64,000 nt of DNA from NCBI RefSeq assembly GCF_016495725.1, contig NZ_CP054705.1:2232001-2296000 (forward strand), in the 5' to 3' direction. Positions 1 to 64,000 of this stretch are shown here, piece by piece (position 1 is the first letter of the stretch; every line of letters starts with the position of its first letter). Below the pieces are notes generated by a model that saw only the letters and a program-made list of their open reading frames with translations, did no database searches and was not told the DNA's origin. The translations under genes and the position numbers were made by a program. This DNA comes from Salicibibacter cibarius (GTDB lineage: Bacteria > Bacillota > Bacilli > Bacillales > Marinococcaceae).

Positions 1-294
1 CGAACCGTGAAATGTGATATAGAGTTCGTATAAATGACGATGCACGAGACCGAAGCGCACGTAATGTTTCGCCACTTCCACCAGCGACATATCCTGTTTA
101 AGTTCATGAAGCAACTGTTCCAATGGCGGCGCAGCCAGGGAAACAAGGAGCTGCCATTTCGTTTTGTAGTACACATAGATGCTCGTATGCGAAGTATCCG
201 CTTCCTTGGCGATCTCACGAACCGAAACATTTTCATAGCCTTTCGTTGTAAATAACTTCTCAGCCGCGATCAAAATTCTCTTTTTTGCAGACAT
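1..294 (-). CDS. TetR family transcriptional regulator (partial, N-terminal 98 residues)
   Basis: The reverse strand from ATG at 292-294 is open to the window edge. The translation begins MSAKKRILIAAEKLFTTKG and continues with VSVREIAKEADTSHTSIYVYYKTK, the standard TetR helix-turn-helix (residues about 5-50) including the recognition helix ending in YYKTK. The C-terminal ligand-binding domain lies outside the window, so the inducer cannot be inferred. The upstream region carries two near-identical operator-like half repeats, suggesting autoregulation. A forward-strand ORF over the same bases is a shadow. Confidence 0.85.
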   Translation of the reverse strand, partial: MSAKKRILIAAEKLFTTKGYENVSVREIAKEADTSHTSIYVYYKTKWQLLVSLAAPPLEQLLHELKQDMSLVEVAKHYVRFGLVHRHLYELYITFHGS

Positions 295-310
295 GTATTC
301 CCACCTCCAT

Positions 311-335
311 AACCAATGGTTACTAACCGATGGTT
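311..335. promoter_or_regulatory. Putative TetR operator: two copies of AACCNATGGTT
   Basis: AACCAATGGTT (311-321) and AACCGATGGTT (325-335) are two near-palindromic 11-mers separated by 3 bp, 17 bp upstream of the TetR start. TetR regulators usually bind palindromes next to their own gene, so this is a likely autoregulatory operator. That role is inferred from position and symmetry. Confidence 0.6.
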
Positions 336-465
336 ATAATTGTAATGGAAAAAGAAACAAAAGAAAAGCCCCTTTTTTCACCAGGAATAATTGCGCGAGG
401 CATAATCTAACAATCCTGTGCGTACAATAGCTTTGTTACCACCATCTTAAAGGGAGGAAAGATCG

Positions 466-675
466 TTGTACGCACAGCTGTGTTTCAAGGAACGCTCGCA
501 TACTTACGAACAAATCGCTCGTATTCAATCCGCCGTCAAACACACGGAAGAACAGCTTCATCATATACCGCCCGAATTCGAAAACGATGAAGCGGAAAAA
601 GTGAAAGCGGCTCTGAAAAAAGCGCACCTTTATATCGATCGAGCGCTTTATCATGAACTGGTACATGACGGATAA
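466..675 (+). CDS. Small hypothetical protein (69 aa)
   Basis: A TTG start at 466 is preceded by a good ribosome binding site (GGGAGG, about 8 nt upstream). The 69-residue product is hydrophilic, charged and probably helical (KHTEEQLHH, EAEKVKAALKKAH), with one Cys near the N-terminus and no membrane segment. A rho-independent terminator overlaps its stop codon, which supports a real, separately terminated transcript. I do not recognise the family. It precedes the osmoprotectant transporter but the terminator separates the two units. Confidence 0.65.
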   Translation: MYAQLCFKERSHTYEQIARIQSAVKHTEEQLHHIPPEFENDEAEKVKAALKKAHLYIDRALYHELVHDG

Positions 676-701
676 ACTGTCGTTTTTTCGACAGTTTTTT
701 T
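674..701 (+). terminator. Rho-independent terminator after the 69-aa gene
   Basis: Nine-base stem AAACTGTCG (674-682) pairs with CGACAGTTT (689-697) across a T6 loop and is followed by a T-run to 701. It overlaps the last codon of the upstream gene. Confidence 0.85.
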
Positions 702-763
702 GTTTGGTGATGGAAAGAAGCGGGAAAGTTAATGAATGTGAGAGGCAGGTGACGTTTGCTAAA

Positions 764-1825
764 ATGATCTCATTCAACAATGTATCAAAAACTTTTTTCG
801 CCCAATTTGAAGCGGTAAGGAAACTTAATTTCCATGTGGAAAAAGGAGAGTTCTTTGCCCTTATTGGACCAAGCGGGTGCGGAAAAACGACGAGTTTAAA
901 AATGATAAACCGGCTTGTGGAACCGACAGAGGGAACCATTTCTATTGCCGGGAAAGACATTCGCGACTTTAACCGGCAGAAATTGCGTTGGAATATCGGG
1001 TACGTGTTACAGCAAATCGGGCTATTCCCGACGATGACGGTTTCTGAAAATATCGCGGTCGTCCCGGAGATGAAAAAGTGGGGAAAGCAGGAAACCAAAA
1101 AGCGGATCGACGAATTGCTGGAAATGGTCGGTTTAGAACCGGATACATATCGAAATCGTCGGCCTGAAGAACTATCCGGCGGTGAACAGCAACGGGTGGG
1201 TGTTGTGCGGGCGCTCGCGGGTGACCCCGATATCTTGCTTATGGACGAGCCCTTTAGTTCCCTTGACCCGATCAGCCGCGAACATTTGCAAAGAGATGTC
1301 GCCAAATTACAAGCGAGAATTAAAAAAACGATCGTCTTTGTCACCCATGACATCGAAGAGGCGATGCAACTTGCCGATCGCGTATGCTTGATGAGACAAG
1401 GAGAGGGTGTGCAGATCGGGTCCCCGCGTGAACTCATGTATTCCCCCGCAAATACGTTTGTGAAAAGGTTCATTGGCGATCGAGGGAGAGATCTGTGGGA
1501 GACACCGGTCTCGGAAGTGATGGATAAGGACAGCAAACATATGGCCAAGGAAACGACCCTTCAAGCCCCATCCTACCCTGCACCTTTATATGTGTTTGGC
1601 GATCAAAGACGTTTTATCGGTCGTTTGGAACCGTCGGGGACCGTGACCCATGAACTGATGGTTTCACCAGACCGGCCGTTACATGAAGTTGTTCCCACCG
1701 TGGAAGCATCCGAATATGATGCGCTCCCCGTCGTTGATGATGATAAACTTGTTGGCGTTTTGACCTATCGAAGCATTGTCGCGTACATGCACGCCCATCG
1801 CACGGAAGCGGAGGGTCTATCATGA
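764..1825 (+). CDS. opuFA: Glycine betaine/choline-type ABC transporter ATP-binding protein (OpuFA/OpuCA-like)
   Basis: This is the ATPase of a compatible-solute importer. It shows Walker A GPSGCGKTT, signature LSGGEQQRVG, Walker B ILLMDEPFSSLDP and switch His in VFVTHDIEEAM. A C-terminal extension contains one recognisable CBS-like repeat (ASEYDALPVVDDDKLVGVLTYRSI), typical of OpuCA-type subunits that sense ionic strength. The frame is open from 653, but ATG 764 matches the family N-terminus (MISFNNVSKTF) and gives 353 aa. Its stop overlaps the next start by 4 bp (ATGA), so it is translationally coupled to the fused permease-binding protein. Osmoprotectant uptake is strongly supported; the exact substrate is not. 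Confidence 0.9.
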   Translation: MISFNNVSKTFFAQFEAVRKLNFHVEKGEFFALIGPSGCGKTTSLKMINRLVEPTEGTISIAGKDIRDFNRQKLRWNIGYVLQQIGLFPTMTVSENIAVVPEMKKWGKQETKKRIDELLEMVGLEPDTYRNRRPEELSGGEQQRVGVVRALAGDPDILLMDEPFSSLDPISREHLQRDVAKLQARIKKTIVFVTHDIEEAMQLADRVCLMRQGEGVQIGSPRELMYSPANTFVKRFIGDRGRDLWETPVSEVMDKDSKHMAKETTLQAPSYPAPLYVFGDQRRFIGRLEPSGTVTHELMVSPDRPLHEVVPTVEASEYDALPVVDDDKLVGVLTYRSIVAYMHAHRTEAEGLS

Positions 1826-3348
1826 CAGAAGCGATACAGGAATTTTTCACCCTATTCGCCAATCAACAAGAAATGCTTCTGGAATTGCTCTGGGAGCATG
1901 TGCAAATGTCTTTCATCTCCCTGTTATGCGCGATTCTCATAGCCGTTCCTCTCGGAATCGTCCTTACACGCACACGACGGCTGGCCGAACCCGTGATTGG
2001 CGTCGCGGCTGTTCTGCAGACAATCCCGAGCCTTGCACTCCTCGGATTTATGATTATTTTTTTCGGAATCGGAACGGTGCCTGCCATTATCGCGCTTACC
2101 GTATACGCGCTTCTTCCGATTCTTCGCAATACATACACGGGCATTAGCGAAATTGATCCGTCCATTAAGGAAGCGGCTACCGGAATGGGGATGAGTCCCG
2201 CGAGAAGACTTCGAAAAGTGGAATTGCCGATGGCAATGCCGGTTGTAATGGCAGGGATTCGCACATCAATGGTCCTGATCATCGGCACAGCCACATTGGC
2301 AGCCTTAATCGGTGCAGGCGGTCTTGGTGATTTGATTATGACCGGCATCCAGCGGGCGGATCAATCCTATATACTACTCGGGGCAATTCCGGCCGCGATA
2401 TTAGCCTTACTGTTTGATTTTATCTTATGGTGGACGGAAAAGGCAAAGCGTTCATTTATGACGTTCTCGATCGTTATGGGGGCTGCTTTCTTGATTGTGA
2501 TTACGCCGGCCATCGTGTCCACACAACAAGAGGACATCGTTGTTGGCGGAAAACTCGATGCAGAACCGGAGATATTGGCCAATATGTACAAACACTTGAT
2601 CGAACAAGATACAGATTTAAGTGTCGATGTACAGGCAGGGCTGGGCGGTACAGACATCGTGTTCGATGCTCTTCTTGTCGGCGATATCGACATTTATCCG
2701 GAATTCACGGGGACCGCTTATGTGGATCTTCTGGGAGAAGATCCATCGGGTATGAATGAAGAAGACGTGTACGAAGCGACAAAAGAGGGAATAGAAGAAG
2801 CATACAGCGTCACTTACCTCGAACCTATGGATTATAATAATACTTATGCGTTAGCGGTAAGCGAAGCAATCGGGGAAGAGTATGAATTAGAGACGGTATC
2901 TGATTTGGAACTCTATCAAAACGAGTTAACCGCCGGTTTTACGTTTGAATTTCTTGATCGCCCCGATGATGGCTATGATGCTTTTGTCGAGACGTATGGT
3001 TTTGAATTGGCCGATGTGAATGGCCTCGATCCCGGGCTTCGTTCGCAAGCCATTGAAGAAGGGGAAGTGGAAGTCATCGATGCCTATTCTACGGATGCTT
3101 ATCTCGTGGAATATGAGATGATCGTTTTGGAGGATGACGAGGAACTGTTCCCGCCGTATCAAGGCGCGCCGTTGATGCGGGAGGATGTTTTGCATGAGCA
3201 TCCCGAATTGGAAGGGATTTTAAACACACTCGCCGGGGAAATTAGCGACGAAGATATGCAGGAAATGAATTACCTCGTGGATTACGAGGATGCTGACCCT
3301 GAAGAGGTTGCAAAAGATTATTTACAGAAAAACGGCTTGTTACAATAA
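1822..3348 (+). CDS. opuFB: Fused permease and substrate-binding protein of an osmoprotectant ABC importer (OpuFB-like)
   Basis: Residues 1-about 230 form a permease of the OpuBB/OpuCB type with several hydrophobic segments and the EAATGMGMSPARRLRKVELP coupling loop. After a further membrane segment, residues from about 235 form an OpuBC-like quaternary-amine binding domain (EDIVVGGKLDAEPEILANMY, DIDIYPEFTGTAYVDLL). The two are one polypeptide of 508 aa, the chimeric layout described for OpuF. The binding domain is rich in Asp/Glu, as in haloalkaliphile surface proteins. It pairs with the ATPase through an ATGA overlap. Ribosome binding depends on coupling. Likely substrates are betaine, choline or related solutes. 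Confidence 0.9.
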   Translation: MTEAIQEFFTLFANQQEMLLELLWEHVQMSFISLLCAILIAVPLGIVLTRTRRLAEPVIGVAAVLQTIPSLALLGFMIIFFGIGTVPAIIALTVYALLPILRNTYTGISEIDPSIKEAATGMGMSPARRLRKVELPMAMPVVMAGIRTSMVLIIGTATLAALIGAGGLGDLIMTGIQRADQSYILLGAIPAAILALLFDFILWWTEKAKRSFMTFSIVMGAAFLIVITPAIVSTQQEDIVVGGKLDAEPEILANMYKHLIEQDTDLSVDVQAGLGGTDIVFDALLVGDIDIYPEFTGTAYVDLLGEDPSGMNEEDVYEATKEGIEEAYSVTYLEPMDYNNTYALAVSEAIGEEYELETVSDLELYQNELTAGFTFEFLDRPDDGYDAFVETYGFELADVNGLDPGLRSQAIEEGEVEVIDAYSTDAYLVEYEMIVLEDDEELFPPYQGAPLMREDVLHEHPELEGILNTLAGEISDEDMQEMNYLVDYEDADPEEVAKDYLQKNGLLQ

Positions 3349-3361
3349 AGGAGGAACAACT

Positions 3362-3775
3362 ATGACTACAATTTCCAATCCATCACAAGAAGAAATCGGC
3401 CAACTGTTAAAGGATGCCAAACGCATTGCTGTTGTCGGTTTATCCGATAACCCTGCGCGTACGTCTCATGAAGTTTCTAAAGTGATGCAAGAAGCAGGTT
3501 ATAAAATTATTCCCGTCAATCCTAAAGTGGATGAAGTTCTTGGGGAAAAAGCTGTTTCGTCGCTTAGCGAAATCGAGGAACCAATTGATATTGTGAATGT
3601 GTTTCGACGGAGCGAATTTGTGCCGGCTATCGCTGAAGAAGCTGCGCAAACGGATGCAAATGTTTTTTGGACGCAACTCGGCGTCGTCAGTGAGGAAGGC
3701 TATACAATAGCAAAAAATAGCGGTAAAACCGTTGTAATGGACCGGTGCATTAAAGTGGAGCATAGTAAAATATAA
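3362..3775 (+). CDS. CoA-binding domain protein (YccU/CoA_binding_2 family)
   Basis: The 137-aa product is a single Rossmann domain: KRIAVVGLSDNPARTSHEVSK near residue 23 is the nucleotide-binding loop, followed by IIPVNPKVDEVLGEKA and a conserved C-terminal VVMDRCIKVEH motif. Members of CoA_binding_2 bind CoA; physiological roles are mostly unknown. ATG 3362 follows AAAGGAGG, better than the upstream in-frame start at 3290 that would overlap the permease gene. It lies 13 bp after opuFB and may be cotranscribed. A terminator follows. Confidence 0.88.
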   Translation: MTTISNPSQEEIGQLLKDAKRIAVVGLSDNPARTSHEVSKVMQEAGYKIIPVNPKVDEVLGEKAVSSLSEIEEPIDIVNVFRRSEFVPAIAEEAAQTDANVFWTQLGVVSEEGYTIAKNSGKTVVMDRCIKVEHSKI

Positions 3776-3776
3776 T

Positions 3777-3806
3777 GGGAACGCGAAATGATGTGTTCCC
3801 CTTTTT
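3777..3806 (+). terminator. Rho-independent terminator
   Basis: GGGAAC (from 3777) pairs with GTTCCC (3795-3800), followed by CTTTTT. It begins two bases after the CoA-binding gene stop. A second, weaker GGACCGT/ACGGTTC hairpin with a T-run follows at about 3823-3855. Confidence 0.7.
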
Positions 3807-3856
3807 AAACCGTTTGGAACAGGACCGTGCAGCTGGTTGTTACGGTTCTTTTTTGG

Positions 3857-3947
3857 TAGGTTGGAAAGTATAAATCAACTTTCTAACCTACATAAGTGCA
3901 ACTAAGGCTTTTCGCCATAAAAGCTTGGCGAAAAGCCAGTTTTCTAA
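3857..3947. repeat. Two consecutive strong hairpins, possible mobile-element end
   Basis: TAGGTTGGAAAGT (3857-3869) pairs with ACTTTCTAACCTA (3878-3890) with one G-T wobble; 15 nt later GGCTTTTCGCCA (3906-3917) pairs perfectly with TGGCGAAAAGCC (3926-3937), then AGTTTTCTAA. There is no gene here. The second hairpin and its tail resemble a degenerate copy at 11049-11084, which suggests a dispersed repeat or insertion-sequence terminus. A structured RNA is the alternative. The rest of the gap up to 4095 shows nothing I can name. Confidence 0.5.
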
Positions 3948-4095
3948 TGATTTGAAAAAAATGCTGAGTTGACAGTTTCGAAAAGCATTGTCAAAATCAG
4001 TGTAAGACGAACGCATCGACAAACAACGAATGTTTCAGCGATCCGCTATGCAAAAAAGTTTTCATATAAACACACGTAACACTTGAATGAAAAAA

Positions 4096-4148
4096 TTAGC
4101 GCCGCAATCCTCTTCAAAATCTCCGATTTGATGGGGGTTAGGCGCTAA
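4096..4148. repeat. Long imperfect hairpin upstream of the tnpB remnant
   Basis: TTAGCGCC (4096-4103) pairs with GGCGCTAA (4141-4148), enclosing AATCC..., and an inner TCAAAATC/GATTTGA stem with a 3-nt loop, making a nearly continuous 53-nt hairpin. Its core TCAAAATCTYCGATTT recurs at about 4701-4716, on the other side of the broken tnpB gene. Shared sequence on both flanks points to insertion-sequence ends or guide-RNA scaffold-like elements. Confidence 0.45.
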
Positions 4149-4224
4149 GGTCTTCGTCTATTTATTTCTGATAAGTATAGAATTAGACTTTGCATAAAGG
4201 ATAAGGTATAATAGAAACAAACGT

Positions 4225-4665
4225 TCCTCTGATAATGACACTTCACAAGAAATTGTGACGTTTGCAACCGATAACGATTGTGATGTCATTGTTTTCGAAT
4301 ACCTGGATAAGATGAAGACGTCGAAAGGGTTTCGGTGAGCGAAGAAACTTCGCTTCAAGCTCCGTTACTGGCGAAAGAAAGGGATTCAAAACAAGGTAAC
4401 GGAGATGGCGCATTAGCGTATGATGGTTCCGGAAAAGCGGGACGCAATGGCAAACATTTACAACGGGCAAAGTCTATCATGCCGATTTATCAGCTTCGTA
4501 TTGGAGCGCGATACTTTGTTCGAGGCATTGAAAAATCCATGTCGGAAACGAAATGGTTGTCGCTTCAGGCAAACGTTCCTGATGTGGCAAAGAGGACATA
4601 TACGACCTTGTCTTCATTAACTAGCCTCACGAAAGCATTAGAGTCGCCGAAGGCGACTTAAGCGC
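4225..4665 (+). pseudogene. tnpB: Decayed TnpB (IS605 OrfB / IS1341-type) C-terminal half
   Basis: Pieces of a TnpB RuvC-like nuclease appear in order but in different frames: CDVIVFEYLDKMKTSKGF (with the RuvC Glu in VFEYLD), LRFKLRYWRKKGIQNKV, ALAYDGSGKAGRN, TFTTGKVYHADLSASY, then IGARYFVRGIEKSMSETKW and VPDVAKRTYTTLSSL. In-frame stops (for example after GFR and after EMAH) and frameshifts show it is dead. The N-terminal half and any tnpA are absent. The ordered family blocks make the identification firm; the 108-aa ORF at 4335-4661 is only one of the fragments. Confidence 0.8.
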
Positions 4666-4735
4666 TTTTGTTTGTGCTGTATTTAAGATAAGGGATGCTC
4701 CATCAAAATCTTCGATTTAGGTGGAGAGGTTCACA
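4640..4735 (+). ncRNA. Candidate omega-RNA-like right end of the tnpB element
   Basis: Immediately after the tnpB remnant there is a perfect hairpin GTCGCC-GAA-GGCGAC (about 4647-4661) and then a second hairpin, CTCCATCAAAATC paired with GATTTAGGTGGAG (about 4697-4725), ending in AGGTTCAC. TnpB guide RNAs derive from the 3' end of the gene plus right end of the element, so position and structure fit. No transcription evidence; may be a dead relic. Confidence 0.3.
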
Positions 4736-4818
4736 ACGTATGTTCTTTTGTTTATTCTATATAAGAGATAACTATAGATCGAAAGTTGGTACACACTGGA
4801 AAGGGGTCACGGAAATTC

Positions 4819-6807
4819 GTGGACGACATTAAACACACACTCGAGTATAACGACGACGCCATTCAAGTGCTTGAAGGTCTGGAAGCTGTGCGAAAAAGAC
4901 CCGGCATGTATATCGGAAGCACCGACACACGGGGATTGCACCATCTCGTTGACGAAATCGTCGATAATGCCGTTGACGAGGCAATGGCCGGTTTCGGCCA
5001 ACATATCGAGGTCGCCTTGCATCGGGACGGAAGCGTTTCCGTGAGCGATGAAGGTCGCGGCATGCCCGTCGGAACACATCGGACAGGGCGACCGACACCT
5101 GAAGTGGTCATGACGGTGCTGCACGCCGGCGGAAAATTCGGGCAAGGCGGTTACGCGACGAGCGGGGGGCTCCATGGTGTGGGCGCTTCTGTTGTGAACG
5201 CGTTATCTTCCTGGCTGCATTTAACGATTTATCGGGATGGCCATCGTTACGAACAACGATTTGAAAATGGCGGGGTACCCGTCACAACGCTTGAAAAAAA
5301 AGAAAAAACGAAGAAGACAGGGACGCTCGTGCGCTTTCAACCGGATCCGAAAGTGTTTCAAGCCGTTTCCTTCCACCATGAGACATTGGCCGAGCGATTG
5401 CGGGAAGCCGCTTTTCTTTTGGGCGGAACAGCGATTACTTTTACGGATGAACGAGGGGAATCGGCACAAACCGAAACATTTCAATATGAAACGGGACTGG
5501 AAGCTTTTGTTTCCTACTTGAACGAAGATAAGGAAACCTTGCATGAGGTTATCTCTTTTGAGAGTTCCAATCAGGACATCCATGTCAATTTTGCCTTTCA
5601 ATTCAATGACGGGTATACCGAGAATATTTTATCCTTCGTGAATCACGTTCGAACAAGAGATGGAGGAACGCACGAATTTGGGATGAAAACCGCCCTCACG
5701 CGTGCGTTGAACGAACATGCCCGGAAATTGCAAATGATTAAGGCAAAAGATAAAAACTTGGACGGAAACGATATCCGCGAAGGATTAACGGCGGTGTTAT
5801 CCGTACATATTCCGGAGGCGCTTTTGCAATTCGAGGGGCAAACGAAAAGCAAACTGGGAACACCGGATGCCCGTTCCGCCGTTGACGCTTTTCTCTCGGA
5901 TAAGCTTGGGTATTTTTTGGAAGAAAACCCGAAACTGAGCACGATGCTGATCCAAAAAGCCATCAAAGCCCAACAAGTCCGGGAAGCGGCTCGAAAAGCG
6001 AGAGAAGAGGCGAGAAGCGGCAAAAAGTCAAGGAAAAAGGAGGCCTTGCTGAGCGGAAAATTAACCCCCGCCCAGTCCAAAAATCCGCGACGAAATGAAC
6101 TCTATCTCGTGGAAGGGGATTCCGCGGGCGGTTCCGCGAAAGAAGGGAGAGACCGTAAATTCCAGGCCGTTCTTCCCTTGCGCGGCAAAGTGATTAATAC
6201 CGAAAAAGCAAAGCTCGACGACATCATGAAAAACGAAGAAATCCGCACGATTATTTACGCGATCGGAGCAGGCGCGGGGACGGATTTTTCCATTGACGAT
6301 TGCAACTATGATAAAGTTGTGATTATGACGGATGCGGATACGGATGGCGCACACATTCAAGTATTGTTGTTGACGTTTTTTTACCGCTACATGCGACCGC
6401 TCGTGGAAGCAGGCAAAGTATTTATCGCCTTGCCCCCCTTATACAAAGTGGAAAAAGGCAGCGGTGCGAAACGAAAAATGGAATACGCGTGGGATGAAGA
6501 AGGTTTAAACGCGGCGATCAAAAACGTAGGAAAAGGGTACACGGTTCAAAGGTATAAAGGTCTAGGCGAGATGGACCCGATCCAGTTATGGGAGACGACA
6601 ATGAACCCGGATGGACGCACGCTCATACGCGTGAACGTTGAAGACCTTGCCAGGGCAGATAAGCGCGTATCGACCTTAATGGGCGATAAAGTGGAACCGA
6701 GACGTAAGTGGATTGAATCAAACGTTGCCTTCGGACTTGATGAAGAAACGAATATTATGGACAATGAGCAAATGTTGTTTGCAGAAGGAGAGGAAAGCCG
6801 TGCCTGA
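4819..6807 (+). CDS. parE: DNA topoisomerase IV subunit B
   Basis: This ATPase subunit of topoisomerase IV decatenates daughter chromosomes together with ParC. It shows the GHKL ATP site (EIVDNAVDEAMAGFG, GRGMPVG, GGLHGVGASVVNALS), the transducer, and the Toprim region (YLVEGDSAGGSAK, VVIMTDADTDGAHIQ). GTG 4819 gives 662 aa and starts just before the conserved LEYNDDAIQVLEGLEAVRKR; a TTG at 4786 in the same frame would add 11 unusual residues, and AAGGGG at 4801-4806 fits the GTG better. It overlaps parC by 8 bp. Confidence 0.95.
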   Translation: MDDIKHTLEYNDDAIQVLEGLEAVRKRPGMYIGSTDTRGLHHLVDEIVDNAVDEAMAGFGQHIEVALHRDGSVSVSDEGRGMPVGTHRTGRPTPEVVMTVLHAGGKFGQGGYATSGGLHGVGASVVNALSSWLHLTIYRDGHRYEQRFENGGVPVTTLEKKEKTKKTGTLVRFQPDPKVFQAVSFHHETLAERLREAAFLLGGTAITFTDERGESAQTETFQYETGLEAFVSYLNEDKETLHEVISFESSNQDIHVNFAFQFNDGYTENILSFVNHVRTRDGGTHEFGMKTALTRALNEHARKLQMIKAKDKNLDGNDIREGLTAVLSVHIPEALLQFEGQTKSKLGTPDARSAVDAFLSDKLGYFLEENPKLSTMLIQKAIKAQQVREAARKAREEARSGKKSRKKEALLSGKLTPAQSKNPRRNELYLVEGDSAGGSAKEGRDRKFQAVLPLRGKVINTEKAKLDDIMKNEEIRTIIYAIGAGAGTDFSIDDCNYDKVVIMTDADTDGAHIQVLLLTFFYRYMRPLVEAGKVFIALPPLYKVEKGSGAKRKMEYAWDEEGLNAAIKNVGKGYTVQRYKGLGEMDPIQLWETTMNPDGRTLIRVNVEDLARADKRVSTLMGDKVEPRRKWIESNVAFGLDEETNIMDNEQMLFAEGEESRA

Positions 6808-9241
6808 AGCTGAAAAATATTTGGACCTGCCGTTGGAAGAGGTCATTGGAGACCGGTTCGGCCGCTACAGCAAATACATCATTCAGGAACGGGCCCTCCC
6901 GGATGCAAAGGATGGTTTGAAACCTGTACAGCGCCGAATTCTTTACGCCATGTTAAGAGACAACAATACCGCCGACAAACCTTTTCGAAAGGCGGCCAAA
7001 ACAGTCGGGAATGTGATAGGGAATTATCACCCCCACGGTGATTCATCGGTCTACGAAGCATTGGTGAGGATGAGTCAAGCCTGGAAAATTCGTCATGGCC
7101 TCGTGGAGATGCAAGGGAATAACGGCTCCATCGATGGGGATCCGCCGGCAGCCATGCGGTATACCGAAGCCCGTATTTCCGCTTTGGCACAAGAAATGCT
7201 TAACGATATTGGAAAAGAGACGGTTGAGTTCATTCCGAATTTTGATGACACAGACAAAGAGCCGGTCGTTTTGCCCGCGTATTTTCCGAATTTGCTCGTC
7301 AACGGATCCACCGGCATTTCTTCGGGCTATGCCACCGACATACCTCCCCACAATCTTGGGGAGGTCATCGATGCGGCCATTCATATGCTTGACCAACCGG
7401 ATAGCCCCCTTGAAGAGATTATGAGCTTCATAAAAGGACCGGATTTTCCGGGTGGAGGAACCGTGCAGGGGACACAAAACCTCAAGCAAGCCTATGAAAC
7501 GGGCAAAGGGAAAGTCGTCGTAAGGGGCACAGCCACCATCGAAACGGTGCGGGGCGGGAAAGAACAAATTGTCATCAGCGAGATTCCATATGAAGTGGTT
7601 AAGGCGAATCTCGTTAAACGCATGGATGAAATTCGCTTTGATAAAAAAATTGACGGCATCGCGGAAGTTCGCGATGACACCGATCGTACCGGTTTGCAAA
7701 TCGTTGTGGAGCTAAAAAAAGAAGCAGATGCGCAAAGCATTTTACATTACTTGTATAAGCATACGGACTTACAAGTCACTTATCACTTCAACATGGTCGC
7801 GATCGCCGATAAAGCTCCGAAATTAATGGGATTAAAAGAATTATTATCCGCCTATATTAACCATCAAAAAGAAGTCGTTATCAATCGCAGCCGATACGAA
7901 CTGGACCAAGCATTGAGACGGCAACATATTGTGGAAGGGTTAATGAAAGCAGTCAGCGTACTGGATGAACTTATCGCCCTTATTCGCCAATCGAAAGATA
8001 AGGCGGATGCGAAGCAAAACATAGCCGACGCTTTCGGTTTCACCGACGTGCAAGCGGAAGCGATCGTAAACTTGCAGCTGTACCGTTTAACGAATACAGA
8101 CGTTGTAACATTGGAGAAAGAAGCAGACGAGTTAAAACAAACGATTCAACGTTTAAATGAAATTTTGGGAAGCTCTAAAAAGCTCGTCCAAACGATAAAA
8201 AAAGAATTAAAACAAATGAAGAAAAAATATGCGGATGACCGCCGCACCATCATCGAAGAAATGGTTGAAGAACTGAAAGTGGACATGCAAGTGATGATTC
8301 CTGCCGAGGAAGTGGTCGTAACAGTCTCCCGGGACGGGTATGTCAAGCGCACGAGCCCGCGTTCTTACAGTGCGTCGATTGATGAGCGTCCGGGGATGAA
8401 AGACACAGATGACTTGCTGTTTTTCGAGGAGATGAACACGACGGACACATTGCTGCTGTTCACTTCACAAGGTCGTTACATCTATATTCCCGTTCATCAG
8501 CTCCCGGACATTCGCTGGAAAGATGACGGGCAACACGTCGGCAACCTCGTAACGCTTGCCGCGGATGATGGCATTGTACGCGCACTCCCGGTCCGTTCTT
8601 TTGAGGAGGATCGTTACTTGCTTTTCCTTACGAAAAATGGAATGGCCAAACGGTCGGTGTTAAGCGATTATCAGGCACAGCGCTTCTCCAATGCGCTGAT
8701 TGCGCTTAAGCTCAAGGAAGGGGATACACTTCTTGATGTCGCACTTACAGATGGTTCAGGCGATATCTTTTTTGCCACAAAACAGGGCTATGGCCTTCGG
8801 TTTTCGGAATCCGAGATTAATATAGTCGGGCAACGGGCCGCCGGCGTGAAAGGCATTGCGCTAAAAGACGAAGACGAAGCCGTGTCTGCGTTCGCTGTGC
8901 CCGCGGAGCATGCAGGGTCACTTTTTTCCGTCTCCCACCGCGGAGCCGTGAAAAAAATGACATGGGATCAATTTCCGAGAAGTTCCCGTGCGAAACGCGG
9001 CCTTACGATGTTGCGAGAGTTAAAAACGAATCCCCATACGTTAGTTGCCGTCATCCCTGCAAATGTAAACGAGACGTTGATGGTAAAAACCGAGGATAAT
9101 AGCATCCATGGGGTCTCGACAGCAGGGATCCGCAACTATGACCGTTATCAGACGGGGAGTTACGTGATTGATACGGATGCTTCCGGAGTCGTTCGCGATG
9201 TGTGGGCTTACATCGATCACGAACGATCGACAGAAGAATGA
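6800..9241 (+). CDS. parC: DNA topoisomerase IV subunit A
   Basis: The cleavage subunit of topoisomerase IV, 813 aa from GTG 6800. It begins VPEAEKYLDLPLEEVIGDRFGRYSKYI, then QRRILYAM and the catalytic Tyr in AAMRYTEAR (about residue 120), with a winged helix, coiled coil and C-terminal beta-pinwheel strands. The start follows AGGAGAGG within the end of parE; the frame is open from 6713 but the family N-terminus matches 6800. The 8-bp overlap implies coupled synthesis with ParE. The DGxSSV stretch of the quinolone region reads HGDSSVYEAL, the usual sensitive-type residues. Confidence 0.95.
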   Translation: MPEAEKYLDLPLEEVIGDRFGRYSKYIIQERALPDAKDGLKPVQRRILYAMLRDNNTADKPFRKAAKTVGNVIGNYHPHGDSSVYEALVRMSQAWKIRHGLVEMQGNNGSIDGDPPAAMRYTEARISALAQEMLNDIGKETVEFIPNFDDTDKEPVVLPAYFPNLLVNGSTGISSGYATDIPPHNLGEVIDAAIHMLDQPDSPLEEIMSFIKGPDFPGGGTVQGTQNLKQAYETGKGKVVVRGTATIETVRGGKEQIVISEIPYEVVKANLVKRMDEIRFDKKIDGIAEVRDDTDRTGLQIVVELKKEADAQSILHYLYKHTDLQVTYHFNMVAIADKAPKLMGLKELLSAYINHQKEVVINRSRYELDQALRRQHIVEGLMKAVSVLDELIALIRQSKDKADAKQNIADAFGFTDVQAEAIVNLQLYRLTNTDVVTLEKEADELKQTIQRLNEILGSSKKLVQTIKKELKQMKKKYADDRRTIIEEMVEELKVDMQVMIPAEEVVVTVSRDGYVKRTSPRSYSASIDERPGMKDTDDLLFFEEMNTTDTLLLFTSQGRYIYIPVHQLPDIRWKDDGQHVGNLVTLAADDGIVRALPVRSFEEDRYLLFLTKNGMAKRSVLSDYQAQRFSNALIALKLKEGDTLLDVALTDGSGDIFFATKQGYGLRFSESEINIVGQRAAGVKGIALKDEDEAVSAFAVPAEHAGSLFSVSHRGAVKKMTWDQFPRSSRAKRGLTMLRELKTNPHTLVAVIPANVNETLMVKTEDNSIHGVSTAGIRNYDRYQTGSYVIDTDASGVVRDVWAYIDHERSTEE

Positions 9242-9256
9242 AAAGGAGCATAAATT

Positions 9257-9765
9257 ATGAAAGGCGGCACCCATCTCGTTGGCGCTCTAGCGGCCGCGGC
9301 AACTTATGATATACTCGCCCCCGAAACGTTCCCGTCTATTGCAGGGGGTTGGGACGCCGCTGTTTTTTTCGGCGCCTCTCTCATAGGGGGCTACTTCCGG
9401 ATATTTGCCATCCACAATCGAAAGTAGGAAGGCGAGTCTCCTTTTTTTCATGGTTGATCAAACGAATTTTTGGGCACCGCACCTTTACCCATAGCTTGAT
9501 ATTCCTTGTCCTCATCGCGGTACTCACAGGCATGATCCCGGGCACAATTGGGGTGATGATCCAATACGGAGCCTTTATCGGGATGATAAGCCATTACGTC
9601 CTCGATATGCTCACGTCCCGGGGCATTCAGCTTTTTTATCCCATCGACGCGACAATACGTTTTCCATTCCATACCCGAACCGGTTCCTGGCTTGGGGAGG
9701 GGAGTGTAAACGTCCTCTGTATTGCATGGGTTACGTATTATGGGATGTCGATGGCCGGAATTTAA
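9257..9765 (+). pseudogene. Membrane-bound metal-dependent hydrolase (YdjM/DUF457 family), single frameshift
   Basis: ATG 9257 after AAAAGGAG begins MKGGTHLVGALAAAATYD and reads to GASLIGG; the reading then fails and ends at a stop near 9425. One frame over, LLPDICHPQSKVGRR, FGHRTFTHSLIFL and ISHYVLDMLTSRGIQLFYP continue the family to 9765. Adding one G to the G5 run at 9386-9390 restores a full protein of about 169 aa. Family members are inner-membrane proteins with conserved His/Asp residues (GHRTFTHS, HYVLD). Homopolymer location means sequencing error or phase variation are both possible. Confidence 0.8.
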
Positions 9766-9849
9766 AGCAGGTATTGTTTATGGGCCTTTTGTCTTATAAT
9801 AAAAGGTGGCAATTACAAGACTTTAGAGGATATTCCGAAGGAGCATTCC

Positions 9850-10848
9850 ATGCGGCATTTTTTTCGTTCTACCATTCTAGTCGTTATTTTAGTTGTTGCG
9901 TCTTTATTATTGTTTTCCTCTGAGATGATTCAAAAAACTGCAATGGAAGATTTATCGGAAAAGAATGTAGGATTGGCGGAAAGATCTGTTATTACACCGA
10001 TGGGGTCCGAAGACGTTCAAACGGAAGCGGAGGCCGCGGTTCTGTTAGACGGCGATACGGGCAACGTCCTTTGGCAAAAAAATGCCTATGAACCCTTGCC
10101 GCCGGCTAGCATGTCAAAAGTGATGACGATGTATTTAATTTTGGAAGCGCTTGAAAACGAGGAGATGGATATTGAAGATGATGTAGATATTAGCGAGGTT
10201 GCCGAGGCAACCGGAGGAGCCAGTATCTACCTCCGGGAAGGCTCTGTTTTGTCGGTTGCGGAGCTTTTTCAAGCAATGGCGATTGTCTCTGCCAATGATG
10301 CCTCGGTGGCACTGGCTGAATATGCGGCTGGGAGCGAAGAAGCTTTTATCGAGCGAATGAATGAAAAGGCTGGGGAATTAGGGTTGTCTCAGGATGCGCA
10401 CTTTATCAATGCCAGTGGTCTACCTCATGAAACTCTCGATTTTGAATCCAGAATGACTGCTCTGGATACAGCAGTGCTCGGTTACCATTTGATCCATGAT
10501 TACCCGGATATTATAAACCTTACAAAGCAGCCAACATTAAGCCTTTCATATCGGAACCAGGTATTGCCCAATACCAATGAACTCTTGGCGAGTGAAGAAG
10601 CGGATGCCGACATCGATCCTCCGGATGTTGATCAACATTTAAATCTTCCAGAAGTGGATGGGTTAAAAACCGGGTATACCCGCGGGGCAGGATACTCATT
10701 TATCGGCACTTCCGAAGAAAACGGGAAACGATTAATTGCCGTTGTCATGCGTGCAGATTCTGTTGAAGGCCGTTTTGAAGAAACGCAAGAGATATTGAAG
10801 GCCGGATTTGAGCATGTACATAAGGATCTTCGGGCTGAGGGTGAGTAG
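9850..10848 (+). CDS. D-alanyl-D-alanine carboxypeptidase (S11, DacF/PBP5-like)
   Basis: A penicillin-binding protein that trims the terminal D-Ala of peptidoglycan stem peptides. An N-terminal membrane segment (residues 8-24) is followed by the three active-site motifs SMSK (SxxK), SAND (SxN) and KTGYT (KTG). At 332 aa it ends shortly after the catalytic domain, so the C-terminal beta domain and amphipathic membrane anchor of PBP5 are missing; the N-terminal segment may anchor it. ATG 9850 follows GGAG. It stands alone, with a low-complexity gap downstream. Confidence 0.9.
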   Translation: MRHFFRSTILVVILVVASLLLFSSEMIQKTAMEDLSEKNVGLAERSVITPMGSEDVQTEAEAAVLLDGDTGNVLWQKNAYEPLPPASMSKVMTMYLILEALENEEMDIEDDVDISEVAEATGGASIYLREGSVLSVAELFQAMAIVSANDASVALAEYAAGSEEAFIERMNEKAGELGLSQDAHFINASGLPHETLDFESRMTALDTAVLGYHLIHDYPDIINLTKQPTLSLSYRNQVLPNTNELLASEEADADIDPPDVDQHLNLPEVDGLKTGYTRGAGYSFIGTSEENGKRLIAVVMRADSVEGRFEETQEILKAGFEHVHKDLRAEGE

Positions 10849-11048
10849 CTGGGTGTTTGCCTGCCTGATGCGGAGGTAATCTTCGCACCCTGTTCCCCTA
10901 AAATGAAAAAAAGTTCAAATGGGGGTCCCTGGCGATTCTAGCGCCCCTCAAAAAGGAAAGATGATAAAGAATGGGGTGCGCTGAAGGTTACAACGCCCCC
11001 AAAAATGAAGCGCGACACTATAGTGGTTTTCATGCAAAAAGACGTTGA

Positions 11049-11084
11049 CTTTTGCCATTTTGGCGATAAGCCAAGTTTTTCTAA
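11049..11084. repeat. Degenerate copy of the 3906-3947 hairpin/tail sequence
   Basis: CTTTTGCCA...TGGCGATAAGCCAAG followed by TTTTTCTAA resembles the CTTTTCGCCA...TGGCGAAAAGCCAG-TTTTCTAA stretch at 3908-3947. The stem is poorer here (one or two mismatches). It lies at the end of the 10849-11126 gap, which otherwise holds no gene. Confidence 0.35.
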
Positions 11085-11126
11085 ACGTTCATTTCTTTTT
11101 GATTGCTGTGAGATTGACTCCCATGG

Positions 11127-11738
11127 TTAAAACGGCAAAAGCACATGAAAGACGCCGTTTTCTGCCATGATGTAGATGCCTAAACCGATGAAGACAACGG
11201 GAACGAGCCAACGTTCATATTTCTTAATTTTTTCCGAGATCAACCGTAGGTTTGCCAAACGGTAACTGACATAACATAACACGCCGACCATAATAAAAAA
11301 GACGATGATGACCACGGGGAGTTCATTCATATGTAAAGTGGTGAAATAAGGGATGTAGACGGCAAAGTCATCGGCGCTTGATGCTAATACGATAAATGTT
11401 ACTGTTAAAAATAACTGTTTAAATCGACCGGACGACAAAAGCGATAAGATATCGCTTTCCTCTGCTTCTTCTCCGCCGTTGATCCAAATTTTCACACCTA
11501 AATAAATCGGCAAAAGCCCGAGCAACCCGACGATCCATTGGTGGGGAATAAAAATCGTACCCAGAGCCGCTAATAAGCTGAGACTTATAATAATTGTCGT
11601 GCCTAAATATTGCCCGATAACGATATGCTTCAGTTGTCCCTTTTTGATTGTTTGTGAAAAGAGAATGATTAATAGGACAAGGTAATCGATCGCTGTCGCG
11701 GCATAGGCGGCGATTGCCGTTAAAATCGTGATACCCAT
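11127..11738 (-). CDS. Cadmium resistance transporter family protein (CadD-like)
   Basis: A 203-aa membrane protein with about five or six hydrophobic helices; MGITILTAIAAYAATAIDYLVLLIILF at the start, GQYLGTTIIISLSLL, GLLGLLPIYLGVKIWI and VLASSADDFAVYIPYF match the Cad (CadD) family, whose members export Cd2+ or related cations or quaternary compounds. The acidic pair in SADDFAVY sits in a membrane segment, as in LysE-type exporters. A single gene, divergent from the DUF429 gene 62 bp away. No ArsR/CadC partner is adjacent, so metal control is unproven. Confidence 0.85.
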   Translation of the reverse strand: MGITILTAIAAYAATAIDYLVLLIILFSQTIKKGQLKHIVIGQYLGTTIIISLSLLAALGTIFIPHQWIVGLLGLLPIYLGVKIWINGGEEAEESDILSLLSSGRFKQLFLTVTFIVLASSADDFAVYIPYFTTLHMNELPVVIIVFFIMVGVLCYVSYRLANLRLISEKIKKYERWLVPVVFIGLGIYIMAENGVFHVLLPF

Positions 11739-11800
11739 GTAAACAACCTCGAATCTGTTTCATTTTGAAGAGTATAACATATTGAGAAGGGACCGGTTTA

Positions 11801-12556
11801 ATGACGGATAAAAGCATTGGCATCGGCTGGGACGTGGGAGGCTGGATGGGAAATAATCACGGTGTCGCGATTTGTGAGTGGGATCCGGCAACAAACACCA
11901 TCGATTGGATAGGTACACCGACCGAAATAGCCATCCCGGAGAATGAGAATTTATCATTGCAATACTTAATCGATGCGTCAGGAGATCCCTTTAAACTTGA
12001 AACCATCAATGATCACCGCATCATTATTGGCGTTGACGCCCCGCTTGGCTATCCAAAGGCGTTTATACAATTGATCAATGGTAAAATAAACCAGGTGGAT
12101 AAGCCGGAAAAAGAAATTTACAATCCGCTTGCCTATCGTTACACAGACCGGGTGATCTATGAAACGTGGGGGAAAAAACCTTTATCCGCAGTTTTCGACC
12201 GAATCGGAAATAATGCCACCGCCGCTATGTCCCATGCGAAGATGTGGGAAAAACACGATGGTTTCAAGATTTGTCCAATGGCGAAACGAGAAAAAACAGA
12301 CAAAAAATTGATTATAGAAGTGTATCCTGCTTTGGTTAAGGCGTCCAAAACGGCTGTGGCTCATGCAAACCTCACACAGTATTTGCCAACCGATATTAAA
12401 CCGGGAACCGACGCCTACGATGCCTGTATTTGTGCCCTTTATGCCATAGCTTTCGGCGCAGACGACGCTCCTTTGCCCAGTATCGCATCCCCTCCGGCGC
12501 ATGCAGAAGAAGTGGTAAAGGAAGAAGGATGGATTTATTATTTCGAGAAGGGGTGA
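11801..12556 (+). CDS. DUF429 family protein (predicted RNase H-fold)
   Basis: The 251-aa product opens with GIGWDVGGWMGNNHGVAICEW and has IIIGVDAPLGYP near residue 80, two Asp-containing strands typical of DUF429 proteins, which are predicted to adopt an RNase H-like fold. A later EVYPALVK and DAYDACICALYAIAF complete the domain. The family has no settled function. ATG 11801 follows GAAGGGA. The 3' end overlaps the pcm-like gene, suggesting coupling. Confidence 0.75.
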   Translation: MTDKSIGIGWDVGGWMGNNHGVAICEWDPATNTIDWIGTPTEIAIPENENLSLQYLIDASGDPFKLETINDHRIIIGVDAPLGYPKAFIQLINGKINQVDKPEKEIYNPLAYRYTDRVIYETWGKKPLSAVFDRIGNNATAAMSHAKMWEKHDGFKICPMAKREKTDKKLIIEVYPALVKASKTAVAHANLTQYLPTDIKPGTDAYDACICALYAIAFGADDAPLPSIASPPAHAEEVVKEEGWIYYFEKG

Positions 12557-13143
12557 GTGAATTGCATGATCAAGAAAAAGACATCATCCGCTATTTTGAG
12601 CAAATGGATCGTAGTTATTTTATTGATGAAAATAAAGAATTAGCTTCGTTGGATCAGGCTTTATCCATTGGGTATGGTCAAACGATTTCCCAGCCGACGC
12701 TCGTGTTGAAGATGACGTTGGAACTTGATCTGTTTCCCGAATCCAGGGTATTGGAAGTTGGCACAGGCTCTGGTTTTCAAACCGCTTTACTGGCGGCATT
12801 TTCAGAATCCGTCTATACCGTAGAACGGATTGGAGCCTTGCATGAGCGGGCCAAAGAAAGATTGAAGGAAGCGGAATTTACGAACATTCACTTCAAACAC
12901 GGGGACGGGAATCTTGGTTGGAAAGAAAACGCTCCCTTTGACCGAATCATGGTGACAGCGGCTGCTCCCGACATCCCGGAGCAACTCCTCGGGCAATTAA
13001 AAAATGGGGGTAAGATGATCATTCCCATCGGTAATCCGCACAGCCAAGACTTGACGTTAATCGAGAAGGGTGAAACGGGAGAGATTACGTCTACATTCAT
13101 TATGCCGGTCGTATTTGTAGGCTTGGTCGGTGGAGAAGATTAA
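12529..13143 (+). CDS. pcm: Protein-L-isoaspartate O-methyltransferase
   Basis: SAM-dependent repair enzyme that methylates isoaspartyl residues. Motifs: YGQTISQPTLVLKM (family hallmark), VLEVGTGSGFQTALLA (SAM motif I), VYTVERIGALHERAKERL, FDRIMVTAAAPDIPEQLL and GGKMIIPIG. Start is uncertain: ATG 12529 has AAAGGA 6 nt upstream but overlaps the DUF429 gene by 28 bp; TTG 12562 after AAGGGGTGA would give a start at HDQEKDII. Either way it is tied to the upstream gene. Confidence 0.9.
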   Translation: MDLLFREGVSELHDQEKDIIRYFEQMDRSYFIDENKELASLDQALSIGYGQTISQPTLVLKMTLELDLFPESRVLEVGTGSGFQTALLAAFSESVYTVERIGALHERAKERLKEAEFTNIHFKHGDGNLGWKENAPFDRIMVTAAAPDIPEQLLGQLKNGGKMIIPIGNPHSQDLTLIEKGETGEITSTFIMPVVFVGLVGGED

Positions 13144-13266
13144 AAGTGGAAAATAAGACACTCATGATTTTGATTGAGTTCTCGATGATTGTTTAGTAAA
13201 ATAATAATTGTGTAAGGAAAAAGAACTAAATATCGGGATTTATTACATGAATAGGGAGTGAATATA

Positions 13267-14784
13267 ATGAAGTTACAAGATGTTCTTCCTAAGATGAGTA
13301 AAATGTATCTATCACGAATCATTGATAGCTTTCTAAAAGATGTAAAGATCAAAGAAGAAGAAGAGATGCGACAAGTCATTTTGAAAAACATAGATGAATT
13401 TCAGAACGAAGATCGTGTGAAGAGAAATTTAAATTTTCTGGAGGAAGATAGAGATATTGCTCTCCTCAATGAAATGATTCTTATGTCATTAATGGAAAAC
13501 GAGGGGTATGTACTAGAAGAAGCATCATTGCTACAGGACGTGGAAAAATTAGAAAGCCAGATAGTATCAGATAGTGACGATGAAGAATTTATAAAAGGAC
13601 TAATGACGGAAGAATATTATAGAATTTATTCTTCTGTTCTCTCAGCTGCCTGGAAGAAAGACGAGACTTTAAATGCCCATGAAACTAATATATTAAGGGT
13701 ATTAAGAACAGAATTAAACATATCTAAAAGAAATCATTACATTGTTGAAAGCAGAATAGGTCGCTTTCCTCAAAAAGGAAACAGGCCTCATAGCCATAGG
13801 CAAATTGAAAAATCTTTGCGTAACTTACAATCAAGAGGGCTTATTTTAAGGTTTAAATCCAATGCTGTCTATTACATCATCCCATCTGAGATTGCCAGAG
13901 TTATTCGGTACGAACTTGGTGGAGAGTTAAGAAAGAAAACCTACGAAGAATTACTAGGTGATCTAACCAAAAATCACTTGAAGCATGTTGTGTCACAATT
14001 CAATTTTAATTCTTCCGGGTCAAAAGAAACAATAATCAACCGAATCCTCAAACATGATATTCTGCCATCAGAAGCCTTGGATACTTTTTCTAATAAAGAA
14101 TTAACGGATATTCTGAAAAATTTGGAAGGGGTCAATATCTCAGGAAAGAAAGAACAAAGAATCAGCAATATCATCGATTATTATGAAAATCTTTCAACCT
14201 CTAATATATCTGATCCAACTGATAAACGATCATTGTACTATGATTATTTTGAAGAATTAGCTGCTAGGAATTTGAAACCGTTACGAGTGAACAAAGTCAT
14301 TAAAAAAGACCTCGACACTGAAAAGTATTTTGAAGAAGCTACCAGGTATTTATTCGAGGAAAAGTTAGGGGTCGAATTGGTCAACATGTCCGGGAATAAG
14401 CATGCTGACGGAAAAATAAAATTTAACAGCAAAGAATCTATTCTTTGGGACAATAAGAGTGTCGAATCAGCCTATACTTTTCCAGATAATCATTTTGATC
14501 AGTTTCTCAACTACATTAGAGCAAATGATAATCGAGTAACAGCTTTCATAATAATCACTTCTTTCATTTCTGATGAAGCGGTATCCAGGGCACAGAAATT
14601 GAAGGCTTATACGGAAACGGATACTGACGTAGCCATCATTACATCCGAGGACTTAAAATTTGTTGCTGAAAACTGGAAGGAATATTCAACACAAAAAGAA
14701 CCAAAATTTAATTTACAAATACTTAACTACACTGGGGAGTTGACAAGAGAAATTTTAAAAGACAGAATGAGCTGGTCTTTATAA
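13267..14784 (+). CDS. Putative DNA-binding PD-(D/E)XK nuclease with winged-helix and SAP-like repeats
   Basis: A 505-aa protein I cannot assign to a named family. Visible parts: charged helical N-terminus (1-150); a winged-helix-like segment (RQIEKSLRNLQSRGLILRF, about 178-215); two SAP-like helix-loop-helix units (LKHVVSQFNFNSSGSKETII, about 235-265, and ELTDILKNLEGVNISGKKEQ, about 278-308); then a C-terminal domain with HADGKIKF (D381) and ILWDNKS (D395-N-K397), fitting D-x14-(D/E)xK. ATG 13267 follows GGGAG. It is AT-rich relative to neighbours, stands alone and ends in a terminator, so it looks acquired. A restriction or defence role is inference. Confidence 0.6.
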   Translation: MKLQDVLPKMSKMYLSRIIDSFLKDVKIKEEEEMRQVILKNIDEFQNEDRVKRNLNFLEEDRDIALLNEMILMSLMENEGYVLEEASLLQDVEKLESQIVSDSDDEEFIKGLMTEEYYRIYSSVLSAAWKKDETLNAHETNILRVLRTELNISKRNHYIVESRIGRFPQKGNRPHSHRQIEKSLRNLQSRGLILRFKSNAVYYIIPSEIARVIRYELGGELRKKTYEELLGDLTKNHLKHVVSQFNFNSSGSKETIINRILKHDILPSEALDTFSNKELTDILKNLEGVNISGKKEQRISNIIDYYENLSTSNISDPTDKRSLYYDYFEELAARNLKPLRVNKVIKKDLDTEKYFEEATRYLFEEKLGVELVNMSGNKHADGKIKFNSKESILWDNKSVESAYTFPDNHFDQFLNYIRANDNRVTAFIIITSFISDEAVSRAQKLKAYTETDTDVAIITSEDLKFVAENWKEYSTQKEPKFNLQILNYTGELTREILKDRMSWSL

Positions 14785-14812
14785 GAATCCATCCAGTTAA
14801 ACACCTTTTCTT

Positions 14813-14839
14813 CGGCATGCCACAAAGCGTGCCGTTTTT
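14813..14839 (+). terminator. Rho-independent terminator
   Basis: CGGCATGC (14813-14820) pairs with GCGTGCCG (14827-14834, one G-T) and is followed by T5. It lies 28 bp after the nuclease-like gene. Confidence 0.8.
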
Positions 14840-14864
14840 CTTAACATGAATACATACAATTAAA

Positions 14865-14893
14865 TTGACGAAAAGTTTTTGCAAATATATACT
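14865..14893 (+). promoter_or_regulatory. SigA-type promoter of the FAD dehydrogenase gene
   Basis: TTGACG (14865-14870), 17-bp spacer, TATACT (14888-14893). It lies about 84 bp upstream of the dehydrogenase ATG. Confidence 0.6.
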
Positions 14894-14976
14894 GATTTTT
14901 AATTCTAATATCTTTACCGTAAAAGTTTTGCAAGACGCTAATTTATGTATCTACCAAAAGAGGAGGCCTTCATATC

Positions 14977-16632
14977 ATGGATGCCGATGTTATTGTCGTT
15001 GGCGCAGGACTCGCGGGATTGGTTGCTACGGCTGAAATTGCTGACGCGGGAAAAAAAGTTTTACTTTTGGATCAAGAACCGGAAGCTTCAATGGGCGGTC
15101 AAGCGTGGTGGTCGTTTGGTGGTTTATTCTTAATTGATTCACCGGAGCAACGCCGCATGGGCATTAAGGATTCTAAAGAACTGGCATGGAAGGATTGGAT
15201 GAGGACGGCGGGTTTCGACCGTGAAGAGGATGAAGATTATTGGGGAAAAAAATGGGCAGAAGCCTATTTGGATTTCGCTGCCGGGGAGAAACGTGAATGG
15301 CTACGCAATTTGGGCGTTCGTTTTTTCCCAGTCGTTAGTTGGGCGGAACGTGGGGGATACCTTGCCGAAGGCTATGGAAATAGTCTCCCTCGCTTTCACA
15401 TCACATGGGGAACAGGTCCGGGACTGGTCGAGCCTTTTGAAAAAAGGGTGCGGGAACATATGAATAACGGAAGGGTTGTTTATCATTCGCGTCATCGCGT
15501 TGACGAACTTATGACCCATAACGGTGCGGTTGTAGGAGTGAGTGGTTCAAAACTTGCACCGAGCCACGTTTCCCGAGGAGAGGAAAGTTCACGTGAAATA
15601 ATCGGAGATTTTGAATACCGATCTGAAGTGGTGCTCGTATCGAGCGGAGGCATTGGTGCGAATTTTGACTTGATTCGTCAAAATTGGCCGAGTCGTCTCG
15701 GTGAACCTCCCAAGCGCATGATTGCCGGAGTGCCGGCCCATGTGGATGGGCGCATGCTTGCCATTACGGAAAATGCAGCTGGGCGTATTGTCAATCGCGA
15801 CCGTATGTGGCATTACACGGAAGGGATTCAAAACTGGAACCCGGTTTGGCCCAAGCACGGCATCCGTATTCTGCCGGGACCTTCCTCGATCTGGCTAGAT
15901 GCCCGAGGACAACGTTTTCCGGCGCCCAATTTCCCTGGTTTTGACACGTTGAGCACATTAGAGGCGATCCAAAAGAGCGGCTACGATTATTCCTGGTTTA
16001 TTTTAACGGAAAAAATCATTGAAAAAGAGTTTGCCCTCTCGGGATCGGAACAAAATCCCGACTTAACGAATAAAAGCATTACACAGGTATTAGGCCGTGT
16101 GAAATCCGGAGCACCCGCTCCTGTACAAGCTTTTAAGGATAAGGGCGAGGATTTTATCGTCGCCGATACCTTGGAAGCACTCGTTTCCGGAATGAATAAT
16201 CTTGTTGAAGAAAAATTATTAAATACAGAACACATTGAAAAACAAATTCGCGCGCGGGATCTTGAACTGGAGAACAAATTTACGGAAGACTTGCAAATGA
16301 TGGCTCTGCGTGGCGCCCGGACCTATTTCGGCGAAAAAATTAGCCGTGTGGCCGCACCTCACAGCATCCTCGATCCGAAAAATGGTCCGTTGATCGCGGT
16401 ACGCTTGAACTTACTCAGTCGCAAAACGTTAGGAGGTTTGCAAACGAATCTATCAGGAGCGGTATTAAACGAGGCAGGGGATGCGATTCCTGGGCTTTAT
16501 GCCGCGGGTGAAGTTTCTGGATTCGGAGGCGGCGGCGTTCACGGATACCGGTCACTGGAAGGAACTTTTCTTGGCGGATGCCTATTTACCGGTCGAACGG
16601 CGGGTCGGGCGATCGCGGAAAAACTAGGGTGA
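14977..16632 (+). CDS. FAD-binding dehydrogenase (fumarate reductase/KsdD flavoprotein family)
   Basis: A 551-aa flavoprotein. The N-terminus DADVIVVGAGLAGLVATAEIADAG is the FAD-binding GxGxxG fold ending in LLLDQE; GGQAWWSFGGL follows. The C-terminal FAD/catalytic part reads GGLQTNLSGAVLNEAGDAIPGLYAAGEVSGFGGGGVHGYRSLEGTFLGGCLFTGRTAG. The overall layout matches the 3-ketosteroid Delta1-dehydrogenase-like FAD-binding dehydrogenases annotated in many bacteria; substrate unknown. No signal peptide, so cytoplasmic. ATG 14977 follows GAGGAGG. Confidence 0.88.
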   Translation: MDADVIVVGAGLAGLVATAEIADAGKKVLLLDQEPEASMGGQAWWSFGGLFLIDSPEQRRMGIKDSKELAWKDWMRTAGFDREEDEDYWGKKWAEAYLDFAAGEKREWLRNLGVRFFPVVSWAERGGYLAEGYGNSLPRFHITWGTGPGLVEPFEKRVREHMNNGRVVYHSRHRVDELMTHNGAVVGVSGSKLAPSHVSRGEESSREIIGDFEYRSEVVLVSSGGIGANFDLIRQNWPSRLGEPPKRMIAGVPAHVDGRMLAITENAAGRIVNRDRMWHYTEGIQNWNPVWPKHGIRILPGPSSIWLDARGQRFPAPNFPGFDTLSTLEAIQKSGYDYSWFILTEKIIEKEFALSGSEQNPDLTNKSITQVLGRVKSGAPAPVQAFKDKGEDFIVADTLEALVSGMNNLVEEKLLNTEHIEKQIRARDLELENKFTEDLQMMALRGARTYFGEKISRVAAPHSILDPKNGPLIAVRLNLLSRKTLGGLQTNLSGAVLNEAGDAIPGLYAAGEVSGFGGGGVHGYRSLEGTFLGGCLFTGRTAGRAIAEKLG

Positions 16633-16659
16633 AAATGTAGCAATATTTATAAATAATTT

Positions 16660-16770
16660 CCATATCCCTCAACACAGCCGTTGAAAGGAAACGTGTGCTT
16701 GAAAAAGACCGCGTCCGTCAAGATCCTGATTTGCTAGAACAACGTGCCACAGCCACTAAGCAGTCTTAAT
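16660..16770 (+). pseudogene. Possible short coding remnant
   Basis: An open frame without a convincing start reads LNTAVERKRVLEKDRVRQDP and ends ATATKQS-stop. It looks like the tail of a lost protein rather than random sequence, but it is short and unassigned. Confidence 0.2.
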
Positions 16771-16796
16771 CTACACGTGGATGTTAGCACAACTCT

Positions 16797-16830
16797 AAAC
16801 CCCCTTGTTGCTAAGCAGCAAGGGGGTTTT
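16797..16830. terminator. Bidirectional terminator between convergent genes
   Basis: AAACCCCCTTGTTGCT pairs with AGCAGCAAGGGGGTTTT (16797-16830) around a short loop, with A-rich and T-rich flanks. It serves the forward FAD dehydrogenase region and the reverse copper ATPase gene. Confidence 0.85.
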
Positions 16831-16861
16831 AAATATTTGGCAAGGCAGATGCCCGGAACAT

Positions 16862-18922
16862 TTATTTCATTTTAAGCATCTGTGCATTGATCGCTACAAT
16901 AACCGTACTTAAAGACATAAGGACTGCACCTATGGCAGGATCAAGCAGAAATCCCCATCCAGCTAGCACGCCTGCCGCGAGTGGAATCGCGACAATGTTG
17001 TAGCCGGCAGCCCACCATAGGTTTTGAATCATCTTGCGATAAGTGACCTTTGATAGATCGACAATGGATACAACATCGAGGGGGTCACTATTGACGAGCA
17101 CAACATCAGCTGTTTCCATGGCAACGTCCGTGCCTGCTCCAACGGCAACGCCGAGATCGGCATTCGCAAGCGCGGGCGCATCATTAATGCCATCCCCTGT
17201 CATACCGACACGTTTTCCGTTTTTCTTTAATTCCTTCACTTTTTCCGCTTTTTCATGCGGAAGTACTTCAGCGATGACTTGGTCAATGCCAATTTGCTTG
17301 GCTACTTCCTGCGCCACTTTTTCATTGTCTCCGGTTAGCATCACGGTTTCGATCCCCATTTGATGCAAACGATCAACGGCTTCTTTTGCGGATGTCTTTA
17401 CAACATCAGCCAAAGCAATGGCTCCGAGTAAGGTTTGCCCTTCAAGGACGAAAACAACGGTTTTGCCTGCTTCCGCAAGTTTGGAAAAGCGCGCCTTATC
17501 GTGGCTGATGCCCTCCCTTTGCAGATAACCCGGGCTAACGACCGAAATCGTCTTGCCGTCGACGTTTCCGGTAATGCCCGATCCGGTCATCGAATCAAAT
17601 GCTTCCGGTTGAGGGATATTGATGTTTTCTTCTTTTCCTTTCGCGACAATGCCGGCAGCAATCGGGTGCTCCGATTGCGACTCCAACGAGGCCGCGAGCC
17701 TTAGCAATGTCTCCTCGGATACGTTTTCTTCCGGGATAATGTCCGTGACTCCGAACTCCCCGTGCGTTAACGTTCCGGTTTTGTCAAAAATCATCGTGTC
17801 AACCCTTCGGGCGCTTTCAAATCCAATGCGGTTGCGAATGAATAACCCTTTTTGAGCTGAAATTCCCGTGGAACGGGCGGCCACTAATGGAATCGCGAGA
17901 CCGAGGGCGTGCGGGCAAGAAATAACAAGCACGGTAACCATTCGGGTGACCGCAAAATTTGTATCCACACCAAGGGCCATCCAAGTGCTGAAGGTTACGA
18001 TTCCGGCAACAACAGCAACGTAGAACAGTAGACTGGCGGCGCGGTCCGAAAGCATCTGGGTCTTTGATTTGCTTTCCTGGGCCTCTTTGACGAGTTGCAC
18101 CACTTGCGATAGATACCCTTCATCGCTTGTTTTGGAAACTTCGATTGTTAAAGAACCGGATGAGTTAATAGACCCGCCAATCACTTCGTCTCCATCACTT
18201 TTTTCAACAGGCTCGGATTCCCCTGTAAGCATCGATTCATTGATCGAGGATTTTCCATGTAAAATATGGCCATCTGCCGGTATTTTTTCACCTGGTTTAA
18301 TAAGAAGACGGTCGCCCTTTTTAAGATCAGACACAGCGATGGTCATGGTTTGGTCGTTCTCATCGAGCTTATTGGCTTCTTGAGGCATAAGTTCCACAAG
18401 GGATTCAAGGGAATCGGATGCTTTCATCACGGATTTCATCTCAACCCAGTGGCCAAGAAGCATGATGGCCACCAGTGTGGCCAGTTCCCAGAAGAAGTCC
18501 ATCCCTTCAAGCCCAAAGACCGTAGCGGCACTGTAGACATACGCAACGGTGATGGCAAACCCGATGAGGGTCATCATTCCTGGGGCTTTATCTTTGATCT
18601 CGCTAACAAGCCCTGTTAAAAATGGCCAACCTCCGTAGACGAAAACGATGGTTGCCAAGATGAGTTCAACGGCTGTATCGCCGGGAAACGCAACCGTGTA
18701 ATTAAAAAACAGCTGAATCATATCGGACAATATGATAATCGGGATAGCGAGAATAACTGTAACGAAAAAGCGTTTTTTAAAGTCGGCCATCATATCGCCG
18801 TGATCGCCATGTCCGTGGTGACCGTGACCGGAATGATCGCCATGATGGTCATGCGCATGGTGTTCATGATGATCATGATGATCGTTTTGTTCGTGATGTT
18901 CGTGATGATTATTATTGGCCAT
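16862..18922 (-). CDS. copB: Copper-translocating P-type ATPase, CopB type (P1B-3)
   Basis: A 686-aa metal pump. The first 45 residues are a His/Asp-rich tail (repeated HHDHHEHH-like blocks) thought to bind metal. Then transmembrane helices, actuator motif LTGESEPVEK, the CPH intramembrane motif in VISCPHALGLAIP, phosphorylation site DKTGTLTHGE, and hinge TGDGINDAPALANADLG. CPH rather than CPC is characteristic of CopB-class pumps, which export copper (Cu+ or Cu2+). A GGAGGAGATATA leader precedes ATG 18922. A CsoR-like palindrome just upstream suggests copper-induced expression, though no csoR gene is in the window. Confidence 0.92.
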   Translation of the reverse strand: MANNNHHEHHEQNDHHDHHEHHAHDHHGDHSGHGHHGHGDHGDMMADFKKRFFVTVILAIPIIILSDMIQLFFNYTVAFPGDTAVELILATIVFVYGGWPFLTGLVSEIKDKAPGMMTLIGFAITVAYVYSAATVFGLEGMDFFWELATLVAIMLLGHWVEMKSVMKASDSLESLVELMPQEANKLDENDQTMTIAVSDLKKGDRLLIKPGEKIPADGHILHGKSSINESMLTGESEPVEKSDGDEVIGGSINSSGSLTIEVSKTSDEGYLSQVVQLVKEAQESKSKTQMLSDRAASLLFYVAVVAGIVTFSTWMALGVDTNFAVTRMVTVLVISCPHALGLAIPLVAARSTGISAQKGLFIRNRIGFESARRVDTMIFDKTGTLTHGEFGVTDIIPEENVSEETLLRLAASLESQSEHPIAAGIVAKGKEENINIPQPEAFDSMTGSGITGNVDGKTISVVSPGYLQREGISHDKARFSKLAEAGKTVVFVLEGQTLLGAIALADVVKTSAKEAVDRLHQMGIETVMLTGDNEKVAQEVAKQIGIDQVIAEVLPHEKAEKVKELKKNGKRVGMTGDGINDAPALANADLGVAVGAGTDVAMETADVVLVNSDPLDVVSIVDLSKVTYRKMIQNLWWAAGYNIVAIPLAAGVLAGWGFLLDPAIGAVLMSLSTVIVAINAQMLKMK

Positions 18923-18945
18923 TATATCTCCTCCTTATAAATCTA

Positions 18946-18962
18946 ATACCCTGTATGGGTAT
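18946..18962. promoter_or_regulatory. CsoR-like operator upstream of copB
   Basis: ATACCC (18946-18951), 5-bp centre, GGGTAT (18957-18962): a perfect inverted repeat of the TACCC...GGGTA type bound by CsoR repressors, 24 bp from the copB start. Function inferred. Confidence 0.6.
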
Positions 18963-19035
18963 AAACAAAACATACTTATTTTATCTTGTCAATATAGGTT
19001 TTACCATAGACCCAACGTTTATGACTTGCGTTTCG

Positions 19036-19066
19036 GAATAATCCCAGAGACGCAATGGGATTATTC
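19036..19066. repeat. Perfect 11-bp inverted repeat, function unknown
   Basis: GAATAATCCCA (19036-19046) and TGGGATTATTC (19056-19066) with a 9-nt loop, in the 386-bp gap between copB and the VOC gene. No T-run follows on either strand, so it is not an obvious terminator. The rest of this gap shows no gene. Confidence 0.5.
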
Positions 19067-19308
19067 GAATGGGAATGTTTGTTACTGGCAAGAAAACAAT
19101 TATTTATTATATATTACGGGGGTAAGGTATATAATTTATGACATGGGCCACCAAGAACAGCTAACCATGGAATAAACGGCGCACTTAATATTTTTTCCTT
19201 GATTGGTATTACATTTCATTAAGCTTTTTATTTTATCAGCTAGGATGGTCAGCGCAAAAGAGCAGCAGATGGTATAATGAAGATAAAATAAAAAAGAAGG
19301 TGTTTCTA

Positions 19309-19743
19309 ATGGTTGGAGTCGAGATTAATATGATTGTAACAGACAGTTTGCGTGCATTGGAGTTATACGAGAAAATATTTGAGACCGAGCGTGTTGAGGT
19401 TACGGATTTTTCGAAAGGGGAAAATGAAGTCATTTTTAGCCTGTATGGGGTACGTTTTCACATGTTGGATGAAAACCCTGAATTCGGGTTGAATGCACCA
19501 AATGATGATGACAATAAAACCATTTCGTTTAACATCATGGTTCCCGACATTAAAGAAACATTCTCAAAAGCGATCACCCACGGCTGTACGGAGATGCAAG
19601 CGGTAACTGACCTGCCTGATTACGGTGTGTCAAATGCCATTTTTATCGACCCTTTCGGCTATGTGTGGATGCTCCATCAAGTCCATAAAGAAGTGAGTTT
19701 TGAAGAACGTGTGCGCCTTTGGGAGGAAAAAAGGGAGGATTAA
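19309..19743 (+). CDS. VOC family protein (glyoxalase/PhnB-like)
   Basis: A 144-aa single-domain protein: MVGVEINMIVTDSLRALELYEKIF, VIFSLYGVRFHMLDENPEFG and FIDPFGYVWMLHQV show the beta-alpha-beta-beta-beta units of the vicinal oxygen chelate fold; the closest style is PhnB/DUF-type VOC proteins. Substrate unknown. ATG 19309 follows AGAAGG at 8 nt; the in-frame start at 19300 is less well placed. Followed by a small unassigned ORF. Confidence 0.8.
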   Translation: MVGVEINMIVTDSLRALELYEKIFETERVEVTDFSKGENEVIFSLYGVRFHMLDENPEFGLNAPNDDDNKTISFNIMVPDIKETFSKAITHGCTEMQAVTDLPDYGVSNAIFIDPFGYVWMLHQVHKEVSFEERVRLWEEKRED

Positions 19744-19754
19744 CCATAAAAACA

Positions 19755-19847
19755 ATGAGGCATATTAGAATAAAAAAGAAGGAAGTTATCCAACCGGGAG
19801 ATTTAACGTCCCTGATTCGTGAAGCCGTGGCATTGAATGAGGAGTAA
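19755..19847 (+). CDS. Very small ORF (30 aa), possibly a gene remnant
   Basis: ATG 19755 reads MRHIRIKKKEVIQPGDLTSL and ends ALNEE-stop. Basic start and helical tail; no clear ribosome binding site. It looks like the first part of a longer lost protein. Confidence 0.2.
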   Translation: MRHIRIKKKEVIQPGDLTSLIREAVALNEE

Positions 19848-19948
19848 GATTGTTTGACAGGGTATATCACAACAAATGGTGAACCAACTGGGGAATGCCT
19901 TTCCATACTATCATTCGATTTCATGTCTTAAAAAAGGAGGATACCTAC

Positions 19949-20530
19949 ATGGCAAAGAGTAATAGTGACAGCCTTAAAAAGGAGTTGTCACCGGAAGAAT
20001 GTGAAGCGTTACTTCGGGTATTGAAAGAGCGCTTTGAGAACAACATGCATCGCCATAAAGGTTTTGAATGGGCCAATGTCCAAGCAAAACTGGAAGCTAA
20101 GCCTGACAAGCTATGGTCGCTCCGTGAAATGGAAAGAACAGACGGTGAACCGGATGTTGTTGCTTATGGTGAGGAGACGAACGACATTATTTTTTGCGAT
20201 TGTTCACAGGAAAGCCCTAAAGGTCGCAGAAGTGTATGCTATGATCGTGAAGCATTAGAGTCAAGGAAAAAACATAAACCGGAAAACAACGCTATCGATA
20301 TGGCAACTGCCATGGGTATTGAACTTTTAACAGAAAACCAATATCGATCGTTGCAGAAACTGCAAAATTTTGATATGAAAACATCAAGTTGGGTACAAAC
20401 ACCTTCCGATATTAGAGAACTCGGTGGCGCGATTTTTTGTGATTATCGGTACGGACATGTTTTCGTTTATCATAACGGAGCAGAATCTTACTATGGTGCC
20501 AGAGGATTTCGTGGCTCGCTTAGGGTCTAA
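19949..20530 (+). CDS. DUF4256 family protein
   Basis: A 193-aa soluble protein starting at ATG 19949 after AAAAGGAGG. Characteristic stretches include ECEALLRVLKERFENNMHRH, GFEWANVQAKLEA, SLREMERTDGEPDVV, DCSQESPKGRRSVCYDREAL and YHNGAESYYGARGFRG, which I recognise as DUF4256. No function is established. Single gene. The following 286 bases (20531-20816) contain no gene I can support, only a CCCCTGT/ACAGGGG hairpin near 20757-20782. Confidence 0.75.
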   Translation: MAKSNSDSLKKELSPEECEALLRVLKERFENNMHRHKGFEWANVQAKLEAKPDKLWSLREMERTDGEPDVVAYGEETNDIIFCDCSQESPKGRRSVCYDREALESRKKHKPENNAIDMATAMGIELLTENQYRSLQKLQNFDMKTSSWVQTPSDIRELGGAIFCDYRYGHVFVYHNGAESYYGARGFRGSLRV

Positions 20531-20816
20531 GTTTTCTGCGGCACTTACATGTGTCTGTCTGGGCATAGATAAGTTAAGGATAGGTTTTGATTTCCATCTT
20601 CAATAATATACTAGTTATTAGTCAATGTCCAAAATATGGTGAAACAAAAAAGACAAGTAAAACAGGTTCTGCAACGACACATCGCTTTATCCATCGACGA
20701 TTTTATCGTGAGACATCTCAGTATATTATGGGATAGGGATTGCGCATGATACGGAACCCCTGTTCACTACAAGAGACAGGGGAGCAAGATTGTATAGTTT
20801 ACACCGCTATACCTCA

Positions 20817-21121
20817 CTAAAAAATTTCCCGCAAATCAACTTGAAATCCGTTCAGCGCTGTTGATTTTGCAATACCTTCACTCTTTAGAATGTCAGCTTG
20901 CTGATAGTTTTCATATCAGCAAGTTCATCTCGATGCAATTTAATATCATAAGGGGCACTGAAGACTTCGCAATTTCCACCTTCAAGAAAATTAAATAATT
21001 TCGCCTGCAGTCTGGAAGAAATTTGTTGATGTCGTGTTGATGGTGAAGGTGACATGAAAACGATACCATCAACGTATTCCAATATACGGTCTGTTTGTTC
21101 GCGCATTTCATAAAATGTTTC
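20817..21121 (-). pseudogene. Uma2 family endonuclease, internally deleted
   Basis: The reverse strand encodes IETFYEMREQTDRILEYVDGIVFMSPSPSTRHQQISSRL and FSAPYDIKLHRDEL, the N-terminal part of Uma2 (DUF820) PD-(D/E)XK-like proteins. It then loses frame after ADMKTISK; the family's C-terminus reappears in another frame as EGIAKSTALNGFQVDLREIF-stop (to 20817). The central catalytic part is deleted, so it is non-functional. Confidence 0.75.
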
Positions 21122-21261
21122 GATACCTACATTTGTATCCTTATGGGCTTATTATATCATAGAAGGAAGCGATCTTAACCGCGATTGATAGTCAAGAAAA
21201 CCAGCTTTATTTTTAAAAAGTTGATGATTTTAAAAAAATTCCCCAATCCCACATGTTTATG

Positions 21262-21283
21262 TTATCATTATATATAATGATAA
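21262..21283. promoter_or_regulatory. Perfect 22-bp palindrome upstream of the HTH regulator
   Basis: The half-site TTATCATTATA (21262-21272) is followed directly by its exact inverse (21273-21283). It contains a TATAAT-like -10 region and ends 27 bp before the regulator ATG. Likely operator for autoregulation by the adjacent ArsR-like protein; inference from position and symmetry. Confidence 0.6.
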
Positions 21284-21309
21284 TAATAAAAAGGCAGGAG
21301 ATTCTTTTA

Positions 21310-21849
21310 ATGAGCAAATCAAAAGTAGATATTATCTTACACCCGGTGCGGATGAGGATCATTCAAATGTTAATCGGACGTGATCAAACCGTTCAAGAGT
21401 TAAAAGAACGACTCACTGATCTTCCGCAAGCAACCTTATACAGACATCTAAACATTTTGAAAGAACATGAAATTGTATCTGTGGCAAAAGAACGTAAAAT
21501 TAGGGGGGCTATTGAGAAAACATACACGTTAATAACAGATCAAGCTCGACTTTCCGGGAAAGAAGCCAACAAAATTAGCATCGAAGACCATAAGCAGTAT
21601 TTTCTGAAATACACGGCCAATCTGTTTCACCAAGTAGAAGCTTACTTTGAAGGAGACTATGATATCGAAAAAGATGGTTTCGGTTATAACCAAGTCGATG
21701 TCTATGCTAATGATGACGAATACCAACAGATGACAAATGAAATTGGAAATATTTTAGAAAAATATGCAAAACAAGAGCCGCGTGCAGATCGACGTAAACG
21801 AACATTAGCGACCATCTTAATTCCCGAGACTCATAAACATGAAGAATAA
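21310..21849 (+). CDS. ArsR-like winged-helix transcriptional regulator
   Basis: A 179-aa protein starting at ATG 21310 after GGCAGGAG. Residues 1-75 form an ArsR-type winged helix (VDIILHPVRMRIIQMLIGRDQ, LPQATLYRHLNILKEHEIVSVAKER). The C-terminal half (HKQYFLKYTANLFHQVEAYF...) resembles the regulator domain of HTH_20 proteins; no Cys metal site is visible, so metal sensing is unlikely. First gene of a tight three- or four-gene run with a small membrane protein and a YbjQ-like protein, and probably controls it. Confidence 0.8.
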   Translation: MSKSKVDIILHPVRMRIIQMLIGRDQTVQELKERLTDLPQATLYRHLNILKEHEIVSVAKERKIRGAIEKTYTLITDQARLSGKEANKISIEDHKQYFLKYTANLFHQVEAYFEGDYDIEKDGFGYNQVDVYANDDEYQQMTNEIGNILEKYAKQEPRADRRKRTLATILIPETHKHEE

Positions 21850-21867
21850 GCGAGGCGAACGTAACGT

Positions 21868-22074
21868 ATGCGGATAATTTTAAAGTATACTCTTATGTTT
21901 CTCTCTATCTTTGCCCAAACAGGCACTCTCGTATATGCATTCATTGATCTGTCTCAAGTATGGTGGTTGGCAGGCGTTTATGTTATTGCACTACTTTTGC
22001 TCATTGTGATTTTGATTGTTGAAAAAAGAATAGAAAAAAGAGAGGAAGATAAGTATGTTAATCGCGACTACTGA
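21868..22074 (+). CDS. Small two-helix membrane protein (68 aa)
   Basis: MRIILKYTLMFLSIFAQTGTLVYAF and WWLAGVYVIALLLLIVILIV are two hydrophobic segments, followed by a charged tail KRIEKREEDKY. Unassigned. It starts 18 bp after the regulator stop and its 3' end overlaps the next gene by 20 bp, so the three are cotranscribed and coupled. Confidence 0.65.
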   Translation: MRIILKYTLMFLSIFAQTGTLVYAFIDLSQVWWLAGVYVIALLLLIVILIVEKRIEKREEDKYVNRDY

Positions 22075-22384
22075 TCAACTGGAAAATCACCACGTACAGG
22101 AGGTCATTGGCTATGTAAAAGGAAATGCAATTAAAACGAAACACCTCGGCAATGATATTATGGCTTCGTTGAAAGCTTTGGTTGGCGGAGAAATTAGAGA
22201 ATATGACGATATGTTAAATCAGGCGAGACAAATGGCGATAAGCCGTATGGTTCAGGAAGCGGAAGAGAAGGGAGCCAATGCGATTATTGGTTTTCGCATG
22301 CAAAACTCTGCCATTATGAAAAGCGCATCAGAAATCGTAGCATATGGAACCGGGGTGAAAATCGAGTTCCCCCCGAACGGTTAG
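22055..22384 (+). CDS. YbjQ/UPF0145 family protein
   Basis: A 109-aa protein: LIATTDQLENHHVQEVIGYVKGNAIKTKHLG, then ARQMAISRMVQEAEEKGANAIIGFRMQ and ASEIVAYGTGVKIE are the conserved blocks of the YbjQ (UPF0145, putative heavy-metal-binding or Bacillus-type stress) family; it forms pentameric rings in solved homologues, function open. ATG 22055 follows GAGGAAGAT inside the upstream gene. Part of the regulator-membrane-YbjQ operon. Confidence 0.8.
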   Translation: MLIATTDQLENHHVQEVIGYVKGNAIKTKHLGNDIMASLKALVGGEIREYDDMLNQARQMAISRMVQEAEEKGANAIIGFRMQNSAIMKSASEIVAYGTGVKIEFPPNG

Positions 22385-22404
22385 ATCATGACGTATCAGA
22401 AGAA

Positions 22405-22578
22405 ATGGATCATGCGTCGACGGAAGCCATTACCAATACTATGATTGATCCGACATCGCCATCGGTGCTTCACCTTCATAGTGATGAAGATGACGGGTAC
22501 ATCTCGTTTGCGGTGGTATTAGCTACCGTTTTATCAGGGGTTTTCTCTATGATGGTTTTACAATATTTTTTTGGATAA
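22405..22578 (+). CDS. Small protein with one C-terminal membrane segment (57 aa)
   Basis: From ATG 22405 the product reads MDHASTEAITNTMIDPTSPS, an acidic linker LHLHSDEDDGYI and a hydrophobic tail FAVVLATVLSGVFSMMVLQYF. It begins 20 bp after the YbjQ-like stop. The ribosome binding site is weak, so it could be a frameshifted C-terminal extension of the gene before it. Too short for general ORF lists. Confidence 0.4.
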   Translation: MDHASTEAITNTMIDPTSPSVLHLHSDEDDGYISFAVVLATVLSGVFSMMVLQYFFG

Positions 22579-22653
22579 AAAAATATATATTTATGAAAGG
22601 AATTAACGGACTGTGCATTTAAATGTGACAGTGGAATTTAATCCACATTGCCA

Positions 22654-23277
22654 CTAGACAATGGTCGGGATGATGCCGCCTTCCATTCGGAGGGCTGCCC
22701 CCCTGATAGCGGTGGAGTATGGACTGGCTAAAAATGCGGCCACTCTGCCGATTTCTATAGGACGGATGAATTTTTGAAGAGTGGCACCAGGTATATTTTC
22801 AGCGATAAATTCTCGTTCAATTTCTTCGAAGGTTTTATTTGGATCAGTATTGTTGTTTTCTAAAAGGTGTTTGACATTATCCGATAGAGTAGTTCCGGGT
22901 AAAATGGTGTTTACAGAAATGTCCCTGCCTTTTGTTAATAATGATAAAGATTTTGAAAGTGATAATATCATCGACTTTGTGACCGTGTATTGCGGCATAC
23001 CACCGGATGGCATCACCGCCTGGTCACTGCTGATGAAAATGATGCGTCCAAAGTCATTTTCCATCATTTTATTCCGGTAAAATCGGGATAATCGATCCGC
23101 CACCAAAAAATTCGTATTGAAATAGTGGTTCCAGGTCTCTTTTGTAATGTCTTCGTACGACATCATTTCATAAATGCCAAGATTATTGATCAGAATATCC
23201 ACTTCAGGCACATCACCCATAATATTTTCCATATCTTTTTGATCTGCAAGGTTTCCGAATGCGCTTTTTGGATGGGT
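22654..23277 (-). pseudogene. Short-chain dehydrogenase/reductase lacking its N-terminus
   Basis: The reverse strand encodes LADQKDMENIMGDVPEVDILINNLGIYEMM, RIIFISSDQAVMPSGG, catalytic YTVTK and a C-terminal GAALRMEGGIIPTIV, all standard SDR features. The first 55-60 residues with the TGxxxGxG cofactor loop are absent; coding similarity stops near 23277, where unrelated sequence begins. A 192-aa ORF starting at 23232 remains but would not bind NAD(P). Confidence 0.75.
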
Positions 23278-23281
23278 GTCG

Positions 23282-23691
23282 CTTTACAACAAGCGTTGGA
23301 ATAAGTCCAGGATGAAGAACGCGAGCAGGAATATCACGGGCAGGCAGGGGTGACGGCGGAGCGTTTTGTAGAGGCGTATTTCACGTATGAAGGAAATCCT
23401 GTTCGTGAAAATGTTGAACCCTATGCGGATGTCCATGTACTGGATGATTTACAGTTTGAAGAACCGGAGATGGGATATGACGATATGGGGGCTGTGCAAT
23501 CAAGCGTTGAAGATGTCGACGTTTATTATGGGCCGTCGACGGACAATCAGCAGGACATTGTCATTCATTTTGATAATGCCATTCGTGTGGATGGGGTTGA
23601 TACGAGCACCTATTCCATATTGGACATGGATATGGTTTTATCGGAGGAAACATGGAAAGTTGAAGCGTTGCATTTTTACCAGTTGCCATAG
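23282..23691 (+). pseudogene. Hypothetical protein fragment (5'-truncated)
   Basis: The readable part is 113 aa (VTAERFVEAYFTYEGNPVRENV ... ETWKVEALHFYQLP), acidic and probably extracytoplasmic. In the same frame upstream, ALQQALE is followed by a TAA stop and VQDEEREQEYHGQAG, so the gene is cut at the junction with the SDR fragment and carries a stop. No ribosome binding site precedes GTG 23350. Family unknown. Confidence 0.5.
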
Positions 23692-23710
23692 GGAACGAGA
23701 TAACCGCTTA

Positions 23711-23978
23711 TGAAAAAGAAAGTGGAATGATGTTCCCCTCTTTATGATGTTAACAGCTTGCGGATTAAATCCCGATGAGAGGCGAAAGTTGTGGAATTGA
23801 TGACGTCGGAGAAATGTGAAACGATCATGTTTATCCGAATCACGGGGCAATTGCTCTTGGAATAGAGCAAATTAATGAATTGTTTGGTATCTACCTACGC
23901 CGTAGTCGGACAAGACAGGCTATTCACATAAAATACGCTAGAATGTATGTAGTGTTTTTTGGTGATATCGATTTATAA
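23711..23978 (+). pseudogene. Decayed lipoprotein fragment
   Basis: Fragments in shifting frames: ATGAAAAAGAAAGTG (MKKKV), then LFMMLTACGLNPDERR, a lipobox-like LTAC-G, then a stop and later VYPNHGAIALGIEQINELFG ending at 23978. This looks like a lipoprotein gene with at least two frameshifts. Family not recognised. Confidence 0.35.
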
Positions 23979-24016
23979 TTATTATTCGTTCTTCATTAAT
24001 TTCTATGATATGATAT

Positions 24017-24031
24017 TGATAATCATTATCA
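24017..24031. promoter_or_regulatory. Fur box (perfect TGATAATNATTATCA)
   Basis: TGATAATCATTATCA at 24017-24031 is an exact match to the Bacillus Fur consensus core. No intact gene follows for almost 600 bp; the next is the AraC/SBP regulator at 24618. It may control that gene through a long leader or be left from a lost iron gene. Confidence 0.75.
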
Positions 24032-24261
24032 ATTATTGCGAGAACTTAAGTTTTCAATGGTTCATCTCTGTATGTCCGAGTATGTTCAGCTTCTGACCGG
24101 TTATAGTGTCAAACGAGTGCATGAGATCAGTGTTTAAAATTAAGAGGCAGCATGTATTTTTAGGTCAAAGGTTACAGAAGAAGGACTGTGTGGTTGATGA
24201 ACGACAAATTTGAGGACATTGAAGATATGTATTCGGACGATTAATATAGGCCTTGCTAATC

Positions 24262-24508
24262 CATGCCCGTTGGTTTTTATGATGTTGTGATTGCCAGTGT
24301 TCATGATGAATCAAAGGATAAGGGGAAAAATTTCACGATGAAAGGAGCGCGTTCGCGTACGCGCATTTAAATGAACGACTGTTGTCGCTGCCAAGTTATG
24401 TCAACTCATCATTAACACGGCGCTATCCAGACGTCTACGTTCACGTGGGGAATAAGGCAAAGATCTCTCCTGACTCCTATGCACAAAAAGTGCTTACTAA
24501 CGATTAAC
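24262..24508 (+). pseudogene. Decayed small gene with a frameshift
   Basis: MPVGFYDVVIASVHDESKDK...FTMKGA runs from ATG 24262, then the reading shifts by one frame near 24344 into AYAHLNERLLSLPSYVNSSL...YPDVYVHVGNKAKISPDSYA and stops at 24508. The two parts join well, suggesting one former gene. Family not recognised. A 16-aa ORF just before it (24198-24245) is acidic and unassigned. Confidence 0.35.
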
Positions 24509-24617
24509 AGTAAAATTGGTTAAATAAATAAAGAGATCACTGTACAAAAAGTGGCACGCTCATGCAGTCTCAAAGACCCACCTGCCATTTATATACATTA
24601 AAATGGAGGATGATGAC

Positions 24618-26132
24618 ATGTTCGAAAATCTTTACATTGAGGTTGGCCATATAGGCACAGACTTACAGAACAATTATTCTACGGATCCCAACGACCAAAC
24701 CGTTGTAGTCATCACTCAAGGGAGAGCATATACAGAACTATCGGGAAAAACAACCTTTTTAGAGGCGGGTGACGCCCTGCTCTTGAACCGTAACATGTGG
24801 GGTACGCTACTTTCAGTTTCTACTACTCCCCTGCATGGCATTGTCGTTGATTTTAAAGCAGCGCAGGTTTATTACGAGAAGGATCAATGGAGGATCGAAA
24901 CAGCCGTTTTCCCACCGAGGCACATCCATAAAATAGATATTTTTATGGTTCAGAACTTTGAACAACTGTTAACAGCCGGAAATCAGAACCAAATTATTTT
25001 TGGCCAATACTTGCTGAAAAAACTTTTGTATAAATTCCATCACCAAAATGAAATCTCCTCCCCCAATACGGATAGCCATGTCATCCAGCAAGTCGTCAAT
25101 TATATTAAAACCAGCCCTCAAGATCCATTCGAGATCGAAAAATGGATCAAACATTGTCAAATGAGTAAAAGCGTTTTCTACCAAAAGTTTAGAGAACAAA
25201 CAGGTTACTCGCCTCATCAATTTGTGACGCAAAAACGGATGGAAAAAGCAAAACAGCTTCTTGTCCAACAAAACATTCGTGTACAAAAGGTAGGAATTCT
25301 TTCAGGATATGGAGATGCGCATTATTTTAGCCGAATTTTTAAAAAAAGCATCGGAATTTCCCCAAAGCATTTTGCCGATTCTTTTTCAAAGAAAGTGTTG
25401 TTATTATTGCCAGCGATACTAGGGGACTTGTTGGCCCTTGGCTTCCCTCTCCATAATATTATACCCAACTGGAATACGAAGGATCAGAAGCTCATTTATC
25501 AGCACGACAAGCAAAAGCTTTCTGTTCAAACACAGATCTCTCAAAAAGCAGAATGGGCGATTTTTGATGAGCGAACAAAGGATAAGCTTATGAAGATCAC
25601 AAATATCCAATACACATACCCGATTTATTTATACCCTTCTAAATCTTACATTTGGAAAGAAGGTTTTCTCGATCTTGCCAAAAAGATGGGGGTTGGAGAA
25701 GTAGCTGAACATTGGCTACACGATTATGAACAAAAAGCTGCGGTCTTACGCGAGACATTGCAACCACTGATGGCACAAAAAACGGTCATCGGTGTTCGAG
25801 TACTCCCCCATTCTTTTAGAGTAATGGGCGCAAGACGCAGAAAGATTGCGCCACTGCTTTATCATGATTTAGGAATGACCCCTCCCTCGTCTGTCCGTTC
25901 TTTAACATTTAAAGACGTGGAAACAGTCGAAGAGATCAATCAGATGAATGCTCATGTGGTTCTTTTATTCGAGGGGGATCAACTCTCCTCTAAAGAGATT
26001 AAACAATTTAATGGTGAGGTGTACTGTCTTGAAAAAAGTCCTTGGTTTGATGTGTCAGCATTTGGACAAAAAGCCGCCTTAAAACAAACCGCAAGCCTGC
26101 TTTTATCTGTTTACGGAGAAAAGTGCAAGTAA
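24618..26132 (+). CDS. btr: AraC-type regulator with C-terminal siderophore-binding domain (Btr/YbbB-like)
   Basis: A 504-aa regulator. Residues about 1-130 are an N-terminal cupin-like region; 160-260 the AraC DNA-binding domain (IKHCQMSKSVFYQKFREQTG, VQKVGILSGYGDAHYFSRIF, SIGISPKHFAD); 265-504 a periplasmic-binding-protein-like domain (VLLLLPAILGDLLALGFPLH, VIGVRVLPHSFRVMGARRRK). This architecture is that of Bacillus subtilis Btr, which binds bacillibactin and activates feuABC. ATG 24618 follows GGAGG; ATG 24603 is the alternative. Placed directly upstream of the transporter genes, it probably activates them when the ferri-siderophore is present. Confidence 0.88.
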   Translation: MFENLYIEVGHIGTDLQNNYSTDPNDQTVVVITQGRAYTELSGKTTFLEAGDALLLNRNMWGTLLSVSTTPLHGIVVDFKAAQVYYEKDQWRIETAVFPPRHIHKIDIFMVQNFEQLLTAGNQNQIIFGQYLLKKLLYKFHHQNEISSPNTDSHVIQQVVNYIKTSPQDPFEIEKWIKHCQMSKSVFYQKFREQTGYSPHQFVTQKRMEKAKQLLVQQNIRVQKVGILSGYGDAHYFSRIFKKSIGISPKHFADSFSKKVLLLLPAILGDLLALGFPLHNIIPNWNTKDQKLIYQHDKQKLSVQTQISQKAEWAIFDERTKDKLMKITNIQYTYPIYLYPSKSYIWKEGFLDLAKKMGVGEVAEHWLHDYEQKAAVLRETLQPLMAQKTVIGVRVLPHSFRVMGARRRKIAPLLYHDLGMTPPSSVRSLTFKDVETVEEINQMNAHVVLLFEGDQLSSKEIKQFNGEVYCLEKSPWFDVSAFGQKAALKQTASLLLSVYGEKCK

Positions 26133-26185
26133 GAAAAGAAGATTGTCTATTTTTTTTTTGTTTTCGGGCTTATATACTTTCAATA

Positions 26186-26204
26186 GATAATGAGAATCAT
26201 TATC
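26186..26204. promoter_or_regulatory. Fur box before the siderophore transporter operon
   Basis: GATAATGAGAATCATTATC: 8-bp arms GATAATGA/TCATTATC. It lies 34 bp upstream of the first permease gene, where Fur would repress the operon in iron-rich conditions. Confidence 0.85.
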
Positions 26205-26237
26205 ACTAGTAGTTTGCAAGAAAGGTCGAAGGAGATG

Positions 26238-27266
26238 ATGGTCCATCATGAAAAGCAGTTACAATCCTCTAGAGCAATAACAGGAACCACGGTCATTTTA
26301 ATCAGTCTCGCACTTATGGTCTTTGGTTTCTATTATTCGATCACATCAGGAGCGGCGGATATTTCCGGAGCAGATGTAAGACAAGCTTTTTCCCATTTCA
26401 ATGCAGAGAAAGAAACGCATTTAATCGTGATGGATTTGAGATTGCCTCGAGCACTTGCAGCATTGCTTGTTGGAGCGGGTTTTGCAGTAGCTGGTGCACT
26501 CATGCAAGGGGTGACGCAAAACCCCTTGGCTGATCCAGGATTGCTCGGCGTTAATGCGGGGGCACAATTCATGCTCGTGATCGTGTTCGCTTTTTTTCCA
26601 TTCTTGCCTTTTTCATCGATCATTTTATTTTGTTTCGTTGGAGGCGGATTTGGCGCTTTACTCGTCTATGGTATTGCCTTTTTATCCGCAGGCGGGATGA
26701 CACCTGTAAAGTTAGCACTTGCAGGTGCTGTTGTAAGTGCCGTTCTCGTTGGAGTGAGTCAAGGGCTCGCCATTCTATTCGAATTAAACTATGAGATGGC
26801 GTTTTGGGAAGCTGGCGGTGTTGCTGGTGCAGAATGGACGCAAGTTCGAGTGATTATTCCATGGATTCTTTTGGGGCTAGTCATCGCTATCCTTCTCTCT
26901 TCCTATATCACCATGCTGAATTTAGGAGAGGAGATGGCAAAAGGGCTTGGGCAAAGGGTAAATTTGATTAAAATCGGTGCGGCAGTCAGTGTATTTCTGC
27001 TTGCTGGAGCAGCGGTATCAACGGTTGGCGGCGTCAGTTTCGTCGGTTTACTCGTTCCTCATATTGTCCGTTACTTAACCGGAACCGATTACCGTTGGAT
27101 TGTTCCTTGTTCAGCGCTTGTTGGAGCCGCCGCTGTTTTGTGGGCGGACATTGGCGCCAAAATGGTCAATGCTCCCTATGAAACACCGCTTGGTTCAATC
27201 ATTTCGCTCGTTGGAGTCCCTTTCTTTATCTACTTAGCGCGTAGACAAAGGAGGGAGTTGTATTGA
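26238..27266 (+). CDS. feuB: FecCD-type siderophore permease (FeuB-like)
   Basis: A 342-aa membrane permease with about nine or ten helices. Conserved BtuCD/FecCD features: LRLPRALAALLVGAGFAVAGALMQGVTQNPLADPGLLGVNAGA and GGVSFVGLLVPHIVRYLTG. The frame is open from 26190, but ATG 26238 with AAGGAG just upstream fits the family start; ATG 26235 is adjacent. It overlaps the next permease gene by 4 bp. Confidence 0.9.
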   Translation: MVHHEKQLQSSRAITGTTVILISLALMVFGFYYSITSGAADISGADVRQAFSHFNAEKETHLIVMDLRLPRALAALLVGAGFAVAGALMQGVTQNPLADPGLLGVNAGAQFMLVIVFAFFPFLPFSSIILFCFVGGGFGALLVYGIAFLSAGGMTPVKLALAGAVVSAVLVGVSQGLAILFELNYEMAFWEAGGVAGAEWTQVRVIIPWILLGLVIAILLSSYITMLNLGEEMAKGLGQRVNLIKIGAAVSVFLLAGAAVSTVGGVSFVGLLVPHIVRYLTGTDYRWIVPCSALVGAAAVLWADIGAKMVNAPYETPLGSIISLVGVPFFIYLARRQRRELY

Positions 27267-28288
27267 AACCTGAAGAATTAGCGGTTTTGTTTACAAAACG
27301 TCGGAAAATCATTCTAACGATTTTATTGATACTCATGGTGGTCTTCGTTATTCTTTCTGTCAATTGGGGTCAGTTGCGTTTAACGCCATTTGAAGTCTTA
27401 CGTACACTCATTGGCGATGGGACAAATCAACAAGAACTCGTTTTGTTTGAATTTCGAATGCCACGCATTGTTCTGGCTGTCCTTGTTGGGGCGGGATTAG
27501 GACTTTCAGGAGCTATTCTACAAGGAATTTCTCGCAACGATTTATCAGATCCAGGCATTTTGGGCATTAGCTCTGGGGCAAGTTTAGCGATTGTTATGTA
27601 CATTACCTTTCATCCATTGTCTGGAGGAACATCTCCCTATATCCTTCCATTTCTAGCCTTCATTGGTGCGGGTGTAACTGCCGTACTCATTTATGTCCTG
27701 TCGTACCGAAAAGGAACTGGCTTATCGCCCACTAGACTCATTTTAACAGGAATCGCTGTGGGGATGGGGCTAAGTGCGGTTTCTATCGTCTATACGCTTC
27801 GCTTTCAACCGGAAGAATTTCAATTTGTCGTTGAATGGCAAGCCGGAACATTATGGGGAGGAAACTGGGTATTTGTCATGGCGTTGTTGCCTTGGATTGT
27901 CATTCTGTTCCCTTTATCACTTTATAAGGCGCATACGTTGAATTTGCTGCAGCTCCATGAAACACTTGCAACTAATGTTGGCGTAGCGATCGAGAGAGAG
28001 AGAGTTGGTTTACTTGCTGTCGCTGTCGGTTTAGCAGCTTCAGCCGTTGCAACCGGCGGGGCCATTGGATTTGTTGGGCTCGTGAGTCCCCATGTAGCAA
28101 GGAGACTGGTTGGCAATAAACATCAAGTGCTTCTTCCAGCGACAGCTGCTATTGGTGGATTGCTTGTTTTATTTGCTGACACGCTCGCGCGAAATATTAT
28201 TCCCGGAACGGAGATACCCGCTGGAATTATTGTCTCACTCTTAGGCGGACCATACTTTTTGTATTTGCTCATTAAGCAAAAAAAATAA
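27263..28288 (+). CDS. feuC: FecCD-type siderophore permease (FeuC-like)
   Basis: Second half of the heterodimeric permease, 341 aa. FRMPRIVLAVLVGAGLGLSGAILQGISRNDLSDPGILGISSGA and GFVGLVSPHVARRLVGNKH match the first permease and the family. TTG start at 27263 overlaps the previous stop (TTGA) and is preceded by AAAGGAGGG. Confidence 0.9.
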   Translation: MKPEELAVLFTKRRKIILTILLILMVVFVILSVNWGQLRLTPFEVLRTLIGDGTNQQELVLFEFRMPRIVLAVLVGAGLGLSGAILQGISRNDLSDPGILGISSGASLAIVMYITFHPLSGGTSPYILPFLAFIGAGVTAVLIYVLSYRKGTGLSPTRLILTGIAVGMGLSAVSIVYTLRFQPEEFQFVVEWQAGTLWGGNWVFVMALLPWIVILFPLSLYKAHTLNLLQLHETLATNVGVAIERERVGLLAVAVGLAASAVATGGAIGFVGLVSPHVARRLVGNKHQVLLPATAAIGGLLVLFADTLARNIIPGTEIPAGIIVSLLGGPYFLYLLIKQKK

Positions 28289-28305
28289 AAAGGAGGAACA
28301 TCGTA

Positions 28306-29286
28306 ATGTTAAAAAAAGCAACCACATGGTTAACGTTTCCGGTATTTTTGTTAATGATTGGTGGCTGTGGTACGGAAGACGCATCATCATCTGACCGGGA
28401 ACCAGAGGAAAATGAAGAAGCAAGCGATACAGAAGGCGAAGAAGAAACAGACGAACGCTTTCCACGTACAGTCGAACATGAAGAAGGTGAAACGGTCATT
28501 GAGGAAGAACCCCAGCGAGTCGCATTAGGTGATGTTAACATTATTGACTACTTTTTAGCACTGGATGAACTTCCAGTTGGGGCAAGAATCGATACGATCG
28601 ATCGTTCTCCCGCCTTGCAAGAAATTGTTGAGTCCGCTGACCCAGAAGGCTCGATTACCAGCCTTGGTGGACAAATCAATATGGAAACACTTATTGGTTT
28701 GGAACCAGACTTAATCATCGATTCTGAAGGCAAGGCTGAGAATTACGAACGAAATTCCAAAGTCGCTGATACGATCGTGCTCGATGGCTCCAATGACCGC
28801 ACGGTTCGCCTGGAGCAACTCGCGGATATTTTTGGAAAAGAAGACTTGGCGGAGTCGCTCATTGAGGACTTGGAAACACTAAAAGACGAAACGAAAGAAA
28901 ATATTGCTCCCAATGCAGATGAAACGGTTTTATTTTTGCGGGCAAATGGAAGAGACTTCACCGTTTTAACACCTGAAGAAAACGGTTTATTGTATGAAGA
29001 AATGGGATTAGAAACGGCTGGGACATTTGATGATTTAGGTCAAGTAGGGGTCGAAGCGGTTAGCGATGCAGATCCTGACCACATCTTTATCATGGAGGCC
29101 CGACGAGAAATGGATGCGGACAACATCGGGGCGCTCATAGATGTTTGGGATGATAACTCTGTCTGGAATAACATTGATGCTGTTCAAAACGATCAAATGT
29201 ACATTCTCGATCCTCTTGTAGCGGATGACTTCTTTGCCGGCTGGCACCTAGAACTTGAAGCATTAAATGAACACCTGGGAGAGTAA
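28306..29286 (+). CDS. feuA: Iron-siderophore substrate-binding lipoprotein (FeuA-like)
   Basis: Signal peptide ending in LMIGGC (Cys at residue 21) marks a lipoprotein anchored outside the membrane. A strongly acidic linker (EEASDTEGEEETDE) follows, then the class III binding fold: PQRVALGDVNIIDYFLALDELPVGA, LIGLEPDLIIDSEG, VSDADPDHIFIMEA, DDFFAGWHLELEALNEHLG. 326 aa, good AGGAGG leader. It delivers ferri-siderophore to the two permeases. Confidence 0.9.
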   Translation: MLKKATTWLTFPVFLLMIGGCGTEDASSSDREPEENEEASDTEGEEETDERFPRTVEHEEGETVIEEEPQRVALGDVNIIDYFLALDELPVGARIDTIDRSPALQEIVESADPEGSITSLGGQINMETLIGLEPDLIIDSEGKAENYERNSKVADTIVLDGSNDRTVRLEQLADIFGKEDLAESLIEDLETLKDETKENIAPNADETVLFLRANGRDFTVLTPEENGLLYEEMGLETAGTFDDLGQVGVEAVSDADPDHIFIMEARREMDADNIGALIDVWDDNSVWNNIDAVQNDQMYILDPLVADDFFAGWHLELEALNEHLGE

Positions 29287-29288
29287 TA

Positions 29289-30107
29289 ATGAATTTTGAC
29301 CCAAGGATCCGAACCGAATCATTAACCATTGCCTATGAACGAAACATTATCGTTTCCGAATTGGATCTTACCATTCCAAGTGGAGAAATCACTGCACTCG
29401 TGGGCGCAAATGGTTCCGGTAAATCCACTATTTTAAAAGCGATTGGTCGCATTCTTAAAGTGAAAAGCGGACACATCTTTTTGGACGGCACAAACTTAAA
29501 GGAGATGGCGACAAAAGCCATCTCCAAGCGTCTGACCATTTTGCCGCAGAACCCACAATCCCCTCGTGGTCTCCGGGTCGATGAATTGGTAGCTTATGGG
29601 AGAGCCCCTCACCAAACCGGGTTTAATCACTTGTCAAGAGAAGACAAAGAAATCATATATAACGCTTTAGATCAGGCTGGCGTATTGGCCTATGCATACC
29701 GAGAATTAGAGTCTTTATCCGGCGGACAAATGCAACGGGTGTGGATCGCGCTGGCACTAGCACAACAAACGGATATTCTTTTACTGGACGAACCGACAAC
29801 CTTTCTTGACATGTCCTATCAAATGGATGTGCTCCACTTATTGGAAAAATTAAACCGTACACAACAATGCACCATTGTAATGGTTGTTCATGACTTGAAT
29901 CATGCCTCCCGCTTTTCTGACTATATGGTTGCCATTAAAGATGGATCGATTGTCAAACAAGGGACACCAAGCGAAGTAATGCTTCCCAATGTACTCAAAG
30001 ACGTTTTTGATATTGAAGCAGACATTATCCCTGATCCTCGTCTTGGTTACCCGCTCTGCATTCCCTATGCAACGACGAGAACTGATACTGGGGCTTCTCG
30101 TATATGA
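29289..30107 (+). CDS. Siderophore ABC transporter ATP-binding protein (FecE-like)
   Basis: A 272-aa ATPase: Walker A GANGSGKST, signature LSGGQMQRVWIALALAQ, Walker B ILLLDEPTTFLDM, switch VVHDLNHASRFSDY. Matches FecE/FhuC/YusV-type subunits. It follows the binding protein by 2 bp. B. subtilis FeuABC lacks its own ATPase and borrows YusV; here the operon supplies one. Confidence 0.92.
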   Translation: MNFDPRIRTESLTIAYERNIIVSELDLTIPSGEITALVGANGSGKSTILKAIGRILKVKSGHIFLDGTNLKEMATKAISKRLTILPQNPQSPRGLRVDELVAYGRAPHQTGFNHLSREDKEIIYNALDQAGVLAYAYRELESLSGGQMQRVWIALALAQQTDILLLDEPTTFLDMSYQMDVLHLLEKLNRTQQCTIVMVVHDLNHASRFSDYMVAIKDGSIVKQGTPSEVMLPNVLKDVFDIEADIIPDPRLGYPLCIPYATTRTDTGASRI

Positions 30108-30133
30108 AAAAGATCGAATAGGAGTGATAGACA

Positions 30134-30772
30134 TTGCAATCAGAAACCATTAGAGATTACATCCGATCATTATTCGGAAATGATGAGGAAATTTCTTTTG
30201 CTCAACAACAAATCAAACACAACGAAATGCCGTCAATCTCAATTGCGCCACTGTATGGAAGGCTGTTAACAATGTGTGCAAAGATGATTAACGCAAAAAA
30301 CATCTTGGAACTTGGCTGCCTTGGCGGCGTTGGCAGCATCTATTTGGCAAGAGGACTAAGCCAAGACGGAAAGGTGATCTCATTGGAGGCGAAGGAAAAG
30401 CATGCACAAGTAGCAAGAGAAACGATTCGAGGTTGTACTCTAGAAGGAAAAATTGAAGTCATCGTTGGAGATGCGTTGACTACAATGAGTGAATTGGAAG
30501 AACAACAGATCATTTTCGATTTGATTTTTATTGATGCTAACAAAAGCAATTATCCTGCCTTTTTAGAACAAGCACTTGCGCTATCGAAACCTGGGACGAT
30601 CATTGCTGCAGACAATACTCTAAGCCGTGGAAAAGTCATTGATCAAACAGACAAATCAGAAGAGACGCAAGCTATTCGAACGTTTAATCGCATGGCTTTG
30701 TCGGACAATCGCTTGGAAGCAACGTTGCTTCCAAGTGCCGATGGTTTTGTTCTTGCTAGAGTAAATGATTAA
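30134..30772 (+). CDS. Class I SAM-dependent O-methyltransferase
   Basis: A 212-aa methyltransferase of the COMT/YrrM-like family: LLTMCAKMINAKNILELGCLGGVGSIYLARGL (motif I), KVISLEAKEKHAQVARETI, IFDLIFIDANKSNYPAFLEQAL (metal-binding Asp) and IIAADNTLSRGKV. TTG 30134 follows AGGAGTG. It is the last gene of the iron operon, 26 bp after the ATPase gene and before a terminator. Catechol-type substrates are common in the family, so a link to catecholate siderophores is possible but inferred. Confidence 0.85.
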   Translation: MQSETIRDYIRSLFGNDEEISFAQQQIKHNEMPSISIAPLYGRLLTMCAKMINAKNILELGCLGGVGSIYLARGLSQDGKVISLEAKEKHAQVARETIRGCTLEGKIEVIVGDALTTMSELEEQQIIFDLIFIDANKSNYPAFLEQALALSKPGTIIAADNTLSRGKVIDQTDKSEETQAIRTFNRMALSDNRLEATLLPSADGFVLARVND

Positions 30773-30871
30773 TACACGTTGATGAACGGAATTTTTACGA
30801 AAGTATAAAATTTCAATTAAAAGGGCAAGCGGTATCTGTTATGATTACCTAAAAATACTATACTTAGGAAT

Positions 30872-30905
30872 GCGTTACAGGAATCTCAAGCTGTAACGCG
30901 TTTTT
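30872..30905 (+). terminator. Rho-independent terminator of the siderophore operon
   Basis: GCGTTACAG (30872-30880) pairs with CTGTAACGC (30891-30899), then GTTTTT. 100 bp after the methyltransferase stop. Confidence 0.85.
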
Positions 30906-31209
30906 ATATAGCCATTTTTAAACGAGAATGCCAGAGTATAACAGACTTGATGAGCAGTATTGTTTTTATGGTAGTTGGTTAGCGATGTTAATTCATTTCA
31001 AGTGATTCGCTTTATAAATTCTTTAGAATTGTGTTTTACAATCACATTATTCGCTACAGCACATCATTATTTCTCAAAAAATATTGTCGAATATCAGTAC
31101 ATGCTTTCGTATGCCGTATACATCGGATATAGTGCAAAAAAAATCAATTGAAAAGGACTTCTCCATCACTATCCTTTTTTTAATCGGCTCGTTATAATGA
31201 AATTAATAA

Positions 31210-31512
31210 AAGTTGAAATGCATTGATCAGGAGTAGTACTTGCCGGAATGTTTTCAGAAAGTTGCTGGCTGATGAGAAGCAATAGCAGGAAGGCAGGGAA
31301 CTCACCTTAGAGCAGCCTTGGTGAAATCGAAATTTCAAAGTAGTTAAGGACGGGAACCCCGCCGTTACAAGGGAAGGATATAAGACAAAGCTGTCTGTAT
31401 CTGGATAAGTGCATGATAATAGGTGATTATCATGAAATCGGGGTGGTACCGCGTAAGAAAAAGTCTTTCGTCTCCATAGCAAAGTAATTTGCTGGAGAAG
31501 AAGGGCTTTTTT
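31210..31512 (+). promoter_or_regulatory. Leucine T-box riboswitch in the leuA leader
   Basis: The T-box core GGGTGGTACCGCG is at 31441-31453. It is followed by a terminator hairpin (TCTCC-AT-AGCAAA paired with TTTGCT-GGAGA, then GGGCTTTTTT to 31512). Upstream is a Stem I-like region (from about 31225) with CTC at 31301-31303 in GGGAACTCACC, a plausible Leu specifier. A TATAAT (31193-31198) precedes it. Uncharged tRNA-Leu is expected to allow readthrough into leuA. The 30906-31190 stretch shows no gene. Confidence 0.85.
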
Positions 31513-31536
31513 CATATTCAATTTGAGGAGGAATCG

Positions 31537-33198
31537 ATGATGTTTAATCATCAAAAATACGACAAGCAATACTACTTGCCACCGACTCTTTCTTATGACT
31601 GGGTCAAGAAAGAAACATTAGAGAAAACTCCGATATGGTGCAGTGTGGATTTGCGGGATGGAAACCAGGCATTACCGATTCCGATGAATTTAGAAGAAAA
31701 ACTGGAGATGTTTCAGTTATTAGTAGATATCGGTTTTAAAGAAATAGAAGTCGCTTTCCCGGGTGCTTCGGATACAGAGTTTAAACTATTACGGACGCTG
31801 ATTGATCACCATATGATTCCGGACGATGTAACAATTATGGTCATCACGCAAGCGAGGGAGCATATTATTCGTAGGACTTTTGAAGCGATTCAGGGAGCGC
31901 CAAAAGCGATTGTGCATTTATATAATTCGACCTCAGAAGTGCAGCGTAGACAAGTATTTAAGAAATCCCAAGAAGAAGTTAAACAAATTGCATTAGATGG
32001 TGCTGTTTTAGTGAAAGAGCTTGCCGATGAAGTAGAAGGGGATATTCATTTTCAATACAGCCCGGAAAGTTTTCCGGGAACAGAGGTGGAATATGCATTA
32101 GATATTTGTAACAGTGTTTTAGATATTTGGAAGCCGACAGCTGGGCATAAGGCAATCATCAATATCCCGACAACCGTTGAGTATGCCATGCCTCATATCT
32201 ATGCGAGTCAGATAGAGTATATTCATAAAAACCTAGCTTATCGGGACAGTGTTATACTATCCATCCACCCGCATAATGACCGTGGCTGTGGAGTAAGTGA
32301 TGCAGAATTTGGTGTTTTGGCTGGTGCTGAAAGAGTAGAAGGGACGCTATTCGGTATTGGCGAACGCACAGGTAATGTAGATTTGATTACGTTGGCGATG
32401 AATATGTACTCTCAGGGTTATAATCCGGCATTGAATTTTGGTAATTTAGAAGCCATCCGCAAAGAATATGAGGGATTGACACGAATAACCGTTCCTGACA
32501 GACAGCCATATTCCGGGGATTTGGTTTTTACTGCATTTTCCGGATCGCATCAAGATGCTATTTCTAAAGGCATGAAATACAGAAAAGAAAACAACGTGAA
32601 AAAATGGGAAGTGCCGTATATTCCTGTAGACCCGATCGATTTGGGAAGGAATTATCAGACCGATGTGATTCGAATTAACAGTCAGTCTGGAAAAGGTGGA
32701 ATAGGCTATATCCTTGAAACGAATTATGGAATTAAACTTCCATATAAAATGAATGAAGCGATGGGATATGTCACGAAAAAAGTATCGGATGAGACACATA
32801 GAGAATTGTCATCAGAGGAAATTTACCACGTGTTTAAAGAGCATTATGTTGATTTTCAGCCTTATTTCCAGCTTGTTGATTACCAATTTAACAAGGGGGA
32901 TAAGCGGGAGGCTACTTTAACATTGCTTAAAGATAATCAAGAGATCGAAATACAAGGCAAAGGTACCGGAAGTTTAGATGCTATCAGCAATGCAATAAAA
33001 GTATATTTTGATATTGATTACGCTTTGGAAGTTTATGAACAGCATTCACTGGGCAAAGATTCCTTTGCAGAATCCTGTGCACAGATCGGTATTGCTTATA
33101 AAGGGCAGATGTGTTGGGGGGCCGGAATTGATAATATTATGAGAGCATCGATACAAGCTTTAGTAGTTGCTGTAAATAGACTGGAGGATTTGAAATAG
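31537..33198 (+). CDS. leuA: 2-isopropylmalate synthase, class 2 (LeuA2-type)
   Basis: First enzyme of leucine synthesis, condensing acetyl-CoA with 2-oxoisovalerate. Features: [18 protein letters not shown] (DRDGxQ-type substrate loop), [17 protein letters not shown] (metal-binding HxH), [15 protein letters not shown], and a C-terminal LeuA_dimer/regulatory domain. At 553 aa and with this N-terminus it is the LeuA2 (yeast/actinobacterial) type rather than the usual Bacillus LeuA. ATG 31537 sits 5 nt after GAGGAGG. No other leu or ilv gene is nearby. AT-rich codon use and a T-box suggest transfer from another Firmicute. Confidence 0.9.
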
Positions 33199-34254
33199 AT
33201 GAAAAAGGATAAAATCGAAAAAAGTGAAGTGATGCAACATTTAAGAAAATATAACGAACAAGAGATCTTTTATCAGAAATATCAGCAGAAAAAACAGGAT
33301 AAGAAGACACTTCAAGTGTTTTTGAAGGATTATGATAAAGATGATCTTAAGCGTAAACAAATATATATAGAAGAATTCTTGTCAAAAGCGCATAAGGAAT
33401 TTGAACAAGAAGATACGATGTGGTCAGGTGAAGAGAAAGATATCGATGTGAGAAAGTATAATCGTTTTATGCCTCATCTGTCGGCTGTCCATGATTTCTT
33501 CGAGATCATCTATGTCTTGGAAAATGAGATGTTTCTGGAAGTTGAAGATGAGAGTTTTTGTTTACAGACTGGAGATATTGGCTTTATTCCACCTAATACA
33601 ATACACAAACCAATCATAATGGAGGATACAATCGCATTTCAAATGATGATTCGTAAAAGTACGTTCCAAAAAGTGTTTTTTAAGATGTTAAAAGGCACTA
33701 ATGTCATTTCAGATTTCTTTTTAAATGCTTTGTATGTAAACGAAAATCAAAATGTGCTTATTTTCCATAGTCACTTGGATAACGACATATCAGATAGCTT
33801 TCTTCAACTATATCAAGAAAATTATAATCAATTGCCTGGCCATCAGCTGATTATTAATAATTTGTTTGAGGTTTTACTATGTTTCTTATTGAGACTCGAA
33901 TTTACGTATATAAAAATAAATCAAGTCAAACAACATAACGATATGCGCGCGATTCAAATGCTTCAATATATTCAGCAGCATTGTGAACATGTAACCATCA
34001 AGGAGATGGCGGACGTATTTAATTTTTCAAAAGCCTACGTATCAAAATATATTACCCGTAACCTTGGTAAATCATTTAGTGAGATTCTACAGGAAATAAG
34101 ACTGGAAAAAGCCTGTGAGATGCTCAAGAGTAGTTATGTACAAATAGATAACATTGCAGCTGCTGTCGGCTATCAAAATGTGGAGCATTTCATTCGCTTA
34201 TTTAAGAGAAAATATCAACAAACACCACATCAATATCGCTTAAATAATAGATGA
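33199..34254 (+). CDS. AraC family transcriptional regulator
   Basis: A 351-aa regulator starting immediately after the leuA stop. The N-terminal half contains a cupin-like sensor (FFEIIYVLENEMFLEVEDESFCLQTGDIGFIPPNTIHKP, about residues 95-135); the C-terminal 100 residues are the two-helix-turn-helix AraC domain (VTIKEMADVFNFSKAYVSKYI, QIDNIAAAVGYQNVEHFIRLF). No gap between the genes implies cotranscription. Its AT-rich composition matches leuA. Target unknown; leuA itself or an acquired metabolic module is plausible. Confidence 0.88.
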   Translation: MKKDKIEKSEVMQHLRKYNEQEIFYQKYQQKKQDKKTLQVFLKDYDKDDLKRKQIYIEEFLSKAHKEFEQEDTMWSGEEKDIDVRKYNRFMPHLSAVHDFFEIIYVLENEMFLEVEDESFCLQTGDIGFIPPNTIHKPIIMEDTIAFQMMIRKSTFQKVFFKMLKGTNVISDFFLNALYVNENQNVLIFHSHLDNDISDSFLQLYQENYNQLPGHQLIINNLFEVLLCFLLRLEFTYIKINQVKQHNDMRAIQMLQYIQQHCEHVTIKEMADVFNFSKAYVSKYITRNLGKSFSEILQEIRLEKACEMLKSSYVQIDNIAAAVGYQNVEHFIRLFKRKYQQTPHQYRLNNR

Positions 34255-34560
34255 TATTAGATATAAAAAACTTTTAATGAGAGCATATCTCCGCAGCAGT
34301 ATCGCTCTGAAAGAGAGATAGATGTCCTGAATGTCAAAGAAAGCTTTTTTCTATCAAGAATATCGTAAATAATTACCGTAAACTGTTCTCTGCATGAATA
34401 CGGCGGATGATTTTTAATGGATCGGGACACTTATCTTGAAAGGATGGCGTCCTTCAGAAACGAAACAGATAGTGAATGAATCAGTGAATCTAATTGACAA
34501 AAATCGTGATTTGGCAAATGTTTTTCTTATATTATAGTCATGTGCAGGAGGCTGGAATTG
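34255..34560. other. Gene-free interval upstream of the YlmA-like ATPase
   Basis: About 300 bp without a supported gene. A TTGACA at 34494-34499 may be a -35 element, but no good -10 follows at 17 bp (AATGTT) and I do not call a promoter. A GGAGG (about 34546) precedes the ATPase start. Confidence 0.4.
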
Positions 34561-35364
34561 ATGATCATTAACCTCGAAGATGTCACCGTTGCAAAAAACA
34601 AAACGATTCTTAATCAAATAAACTGGAAAGTGGAACGGGGCGAGCATTGGGCAATTTTAGGCATGAACGGCGCTGGGAAAACCGCACTTTTAAATGTGAT
34701 TTGCGGATATATTTTTCCGACGAAAGGAAAGGTAGAGGTATTTGGAGAAGAGTTCGGGCGATACCCTTGGCAGGAGATCCGTAAAAAAATCGGCTGGGTC
34801 AGCTTTTCTTTTTCTGAAAAGATGCATGATCAGTTGCAAAATATCGGCCTCGAAGTCGTGTTAAGCGGAAAACATGCTTCAATCGGATTGCATGAGTTCC
34901 CGAGTGACGCTGATATGGAGAAAGCGCAGGGGGTTATGAAAAGCTTGGGTGTTACTTATTTGGAACGCCAGCCATATGCGCATATGTCGCAAGGGGAGAA
35001 GCAGCGAATGCTTATTGGTCGCGCGCTTATGGCCAATCCAGAAATTCTTATACTTGATGAACCATGCAACGGGCTTGATTTTTTTGCAAAGGCACAATTA
35101 CTGCGCACTGTTGAACAACTTGCTGCTGAACAAGCCACAACCATCATTTATGTTACCCATCAAGTAGATGAGATTTTACCGGCTTTCAAACAGACGCTGC
35201 TCTTGCGCGATGGTGGAGTATTTGCGACAGATCGTACCGATAAATTACTCACTTCTGAATCATTGTCGGCTTTTTGTCGAACTCCTGTGCGTGTACAAAA
35301 GAAAAATGATCATTACTTACTGGAAATTGAGGCAGAAGTACGAGCGAATCCTTCACAGACTTAG
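34561..35364 (+). CDS. ylmA: ABC transporter ATP-binding protein (YlmA-like)
   Basis: A 267-aa stand-alone ATPase: Walker A GMNGAGKTA, signature MSQGEKQRMLIGRALM, Walker B ILILDEPCNGLDF, VTHQVDEIL. The GEHWAILGMNGAGKTALLNVICGY start and FSEKMHDQ...VVLSGKHASIGL region match the YlmA/ModF-like group, for which no permease partner is known in Bacillus. ATG 34561 follows AGGAGG. No membrane partner is adjacent here either. Confidence 0.85.
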   Translation: MIINLEDVTVAKNKTILNQINWKVERGEHWAILGMNGAGKTALLNVICGYIFPTKGKVEVFGEEFGRYPWQEIRKKIGWVSFSFSEKMHDQLQNIGLEVVLSGKHASIGLHEFPSDADMEKAQGVMKSLGVTYLERQPYAHMSQGEKQRMLIGRALMANPEILILDEPCNGLDFFAKAQLLRTVEQLAAEQATTIIYVTHQVDEILPAFKQTLLLRDGGVFATDRTDKLLTSESLSAFCRTPVRVQKKNDHYLLEIEAEVRANPSQT

Positions 35365-35551
35365 AATACGGTCGAAAAGAAAAATACACTAATTATATCT
35401 GTAAAAAAATAAGAGGACTGAAACATGAAGGAGCAGAGATTATTATTTTGGCTAAAGGTGTAACATGAGACACGTTTAGAGCTTGGTAAAATACAAGATG
35501 ACGTTCGTTGATGTCCAATGACACCTAGGTTGATTTTTTAAAGGGGTGGAC

Positions 35552-35770
35552 ATGACAGCCATTAAATTTTTGTTGGGCCATCATCAACAGGACAATCTTC
35601 AATATTACGTTCGAAAACACAGTCGGTTATTAAATATATTAACAAGACAAATCAATCAATTGGAAGAAGAGCTGATGAGTAACTCTTCTGCGGAAACAGA
35701 GACGCTCAATCAGCAGTCTGCCGCTGAAGCAGAAGATGTAGCACCATCAGCGGAGATTGCCAAAGATTGA
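35552..35770 (+). CDS. Small hypothetical protein (72 aa)
   Basis: ATG 35552 follows [29 protein letters not shown] and [17 protein letters not shown] suggest a basic helical part and a short coiled coil, then an acidic Ser/Ala/Glu tail. Its last 65 bp overlap, on the opposite strand, the junk tail of a broken recombinase; the gene may have been cut or extended at that junction. Not recognised. Confidence 0.5.
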
Positions 35771-36490
35771 TATGCGTATACATCCCGGTCGTATTTAAAC
35801 TTTCATGCCCAAGTAATTCTTGTAGGGTTTTTAAATCCACACCTTGTTCATCAATCAAAAGTGTCGCAAACGTATGACGTAAATGATGTAATGTGAACCG
35901 TTCAGGGGGGCAATCCCGCCGGTGCCAATAGTTTTTTAAATACACTGTGCAGTCCCCGTGGATCCAATTTAGTACCTCGATAACTAAGAAACATGGGTTC
36001 TGTTGGATAGTGTTGGATAGGTTCGATACTTTGGCAAAGACGCCTTGTATTCGTTAAACAAGGGAACCACGATAGGGTGAAGAGGCAGAATGCGTTCTTT
36101 TTTCCGTTTTCCGATAACAAGAATGGTATTCACATCCAAATCTAATTGCTTCCATTTTAAATCGACCAATTCTTGACGACGCATACCGGTGGTGGCCATT
36201 AATTTGAACATGGCTTCATTACGTAACGCAAAGGCCCCTGTATCCGCCTCCAAGTAGGAGAAAAACTGCTGCAATTGTGGTTGAACATCGTAATTCAACA
36301 CTTGATCTTGAACAAACCGGCGGGACATGGATGTCGAGAGCTCAGCGACATCGAGCGTACGATTATTGGTGATCAAAAATTGCTGGAAGCAATGTAAATC
36401 GTACGTATAAGATCGCAACGTGTTGATCGAATAATTTTTTTCAACCTCCATGTAAAACAGAAATTCATCGACAGCGGCTTGACATTCCAT
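35706..36490 (-). pseudogene. Tyrosine recombinase (XerC/D-like integrase), frameshifted
   Basis: From ATG 36490 (after GGAGG) the product is a core-binding SAM-like domain (AAVDEFLFYMEVEKNYSINT) and the start of the catalytic domain (LMATTGMRRQELVDLKW, the first active-site Arg). Near 36000 the frame shifts to [21 protein letters not shown] and again near 35940 to [35 protein letters not shown] with His-x-x-Arg, His and the catalytic Tyr. All catalytic residues are present but split across three frames, so it is inactive. Confidence 0.85.
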
Positions 36491-37649
<1,159 letters not shown>

Positions 37650-37815
37650 ATCCATCATGACCAGTCGCATATATGAATATGATCAGCCCTGCTTTTGTTT
37701 TGCGAAATTCTGCCCAACTGATGGATGCACAGTCAACCTCTTTTTGTAGATTTTCACCTGCCATTGCGTCACTTATCTCATGCAGACTTTCCAGAAGCAT
37801 CAGTTTAATAAGTTT
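37650..37815 (-). pseudogene. IS4-family transposase fragment
   Basis: The reverse strand reads LMLLESLHEISDAMAGENLQ and EVDCASISWAEFRKTKAGL. The D-x-x-x-IS...WAEFRKTKAG pattern matches the first DDE Asp region of IS4-type transposases with several residues missing. Stops on both sides show decay. The match is by recalled pattern only. Confidence 0.4.
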
Positions 37816-37926
37816 CTGTCGTCAGCTTTTTCATGTAATGTCGAGCTCAAGCTTGGTGACTTGTTCATATAACAGATCAAAGTCTATTGGAGCTATCTAT
37901 TTATCAAATTCTACCGCTTATACCAT

Positions 37927-37959
37927 AAAAAACCCCTTAGGCAACTTACATCTAAGGGG
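37927..37959 (-). terminator. Terminator of the catalase gene
   Basis: CCCCTTAG (37933-37940) and CTAAGGGG (37952-37959) form a perfect 8-bp stem; on the reverse strand it is followed by T6. It lies 54 bp past the catalase stop. Confidence 0.85.
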
Positions 37960-38013
37960 ATAAAACGATCTGTGATTCCGTTAAGCATCGACCAAAGACA
38001 GACTTATTTTGCC

Positions 38014-40059
38014 TTAAACCTTATAAAGAAAACTAGGCCGCTCCCAAAAGCGTTGCTTAGCCATTGCATCTATAAATGTTTGGCCGAATTGAGGATCCGT
38101 GTCTATAATAACTCCCGGCATGTCTTCAATGCCCATTTCTTTTAGTAACTGACGACTCTCTTCTTTGGCACTTATCGGCTTGAAATGATTGAACATAGTC
38201 GTAATAAAGGTACGAGCTTCGTAATGAAAATAGTCATCCGCTTCGGTGCCGCCAACAAGATATACGCCTTCATAGCTCAATGGAGATCCTGTTAGAAAGC
38301 TTTGGTCCACCTTATACGTATATCCCCCACTGCCACTTACTTCTCCGAGATTATTGCTGACAATAACCGGATGCATTCCCGCCTCGGTCCATTGCTTCAG
38401 AATGGCATCCACTTCTTTTCCGGGAAAACCTTCCGCAAGAAAAACAGCTACTTTAAGTGTATCCGCCACAAACGTTGTATTCTGCAAACTTACAGCTGGT
38501 GATGATTTCGTAACAGCCGCTTCTTCCACATTTGGTACGGTAACGCCAACTTTTTTCGCGACAGGCTCGGCGAGTTCTTTGCTGACCCTTGCCAAGCGGT
38601 CAACCATCTGCTGGCGAACAGGCACATGAAGACATCTTCCCAGTTCAAAACTATAAGCTCCAATAATATGTTCTCGTTCCACTGGTGTCATACTGTTCCA
38701 AAAGAGCTTGGCCTGTGAATAATGATCGTTGAACGATTCTGCTGTTTGACGCTTTTTCAATCCTTCTACGCTGGAAGGATAGGTAACAAACCCTCCGTCA
38801 TCTGCCGGAACTTCTGATGGCGTATTATTCGCCAATAAGTTTTTATGGTAAGAAACTTTTCCGCGATCAATGACATGACGCGATGCCCCATCACGCTGGT
38901 TGTTAAAAACAGGACAAACCGGTTTATTGATTGGGAGTTGTTGATAATTAACGCCAACACGCGCCTGTTGCGTATCTGTATACGAAAAAAGACGGCCTTG
39001 CAGCAACGGGTCATTGGAGTAATCAATGCCGCGAACAATGTTCCCTGGATGAAACGCGCTTTGCTCTGTTTCCGAAAAGGCATTATCAACCGTTTTATTC
39101 AATGTTAACTTCCCTATCTTTTGAAGCGGGACATCCTCTTCCGGCCAAAATTTTGTCGGGTCTAAAATGTCGAAGTCAAACATAAACTCCTGATCTTCTC
39201 GAATAATTTGTACAGCAAATTCATATTCCGGATAATTGCCCATTTTAATATTTGTCCAAAGATCTCTTCGGTGAAAATCTGCATCTTCTCCAAGCTTCTG
39301 AGCTTCATCCCAAATTAATGGATGAACACCTAGGACAGGTTTGACATGAAACTTTACGAAATGGGCTACCCCATCTTTGTTTACAAAACGATACGCGTGA
39401 ACACCGAAACCTTCCATTGTACGATAATTCTTTGGAATGGCTCGGTCAGACATAATCCACATAGCCATATGGGTCGTCTCCGGGTTGCTTCCCATAAAAT
39501 CCCAAAAGGTATCGTGCGCTGTTTGGCCTTGAGGGTATTCATTATCTGGTTCTGGTTTCACAGAATGAATCAAATCGGGAAATTTAATCGCATCTTGAAT
39601 GAAAAAAATAGGAAAGTTGATGGCAACAATATCAAAATTACCGTCATCTGTATAAAACTTAATGGAAAACCCTCGCACATCCCGCACGGTTTCATTACAG
39701 CCTCGCGAACCGATAACTTGTGAAAATCTCACAAATAGCGGTGTCTTTTTGGAAGGGTCTTGTAAGAAATCTGCCATGGTTACGTCACTCATGGATTGAT
39801 ACAGTTCAAATTCTCCGTAAGCCCCATAACCTCGTGCATGAACGACCCGTTCCGGTATTCTCTCCCGATCAAAATGTGCCAATTTTTCTCTGGCAAGAAA
39901 GTCTTCAATAAGGGTCGGTCCACGATCTCCGGCGGTCAGTGAATTTTCATCATCCACGATTTTTTTCCCTTCATTAGAACTCATCTCTTGATTATGCGTA
40001 TCTCTAACAGACGATTCTAATTGCTTTTCCTTTTTGTTTAAATCTTGACCTTCACTCAT
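38014..40059 (-). CDS. katE: Large-subunit (clade II) catalase with C-terminal GATase-like domain
   Basis: A 681-aa monofunctional haem catalase. Active-site His in ERIPERVVHARGYGAYGEFE, Asn in the FPIFFIQDAIKFPDLIHSVK region, and the proximal Tyr in GRLFSYTDTQQARVG. After the core (to about residue 515) a C-terminal flavodoxin/GATase1-like domain follows (VAVFLAEGFPGKEVDAILKQW), as in HPII-type enzymes. AGGAGATG precedes ATG 40059. It destroys hydrogen peroxide; in bacilli such enzymes are stationary-phase, stress or spore associated, but no clear SigB or PerR site is visible. Confidence 0.94.
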   Translation of the reverse strand: MSEGQDLNKKEKQLESSVRDTHNQEMSSNEGKKIVDDENSLTAGDRGPTLIEDFLAREKLAHFDRERIPERVVHARGYGAYGEFELYQSMSDVTMADFLQDPSKKTPLFVRFSQVIGSRGCNETVRDVRGFSIKFYTDDGNFDIVAINFPIFFIQDAIKFPDLIHSVKPEPDNEYPQGQTAHDTFWDFMGSNPETTHMAMWIMSDRAIPKNYRTMEGFGVHAYRFVNKDGVAHFVKFHVKPVLGVHPLIWDEAQKLGEDADFHRRDLWTNIKMGNYPEYEFAVQIIREDQEFMFDFDILDPTKFWPEEDVPLQKIGKLTLNKTVDNAFSETEQSAFHPGNIVRGIDYSNDPLLQGRLFSYTDTQQARVGVNYQQLPINKPVCPVFNNQRDGASRHVIDRGKVSYHKNLLANNTPSEVPADDGGFVTYPSSVEGLKKRQTAESFNDHYSQAKLFWNSMTPVEREHIIGAYSFELGRCLHVPVRQQMVDRLARVSKELAEPVAKKVGVTVPNVEEAAVTKSSPAVSLQNTTFVADTLKVAVFLAEGFPGKEVDAILKQWTEAGMHPVIVSNNLGEVSGSGGYTYKVDQSFLTGSPLSYEGVYLVGGTEADDYFHYEARTFITTMFNHFKPISAKEESRQLLKEMGIEDMPGVIIDTDPQFGQTFIDAMAKQRFWERPSFLYKV

Positions 40060-40221
40060 ACAGATTCATCTCCTAACAATGATAATCACACTTATTTTTA
40101 GCAAAAAAGCTAAAAGTATTCTTTGCAAAGTTAGGATAATCACTAGAAAGCCCTCTGTTTATTTTGCTTCTGCCAAGAGGAAATCATCTGCCGTGTCGTG
40201 TGTTATATTCGTTACATACGT

Positions 40222-40896
40222 CTACATTTTTTCAAGATATACACCTTCATCTTTTTTCCACTCAAAATAAAATATATCTTTATAACGATCGATATTATGC
40301 TTTTGAAGATGATTGAGCAGCCACTCTTCACTGTGCCCAGACTTGGATAGATTCTCCCAATCGACTTGTCCATCATTTATTAATGTAACAGGCAGATATA
40401 CGGGTTTTAAAGGAAGATTCATATCTGAAATCGTAGGCATTTCATATTTTGTTTTTTTCAGGACGCTCATTGTACCATCGGATTCAAGAATCGCATAGGC
40501 CACTTCTCTTAAGGAAAATACCTTTTCTTTTCGTAGTAATTGAAGCATTTGGTTCATATCGATTTTATTCTTTTTCATTTCTTGTCTTTCAATTTGACCA
40601 TCACGAATGAGAATAGATGGTTTCCCTTCAAGAGCTCCCCGTGTCCAGCGGAATTTTTGAGTGCACCATTCAATTAATAAGATCAATGTCCCCCATACAG
40701 CAATGGCAAACAGGATCCAGCCAATATTCGCTTCGTCTTCGTAAATGGCGTTTCCAATGAGATCACCGAGAATAAGCGCCGAAATGAAATCAAAGGGGGT
40801 CAGCTGGGAAAACGTCGATTTCCCTAAAATTTTTAACAAAACCAGTAATGCAATAAAACCCACGGAAAGCTCGATTGCTGTAGACAGTAAGTTCAT
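40222..40896 (-). CDS. DUF421 membrane protein (YetF/YdfR-like)
   Basis: A 224-aa protein with three N-terminal membrane helices (LLSTAIELSVGFIALLVLLKILG, SALILGDLIGNAIY, GWILFAIAVWGTLILLIEW) and a cytoplasmic DUF421 domain: KPSILIRDGQIERQEMKKNKI, LREVAYAILESDGTMSVLKK. Members of the family are abundant in spore formers; some affect germination. AGAAGG precedes ATG 40896. It lies 162 bp upstream of catalase on the same strand, with a small TTTTAGC/GCTAAAA hairpin between (40096-40115). Confidence 0.85.
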   Translation of the reverse strand: MNLLSTAIELSVGFIALLVLLKILGKSTFSQLTPFDFISALILGDLIGNAIYEDEANIGWILFAIAVWGTLILLIEWCTQKFRWTRGALEGKPSILIRDGQIERQEMKKNKIDMNQMLQLLRKEKVFSLREVAYAILESDGTMSVLKKTKYEMPTISDMNLPLKPVYLPVTLINDGQVDWENLSKSGHSEEWLLNHLQKHNIDRYKDIFYFEWKKDEGVYLEKM

Positions 40897-41040
40897 TTTT
40901 TGTGCACCTTCTTTACATCGATTTTACTTTTAGAATGATCCAAAGAAGGAAGTAATACTCACATTGTAAAGGTCATTCACTGTGTGCTTGAACGAAATGG
41001 TAAGATATTTAAGTTAAGGACAAAAAAATTAATTTATCCC

Positions 41041-41071
41041 TTTACTTTGACACCATGTCATACTTTATATT
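41041..41071 (+). promoter_or_regulatory. MerR-type promoter with 19-bp spacer and dyad
   Basis: TTTACT (41041-41046), 19-bp spacer, TATATT (41066-41071). The spacer contains TGACA-CCA-TGTCA (41048-41060), a perfect dyad. Long spacers with a central palindrome are the mark of MerR-activated promoters. It lies 22 bp before the merR-like start. Confidence 0.65.
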
Positions 41072-41092
41072 GATAAGAAAGGAGGCGTTAAG

Positions 41093-41482
41093 ATGAAAAT
41101 CAGTGAGTTATCAGACCACACAGGTGTTAGTACCCGTTCCATTCGCTATTATGAGAAGAAAAGGTTAATTAAACCATCACGCACAGACAATGGTTATCGG
41201 GTTTATGAAGAGCAAGACATTGAACGTGTAAAAGCCATCCAATTATTTTTAGATATCGGGCTTAAAACTGATGAAATACAGCCTGTTATAGCTTGTGGTG
41301 CCATCGAACCCATGGATGGGGATTGGAATTGTGCAGATACAGCAATAACTTTATACGAAGAGCAATTGCTCAAAACTAGGCAACAAATGGAACAATTGGA
41401 AAATGCCCAAAGACATTTAAAAGAATTAATTGAATTCTGGCGTACGGTTAAAGATCGCCAAAAAAGGAGTCATGAACAATGA
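41093..41482 (+). CDS. MerR family transcriptional regulator
   Basis: A 129-aa regulator: MKISELSDHTGVSTRSIRYYEKKRLIKPSRTDNGYRVY is the MerR winged helix; a coiled coil follows (LYEEQLLKTRQQMEQLENAQRHLKEL). Two Cys residues (about 63 and 74, in IACGAIEP...WNCADTA) lie near the effector region. AAAGGAGG precedes ATG 41093. It overlaps the MFS gene by 4 bp (ATGA) and probably induces both from the dyad promoter. Confidence 0.9.
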   Translation: MKISELSDHTGVSTRSIRYYEKKRLIKPSRTDNGYRVYEEQDIERVKAIQLFLDIGLKTDEIQPVIACGAIEPMDGDWNCADTAITLYEEQLLKTRQQMEQLENAQRHLKELIEFWRTVKDRQKRSHEQ

Positions 41483-42657
41483 ATTACCGACTCTTAATAT
41501 TGGTGTTAGGAACTTTTATCATTGGAACAGACGATTTTGTTATTGCTGGTTTACTGCCGAACATCGCAAGTGATATGAATGTAACGATTGCAGTTGCTGG
41601 ACAATTGGTAACAGCATTTGCCATTGCTTACGCAATTGGGGCCCCTGTTTTGGGAACATTAACGTTTAATATGCCCGTTAAAACACTACTGGTATTATCT
41701 ATGTTTGTGTTCACAAGTGCTAATGGTCTTTCTGCAATTGTGACTTCATTTGAATTATTATTTGTCACAAGAGTAATCGCAGCATTAGCTGCAGCTGTGT
41801 TTACCCCTTTAGCTATGGCTGCTTCAACTAGTTTGGTTCCTGATACTATGCGCGGGAAAGCTTTGTCATTTGTCATAGCTGGTATAACAGTTGGACTAAT
41901 TTTAGGTGCTCCTATCGGGACATGGATTGGAAATGCCATGACCTGGCGTTATTCTTTCGTTTTTGTCGCGGTGGTATCTTTCGTAACAGTCATAGGGATC
42001 TTAATATTCTTGCCAAAAATAGAACGAGAGGCTTCTGTGAGCATAAAAGAGAGACTCAAAAGTTTTAATAAAATGATCGTATTAACATTGAGTGTCAGCG
42101 TTATCGGAACAACAGGCGGATTTATGACTTATACCTACATCGCTCCCATTATTACGGAGATCACAAATATCGAAAATATAAGCATTTTCCTACTGTTACT
42201 TGGTATTGGAGCATTATTTGGCAACCTAGTCGGCGGGTACTTAACAGATCGTATAGGTGCTCCAACAACACTTAAATTATCCCTTTTTGGTTTCGCTATT
42301 TTATTAGCAGCTCTCTCTTTGCTTCCCGTGTTAAATCCATCTACGTTGGCCATTGTTCTCGTAGGCTTGATTTCCCTATTATGGGGAATCCCTGGTTTTG
42401 GAATGAATCCGGCATTAAATGCATTTCTTATTTCACTAAATCCTACCCAAGCATCGATGATTTTATCGTTTAGTGCTTCAGCGCTTTATATGGGCATAGG
42501 CTTAGGTGCAATTGTAGGCGGTGGAGTCATTCGTTTTAGCTCTGTAAACTACGTAGGACTGGGAAGTTCAATTTTAGTCATTGTTGCATTAATGATATTC
42601 ATTTTCGTGAACAGAGCGGTAAATAAAAAAGCAACAACAGCTAATCCTACTGTTTAA
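41479..42657 (+). CDS. MFS transporter, DHA1/AraJ-like efflux family
   Basis: A 392-aa membrane protein with 12 predicted helices. LGTFIIGTDDFVIAGLLPNIASDMNV at the start and APIGTWIGNAMTWRYSFVFVAV (motif C-like region) are typical of DHA1 drug or sugar efflux pumps. Coupled to the MerR gene, so inducible export of a toxic compound is likely. Substrate unknown. Confidence 0.88.
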   Translation: MNYRLLILVLGTFIIGTDDFVIAGLLPNIASDMNVTIAVAGQLVTAFAIAYAIGAPVLGTLTFNMPVKTLLVLSMFVFTSANGLSAIVTSFELLFVTRVIAALAAAVFTPLAMAASTSLVPDTMRGKALSFVIAGITVGLILGAPIGTWIGNAMTWRYSFVFVAVVSFVTVIGILIFLPKIEREASVSIKERLKSFNKMIVLTLSVSVIGTTGGFMTYTYIAPIITEITNIENISIFLLLLGIGALFGNLVGGYLTDRIGAPTTLKLSLFGFAILLAALSLLPVLNPSTLAIVLVGLISLLWGIPGFGMNPALNAFLISLNPTQASMILSFSASALYMGIGLGAIVGGGVIRFSSVNYVGLGSSILVIVALMIFIFVNRAVNKKATTANPTV

Positions 42658-42730
42658 TTAGCAAAGATCATGCTATAGAGAAGCATTTGTGAATAGATTC
42701 ATGAATGCTTCTAGTATGATTAAGCTAAGT

Positions 42731-43279
42731 TTATAGAGTAATTTCAAATATTTTACCTTTCCTCTCAAATAATTGATTGTCACTACTAGTTGTATAATTT
42801 CCAATTTCTGTACCAAGACGGCTGTACAAAGAAAACACCTTTTGATGACTTGATTTTACGTATATTGTTTTAAAGTTTTTAAATCTATAAAACGGCATAA
42901 TAATATCCTTAAACCACATTTGCCCATTTCCTCTACCCTCTTGGGATATATGGAAGTAGTTAAATATCAAGACATCACGATTATTTTCACTTATAGGTAT
43001 GGGTTCTTTAAAAAAAGTATTATAATCGATATTTCCTTTATTAATAATAGCAATGCCCAAATATTTTTCTTCCTTCATCATAATATGGAAGTCCATATGC
43101 ATATCCTTATTATGTTTTACCTTCTCAATTAAATTACAGCAATGATAAACTTCATTATAGTCATCCCACTCATTTTCCATTTTAAATAACAAATTTTGGA
43201 CCATTGGTGCAAGGTATTTACTGTTAAATTCGGTCGTAACTCCAAAATTAATATCATTTATTTTGCTGATAATATCCAT
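42731..43279 (-). CDS. GNAT-like acetyltransferase
   Basis: A 182-aa protein from ATG 43279 after GGGGGAG. FNYFHISQEGRGNGQMWFKDIIMPFY resembles the acetyl-CoA loop (R/Q-x-x-G-x-G), and FKTIYVKSSHQKVFSLYSRLG the last GNAT strands. AT-rich, isolated, substrate unknown. Similarity is weaker than for the PAT-like gene at 52.6 kb. Confidence 0.55.
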   Translation of the reverse strand: MDIISKINDINFGVTTEFNSKYLAPMVQNLLFKMENEWDDYNEVYHCCNLIEKVKHNKDMHMDFHIMMKEEKYLGIAIINKGNIDYNTFFKEPIPISENNRDVLIFNYFHISQEGRGNGQMWFKDIIMPFYRFKNFKTIYVKSSHQKVFSLYSRLGTEIGNYTTSSDNQLFERKGKIFEITL

Positions 43280-43341
43280 GACGTCTCCCCCTTTGCAAAC
43301 AAAATATGCTTTTTCTGTATCGGAGCTACCTACTATAAATG

Positions 43342-44028
43342 CTATTCAATAATTTCCGCAAAAGCTCTTATTGGTAAAGCTGCCACTTTTTCCGCTTTCC
43401 ATGGAACGGCGAAAAAACGAAATTCATTGTTATATAGTTTTTCCAAACCGGTCAAGTTTTCGACGATTAGTATATCCTTTTCCAGGAATAACGTATGGGC
43501 AGGCCGATATAAGTCATTGGCGTTGTCTATATTTAGCGTGTCTACCCCAACAAGCTTCGCTCCTTGGCTAATAAGATATCTGACCAATTCTTTGGAAATA
43601 TAGGGATATGAGTAATACGTTTCTTCGCCCCAGTATTGATCCCAGCCAAAATTAAATAGCACTGCTTTTCCATTTACATTTATATTTTTCGGAAGAGCCT
43701 CACACCCTAATGGTTCAAATGCTTCTTTGTAGCGAACATCAATCACTTCACCTGGGAGAATAACTTCATCTATTCGAATATTACTTATATCTCTATTATC
43801 CGAATAACGATGGTATGGAGAATCTAGATATGTGCCAACTGAGGTTTGAAACGAGATCTCGGTAATTTCAAAAGACGCTTTGCCATCAAATTTAGGTAGT
43901 GATTGTTCGTGTGTTAAAAATGGTTTAATTTCTGATGTGTACTGTGTATACGAATCATCTTCATTTTTTAGTTTAAATCCGGGCATCCTATCCTTAAAGG
44001 TATGGCTAAGATCAATAAACTTTGGCAT
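43342..44028 (-). CDS. Cyclase family protein (kynurenine formamidase-like fold)
   Basis: A 228-aa member of the cyclase superfamily: FIDLSHTFKDRMPGF, SVGTYLDSPYHRY, VLFNFGWDQYWGEETYYSYPYISKELVRYL, VGVDTLNID. The canonical metal motif HxGTHxDxPxH is here S-V-G-T-Y-L-D-S-P-Y-H: two His ligands are replaced. Activity may differ or be lost. ATG 44028 with AAAAGGAGG 9 nt upstream is preferred over GTG 44037. Confidence 0.75.
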   Translation of the reverse strand: MPKFIDLSHTFKDRMPGFKLKNEDDSYTQYTSEIKPFLTHEQSLPKFDGKASFEITEISFQTSVGTYLDSPYHRYSDNRDISNIRIDEVILPGEVIDVRYKEAFEPLGCEALPKNINVNGKAVLFNFGWDQYWGEETYYSYPYISKELVRYLISQGAKLVGVDTLNIDNANDLYRPAHTLFLEKDILIVENLTGLEKLYNNEFRFFAVPWKAEKVAALPIRAFAEIIE

Positions 44029-44092
44029 TGAAGTCACCCTCCTTTTAATTGAAAATTAGGTTCCGCCTTTACACAAACATCGAAATCTTCAA

Positions 44093-44464
44093 CTAAACTG
44101 CATTCCCGGTAATTTTAACATCATATGAGTCGTTTTTCTTTGATATATGCACCGCAGCACGACCATCTTTTTGAATTTCATGTCCTTGCTCAACTATAAG
44201 ATCCAGAGAATCTTTAACGCTGTTATTTTTTATGTACTTATCAAAAAATGCTCCCATTACCCCCGAAGCAGTGCCGGTAACTGCATCTTCAATTGTTCCT
44301 GAGAATGGTGAAGAAAAGTGTCTAGCGTGCATGTCAGCATTCGTATCATAGGTCCCCATACAAAAAGGATGAATAGATGATGATCCGGGTATTTCTTTCA
44401 TAATCGCTGGAAATTCCTGATTATTAGGTTTCATTTTTGAAAAATGTGTTAAGCTTTTAGATTA
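44093..44464 (-). pseudogene. PhzF family epimerase/isomerase, N-terminally truncated
   Basis: The reverse strand encodes [21 protein letters not shown] and [30 protein letters not shown], the second PhzF repeat with its EDxVTGTASG signature. The first half, with the catalytic Glu, is absent; coding similarity begins near 44464, where an unrelated short gene start lies upstream. The 113-aa ORF from 44434 is therefore a fragment. Confidence 0.7.
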
Positions 44465-44526
44465 CCGTAGCCGTCTTTCCTCAAACTCAGGTTTCTGTTG
44501 TTAAAAGGAATCAATCCAGCCATCAT
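44449..44526 (-). pseudogene. N-terminal fragment, possibly of a small heat-shock protein
   Basis: ATG 44526/44523 follows AAAGGAGTG and reads MAGLIPFNNRNLSLRKDGYG then stops. The opening resembles Hsp20-type proteins of Firmicutes. A real translation start now leads into the truncated PhzF, which suggests a deletion joining two genes. Confidence 0.3.
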
Positions 44527-44611
44527 TAACTCACTCCTTTATACAACGTTTGACCTCCTGTTTGATAAAAAATCTCTCCATCACTTTAAGCCTCTGCAAC
44601 ATCCCCAAAAG

Positions 44612-45511
44612 CTAGCGTGCATTCACTCCAAGGGTTTCTCTTGCCATCTGTTCATACTCTTCCAAGCCTGAGGTTATCGCAAACTCAGCAATTGCAACCG
44701 GGTATGCCGCCTTAAGTTCGATGATATGCTCTTTCATGGCAGGCCAGTAGATCCCCCCTGCTTGTTTGTAATAGCTAATCAGTTTCTCTAAAGCTGTTTC
44801 GCCGAATGCTTGGTATTGGAAAACAAAGTCAATGGATACATCTGTTATTTTTGCTTCGGTCCAGTCGATCAAACCGGTTACGTTCGTATTTTTATCAATC
44901 ATCATGTGGCCAGCATGAACATCTCCATGAGTCAGACCTGTTCTCAGAGGCCATAATTCCTTATTATTTACCCATAACATCCAGCGGTTCCATAAAGATT
45001 CGTCTACACCGAACGTCGCTTTGACCTTTTTCATACGCTCAATCATGGATAATCTTGCTTCTTCTGCTGACTGCACAGATAAGCCGATGTTAAGAGCCTC
45101 TGCTTTCGGAAGAGTGTGCAGAGACGCCAAAGCTTTGGCTAATGTCTGATGAAATTGTTCAGGCACGTTTTCATGATTCATCTCCCAAACATAGTTATGA
45201 ATCTCTGGATCAATTGTGCCGGCTGGTACGCCGGTTAATTTTCTATAAGCAATAAGATCATCTTCATAAATCGACCATACGGGGGCTTGAAACGTGACAT
45301 ATCTATTGATTAAATCCAGTGCTCTCTTCTCTACAACTGCCCTCGGCATCACATCGTCACGTCTTGGGAGCCTGAGTACCCATTCTGCCCCCTTATCGTC
45401 TTCTGCGTAAGCGACCAGAAAGTCTAAACCAGACTCGTTGAATGAGATCGAATCCTCATTGATTTCCAAACCACACTTCCGTGCTGTTTCTGCCACTTGC
45501 TGCTTGTTCAA
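44612..45511 (-). CDS. mph: Macrolide 2'-phosphotransferase family protein (Mph-like)
   Basis: A 299-aa APH-fold kinase. [84 protein letters not shown], catalytic [14 protein letters not shown] and [11 protein letters not shown] are close in layout to Mph(B)-type enzymes that phosphorylate macrolides at the 2'-OH using GTP. TTG 45511 lies 9 nt after GAAGGAA; GTG 45520 is the alternative. Adjacent to an aminoglycoside nucleotidyltransferase, but each appears separately transcribed. Probably an intrinsic resistance gene. Confidence 0.87.
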
Positions 45512-45711
45512 AACGATCACTTCCTTCTCTTCATTTACTGATCTTTGCAGTAAAGATACACAGACTGATCCTTATGTCAAAGTCGGAAACGAATAACCGT
45601 AAAAATTTTCGATTTTCTTTTTTGGCATTCAAACTTATTTTAACCAATATGCTCCTTCATAATATGGAACAAACATTCTAAACCTCCCCAAAATGTTTTT
45701 GTTGGATAAGA

Positions 45712-46572
45712 TTATTTTTCACTTAGTTTAGTATAAATATTTTGAACGAAATTCGTCATTTTCCCATCGTACTCAGGATATTTATAATTTAATGATGAGG
45801 CAACTTCTTTGGAATAAATCCTAAATAATTCACAACATAACTCGAAAGATTCCCATGATTCCTTGTAGCCAGATTGCGAAAAAGTATTAACTAATTTTTC
45901 TAACTCAGCTTCAGAAAGATAATTACCAATAAATTTATAGTTCTTGCCTACACTAAAATCAAAGCCTTCCTTAATCCCAACTGCCCATGATATCACACGA
46001 AAAAGTTCAGGACGAAGAATTTGATTGAAATGATCCAATGCGAAGAACAGCTCTTTTCTAAATAAACCCTTTGCCACATAAGTTGATACATGCCAAAACT
46101 CATTACAGCAATCATCAAACTCTTGCTCAGACGGCTTTTTAATCCAATACTTTTTGTCACTTGGAATAATTTTTTTATTGATCCGGTTGTCTTTATCAAT
46201 CAATATTTCCACTAATCCATCCGACTCAGATAAATAAGCTTCTACTTCATTTAATGGAATCAAAGTCAAATCAATCTTAATGCCATCATTAAAATACATG
46301 ATATAGCTGAACCAACTTCCTAAAGCTGGTGGAAATAGCCTCATGTCTTCAGGTTTTTGCAGAAAAGTTAAGTCACCAAATACTTTGAGCCAACAGTCAT
46401 CTTTCTTATAAGATTCTATATCCGTTACAAAAAAAGAAAGATCATAATCCTGAAAATCATCTTTCGGGATGTTTTTGTTTGTTCTAGAACCCTCAAGAAC
46501 TGATAATCTAACGCCATCATCGTTCATAACAATATTTTCAAAAAGGTTTATCATCTCTTTTTCGTTACGCAT
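45712..46572 (-). CDS. aadK: Aminoglycoside 6-adenylyltransferase (ANT(6)/AadK-like)
   Basis: A 286-aa nucleotidyltransferase: RLSVLEGSRTNKNIPKDDFQDYDLSFFV holds the GSR-x-D-x-D nucleotidyl site (Asp in QDYDLSFF), with GIKIDLTLIPLNE as the third acidic strand and FWHVSTYVAKGLFRKELFFALDHFNQILR. This is the AadK/ANT(6) pattern, which adenylylates streptomycin at position 6. ATG 46572. AT-rich. Spectrum not deducible. Confidence 0.88.
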   Translation of the reverse strand: MRNEKEMINLFENIVMNDDGVRLSVLEGSRTNKNIPKDDFQDYDLSFFVTDIESYKKDDCWLKVFGDLTFLQKPEDMRLFPPALGSWFSYIMYFNDGIKIDLTLIPLNEVEAYLSESDGLVEILIDKDNRINKKIIPSDKKYWIKKPSEQEFDDCCNEFWHVSTYVAKGLFRKELFFALDHFNQILRPELFRVISWAVGIKEGFDFSVGKNYKFIGNYLSEAELEKLVNTFSQSGYKESWESFELCCELFRIYSKEVASSLNYKYPEYDGKMTNFVQNIYTKLSEK

Positions 46573-46649
46573 TTACATTCACCCAATTTCAAACCTTATT
46601 CCACTCTTGCGCTCCGATAGTTGAATGAGAAAGATCTCCAAAAACTTAA

Positions 46650-47054
46650 TTATTCATACGACCTATTCATTAACACGATTCGCCAACCATCAGGATCTTC
46701 TATAGTTATCCCTTGTTCTTTCCAGTAGTCATTATCAGGTTTAACTTCCCCATACCCCATTTTTTGTAATCTCTCAAATACTTTACTGATTTCTTCTTTG
46801 TTCGTTATATAGAAGACTAAAAGATTATCTTTTGTAGGTGCAGGGCATGGACTTCCATCAATATGGCGAGTGAATTCCAAGTGATAATGAACATCTGGTA
46901 GGCCAACAATCACGCCTTCATGCCCTCTATTCCCTTTAAAGTTTTGTATTTGTTTAAGCCCTAACCCATTTACGTAAAAATCAATGACCTCTTCAAATTT
47001 TTCTGTTGGCCTAGCTATCCTAACTTGAGCTGCTGTAAAGTCGTTAAATTCCAT
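46650..47054 (-). CDS. VOC family protein (YycE-like)
   Basis: A 134-aa glyoxalase-fold protein: VRIARPTEKFEEVIDFYVNGLGLKQIQNF, VHYHLEFTRHIDGSPCPAPTKDNLLVFYI and DPDGWRIVLMNR. The layout and length resemble B. subtilis YycE. Substrate unknown; neighbouring resistance genes make an antibiotic-binding role conceivable. Confidence 0.8.
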   Translation of the reverse strand: MEFNDFTAAQVRIARPTEKFEEVIDFYVNGLGLKQIQNFKGNRGHEGVIVGLPDVHYHLEFTRHIDGSPCPAPTKDNLLVFYITNKEEISKVFERLQKMGYGEVKPDNDYWKEQGITIEDPDGWRIVLMNRSYE

Positions 47055-47196
47055 GTGGTCACCAACCTTTAATCAGTCCTTTTGTTATATTTTATTCTCC
47101 CATTTGTAGTCTTTTCCAAAAGCTTTATTATAATGAAAGAAAGATAAGTCACATAGAAGCTAGTATCCAGATTATATGCGACGTCTAACCTTACCT

Positions 47197-47403
47197 TTAT
47201 CCTACACTTCCTTCACCCATTTGTTTTTGGGTATAGTATTTACTTTTCGAATTATCAAATACAACCAGATTAATCATTGATCCTAAAGTCAAAAATGCAA
47301 ATGAACCAATGATATAAACTGGACGAATTTCAAATAGATCAGCTGAAACCCCAATCACTGCCGTGAGTAAAATTACTAGCACAGCTTCTATATTCAATTC
47401 CAT
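47197..47403 (-). pseudogene. Small membrane protein, probable C-terminal remnant of an MFS transporter
   Basis: The 68-aa ORF has two helices: AVLVILLTAVIGVSADLFEI and PVYIIGSFAFLTLGSMINLVVF, then a polar tail. The G-x-x-ADLFxIRPVYIIG pattern resembles helices 11-12 of MFS exporters. It lacks a clear ribosome binding site and the rest of a transporter, so a remnant is more likely than a native small protein. Confidence 0.4.
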
Positions 47404-47555
47404 TTAGAAGCGATTGAACTACGATATTCAAAATAGTTCAGTTGTTACCGATATATTATGAACGTTATTAATCGTTTTTGCTTTGGTGGCTTCGGACACG
47501 CATCCGCATCAATCATTTTTATCCTCTGCAATGATCAAATCTTTTTCCGCGCATG

Positions 47556-48498
47556 TTAAAGGTCATTCGTGTCTTTCGGTGGTGTGTCACCGTCGTTCAG
47601 CGGCCGCTTTGACCAATAGGTTGCCATGATTGGTCCTGTAATGTTATGCCATGCAGTTCCGATTACACTTGGAATGGCAGCAATCGGTGTTAAATGGGCA
47701 GTAGCGAGTGTAACGCCGAGACCGGTATTTTGCATGCCAATCTCAATAGATACGGCTCTTCGTTGGCTTGGGGTAAGTCGGGATACTGCTGCAGCAGCAT
47801 AACCAAGTACGAGTCCTGCAGCGTTAGATAAGACCTGCTGTTGCAAGGCTATCTGCATTTGCCCCGACAGATGCCATAAGAATAGCAAGAATGGCTAGAA
47901 CCGATACGAGTGGCATGCCCGTTATTACCTTATCGACAATGACGGGCAGAAAGCGTCGCAAGACAAGGCCGAGTACAACAGGAACGATGATGACTTGAAC
48001 GATCATCGTGACCATTTCCCAAACGTTCACCGGCATCCAATGACCGGCTAGAACGAAAAGGATAGCCGGTGTCGTAATTGGTGCCACGAGCGTTGACAAG
48101 GACGTCATCGTAATCGACAAAGGTAAGTCCCCTTTTGCGAGAAAAACCATGACATTTGATGCCGTTCCGCCGGGGACGGATCCGAGCAAAACGAGGCCTG
48201 CTGCAAGCTCAGGCGGAAGACTTAATAAATAAGCGATCAAAAGGGCTGTGAGTGGCATAATCGTATATTGAAAGATCAAGCCAAGCATAACCGGAAGCGG
48301 GTGTTTAGCGATGAGTTTGAAATCGACAGGTTTGAGCGTCATTCCCATTCCGAGCATAACGATCCCGAGTAAGAAAGGCACATAATCATTAATTGGAATA
48401 AATGGTTCTGGAACTGAAAAAGCAAGAATTGCAGCGGCAATGACAAAAAAAACAAAAAACCTTCCGGCAAATGTACTGATCGCTGATAAAGCCTTCAT
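47556..48498 (-). pseudogene. Bile acid:sodium symporter (BASS) family transporter, frameshifted
   Basis: From ATG 48498 the first 224 aa give FLLGIVMLGMGMTLKPVDFKLIAKHP, LVLLGSVPGGTASNVMVFLAKGDLPLS (the BASS substrate signature) and end SVGANADSLATAGLI-stop. In another frame NAAGLVLGYAAAAVSR, RAVSIEIGMQNTGLGVTLA and IPSVIGTAWHNITG complete the family to 47556. About nine residues appear lost at the break near 47830, consistent with an out-of-frame deletion. It overlaps the upstream oxidase gene by 4 bp, so it was the second gene of an uptake-oxidation operon. Confidence 0.8.
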
Positions 48499-49874
48499 GA
48501 TTTCTCCTTTAATTGGACGAGCTTAAACGGATTTAATCTACTCTCCGGATCTAACGCTTGTTTGATCTTCTCCATAACAAAAAGTGATTCTCCGTGCTCT
48601 TTTGCCTGATATTTTTGTTTGCCAAGGCCCACTCCGTGTTCGCCGGTACATGTGCCGCCGACAGCGAGCGCGTATTTAACGATTTCTTCATTTAATTTGG
48701 CAGCAGCGTGTATTTCCTCATTGCTACTGGGATCAAACATTAGAATGATGTGATAGTTACCGTCACCGACGTGCCCGGCGATGCCTCCTTCAAACATGGA
48801 TGCATCAACAACTTCACGCGCATGCTTGATTGCTCCTGCCAATTCGGAAATAGGAACACAGACATCTGTGACCATCATTTTCTTGCCGGGTGCACCGTGA
48901 ACGTACGCATAAGCCAGGTTGTGCCGAGCATCCCACAGCTTGTTTCTTGCTGCATTATCTTGTTCGAATTCTATTTTCTCACAACCGTGTTCCTTAACAA
49001 TCTCTTTCATAAATTCAAGATCTTGATTAAGGCCAGCTTCATTGCCGTGAAATTCTAAGAATAGTGTAGGTTGGATTGGATAATTCGTATCGCTAAACTC
49101 ATTTGCCTTTTTTACGGATGGTTCATCGACGAGCTCACAACGTGCGATCGGCACACCGGCGTGTAATGTAGATACGACGGCTTCAACGGCTTTGTTAATC
49201 GTAGGGAAAACAGCTCGTCCGGCGACGATATGCTCGGGAATACCATGCACATTCAATGTTAGTTCTGTGAAGCATCCAAGCGTCCCTTCCGAACCGATGA
49301 ATAGCCCGTTTAAATTATAGCCGGAAGAAGACTTGGCGGCGAGATTTCCGGTATGCATGACCGAGCCGTCGGCGAGGACAACTTCAAGATCACGGACCTG
49401 ATCACGCATAATTCCGTAACGTACAGAACTTGTACCACTTGCATTTGTCGCGGCCATGCCGCCAATCGTTGCGTCAGCGCCGGGGTCCACGGTAAAAAAG
49501 AGCCCATATTTTTTGAGTTCTTTGTTTAACTGTGTGCGTGTGACGCCAGGTTGGACTTTGACAAGCAAATCTTGCTCCTTTACTGCAATGATGCGATTCA
49601 TTTCGGAAAAATCGATAGAAACCCCATCTTCAGTTGGAATTACATGGCCTTCAAGACTGGATCCAAGTCCAAATGGGTAAACAGATCGATCAAACTGTTT
49701 CGCGATTTTCATTATTTCACTGACGTCCTGAGCGTCGTAAGGGTAAACGACGACTTCAGGCGTTACCGGTGGATGGTAAGATTCATCTTTGCTATGTAAT
49801 TCTCGCGCTGTTTTGTTTGTAGTCACTTGTGACGTGTTTAGTGATTCCTGCAATGATTTAACAAGGGTGGACAT
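48495..49874 (-). CDS. FAD-linked oxidase, GlcD / D-lactate dehydrogenase type
   Basis: A 459-aa flavoprotein: VVYPYDAQDVSEIMKIAKQFDRSVYPFGLGSSLEGH (FAD_binding_4), GADATIGGMAATNASGTSSVRYG, ELTLNVHGIPEH, and C-terminal GHVGDGNYHIILMFDP and GGTCTGEHGVGLGKQKY with metal-binding His residues. The family oxidises D-2-hydroxyacids such as D-lactate or glycolate. ATG 49874 after GGAGGG; a start at 49895 is less likely. Coupled to the broken BASS transporter; a palindrome over its promoter suggests repression. Confidence 0.88.
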   Translation of the reverse strand: MSTLVKSLQESLNTSQVTTNKTARELHSKDESYHPPVTPEVVVYPYDAQDVSEIMKIAKQFDRSVYPFGLGSSLEGHVIPTEDGVSIDFSEMNRIIAVKEQDLLVKVQPGVTRTQLNKELKKYGLFFTVDPGADATIGGMAATNASGTSSVRYGIMRDQVRDLEVVLADGSVMHTGNLAAKSSSGYNLNGLFIGSEGTLGCFTELTLNVHGIPEHIVAGRAVFPTINKAVEAVVSTLHAGVPIARCELVDEPSVKKANEFSDTNYPIQPTLFLEFHGNEAGLNQDLEFMKEIVKEHGCEKIEFEQDNAARNKLWDARHNLAYAYVHGAPGKKMMVTDVCVPISELAGAIKHAREVVDASMFEGGIAGHVGDGNYHIILMFDPSSNEEIHAAAKLNEEIVKYALAVGGTCTGEHGVGLGKQKYQAKEHGESLFVMEKIKQALDPESRLNPFKLVQLKEKS

Positions 49875-49945
49875 TTGTAGAGCCCTCCATAACAATAGAT
49901 TTTATAGGTGAAATTTTACACCATATGTCGCAGACCACTTTATTA

Positions 49946-49977
49946 ATTAGTATACTAATCTCAGTTGTATTGCACAA
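49946..49977 (-). promoter_or_regulatory. Promoter and overlapping palindrome of the D-2-hydroxyacid oxidase operon
   Basis: On the reverse strand TTGTGC (49972-49977), 17-bp spacer, TATACT (49949-49954). A perfect 14-bp palindrome ATTAGTATACTAAT (49946-49959) covers the -10 box, a typical repressor position. The regulator is not identified. Confidence 0.55.
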
Positions 49978-50032
49978 CAAATGGTTTCGGGAAATGTGGT
50001 TCCGTCATCATCCCTAATTTCCCTACACATCC

Positions 50033-50815
50033 CTATTTTCGCCAAACATCCTTGCGCTTAGCCGGATCCATTTTTTCAAAAACATCGTTCATATAAGCTT
50101 CGACTTCCGGTTTTATCGTTTGTGAGAACATCATTGGTTTATCCTCAAAAGCTTTCTCGGCCTTTTGTAATTCAACTTCATCTGTTGATTCAAAAACCGT
50201 TGCCAGCAATGTTAATAGTTCCAATGCTTTTTCCTGTGCCTCCTGACTATCCGTATGTTTCCCTTCATTATAGATCCGATTGATGTCTGTTAAAATTGAG
50301 GTCATTTGCTGCTCTGCTGTTAAACGTTCTTCCGCCGGTTTTCCTTCCATGAACATTCTGTCGACCAAGGATTGCGAGACATGGTCTGCCAAATGTTGTT
50401 TTATATCTTCCTCATGTTGAATGCCATGAATAAGAGATAACACTAACTCGCCATCGATCTGTTCCTGACCATGAATGAGGTCCTGCACCCGTTTCATTGT
50501 TTCAAGGATATTGGAAATTTGCTCCTGCTTTTGTTTGAGCAGTTTCTCTTGTATCCTCAATGATCCCTGAAGATCCTCCCCGGATTTTTCAAGATGGTCG
50601 ATAATATCTTCCAGGGAAAAATCCAGATACTTGAGCGTTAAGATGTTTTGAAGTCGATATAAATCTTTTTCCTTATATAGCCTGTGCCCTTGCTCGCTAT
50701 ATTTCGAGGGTTTCAACAAATCTTTGCAATCATAATAGCGAAGTGTTCGTTCCGTCACACCGGTTAATGTAGCAAATTGCCCGACAGAATAAGTTTTTTC
50801 GGACGATACCATCAT
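50033..50815 (-). CDS. MerR family regulator (TipAL/YfmP-like, long C-terminal domain)
   Basis: A 260-aa regulator: TYSVGQFATLTGVTERTLRYYDCKDLLKPSKYSEQGHRLY is the MerR winged helix; then a long coiled coil (LRIQEKLLKQKQEQISNILETMKRVQDLI) and a helical C-terminal domain like TipAS (antibiotic-binding). ATG 50815 lies 7 nt after GGAGG. Faces the same direction as the oxidase operon but 158 bp upstream. Effector unknown. Confidence 0.82.
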   Translation of the reverse strand: MMVSSEKTYSVGQFATLTGVTERTLRYYDCKDLLKPSKYSEQGHRLYKEKDLYRLQNILTLKYLDFSLEDIIDHLEKSGEDLQGSLRIQEKLLKQKQEQISNILETMKRVQDLIHGQEQIDGELVLSLIHGIQHEEDIKQHLADHVSQSLVDRMFMEGKPAEERLTAEQQMTSILTDINRIYNEGKHTDSQEAQEKALELLTLLATVFESTDEVELQKAEKAFEDKPMMFSQTIKPEVEAYMNDVFEKMDPAKRKDVWRK

Positions 50816-50937
50816 CCCAACTCCTCCATTCATTATGGTTATATAAACAGAATAATCCCTGACGTTACGTTAAGGGCAAGAAAAAATTATAAAATGGATT
50901 TTGGGATTTTTGCACGCCTCTTATATTGGGATAATGC

Positions 50938-50976
50938 GGAAAAAATCGCATTCCCTAAAAAAGAGGCAATGCGATT
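50938..50976 (-). terminator. Terminator of the GyrI-like gene
   Basis: AATCGCATT (50944-50952) and AATGCGATT (50968-50976) form a perfect stem; on the reverse strand a T-run follows. It lies 50 bp past the stop of the GyrI-like gene. Confidence 0.75.
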
Positions 50977-51025
50977 AATTGAATGATGCCGTCTTCCATT
51001 CTCTCTGGTCATTACAAAAGGCCGT

Positions 51026-51511
51026 TCATGGTCTAACTATAGGTATGAAGATTTCAAAATGAGGATCGCTTGCGCTTGAATCACTTGGGTATTTTTCATG
51101 TTTTATTGGAAGCTCATCGTAGTATTGAACATCTTGCTCTGTAAAAGGGACGTATTCACTTCCTTCTAACCATTCCATAATTTTTCCGTATGTGTCTTCA
51201 ATGCTGCCACCTTTATGTTTTGTTACCAAATAGGTCATTTCCGGAACATTAACTTCAGCCATGCCTTCTAGAAGTGGTTGTTCTTTCTGAACTTCATAAG
51301 CAGAATAATATACGAAACCATCAGGTCGAAGATGATAAGACAACCCTAATCTCATATCTGTGTTTATAGCATATTCCAGCTCCTTTGCCCTTTTAATTGA
51401 ATGTTGAATGCCTTCTTTTATGGCTTCAATTTCAGTAAATGCAACGTCACATTTAATCCCCATAGCACGATACGCAGGGAGCGTTTTAATGTCATATTCT
51501 AATCTGTTCAT
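51026..51511 (-). CDS. GyrI-like/AraC effector-binding domain protein
   Basis: A 161-aa stand-alone small-molecule-binding domain: YDIKTLPAYRAMGIKCDVAF, LGLSYHLRPDGFVYYSAYEVQ, VPEMTYLVTKHKGGSIEDTYGKIMEWL, DPHFEIFIPI. No DNA-binding part is attached. ATG 51511 (or 51514) is close to GGAGGG; the longer frame to 51595 is unlikely. Next to a methyltransferase gene on the same strand. Confidence 0.8.
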   Translation of the reverse strand: MNRLEYDIKTLPAYRAMGIKCDVAFTEIEAIKEGIQHSIKRAKELEYAINTDMRLGLSYHLRPDGFVYYSAYEVQKEQPLLEGMAEVNVPEMTYLVTKHKGGSIEDTYGKIMEWLEGSEYVPFTEQDVQYYDELPIKHEKYPSDSSASDPHFEIFIPIVRP

Positions 51512-51623
51512 CATATTCCCTCCAAGAATTTTATTAGGGTAAACATGCCGTCTCTTAATAAGCCAGAAACCGCAGTATTGCTTAGAGCATACCACATTTT
51601 CTTACATTAACTGCCACGCACAA

Positions 51624-52286
51624 TTATTCCATTTTTGAGATGCCTAATTCCCTGGGAGGTTTTTCTAATAATAGCGAAAATGCAGCCCAATTCCCCAAAA
51701 AATCTTTTTCACGAAATCCGACTTTATTGGCGAGTTTCAAAATCGTTTCTTTTCTTTGAAAATGTGGATCGAATATGACCTCGGTTACTGTCAAAATGCC
51801 GCCCGGTTTAAGCTTATCAAAGATTTCTTTAAAAGCTGCATCTCGATCCGGGATTTCACCCAAAACAGTGACAAGCACAGCACGTTCACAGGGAGCAAGT
51901 TGCAGTTTTCCCTCACCGATTTTGCCCTGTATGAATTCAATATTTTTTAAATTCTTGTCCATTGCCTTGCTTTTTGCCCTCTGCAGCATTTCAGATTGCA
52001 TATCAATTGCGGTTACCTTACCACCGGAACCAACACTTTCTGCCAATGGAATCGTAAGTCTGCCAGGGCCACATCCAAAATCAATGACATGCATTCCCGG
52101 ATGAATGTTTGACTGTTGAATGATTGTTTTCGCCCTATTTGTCTTTGTAAATGGATTGTCCAGTTCGACAAACCAACGTAACCAAAATGGACAAGGAATT
52201 TCATGGCTTCGTGATGCATACCGCCACGCATAAAAGGTAAAAACAGGCAAAATCATCATGAAAATGATAAATACAATCTTCTTCAT
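51624..52286 (-). CDS. Class I SAM-dependent methyltransferase with N-terminal membrane segment
   Basis: A 220-aa protein: hydrophobic N-terminus IVFIIFMMILPVFTFYAW (possible membrane anchor), then PGMHVIDFGCGPGRLTIPLAES (SAM motif I), KVTAIDMQSEMLQRAK, ERAVLVTVLGEIPDRDAAFKEIFDKLKPGGILTVTE. Resembles UbiE/MenG-like methyltransferases with an anchor. Substrate unknown. Confidence 0.82.
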   Translation of the reverse strand: MKKIVFIIFMMILPVFTFYAWRYASRSHEIPCPFWLRWFVELDNPFTKTNRAKTIIQQSNIHPGMHVIDFGCGPGRLTIPLAESVGSGGKVTAIDMQSEMLQRAKSKAMDKNLKNIEFIQGKIGEGKLQLAPCERAVLVTVLGEIPDRDAAFKEIFDKLKPGGILTVTEVIFDPHFQRKETILKLANKVGFREKDFLGNWAAFSLLLEKPPRELGISKME

Positions 52287-52320
52287 TTAAACCCCCTTTT
52301 CATTGTACCACTACCTCATC

Positions 52321-52551
52321 TTAGAACTCACTTTCCGACAAAAGAGACCAGATGATTAAAATGATCCATCCGATAATGCCTATAAATCCCATTACAAAGA
52401 GATATAGACCGCCTACAATTAAGTTGCAAATAAAAATGGCACCGCTGCTACGCTTTTTTCGCGTCACAGCGATTATTGTAGGTAAAAAACATAACCCTAC
52501 TATGACAGCTATATAGATCACCGAAAATAAAAAATTTAAAATAACTTCCAT
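52321..52551 (-). CDS. Superinfection immunity family membrane protein
   Basis: A 76-aa two-to-three helix protein: LNFLFSVIYIAVIVGLCFLPTIIAVTRKKRSSGAIFICNLIVGG followed by GFIGIIGWIILIIWSLL. The FLPTIIAxxRKxxxxGAIFxxNLxxG pattern is the Imm_superinfect (T4 Imm-like) family, common in non-phage chromosomes too. Membrane; block of phage DNA entry is documented only for T4 Imm. Confidence 0.75.
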   Translation of the reverse strand: MEVILNFLFSVIYIAVIVGLCFLPTIIAVTRKKRSSGAIFICNLIVGGLYLFVMGFIGIIGWIILIIWSLLSESEF

Positions 52552-52611
52552 ATGTCCTCCTCAACACGCCATCTTATTGCACGATACACGCCTCTAATAA
52601 TATTGATTTAT

Positions 52612-53106
52612 TCACACTTCATTACTTCTTCTTTCCAACAAAAAAATATCACGCCAAACTCCATCCATTTCACCTATACGTTCTCGCCGTCCGATCTCCC
52701 GAAAGCCATTGTTTTTATGTAGTTTAAGACTTGCAACATTTTCGGGGAAAATCCCGGATTGTAAGGTCCAGAACCCATTTTGTTCACTTTGTTCGATTAA
52801 TGTTTTTAAAAGTAAATCGCCAATCCCTTTTCCTTTGCTCCTTTGGCTTACATAAACGCTTACTTCCGCAACGCCTGCGTAGACATATCGGTTTGAAACC
52901 GGCGTTAAAGCAACCCAACCTAAAATTTCATCCTTTAAACGTGCAACCATTCGGCATGTAGCTAGATGGTTATTATCCCATTCTTCCCAGGAAGGAGCTT
53001 CTTTTTGAAAGGTTGCATTTCCGGTAGCAATTCCTTCAAGATAGATGTCTTTAACTTTATCCCAGTCTTCCGGGTGCATTTTATCAATAACTATTTTACT
53101 TTCCAT
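52612..53106 (-). CDS. GNAT N-acetyltransferase, phosphinothricin acetyltransferase (PAT)-like
   Basis: A 164-aa acetyltransferase: DWDKVKDIYLEGIATGNATFQKEAPSWEEWDNNH, ILGWVALTPVSNRYVYAGVAEVSVYVSQRSKGKGIGDLLL (acetyl-CoA loop), FPENVASLKLHKNNGFREIGRRERIGEMDGVWRDI. This is the PAT/YwnH signature; homologues acetylate phosphinothricin, methionine sulfoximine or sulfone. Single gene. Confidence 0.87.
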   Translation of the reverse strand: MESKIVIDKMHPEDWDKVKDIYLEGIATGNATFQKEAPSWEEWDNNHLATCRMVARLKDEILGWVALTPVSNRYVYAGVAEVSVYVSQRSKGKGIGDLLLKTLIEQSEQNGFWTLQSGIFPENVASLKLHKNNGFREIGRRERIGEMDGVWRDIFLLERRSNEV

Positions 53107-53218
53107 TAGACCACCTACTCAATGACTTGAAAAATGAAAGCACCGCTGTACCGTAAAAGTAAAATCCATCAAAGAAGCGATGCTTCATAAAATAATCTAA
53201 CATACTTTAGTGTAATCG

Positions 53219-54118
<900 letters not shown>

Positions 54119-54146
54119 AGATTTCCCCTCATTTTCACATTTTGAT

Positions 54147-54175
54147 TAGCATATGTAAGAAACTTTCGCGAGGTA
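54147..54175 (-). promoter_or_regulatory. SigK-like promoter of the collagen-like gene
   Basis: On the reverse strand TACC (54172-54175), 16-bp spacer, CATATGCTA (54147-54155), matching the mother-cell SigK pattern (mACm, N16-17, CATANNNTA). It lies 29 bp upstream of the start codon. Confidence 0.55.
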
Positions 54176-54313
54176 TGGGGAAATGCCATTATACTTAGAA
54201 TTTCCTATGTTTGATACGTGAGTGGGTACATGCCGATACCTTTTTTGATTGCGCTTAATAAGATGTAAGAAGCCTCTGTATCGATTATCATATCAAAAAG
54301 GAGAAACGGTTTG

Positions 54314-55387
54314 ATGATAAGCCTCTGTATGATTGTGAAGAATGAAGAAGCCGTCATCGGCCGGTGCTTGGATTCGATAAAAAATGTTGTTGAAGAAATC
54401 AATATCGTTGACACCGGTTCAACGGATCGCACGAAAGAAATCGCCCGGGATTATACCGATCGCATTTATGATTTCGAATGGGTGGATGACTTTGCGGCGG
54501 CAAGAAATTTTTCATTCGAAAAGGCTACACAAGAATACATTCTTTGGTTGGACGCCGATGATGTATTAGCTGAAAAAGATACGGAAAAATTCTCGGCCCT
54601 AAAGCAAACCCTTCAACCATCCGTCGATGCTGTCGCTATGGATTATCACTTAGCGTTTGACGAGTATGGAAATGTGACCTTTTATATCAAGCGAAATCGC
54701 CTCGTTAAAAGGAAAAGACAATTTCGCTGGATCGGGGCTGTTCATGAATATCTGGAAGTGGGGGGAACCATCGTCCAGAGTGATATAGCCGTGACTCATC
54801 TTCCATTGCACCATGATTCTGACCGCAATCTACGGATTTACGAAAAACGCTTGGAACGTGGAGAAGCATTTACCCCGAGAGACTTTTTTTACTTTGCAAA
54901 TGAACTCGCCGACCACCTTCTATATGAACGGGCTATTTCATATTACGAAAAATTTCTTGCAACCAATAAAGGGTGGATAGAGGACAATATCACAGCGTGC
55001 AGTAAATTGGCCGATTGCTATTTTCAATTGGGGCAACCGGAAAAGGAACTGCAAGCTACATTCAGATCCTTCATATATGACCGCCCGCGCCCTGAATTTT
55101 GTTGTAGGCTAGGCTATTACTTTTTAAACAGAAACGCATTGGAGACAGCCGTATTTTGGTATACGCTAGCCACTCAACAAACTGAAACAACAATGGGGTT
55201 TGTCAATAAGGCATGCTCCACTTGGTTGCCTCATTTGCAGCTGTGCGTTTGCCATAGCCGTTTGGGCGATCATGAATCAGCCTATCATCATAATGAAAAA
55301 GCACGTAAGTATCGTCCAACGGATCCAAATGTGTTGCATAACAAGCATTATTTGGAAGGAATAATGCAGAAATACATTCTTTATTAA
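54314..55387 (+). CDS. Family 2 glycosyltransferase with TPR-like C-terminus
   Basis: A 357-aa protein. Residues 1-200: MISLCMIVKNEEAVIGRCLDSI, INIVDTGSTDRTKEIA, WVDDFAAARNFSFEKATQEYILWLDADD (GT-A fold with DxD) and FRWIGAVHEYLE. Residues 200-357 are helical repeats resembling TPRs (YERAISYYEKFL, CYFQLGQPEKELQATF). This group includes enzymes glycosylating peptides and surface proteins. ATG 54314; TTG 54311 also possible after AAGGAG. Divergent from the collagen-like gene, the obvious candidate substrate. Confidence 0.87.
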   Translation: MISLCMIVKNEEAVIGRCLDSIKNVVEEINIVDTGSTDRTKEIARDYTDRIYDFEWVDDFAAARNFSFEKATQEYILWLDADDVLAEKDTEKFSALKQTLQPSVDAVAMDYHLAFDEYGNVTFYIKRNRLVKRKRQFRWIGAVHEYLEVGGTIVQSDIAVTHLPLHHDSDRNLRIYEKRLERGEAFTPRDFFYFANELADHLLYERAISYYEKFLATNKGWIEDNITACSKLADCYFQLGQPEKELQATFRSFIYDRPRPEFCCRLGYYFLNRNALETAVFWYTLATQQTETTMGFVNKACSTWLPHLQLCVCHSRLGDHESAYHHNEKARKYRPTDPNVLHNKHYLEGIMQKYILY

Positions 55388-55460
55388 TATGGATTAAAAA
55401 GAATGCCGGAAAGGGCATTCTTTTTTTCTGGATGCTCGGTAATTCATGGTCAAGAAGGCG

Positions 55461-56249
55461 TTACAACGCCTTTACCAATCCCCCGTCAACTAACATCGCT
55501 TCTCCGGTCACGTAACTGTTCGCCTGTGAGGCCAGGAATACGACTGTTTTTGCGAATTCCCCGGGTTCACCGTAACGTCCGGCAGGGATACGTGCTTCGG
55601 ATTCTTTGCGTACGGTTTCCCTATCTTTATTTTGTTTCGATGCCTTTAATTCGTCCAGAGAAGCTACGCGGTCCGTGGCGATTCTCCCCGGTCCGACGGT
55701 GTTGACGAAGATATTATCGCCCGCGTATTCGGAAGCCAGGCTTTTCGTTAATCCGAGCACTCCGGCTCGAAATGTATTGGATAATACCATCCCGTCAAGA
55801 GACTCTTTGATCGATGACGACGTAATGTTTACGATCCGGCCGTTTTGTTGTTTTTTCATATGGGGAAGCACAGCTTCAGTGGCCCGAACGTAGCTCAACA
55901 AGTTTAACTCATAAGCGTTTTGCCAATCTGCCGCGTTAACATCATCAAAACCGCCTGCTTTCGGCCCCCCACTGTTGTTAATCAAAATATCCACGGTGCC
56001 GTATTGATCAACCGTCTTGTTAATGGCAGCCTTAATGTCATCTTCCTTCGTTAAATCACAAATCGCGTACTGCACATCACTTCCGGTTTCCTGCCGTATC
56101 TCCCCTGCGGTTTGTTCCAATTGTTCTTCGTCACGGCTTGCAATGATAACGTTCGCGCCTTCGCGTGCCAACTCGGCAGCAATCGCTTTCCCCAGCCCTT
56201 TGCTCCCCGCGAGGACGAGTGCTGCCTTATTGTAAATGTGTAAATCCAA
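55461..56249 (-). CDS. SDR family oxidoreductase with altered catalytic motif
   Basis: A 262-aa Rossmann protein: KAALVLAGSKGLGKAIAAELAREGANVIIASRD (cofactor loop), DILINNSGGPKAGG (NNxG-type), RIVNITSSSIKESLDGMVLSN and GEAMLVDGGLVKAL. The usual YxxxK is replaced by S-N-T-F-R in the segment LSNTFRAGV, as in the BKR-like SDR subgroup without the canonical Tyr. Last gene of the mtnE-mtnU-FAH run (13-bp gap). Confidence 0.85.
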   Translation of the reverse strand: MDLHIYNKAALVLAGSKGLGKAIAAELAREGANVIIASRDEEQLEQTAGEIRQETGSDVQYAICDLTKEDDIKAAINKTVDQYGTVDILINNSGGPKAGGFDDVNAADWQNAYELNLLSYVRATEAVLPHMKKQQNGRIVNITSSSIKESLDGMVLSNTFRAGVLGLTKSLASEYAGDNIFVNTVGPGRIATDRVASLDELKASKQNKDRETVRKESEARIPAGRYGEPGEFAKTVVFLASQANSYVTGEAMLVDGGLVKAL

Positions 56250-56262
56250 ATCAAATTCCTCC

Positions 56263-57120
56263 CTATTTTTTCAGACCTTTCACCGGGTTTTCCAATGATG
56301 GAAAGCCGGTGATCTCACAGCTGATCATGTCACCATCTTTTAACGGAACTGCTCCCGGCGTTCCCGTGGATATAATATCTCCTGGTTCCAACGTCATGAC
56401 ATTCGAGTGAAAAGAAATAAGCATCTCCGGTGTAAACGTCATATTGGCAACGACATTTTTGCGATGAAGGGAGCCGTTGACGTATGTGGCTACTTCTAAA
56501 TCGTGTAGGTGATCGATTTCATCGGGCGTCAGCAACGCCGGACCGAAGCTGAAAAAAGTATCAAAACTTTTCGAGCGCGTTAAGTACCTTGGATTTTTAG
56601 CCAAAATATCTTCTGCTGTCATGTCGATGACTGTCGTGTATCCGGCAACGACGGAAAGCGCATCGGTTTCGGACACATTCTTACAACGTTTGCCGATCAC
56701 AATGCCGAGCTCCGCCTCTCCGGTCGTACGTTCCGATTGCGGGGGCAATTGGATCTCATCCCCCGATCCGATGATTGTCGTCGCCGGTTTCATGAAGCTT
56801 GCAGGTTCCGTATTTGGCGCTTGTTCATGTAAATCGGCTGCGTGATCCACATAGTTCAAGCCAATTCCCCATATTTTAGGAGGCTGTCGGTATAAAGGGG
56901 CGAATGAAAATTCATTTATGTCGACAGCCTCCGGAAGTGTATCATGCGCTTCCATCCATGTTTGCAATTCCCGGATACGCCCCGTTTCAATCAACCCCTG
57001 CACTGTAGTCGGGAAATCTTTCTCAACCGATTGATTCACGTTCGCCACCTGGATGACCTGATCCCCTGTCAATATCCCGGCGGTTTCTTCATTCTCTTCT
57101 CGATAGCTGACAAGTTTCAT
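56263..57120 (-). CDS. Fumarylacetoacetate hydrolase family protein
   Basis: A 285-aa FAH-fold enzyme: IWGIGLNYVDHAADLHEQAPNTEPASFMKPATTIIGSGDEI, TTGEAELGIVIGKRCKN (metal-binding E-x-E), YTTVIDMTAEDIL (Asp ligand), DIISTGTPGAVPLKDGD. The superfamily includes hydratases, isomerases, acylpyruvases and oxaloacetate decarboxylases; the exact reaction is open. ATG 57120 lies 7 nt after AAAGGAAG; the frame extends to 57138. It sits 14 bp after mtnU in the same operon. Confidence 0.87.
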   Translation of the reverse strand: MKLVSYREENEETAGILTGDQVIQVANVNQSVEKDFPTTVQGLIETGRIRELQTWMEAHDTLPEAVDINEFSFAPLYRQPPKIWGIGLNYVDHAADLHEQAPNTEPASFMKPATTIIGSGDEIQLPPQSERTTGEAELGIVIGKRCKNVSETDALSVVAGYTTVIDMTAEDILAKNPRYLTRSKSFDTFFSFGPALLTPDEIDHLHDLEVATYVNGSLHRKNVVANMTFTPEMLISFHSNVMTLEPGDIISTGTPGAVPLKDGDMISCEITGFPSLENPVKGLKK

Positions 57121-57134
57121 AAACACGCTTCCTT

Positions 57135-57920
57135 TCAATAACGGGCCGGAAGTCGGTTCTTTAGGACCGGCACAGCTTCTCGGAATTCATCCACTTCGGA
57201 AAGATCAATAGTGGCGACGAGTGTCTCTTCCTCATCGGGGCTTGCAAGCGCGAGCACATTTCCCCAAGGTGAAATCACGGTGGAATGACCGGAAAAGTTC
57301 GGGCCGTCGTGACTGCCGACAGCGCCTGCGGCCACGATAAAACATTGATTTTCAATCGCTCTTGCCCGCAATAAGGCATCCCAATGATCACGTCGCGCTT
57401 CCGGCCATTCGCCGAAAACGTAGATCACTTTTGCTCCATTCACTGCTAATGAGCGAGCGATTTCCGGAAAGCGCAAATCATAACAAATGAATGACCCCAT
57501 CGTTGTTTCTTGGAGCTCATAAGGGCGTACCTTGTCTTTCCCCGCCGCTAAATAACGGGGTTCATCAAGCATGGGCACTAAATGGATCTTGTCGTATTCG
57601 CTAATGACCTCCCCGTTTCCGGAGATGGTCAGCGCGCGATTGACAACCCCGTCAGCCGTCTTCACGGCGATGGATCCGGCAACGAGATCGATCTTGTGTT
57701 CTTTTGCCAGACTTTTTAGCATTTGCTGTGTTTGCCCGTTTTCCTCATCTGCAAGTTGGGCAATTTCGGAAAGCGTGTATCCGGTCGTCCACATTTCCGG
57801 CAGTACAGCCACATCTGGTTGGTGACGCTCCGCGACGTCCTTCAGCCACTGTTGCACCTTAGCTCGATTTGTTTCCGGTTTTCCGGCTTGAACATTCATT
57901 TGATAAAGCGCGATCTTCAT
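57135..57920 (-). CDS. mtnU: Carbon-nitrogen hydrolase, omega-amidase type (MtnU-like)
   Basis: A 261-aa nitrilase-superfamily enzyme with the Glu-Lys-Cys triad: Glu in VAVLPEMWTTGY, Lys in SEYDKIHLVPML, Cys in GSFICYDLRFPEIAR. The pairing with a MtnE-like aminotransferase matches B. subtilis ykrU-ykrV, where MtnU hydrolyses alpha-ketoglutaramate made when glutamine is the amino donor. ATG 57920 lies 8 nt after GGAGGGG; ATG 57926 is too close. Confidence 0.88.
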   Translation of the reverse strand: MKIALYQMNVQAGKPETNRAKVQQWLKDVAERHQPDVAVLPEMWTTGYTLSEIAQLADEENGQTQQMLKSLAKEHKIDLVAGSIAVKTADGVVNRALTISGNGEVISEYDKIHLVPMLDEPRYLAAGKDKVRPYELQETTMGSFICYDLRFPEIARSLAVNGAKVIYVFGEWPEARRDHWDALLRARAIENQCFIVAAGAVGSHDGPNFSGHSTVISPWGNVLALASPDEEETLVATIDLSEVDEFREAVPVLKNRLPARY

Positions 57921-57937
57921 GTCCATCTCCCCTCCTA

Positions 57938-59110
57938 CTAAAAAACGTTCAATTTTGCAATGCGGTCCAACGCTTCTTCGATTGTCTTTTCATCATTGAC
58001 GAGTCCTAATCTCACATACCCTTCGCCATGTTCGCCAAAACCACGTCCCGGTGCAACAGCGACATGGGCTTCTTTCAGGAGTTTGCTTGCGAATGCATCA
58101 GAAGTCATGCCGTCGGGGCACGGAAACCAGGCAAAAAAAGAACCTTTGGGCGCTTCGCCTTTCCACCCCATTTCACGTGCTTTTTCCATTAAGACATCCC
58201 TGCGGCTTTGGTACATGTCAATCAGCTCATCGACATTATCTTGCGGACCTTTCAAAGCATCTGCGGCCGCTTTTTGGATACCCCCGAAGAGACTGACGTA
58301 CATATGGTCTTGAATCTTGTTGAGCATTTGGATCACCGAACGGTTCCCTACCGCGAAAGCGATACGCCAACCCGCCATATTATAGGTTTTCGACAAGGTG
58401 TAAATCTCGATGCCCGTTTCTTTTGCCCCTGGAACTTCCAAAAAACTTTCATGGCGTTTGCCGTCAAAGCTTAGTGCACCATAAGCAAAATCATGTACGA
58501 CACAAATATCGTTGGCGCTGGCGAAATCGACGCTTTCTTCAAAAAACGCGCGATCAGCGACGGCCCCGGTCGGATTGTTGGGATAATTAATAAATAGGAG
58601 CTTAGCTTTTTCCTTTGCTGCTTCCGAAATCGCTTCGTACTGTGGCAAAAAGTGATGCTCCTCGCGCAATGGCATCATTTCCATTTGCGCATCCGCGAGC
58701 GCAACGCCTGACCAATAATCGGGATAACCCGGGTCGGGAACGAGCGCGACGTCGCCTTTATCGAGCATGCACTCGCTCACTTCCACGAGCCCGCCTTTCC
58801 CGCCGAACAAAACACAAACTTCCTCGTCCGGGTCCAAGTCGACGTTATAATGATGGTTATAATAGTCGGCCGCTGCTTCTTTTAAAAAACGAAACCCTTG
58901 GAATGGTGAATATTTATGATACCGCGGTTCTTCCGCTGCTTCTTGCAGCGATTCAATAATATGTTTAGGTGTCGGTTGGTCCGGACTCCCTTGCGCCAGG
59001 TTAATAACATCGTGCCCTTGATCTTTGAGGGCGAGAATGCTCTTTTCCAGCTTCGCAAAATACTGATCCGGCAATCGTTGAATCGCTTTTGAGGCTTGAA
59101 ATGTTTTCAT
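57938..59110 (-). CDS. mtnE: PLP-dependent aminotransferase (MtnE-like)
   Basis: A 390-aa class I aminotransferase: INLAQGSPDQPTPKHII, KYSPFQGFRFLKEAAADYY, LFINYPNNPTGAVADRAFFEE, VVHDFAYGALSFDG, PLP-Lys in YTLSKTYNMAGWRIAFAVGN, and GEGYVRLGLVNDEKTI. Whole-protein layout is very close to Bacillus MtnE, which transaminates 2-oxo-4-methylthiobutanoate to methionine, ending the methionine salvage pathway. Other mtn genes are not adjacent and no S-box leader is visible in the 149-bp divergent region, unlike B. subtilis. Confidence 0.87.
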   Translation of the reverse strand: MKTFQASKAIQRLPDQYFAKLEKSILALKDQGHDVINLAQGSPDQPTPKHIIESLQEAAEEPRYHKYSPFQGFRFLKEAAADYYNHHYNVDLDPDEEVCVLFGGKGGLVEVSECMLDKGDVALVPDPGYPDYWSGVALADAQMEMMPLREEHHFLPQYEAISEAAKEKAKLLFINYPNNPTGAVADRAFFEESVDFASANDICVVHDFAYGALSFDGKRHESFLEVPGAKETGIEIYTLSKTYNMAGWRIAFAVGNRSVIQMLNKIQDHMYVSLFGGIQKAAADALKGPQDNVDELIDMYQSRRDVLMEKAREMGWKGEAPKGSFFAWFPCPDGMTSDAFASKLLKEAHVAVAPGRGFGEHGEGYVRLGLVNDEKTIEEALDRIAKLNVF

Positions 59111-59259
59111 ATCGGAGACATCCTTTTTTCTAGCGTTTCCATCAGTTTAACATCTTTTCTCACTTATCGACTAATTATAATAAAAGACGAAATTATTTTC
59201 ACAGTTTTTCCAATTCGTTATACTGGTGATATAGTTACCTTTCATAAGGAGGAATCGTT

Positions 59260-60189
59260 ATGGGATTAAAATTTCTTGTTGTTGGTGCCGGCGCGGTTGG
59301 CGGTTATTTCGGCGGACGCTTACTGGAAGCCGGTGAAGATGTCACGTTTCTCGTGCGGTCCAAACGCCGAAAGCAGTTGGAGCAAACCGGGCTTGTCTTG
59401 GAAAGTGTAAAAGGAGATGCGAAACTTGATCCCCCGCTCATCGAAAAGGGAGAAGCGGGAACATTCGATGTCGTTTTATTGAGCACGAAAGCCTACCAGC
59501 TAGACAATGTTCTTCAAGACCTTTCTTCTTTTATTAACGAGGAGACGGCAATCATCCCGCTCTTGAACGGTATTGGCCATCTTGATACGCTTGATGATTA
59601 TTTTAACAAAGGTGCGGTGTTAGGCGGGCTTTGCCACATTGAATCAACGCTCACAGAGGAAGGTCACATTTCCCATACGAGCAGCGGTCATCGCCTCACG
59701 TTCGGGGAACGAAACGGAGATATGAGCGAACGCGTCAAACGGATTGCCGCGAGCTTCGAAAAATCGAATGCCGACGTGCAAACGAGCATACATATTTCCG
59801 AGGCGATGTGGCGAAAATATTTATTTATCACCACGCTGTCCGGGATTACCACACTGTTTAACAGCCCGGTCGGACCGATTCGCAAGAGCGATGAAGGGCG
59901 AGCATTTACACATAAGCTCATTGACGAAATCGTCACGGTCATGCGGCATACAGATGAACCCATCAACAATGATTTTGCTGATAAGGCATGGAGCCAGTTC
60001 TTGAAACTCTCCGATGAAACGAAAGCCTCGATGCAAAAAGATAAGGAAAAAGGATTGCCGGTTGAAGCTGACCATATCCAAGGCTATCTGCTTCGGCTTG
60101 CGGAAAAACATAAGTGTTCTGCCCCTTATTTACAAGCGGTCTATGCGAATTTGAAGGTCTATGAACAATTCAGAAGGGATGTTGATTGA
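59260..60189 (+). CDS. panE: 2-dehydropantoate 2-reductase
   Basis: A 309-aa NADPH-dependent reductase of the ApbA/PanE family, making pantoate for CoA synthesis. Motifs: KFLVVGAGAVGGYFGGRLLEAGEDVTFLVR (dinucleotide fold), LSTKAYQLDNVLQDL, IIPLLNGIGHLDTL (NG-x-x catalytic region), MWRKYLFITTLSGITTLF, GLPVEADHIQGYLLRLA. ATG 59260 after AAGGAGG. Family members without pantothenate context also exist, so PanE is likely rather than certain. Overlaps pepF by one base. Confidence 0.85.
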   Translation: MGLKFLVVGAGAVGGYFGGRLLEAGEDVTFLVRSKRRKQLEQTGLVLESVKGDAKLDPPLIEKGEAGTFDVVLLSTKAYQLDNVLQDLSSFINEETAIIPLLNGIGHLDTLDDYFNKGAVLGGLCHIESTLTEEGHISHTSSGHRLTFGERNGDMSERVKRIAASFEKSNADVQTSIHISEAMWRKYLFITTLSGITTLFNSPVGPIRKSDEGRAFTHKLIDEIVTVMRHTDEPINNDFADKAWSQFLKLSDETKASMQKDKEKGLPVEADHIQGYLLRLAEKHKCSAPYLQAVYANLKVYEQFRRDVD

Positions 60190-61997
60190 TGACGGAACAT
60201 ACGCTAAAACAGCGGCAAGAAGTCCCCGAAAACCAAAAATGGCACATCGAAGACCTTTTCCCCAGCGAGGCAGCGTGGGAAAAGGCTTATGGGGAGTTAC
60301 AAGCGCAAATACCGGAAGTATGTCAGTATAAAGGACGATTGCATGAAAGTGGGAACGTATTACTCGCATGCTTCGAGACGGATGAAAAGTTACAGGAAAA
60401 TCTGATCCCCATCACCACCTATGCGCAATTACGAATGGCAACAAACGGCACCGATCCGAAAAACCAAGCCCGCCAAGGAAAAGCCCGAGCCTTAATGAGC
60501 GAGTACAACCAAGCGGTTGCCTTTATTTCTTCTGAAATCATTGCTTTGTCTGAAGGAACAATCGGGGCATTTTTTAAGGACGTTCCTGATTTGCACAAAT
60601 ATGACACACCTATTCAAGATATTTTACGGGATCAACCGTATGCCTTCTCGAAAGAATCCGAGGAAATCCTCGCGGCATTAGGGGAAGTACATAACGCCCC
60701 TTTGAAGATTTATGAGCAAAGCAAATCAGCCGATTTAACCTTCTCCCCTTTTCAAGATGATTCAGGGGTAGAATACCCTTTGTCATTCGCCCTTTACGAG
60801 GATAAATACGAATTCTCCTCCCAAACGAACATTCGCCGAAAGGCTTACGATGCATTTGTCGACGGGTTGCGTCGCTACCAAAATACTTATGCCGGCACGT
60901 ACGACACTGAAGTTAAAAAACAGGTGGCGACCGCCAGGTTGCGCGGCTATGCATCTGTGACCGATATGCTTTTGCACCCCCAGCAGGTTTCTCAAGCCAT
61001 CTATCATCGGCAAATTGACACCATCTATGAGGAATTGGCGCCGCATATGCAGCGCTATGCCAAACTAAAGCAACGGGTGCTCGGTTTGGACAAAATGACG
61101 CTCGCGGATATAAAAGCGCCGCTCGACCCTGATTACGAACCGGAAATCAGTTATGATGATGCGGCAGAGACGATTTTGGCAGCTCTGAACGTGATGGGAA
61201 GCGAATACGTATCGATCATGGAAAAAGGATTATACGAAGGTTGGGTGGACCGGGCCGATAATATTGGCAAGCAAACCGGCGCTTTTTGTTCCAGCCCTTA
61301 TGGCACCCACCCCTTTATCCTTCTCACCTGGACGAACATGGCGCGCGGGACGTTCGTTTTGGCCCATGAACTTGGGCATGCCGGCCATTTTTATTTGGCG
61401 AATCAACAGCAAAGGGTTGGGAGCGTACGCCCGTCCACTTATATGATTGAAGCGCCGTCAACGTTGAATGAGATGCTGCTGGCCCGCCATTTGCTTAACA
61501 AATCAGAGGATGTGAAAATGAAACGTTGGGTGATTTTGTCATTACTCGGCACTTACTATCATAATTTCGTCACACACTTGTTGGAAGGGGCTTTTCAACG
61601 CGAGGTTTACAAGGTCGCTGAGAAAGGAGAAACCCTCACCGCCCAAATGTTGAACGAACTGAAATATGATGTTCTTTCCGGTTTTTGGGGAGACGCGCTC
61701 ACCCTTGACGACGGCGCGGCCCTTACTTGGATGCGGCAACCGCACTATTACATGGGCCTCTACCCTTACACGTATTCTGCTGGCTTAACGGCAGCCACGG
61801 CTGTTTCCGAAAAAATTGCGACCGAGGGACAACCGGCCGTCGATCAATGGCTTTCCATGCTTAAAGCGGGAGGCACAATGGAACCGATTGACTTGCTCAA
61901 AAAAGGCGGCGTTGATATGTCGACCTCCGCACCCATTTCGCAAGCGGTTAGCTATGTCGGATCATTGGTTGATGAATTGGAAAAAAGTTTTGGGTAA
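60189..61997 (+). CDS. pepF: Oligoendopeptidase F (M3B), first copy
   Basis: A 602-aa cytoplasmic zinc peptidase cutting short peptides. RQEVPENQKWHIEDLFPSEAAWEKAY at the start; HELGH zinc site (H393) in TFVLAHELGHAGHFYL, third ligand Glu in YMIEAPSTLNEMLLA. ATG 60189 overlaps the panE stop by one base. The second copy follows after 54 bp. Confidence 0.92.
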   Translation: MTEHTLKQRQEVPENQKWHIEDLFPSEAAWEKAYGELQAQIPEVCQYKGRLHESGNVLLACFETDEKLQENLIPITTYAQLRMATNGTDPKNQARQGKARALMSEYNQAVAFISSEIIALSEGTIGAFFKDVPDLHKYDTPIQDILRDQPYAFSKESEEILAALGEVHNAPLKIYEQSKSADLTFSPFQDDSGVEYPLSFALYEDKYEFSSQTNIRRKAYDAFVDGLRRYQNTYAGTYDTEVKKQVATARLRGYASVTDMLLHPQQVSQAIYHRQIDTIYEELAPHMQRYAKLKQRVLGLDKMTLADIKAPLDPDYEPEISYDDAAETILAALNVMGSEYVSIMEKGLYEGWVDRADNIGKQTGAFCSSPYGTHPFILLTWTNMARGTFVLAHELGHAGHFYLANQQQRVGSVRPSTYMIEAPSTLNEMLLARHLLNKSEDVKMKRWVILSLLGTYYHNFVTHLLEGAFQREVYKVAEKGETLTAQMLNELKYDVLSGFWGDALTLDDGAALTWMRQPHYYMGLYPYTYSAGLTAATAVSEKIATEGQPAVDQWLSMLKAGGTMEPIDLLKKGGVDMSTSAPISQAVSYVGSLVDELEKSFG

Positions 61998-62051
61998 AAT
62001 CAAAGATATGTGAAACAAATAAAGAAAAGAATAAAAAGCGGGTGTATAAAA

Positions 62052-63842
62052 ATGACAACGACGTATGAAAAACGGCAGGATGTTCCTGAAAAAGAAAAAT
62101 GGGATTTGACCGACCTTTACACATCCGAAGATGATTGGCAAAAAGACGTCGATGATGTGTTGAAAATGGCAGGTGACCTGAAAACGTACGATGGAAACAT
62201 CAACGACGGCGCTTCTCTTTTCGCCTACTTAAAAAAACAAGAAGAAATGATTTATAAGCTCCAACATGTTTTCGCCTACACGATGTTTTCTTCCGACATC
62301 GACACCCGGGATTCCCATGCGCAGCAACTGAAAGCAAAAGCTTCCCAGACAGGTGTAAAAGTGAGTGAAGCAACAGCTTTTTTCATGCCTTTTTTATTAA
62401 GCCTCGATGAAGCAACTTTGGAGCAATATATTCAGGAAGAAGAGCAACTTGCTTATTTTGAAGACAATCTATGGAAGTCGTTTCGATATAAACCTTATGT
62501 TCTTTCGAAAGAAAAAGAAGAACTGCTTTCACAATTAGGCGAGTCGTTATCAGCGCCTGCGGATACGTACAATATGCTCAATAATGCCGATATCCCGTTT
62601 GGCAATGTGACCGACGAAGATGGGAACGAGGTGCAGTTGAGCCGCGGCATGTACGCGAAGCGCATCGAAGATGAAGACCGGAACGTTCGAAAAGAAGCTT
62701 ATAAGGCCTATTACAAGCCTTATGTGGAATTAAACAACACGATCGCGACGAACCTTGCCGCAGAAGTGAAAACAAACACGACGATCGCAAAATTGCGTGG
62801 TCATGACTCTGCGCTCAGCCAATCCCTTTTCGGAGATAATATTCCCGTGGACGTGTATGAAAATTTGCTTACAACAGCAAAAAATAACATTCAACCCTTG
62901 CATGATTACACGGCCATACGAAAAGAAAAACTAGGTGTCGATGAGCTGCGCCAGTATGACTTGAACGTGGCACTCGTTCCTGATATGAAAGTGGACATTT
63001 CTTATGATGACGCTTACGATACGATGCTGAAAGCGCTCGCGCCTCTTGGTGATGAATATATTGAAGTTCTCCGGGAGTTCAGAGATAAACGCTACATTGA
63101 TGTGCGGGAAACACGGGGAAAAAAATCAGGCGCGTATAATATGGGCGTGTATGGCGTTCACCCATTCGTTTTGCTTAATCACCATGATGATTTAAACAGC
63201 CAGTTCACGCTCGTCCATGAAATGGGCCACGCGATGCATAGCTACTTTTCAAACAAACACCAGCCGCAAATTACAGCCAACTATCGTATTTTCGTTGCGG
63301 AAGTTGCGTCTACCGTCAACGAGGTCTTGCTGATCCAACACTTGCTCAAAGAAACCGAGGACCCGAAAATGCGGAAATATCTGCTCAATCACTTCATTGA
63401 ACAGTTCAAAGGCACGTTCTTTACTCAAGTTATGTTCGCGGATTTTGAAAAACAAACCCATGAACGGGCGGAAGCGGAAGAGCCGTTGGATGCGAACAGT
63501 TTAAATGAATTATATGAATCGCTCTTTCGCACCTATCATGGGCCAACGCTCGTTTTCAACGATGAAGTGAAGTATGGATGGTCACGCATCCCCCACTTCT
63601 ACCGGGCTTTTTATGTGTATCAATACGCGACAGGTTTTGTCTCGGCCATTGATATCGCCATGCGAATTCTTGATGGCAATAAGGAGACACTCGACAATTA
63701 TTTGCAGTTTTTGCGTAGCGGCAGTGAGGATTTTCCACTCGAATTATTGAAAAAAGCGGGAGTTGACTTAACAACGCCGGAACCGGTGGAGAATGCCATG
63801 AAAATGTTTAGCGACACCGTGGAAGCGTTCAGAAAAGCATGA
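62052..63842 (+). CDS. pepF: Oligoendopeptidase F (M3B), second copy
   Basis: A 596-aa paralogue of the previous gene: RQDVPEKEKWDLTDLYTSEDDWQKD, HEMGH zinc site (H389) in FTLVHEMGHAMHSYF, Glu ligand in VAEVASTVNEVLLIQH, and HGPTLVFNDEVKYGWSRIPHFYRAFYVYQYATG. ATG 62052 is preferred to the upstream start at 62010. The two copies differ considerably (HELGH versus HEMGH and many substitutions), so this is an old duplication or separate acquisition. Confidence 0.92.
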   Translation: MTTTYEKRQDVPEKEKWDLTDLYTSEDDWQKDVDDVLKMAGDLKTYDGNINDGASLFAYLKKQEEMIYKLQHVFAYTMFSSDIDTRDSHAQQLKAKASQTGVKVSEATAFFMPFLLSLDEATLEQYIQEEEQLAYFEDNLWKSFRYKPYVLSKEKEELLSQLGESLSAPADTYNMLNNADIPFGNVTDEDGNEVQLSRGMYAKRIEDEDRNVRKEAYKAYYKPYVELNNTIATNLAAEVKTNTTIAKLRGHDSALSQSLFGDNIPVDVYENLLTTAKNNIQPLHDYTAIRKEKLGVDELRQYDLNVALVPDMKVDISYDDAYDTMLKALAPLGDEYIEVLREFRDKRYIDVRETRGKKSGAYNMGVYGVHPFVLLNHHDDLNSQFTLVHEMGHAMHSYFSNKHQPQITANYRIFVAEVASTVNEVLLIQHLLKETEDPKMRKYLLNHFIEQFKGTFFTQVMFADFEKQTHERAEAEEPLDANSLNELYESLFRTYHGPTLVFNDEVKYGWSRIPHFYRAFYVYQYATGFVSAIDIAMRILDGNKETLDNYLQFLRSGSEDFPLELLKKAGVDLTTPEPVENAMKMFSDTVEAFRKA

Positions 63843-63907
63843 TCACCCGGAAGTTAGGGTTCAGAAGCCGGAAGACGGAAGCCGATCCCGTTGACTGTTG
63901 ACGTTAT

Positions 63908-63941
63908 AAAGCCGCATTCTTCCATTGAAGAATGCGGCTTT
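63908..63941. terminator. Strong bidirectional terminator
   Basis: A perfect 15-bp stem: AAAGCCGCATTCTTC (63908-63922), CATT loop, and its inverse (63927-63941). It lies 66 bp after pepF, probably between convergent genes. Confidence 0.9.
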
Positions 63942-63956
63942 ATAAAAATCTGATGA

Positions 63957-64000
63957 CTATTGCTTTAAAGCTCCGTTCGCCTCTGGAATGTTATCGACGT
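63957..64000 (-). CDS. Possible C-terminal end of a reverse-strand gene (partial)
   Basis: The reverse strand from the window edge reads VDNIPEANGALKQ then TAG (63957-63959). The terminator just downstream is placed as expected for a convergent gene. Only 14 codons are visible, so this is tentative. Confidence 0.25.
   Translation of the reverse strand, partial: VDNIPEANGALKQ

Follow-up and report, generated by a model that had tools for sequence, protein, structure and literature searches.

An unnamed family of predicted stand-alone FokI-type nucleases with SAP repeats and a split winged helix in bacteria and archaea of salt habitats

In the 64,000-nucleotide stretch of Salicibibacter cibarius DNA analysed here (the window), the gene at 13267..14784 (+) very probably encodes a stand-alone DNA-cutting enzyme, composed of a FokI-like cutting domain and DNA-binding domains. 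We consider it on balance probable that this horizontally moving endonuclease works alone as a type-IV-like restriction against foreign DNA, and the gene may protect salt-loving bacteria and archaea from viruses or other foreign DNA. The arguments computed in this work are the architecture and fold of the protein, the alignment of its catalytic residues, its mobility, the purifying selection acting on it and the near absence of linked methyltransferases. FokI-type domains are valued as separable cutting modules, and the gene would represent an unnamed stand-alone FokI-type family whose carriers in salt habitats include bacteria, archaea and a provirus, and which would spare its host without a linked methyltransferase.

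The open reading frame begins with ATG and encodes 505 aa, its stop codon lying within the coordinates, and it is placed as in the original prediction. It is a real gene far beyond chance, since 29 homologues (23-88% identity) keep its motif and dN/dS against the nearest copy, that of the related genome G001, is 0.067. Its flanks were read as genes of housekeeping type, as had been predicted: a pcm-like SAM-dependent methyltransferase upstream and a FAD-dependent oxidoreductase downstream. The AT-richness attributed to the gene was also found (34.0% G+C in the ORF vs 42.9% in the whole window), but three further patches of the window match it in this respect; these equally AT-rich stretches, at about 32-35 kb, 42-44.5 kb and 45-47.5 kb, could also be acquired DNA. 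The terminator with which the gene had been credited corresponds to a hairpin of the intrinsic-terminator type with a trailing T run at 14813..14834 (+), which is statistically weak because one such hairpin was observed and 0.8 were expected in shuffles. A promoter-like site at 13174..13202 (+) is a consensus match only (9 of 12 positions), ten such sites being observed vs 7.5 expected by chance; the sequence GTTTAGTAAAATAAT is also found upstream of the G001 copy.

The C-terminal part of the protein (residues ~340-503; 14284..14775, +) is predicted to form a FokI-type PD-(D/E)XK nuclease domain, assigned from structural matches to FokI, Nt.BspD6I and R.BspD6I2 and from the Pfam family PF09254. 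For the AlphaFold2 model built with 26 sequences (full length, pLDDT 88.9 and pTM 0.81), the top three Foldseek rows were FokI, with E-values of 4.6e-6 to 1.9e-5, and Nt.BspD6I came next. The TM-scores against whole FokI chains were low (0.22-0.28, Foldseek) and the rmsd high because the domains are placed differently; in the VIA alignment with FokI (Z 14.9, 236 residues), the rmsd of 11.2 A arises from aligning two domains together. Nt.BspD6I gave Z 13.0 over 183 residues at 4.0 A, and single-domain support for the nuclease fold came from R.BspD6I2 (2p14), with Z 11.8 over 154 residues at 3.2 A. FokI_cleav_dom (PF09254) matched the window protein at 6.7e-5 (residues 353-425), with a score of 22.8 vs a cut-off of 25; two relatives exceeded this cut-off with 25.6, namely L030 and L003 (which is also L012), and 10 of the 30 members of the family alignment A3 had a match with E<=1e-3. 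Searches of PDB sequences gave nothing significant, a viral fold library gave no match at E<=0.001, and the best match in PHROGs had an E-value of 0.33.

The predicted motif HADGKIKF...ILWDNKS is present, with D381 (14407..14409, +) and the D395-N396-K397 triplet (14449..14457, +) where they had been placed. The profile A5, built from 16 rows for the C-terminal domain, retrieved FokI first among PDB sequences, though only with an E-value of 0.056, and in its alignment E356, the invariant acidic residue of FExAT (14332..14334, +), D381, D395 and K397 fall on E425, D450, D467 and K469 of FokI, as counted from the alignment; D450, D467 and K469 are the catalytic residues of that enzyme. Ten residues (F355, E356, A358, T359, D381, G382, W394, D395, N396 and K397) do not vary across the 30 rows of A3, which comprises the window protein and 29 intact homologues from halophilic Bacilli and haloarchaea. 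A3 was built without the broken, fragmentary or contig-edge copies G003, G007, L029, L031, L036, L040 and the plasmid remnant H8, and also without the differently built L041 and L044. When five broken or edge-cut copies outside A3 were searched, the motif was found in four, L040 being the one without it. The original proposal of a PD-(D/E)XK-type C-terminus is therefore borne out by Foldseek, VIA and the residue alignment, and can be stated more exactly as FokI-type: structure prediction returned a nuclease fold, and the homologues did not turn out to belong solely to a known non-nuclease family.

Winged helices and SAP repeats have established DNA-binding roles, and both are predicted in the N-terminal half, whose 319 residues gave pLDDT 88.7 and pTM 0.85 when modelled alone. 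MarR/ArsR/BlaI-type winged helices match this half in two pieces (VIA), which indicates that a helical insert of ~70 residues splits the winged helix. Part one would comprise residues ~62-104 (13450..13578, +), as delimited by the model and the MarR/ArsR/BlaI-type matches; the insert, residues ~105-176 (13579..13794, +), with modelled helices at 106-112, 115-131, 137-149 and 154-163; and part two, residues ~177-219 (13795..13923, +), with a helix at 177-189, a wing at 194-204 and a helix at 207-216. The alignment with 7wze_A had Z 8.2 and 1.7 A for 74 residues spanning 56-218. The VIA rows for this half are winged helices with Z 6.9-8.4, near the tool's stated background, and the N-terminal half alone gave no Foldseek match at E<=0.001; the winged-helix assignment, which we regard as supported by the models, is argued from the regularity of the matches and not from the height of Z. 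The winged helix of the original prediction is upheld in this way, with the addition of a split that was absent from that description.

SAP repeat 1 lies at residues ~223-264 (13933..14058, +), where PF02037 matched residues 232-264 of the window protein with an E-value of 8.1e-4, below the cut-off (19.4 bits vs 23.9). Seven relatives that share the layout (L003, L006, L013, L020, L028, L030 and L043) exceeded the cut-off for this family, and 21 of the 30 A3 members matched it with E<=1e-3. The putative SAP-like repeat 2, at residues ~267-308 (14065..14190, +), is recognised from a similar helix pattern in the models, an SAP-type sequence by eye and weak profile matches, such as that of PF18953 to residues 277-307 in L006. 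The SAP assignment proposed earlier thus exceeds the Pfam cut-off in relatives and falls below it in the window protein. When haloarchaeal or viral members were scanned one by one (L010, L011, L033 and L038), none of the four had a SAP or a FokI match in Pfam. Three further assignments were not adopted: an ENT domain (PF03735, 0.00078, in 1 of 30 members) and a metallo-beta-lactamase match (NCBIfam, 0.011) were taken as chance, and residues 115-165 of the insert are TerB-like by eye only, no TerB match (PF05099) being listed for the scanned members. TerB-like is how the first protein of Shango is described in the extracts of PMC10250203.

The distribution of the gene is sporadic, a small minority of relatives carrying it. 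Among the close relatives, own genome included, 8 of 61 genomes had a match, two of these copies being broken or fragmentary (in two frames in G003, 63 residues in G007). The N-terminal profile found 9 of 397 genomes across the order, own genome included, and 4 of 398 across the phylum, counting the own genome and the nuclease-free case G231 described below; the full-length profile found 3 of 299. GTDB contigs, scanned once, yielded 30 loci (20 Bacilli, 9 Halobacteria and 1 Bacteroidota), and many of the Bacilli loci come from genera with names pointing to saline or alkaline habitats. Further copies occur on a Natrinema plasmid and in the Halorubrum virus Humcor1, an induced provirus of Halorubrum coriense according to the extracts of PMC7911831. 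In viruses the gene is very rare: besides Humcor1, three scans of IMG/VR gave one locus, L080, perhaps the same provirus. Broken or remnant nuclease genes were observed in several genomes and on a Halalkalicoccus plasmid (L008 in G007; L007/L009 in G003; L029, split into two frames; L031, lacking the N-terminal half; and L083:4001-4147).

In the window the gene forms a single-gene insertion between the pcm-like and FAD-dependent oxidoreductase genes (13145..14960, on neither strand in particular). In G002 and G003, which belong to the same genus as the window genome (G000), these two genes adjoin with no insertion; homology of the window to the empty site of G002 (L052; that of G003 is L053) ends at 13144 and restarts at 14961, which delimits an insertion of ~1.8 kb. 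Its only other ORF of at least 80 aa is an antisense frame of 83 aa (13140-13391), and its ends show no clear repeats. Elsewhere in their genomes G002 has an intact copy and G003 a broken one. While the pcm-like protein of G000 is 81% identical to that of G001 and 86% to that of G002, the nuclease is 88% identical to that of G001, 57% to that of G002 and 78% to that of Salibacterium, another genus. In the tree, G000 and G001 come out close to Salibacterium (92/98, not starred). The G002 copy groups with those of Natribacillus (100/98) and Geomicrobium (99/96), within a distinct clade of six rows (100/100), so that the G000 and G002 copies, from the same genus, stand in different clades. As the bacterial and haloarchaeal rows form two separate clades, recent exchange between domains is not evidenced. 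The copies are under strong purifying selection (dN/dS 0.03-0.08), with values of 0.067 (G000/G001), 0.046, 0.074, 0.078 and 0.034 for the five of eight pairs that were computable; these are rough because dS exceeds 1 in three of the five, and dS could not be computed in the other three pairs. The gene therefore moves, in the window's case alone, and yet is strongly constrained.

A homologous neighbour within 5 kb was shared by 18 of 300 pairs of the 25 bacterial carrier loci vs 5 of 153 pairs of 18 random loci. Most of these pairs join copies that are related to each other: G000/G001, the Alkalibacillus trio, L018/L019, L014/L015 and G003/Natribacillus. In the last pair, of two genera, the nuclease sits at the same place with a run of common neighbours, and a gene read as of catalase type adjoins it there. 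A catalase-type gene with 41% identity also adjoins the Sporosarcina cascadiensis copy, and in Alkalibacillus a KatG-like gene lies two genes from the nuclease (L027:6404-7879; L047:9580-11061; L029:5959-7608; L023:11292-13475 for these cases together); the recurrence may be chance or may reflect a habit of insertion.

The original prediction described a solitary gene whose layout was not known from any named system, and this agrees with our searches: for the window protein, PADLOC gave nothing at E<=10 and NCBIfam nothing meaningful. The survey of the neighbourhoods of homologues showed that some neighbours do match defence models: among hand-picked ones 7 of 9 matched PADLOC models at E<=1e-3, namely PD-Lambda-1 (L013, 5.5e-77), C3a187 (L012, 1.2e-108), PDC-S05 (L023), PDC-S41/AbiO/Nhi (L015), PDC-M54A (L026), PDC-S04 (L018) and, weakly, JetC/HerA (L038). 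The PD-Lambda-1-like gene (L013:6262-7665) is the divergent neighbour of the Salipaludibacillus copy, ~335 bases off, and the PDC-M54A match (2.6e-18) is a 1452-aa protein upstream of the Sporosarcina copy (L026:2787-7145). Nevertheless, there was no enrichment over random loci, 52 models matching the 114 neighbours of 18 carrier loci and 85 matching 114 control ORFs at E<=1e-15. This control is coarse, since models and not proteins were counted, with the 25 commonest among the matches listed, and the random loci came from fewer genomes than the carriers. ORFs shorter than 150 or longer than 1500 aa were dropped on both sides and, on the test side, also those reaching past 5 kb; the 18 random loci supplied 163 ORFs, of which the control used 114, from 14 of these loci, and 49 (including all of L098-L101 and one long L094 ORF) were left out to equalise numbers. 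Because this random-locus control, coarse as it is, showed no enrichment, the term defence island proposed for the locus is unsupported.

The gene might be a type II (IIS) restriction enzyme of the usual sort that relies on a protecting methyltransferase encoded elsewhere or has lost it, a reading that we hold to be unlikely. FokI and BspD6I, its nearest folds, are type IIS enzymes or nickases, which favours it. However, a scan for DNA methyltransferase motifs in 29 of the 30 GTDB loci (L041 left out; some loci cut by contig ends) found no linked methyltransferase in any of them: of 325 ORFs of at least 150 aa, four had a motif and none was a methyltransferase on reading. In 13 more stretches with 173 ORFs, among them the window and three re-fetched loci, the one match was an N-6 DNA methylase, annotated ~5.4 kb from the Natrinema plasmid copy (L010); this match indicates that the scan works, and it is a point in favour of the type II reading. 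Since no methyltransferase is linked except near this one plasmid copy, the family does not have the appearance of type II restriction-modification, and the nuclease gene was moreover inserted alone. At the genome level, 14 carriers had PF02086 in 3 cases, PF00145 in 5 and PF01555 in 10, which also speaks against the type II reading; PF02384 was found in 14 of 14 (12 over the cut-off) and PF07669 in 12 of 14, although the open frames with these matches vary widely in length. The methyltransferase families are not the same in all carrier genomes and offer no hint of the target. G000 matched none of PF02086, PF00145 and PF01555, but an HsdM-like N6 methyltransferase is present elsewhere in its genome, which is compatible with a type II enzyme and led us to drop the idea of a host devoid of methylation. 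Avoidance of Dam methylation was also considered, and the count of PF02086 is uninformative because Dam enzymes of this family are rare in the group anyway.

SAP domains occur in repair nucleases, Pfam FANC_SAP matched L044 (0.026), and strong purifying selection would suit a host nuclease of DNA repair or recombination, as the original prediction had allowed; such a housekeeping role is nonetheless quite unlikely, because the gene is sporadic, present in a small minority of relatives, changes place, and has copies that are broken or horizontally moved. A free-standing homing endonuclease, that is, a selfish gene spreading by cutting empty sites, would account for the mobility, the single-gene insertion with clean empty sites, the viral copy and the same place occupied in G003 and Natribacillus; but we find it very unlikely, as no single insertion site emerges for the family (the few locus pairs sharing a neighbour being mostly related), G002 and G003 carry nothing at the G000 site and have their copies elsewhere, and clear end repeats are lacking. 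Finally, the enzyme could be a factor of viral or plasmid competition (superinfection exclusion) with the chromosomal copies as leftovers. Copies in Humcor1, in its chromosomal form L039 and on the Natrinema plasmid agree with this, as does the orientation of the gene in Humcor1, which is opposite to that of 30 of the other 35 features of the stretch, in the manner of a cargo gene; most other loci, on the other hand, were read as having no plain viral genes nearby (L013 is an exception), and the explanation, which we consider quite improbable, differs from a type-IV-like restriction enzyme solely in who benefits.

In the preferred reading, the gene on its own would make up a restriction system resembling type IV. 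Its product would bind the target DNA by the split winged helix and the two SAP repeats, and the C-terminal FokI-type domain would cut it with Mg2+ through D381, D395 and K397, plus E356. FokI needs two cleavage domains, and therefore cutting would probably require two nuclease domains paired on the target. With almost no linked methyltransferases in the family, it would be what the enzyme targets that protects the host; most likely, the DNA-binding part would recognise a foreign feature, either a modified base or a structure found in viral or plasmid DNA as it enters or replicates. We infer the cutting activity, the dimerisation, the antiviral role and the kind of target, and among modes of action we favour a type-IV-like one; the modification dependence proposed originally would have only the near absence of linked methyltransferases (with the exception of L010) in its favour.

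The N-terminal half has relatives outside this family. A Marinilabiliales protein (L041) shares a related N-terminal half (blastp E 2e-6, 27%, in a small database) and has an Mrr-like C-terminus (Mrr_cat 0.0013, 19.3 bits vs a cut-off of 21); its relatives H3-H5 are found on three Pseudoalteromonas plasmids, and L041:7590-9440, L081:7001-8845 and L082:7001-8845 all join such an N-terminal half to an Mrr-like nuclease. On two of the plasmids the Mrr-type gene occupies the same place after an HNH endonuclease gene and the downstream genes differ, which looks like a variable hotspot. In G231 a Pfam scan recognised no nuclease domain in an SAP-repeat protein whose N-terminal half is related (profile E 3.2e-23), and the gene of this protein overlaps BrxD/SngB-like (9.4e-78 / 2e-61) and BrxHI/SngC-like (7.6e-172 / 7.3e-127) genes. 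These three overlapping genes, for the SAP-repeat protein, the ATPase and the helicase (L049:9248-14135), are followed by an HD-domain hydrolase, and the first of them, which had no PADLOC match, may represent a so far unrecorded version of a BREX- or Shango-like module.

Together these relatives suggest that the winged-helix/SAP half is a reusable DNA-sensing half, the nuclease-free case resting on one cluster. Tentatively, and with more doubt than confidence, we propose that it is a foreign-DNA sensor used in three ways: with a FokI-type nuclease (halophilic Bacilli, haloarchaea and an inducible virus), with an Mrr-type nuclease (Bacteroidota and Pseudoalteromonas), or nuclease-free, serving a BrxD/BrxHI-type ATPase-helicase pair. 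If this were true, the window gene would be a one-protein cousin of a BREX/Shango-like system in bacteria and archaea of salt habitats, and the sensor half could reveal what BREX/Shango-like systems recognise; its position beside BrxD/BrxHI-like genes offers a handle on how such ATPase-helicase systems find foreign DNA.

Compared with known systems, the window protein shares with the type IIS enzyme FokI (PF09254) the C-terminal nuclease fold, the D/D-x-K residues and a preceding winged-helix part, and differs in its SAP repeats and split winged helix and in the lack of a linked methyltransferase at nearly all loci; the FokI recognition domains had no sequence match in it. The nickase Nt.BspD6I and the small subunit R.BspD6I2 have the same nuclease fold, but R.BspD6I is a heterodimeric restriction enzyme according to the title of 2p14, whereas the window gene stands alone. 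The winged-helix type IV endonucleases (DpnI, FcyTI, Psp4BI, HhiV4I and others; PMC11037411) also combine a winged helix with a nuclease, mostly without a neighbouring methyltransferase, and in the extracts of that paper the fusions that read 6mA are mostly stand-alone. The same extracts name PD-(D/E)XK, HNH, GIY-YIG, PLD and NTPase parts and no fusion with SAP repeats or with a FokI-type domain, and cite FokI as a winged-helix protein without methylation dependence (PMC11037411). The Mrr-type relatives (L041 and the Pseudoalteromonas H3-H5) share the N-terminal half and end in an Mrr-like and not a FokI-type domain. With Shango and BREX (SngB/BrxD ATPase, SngC/BrxHI helicase) the likeness is the related N-terminal half clustered with both proteins in G231, whereas the window gene carries its own nuclease and matches no PADLOC model; neighbours forming a Shango trio (TerB-like protein, ATPase and helicase) were not seen on reading the window and the carrier loci. 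No paper on a SAP plus FokI-type family was found in the open-licence PubMed Central literature, and we conclude that these proteins are an unnamed family of stand-alone FokI-type nucleases within a kind already known, the restriction-like endonucleases.
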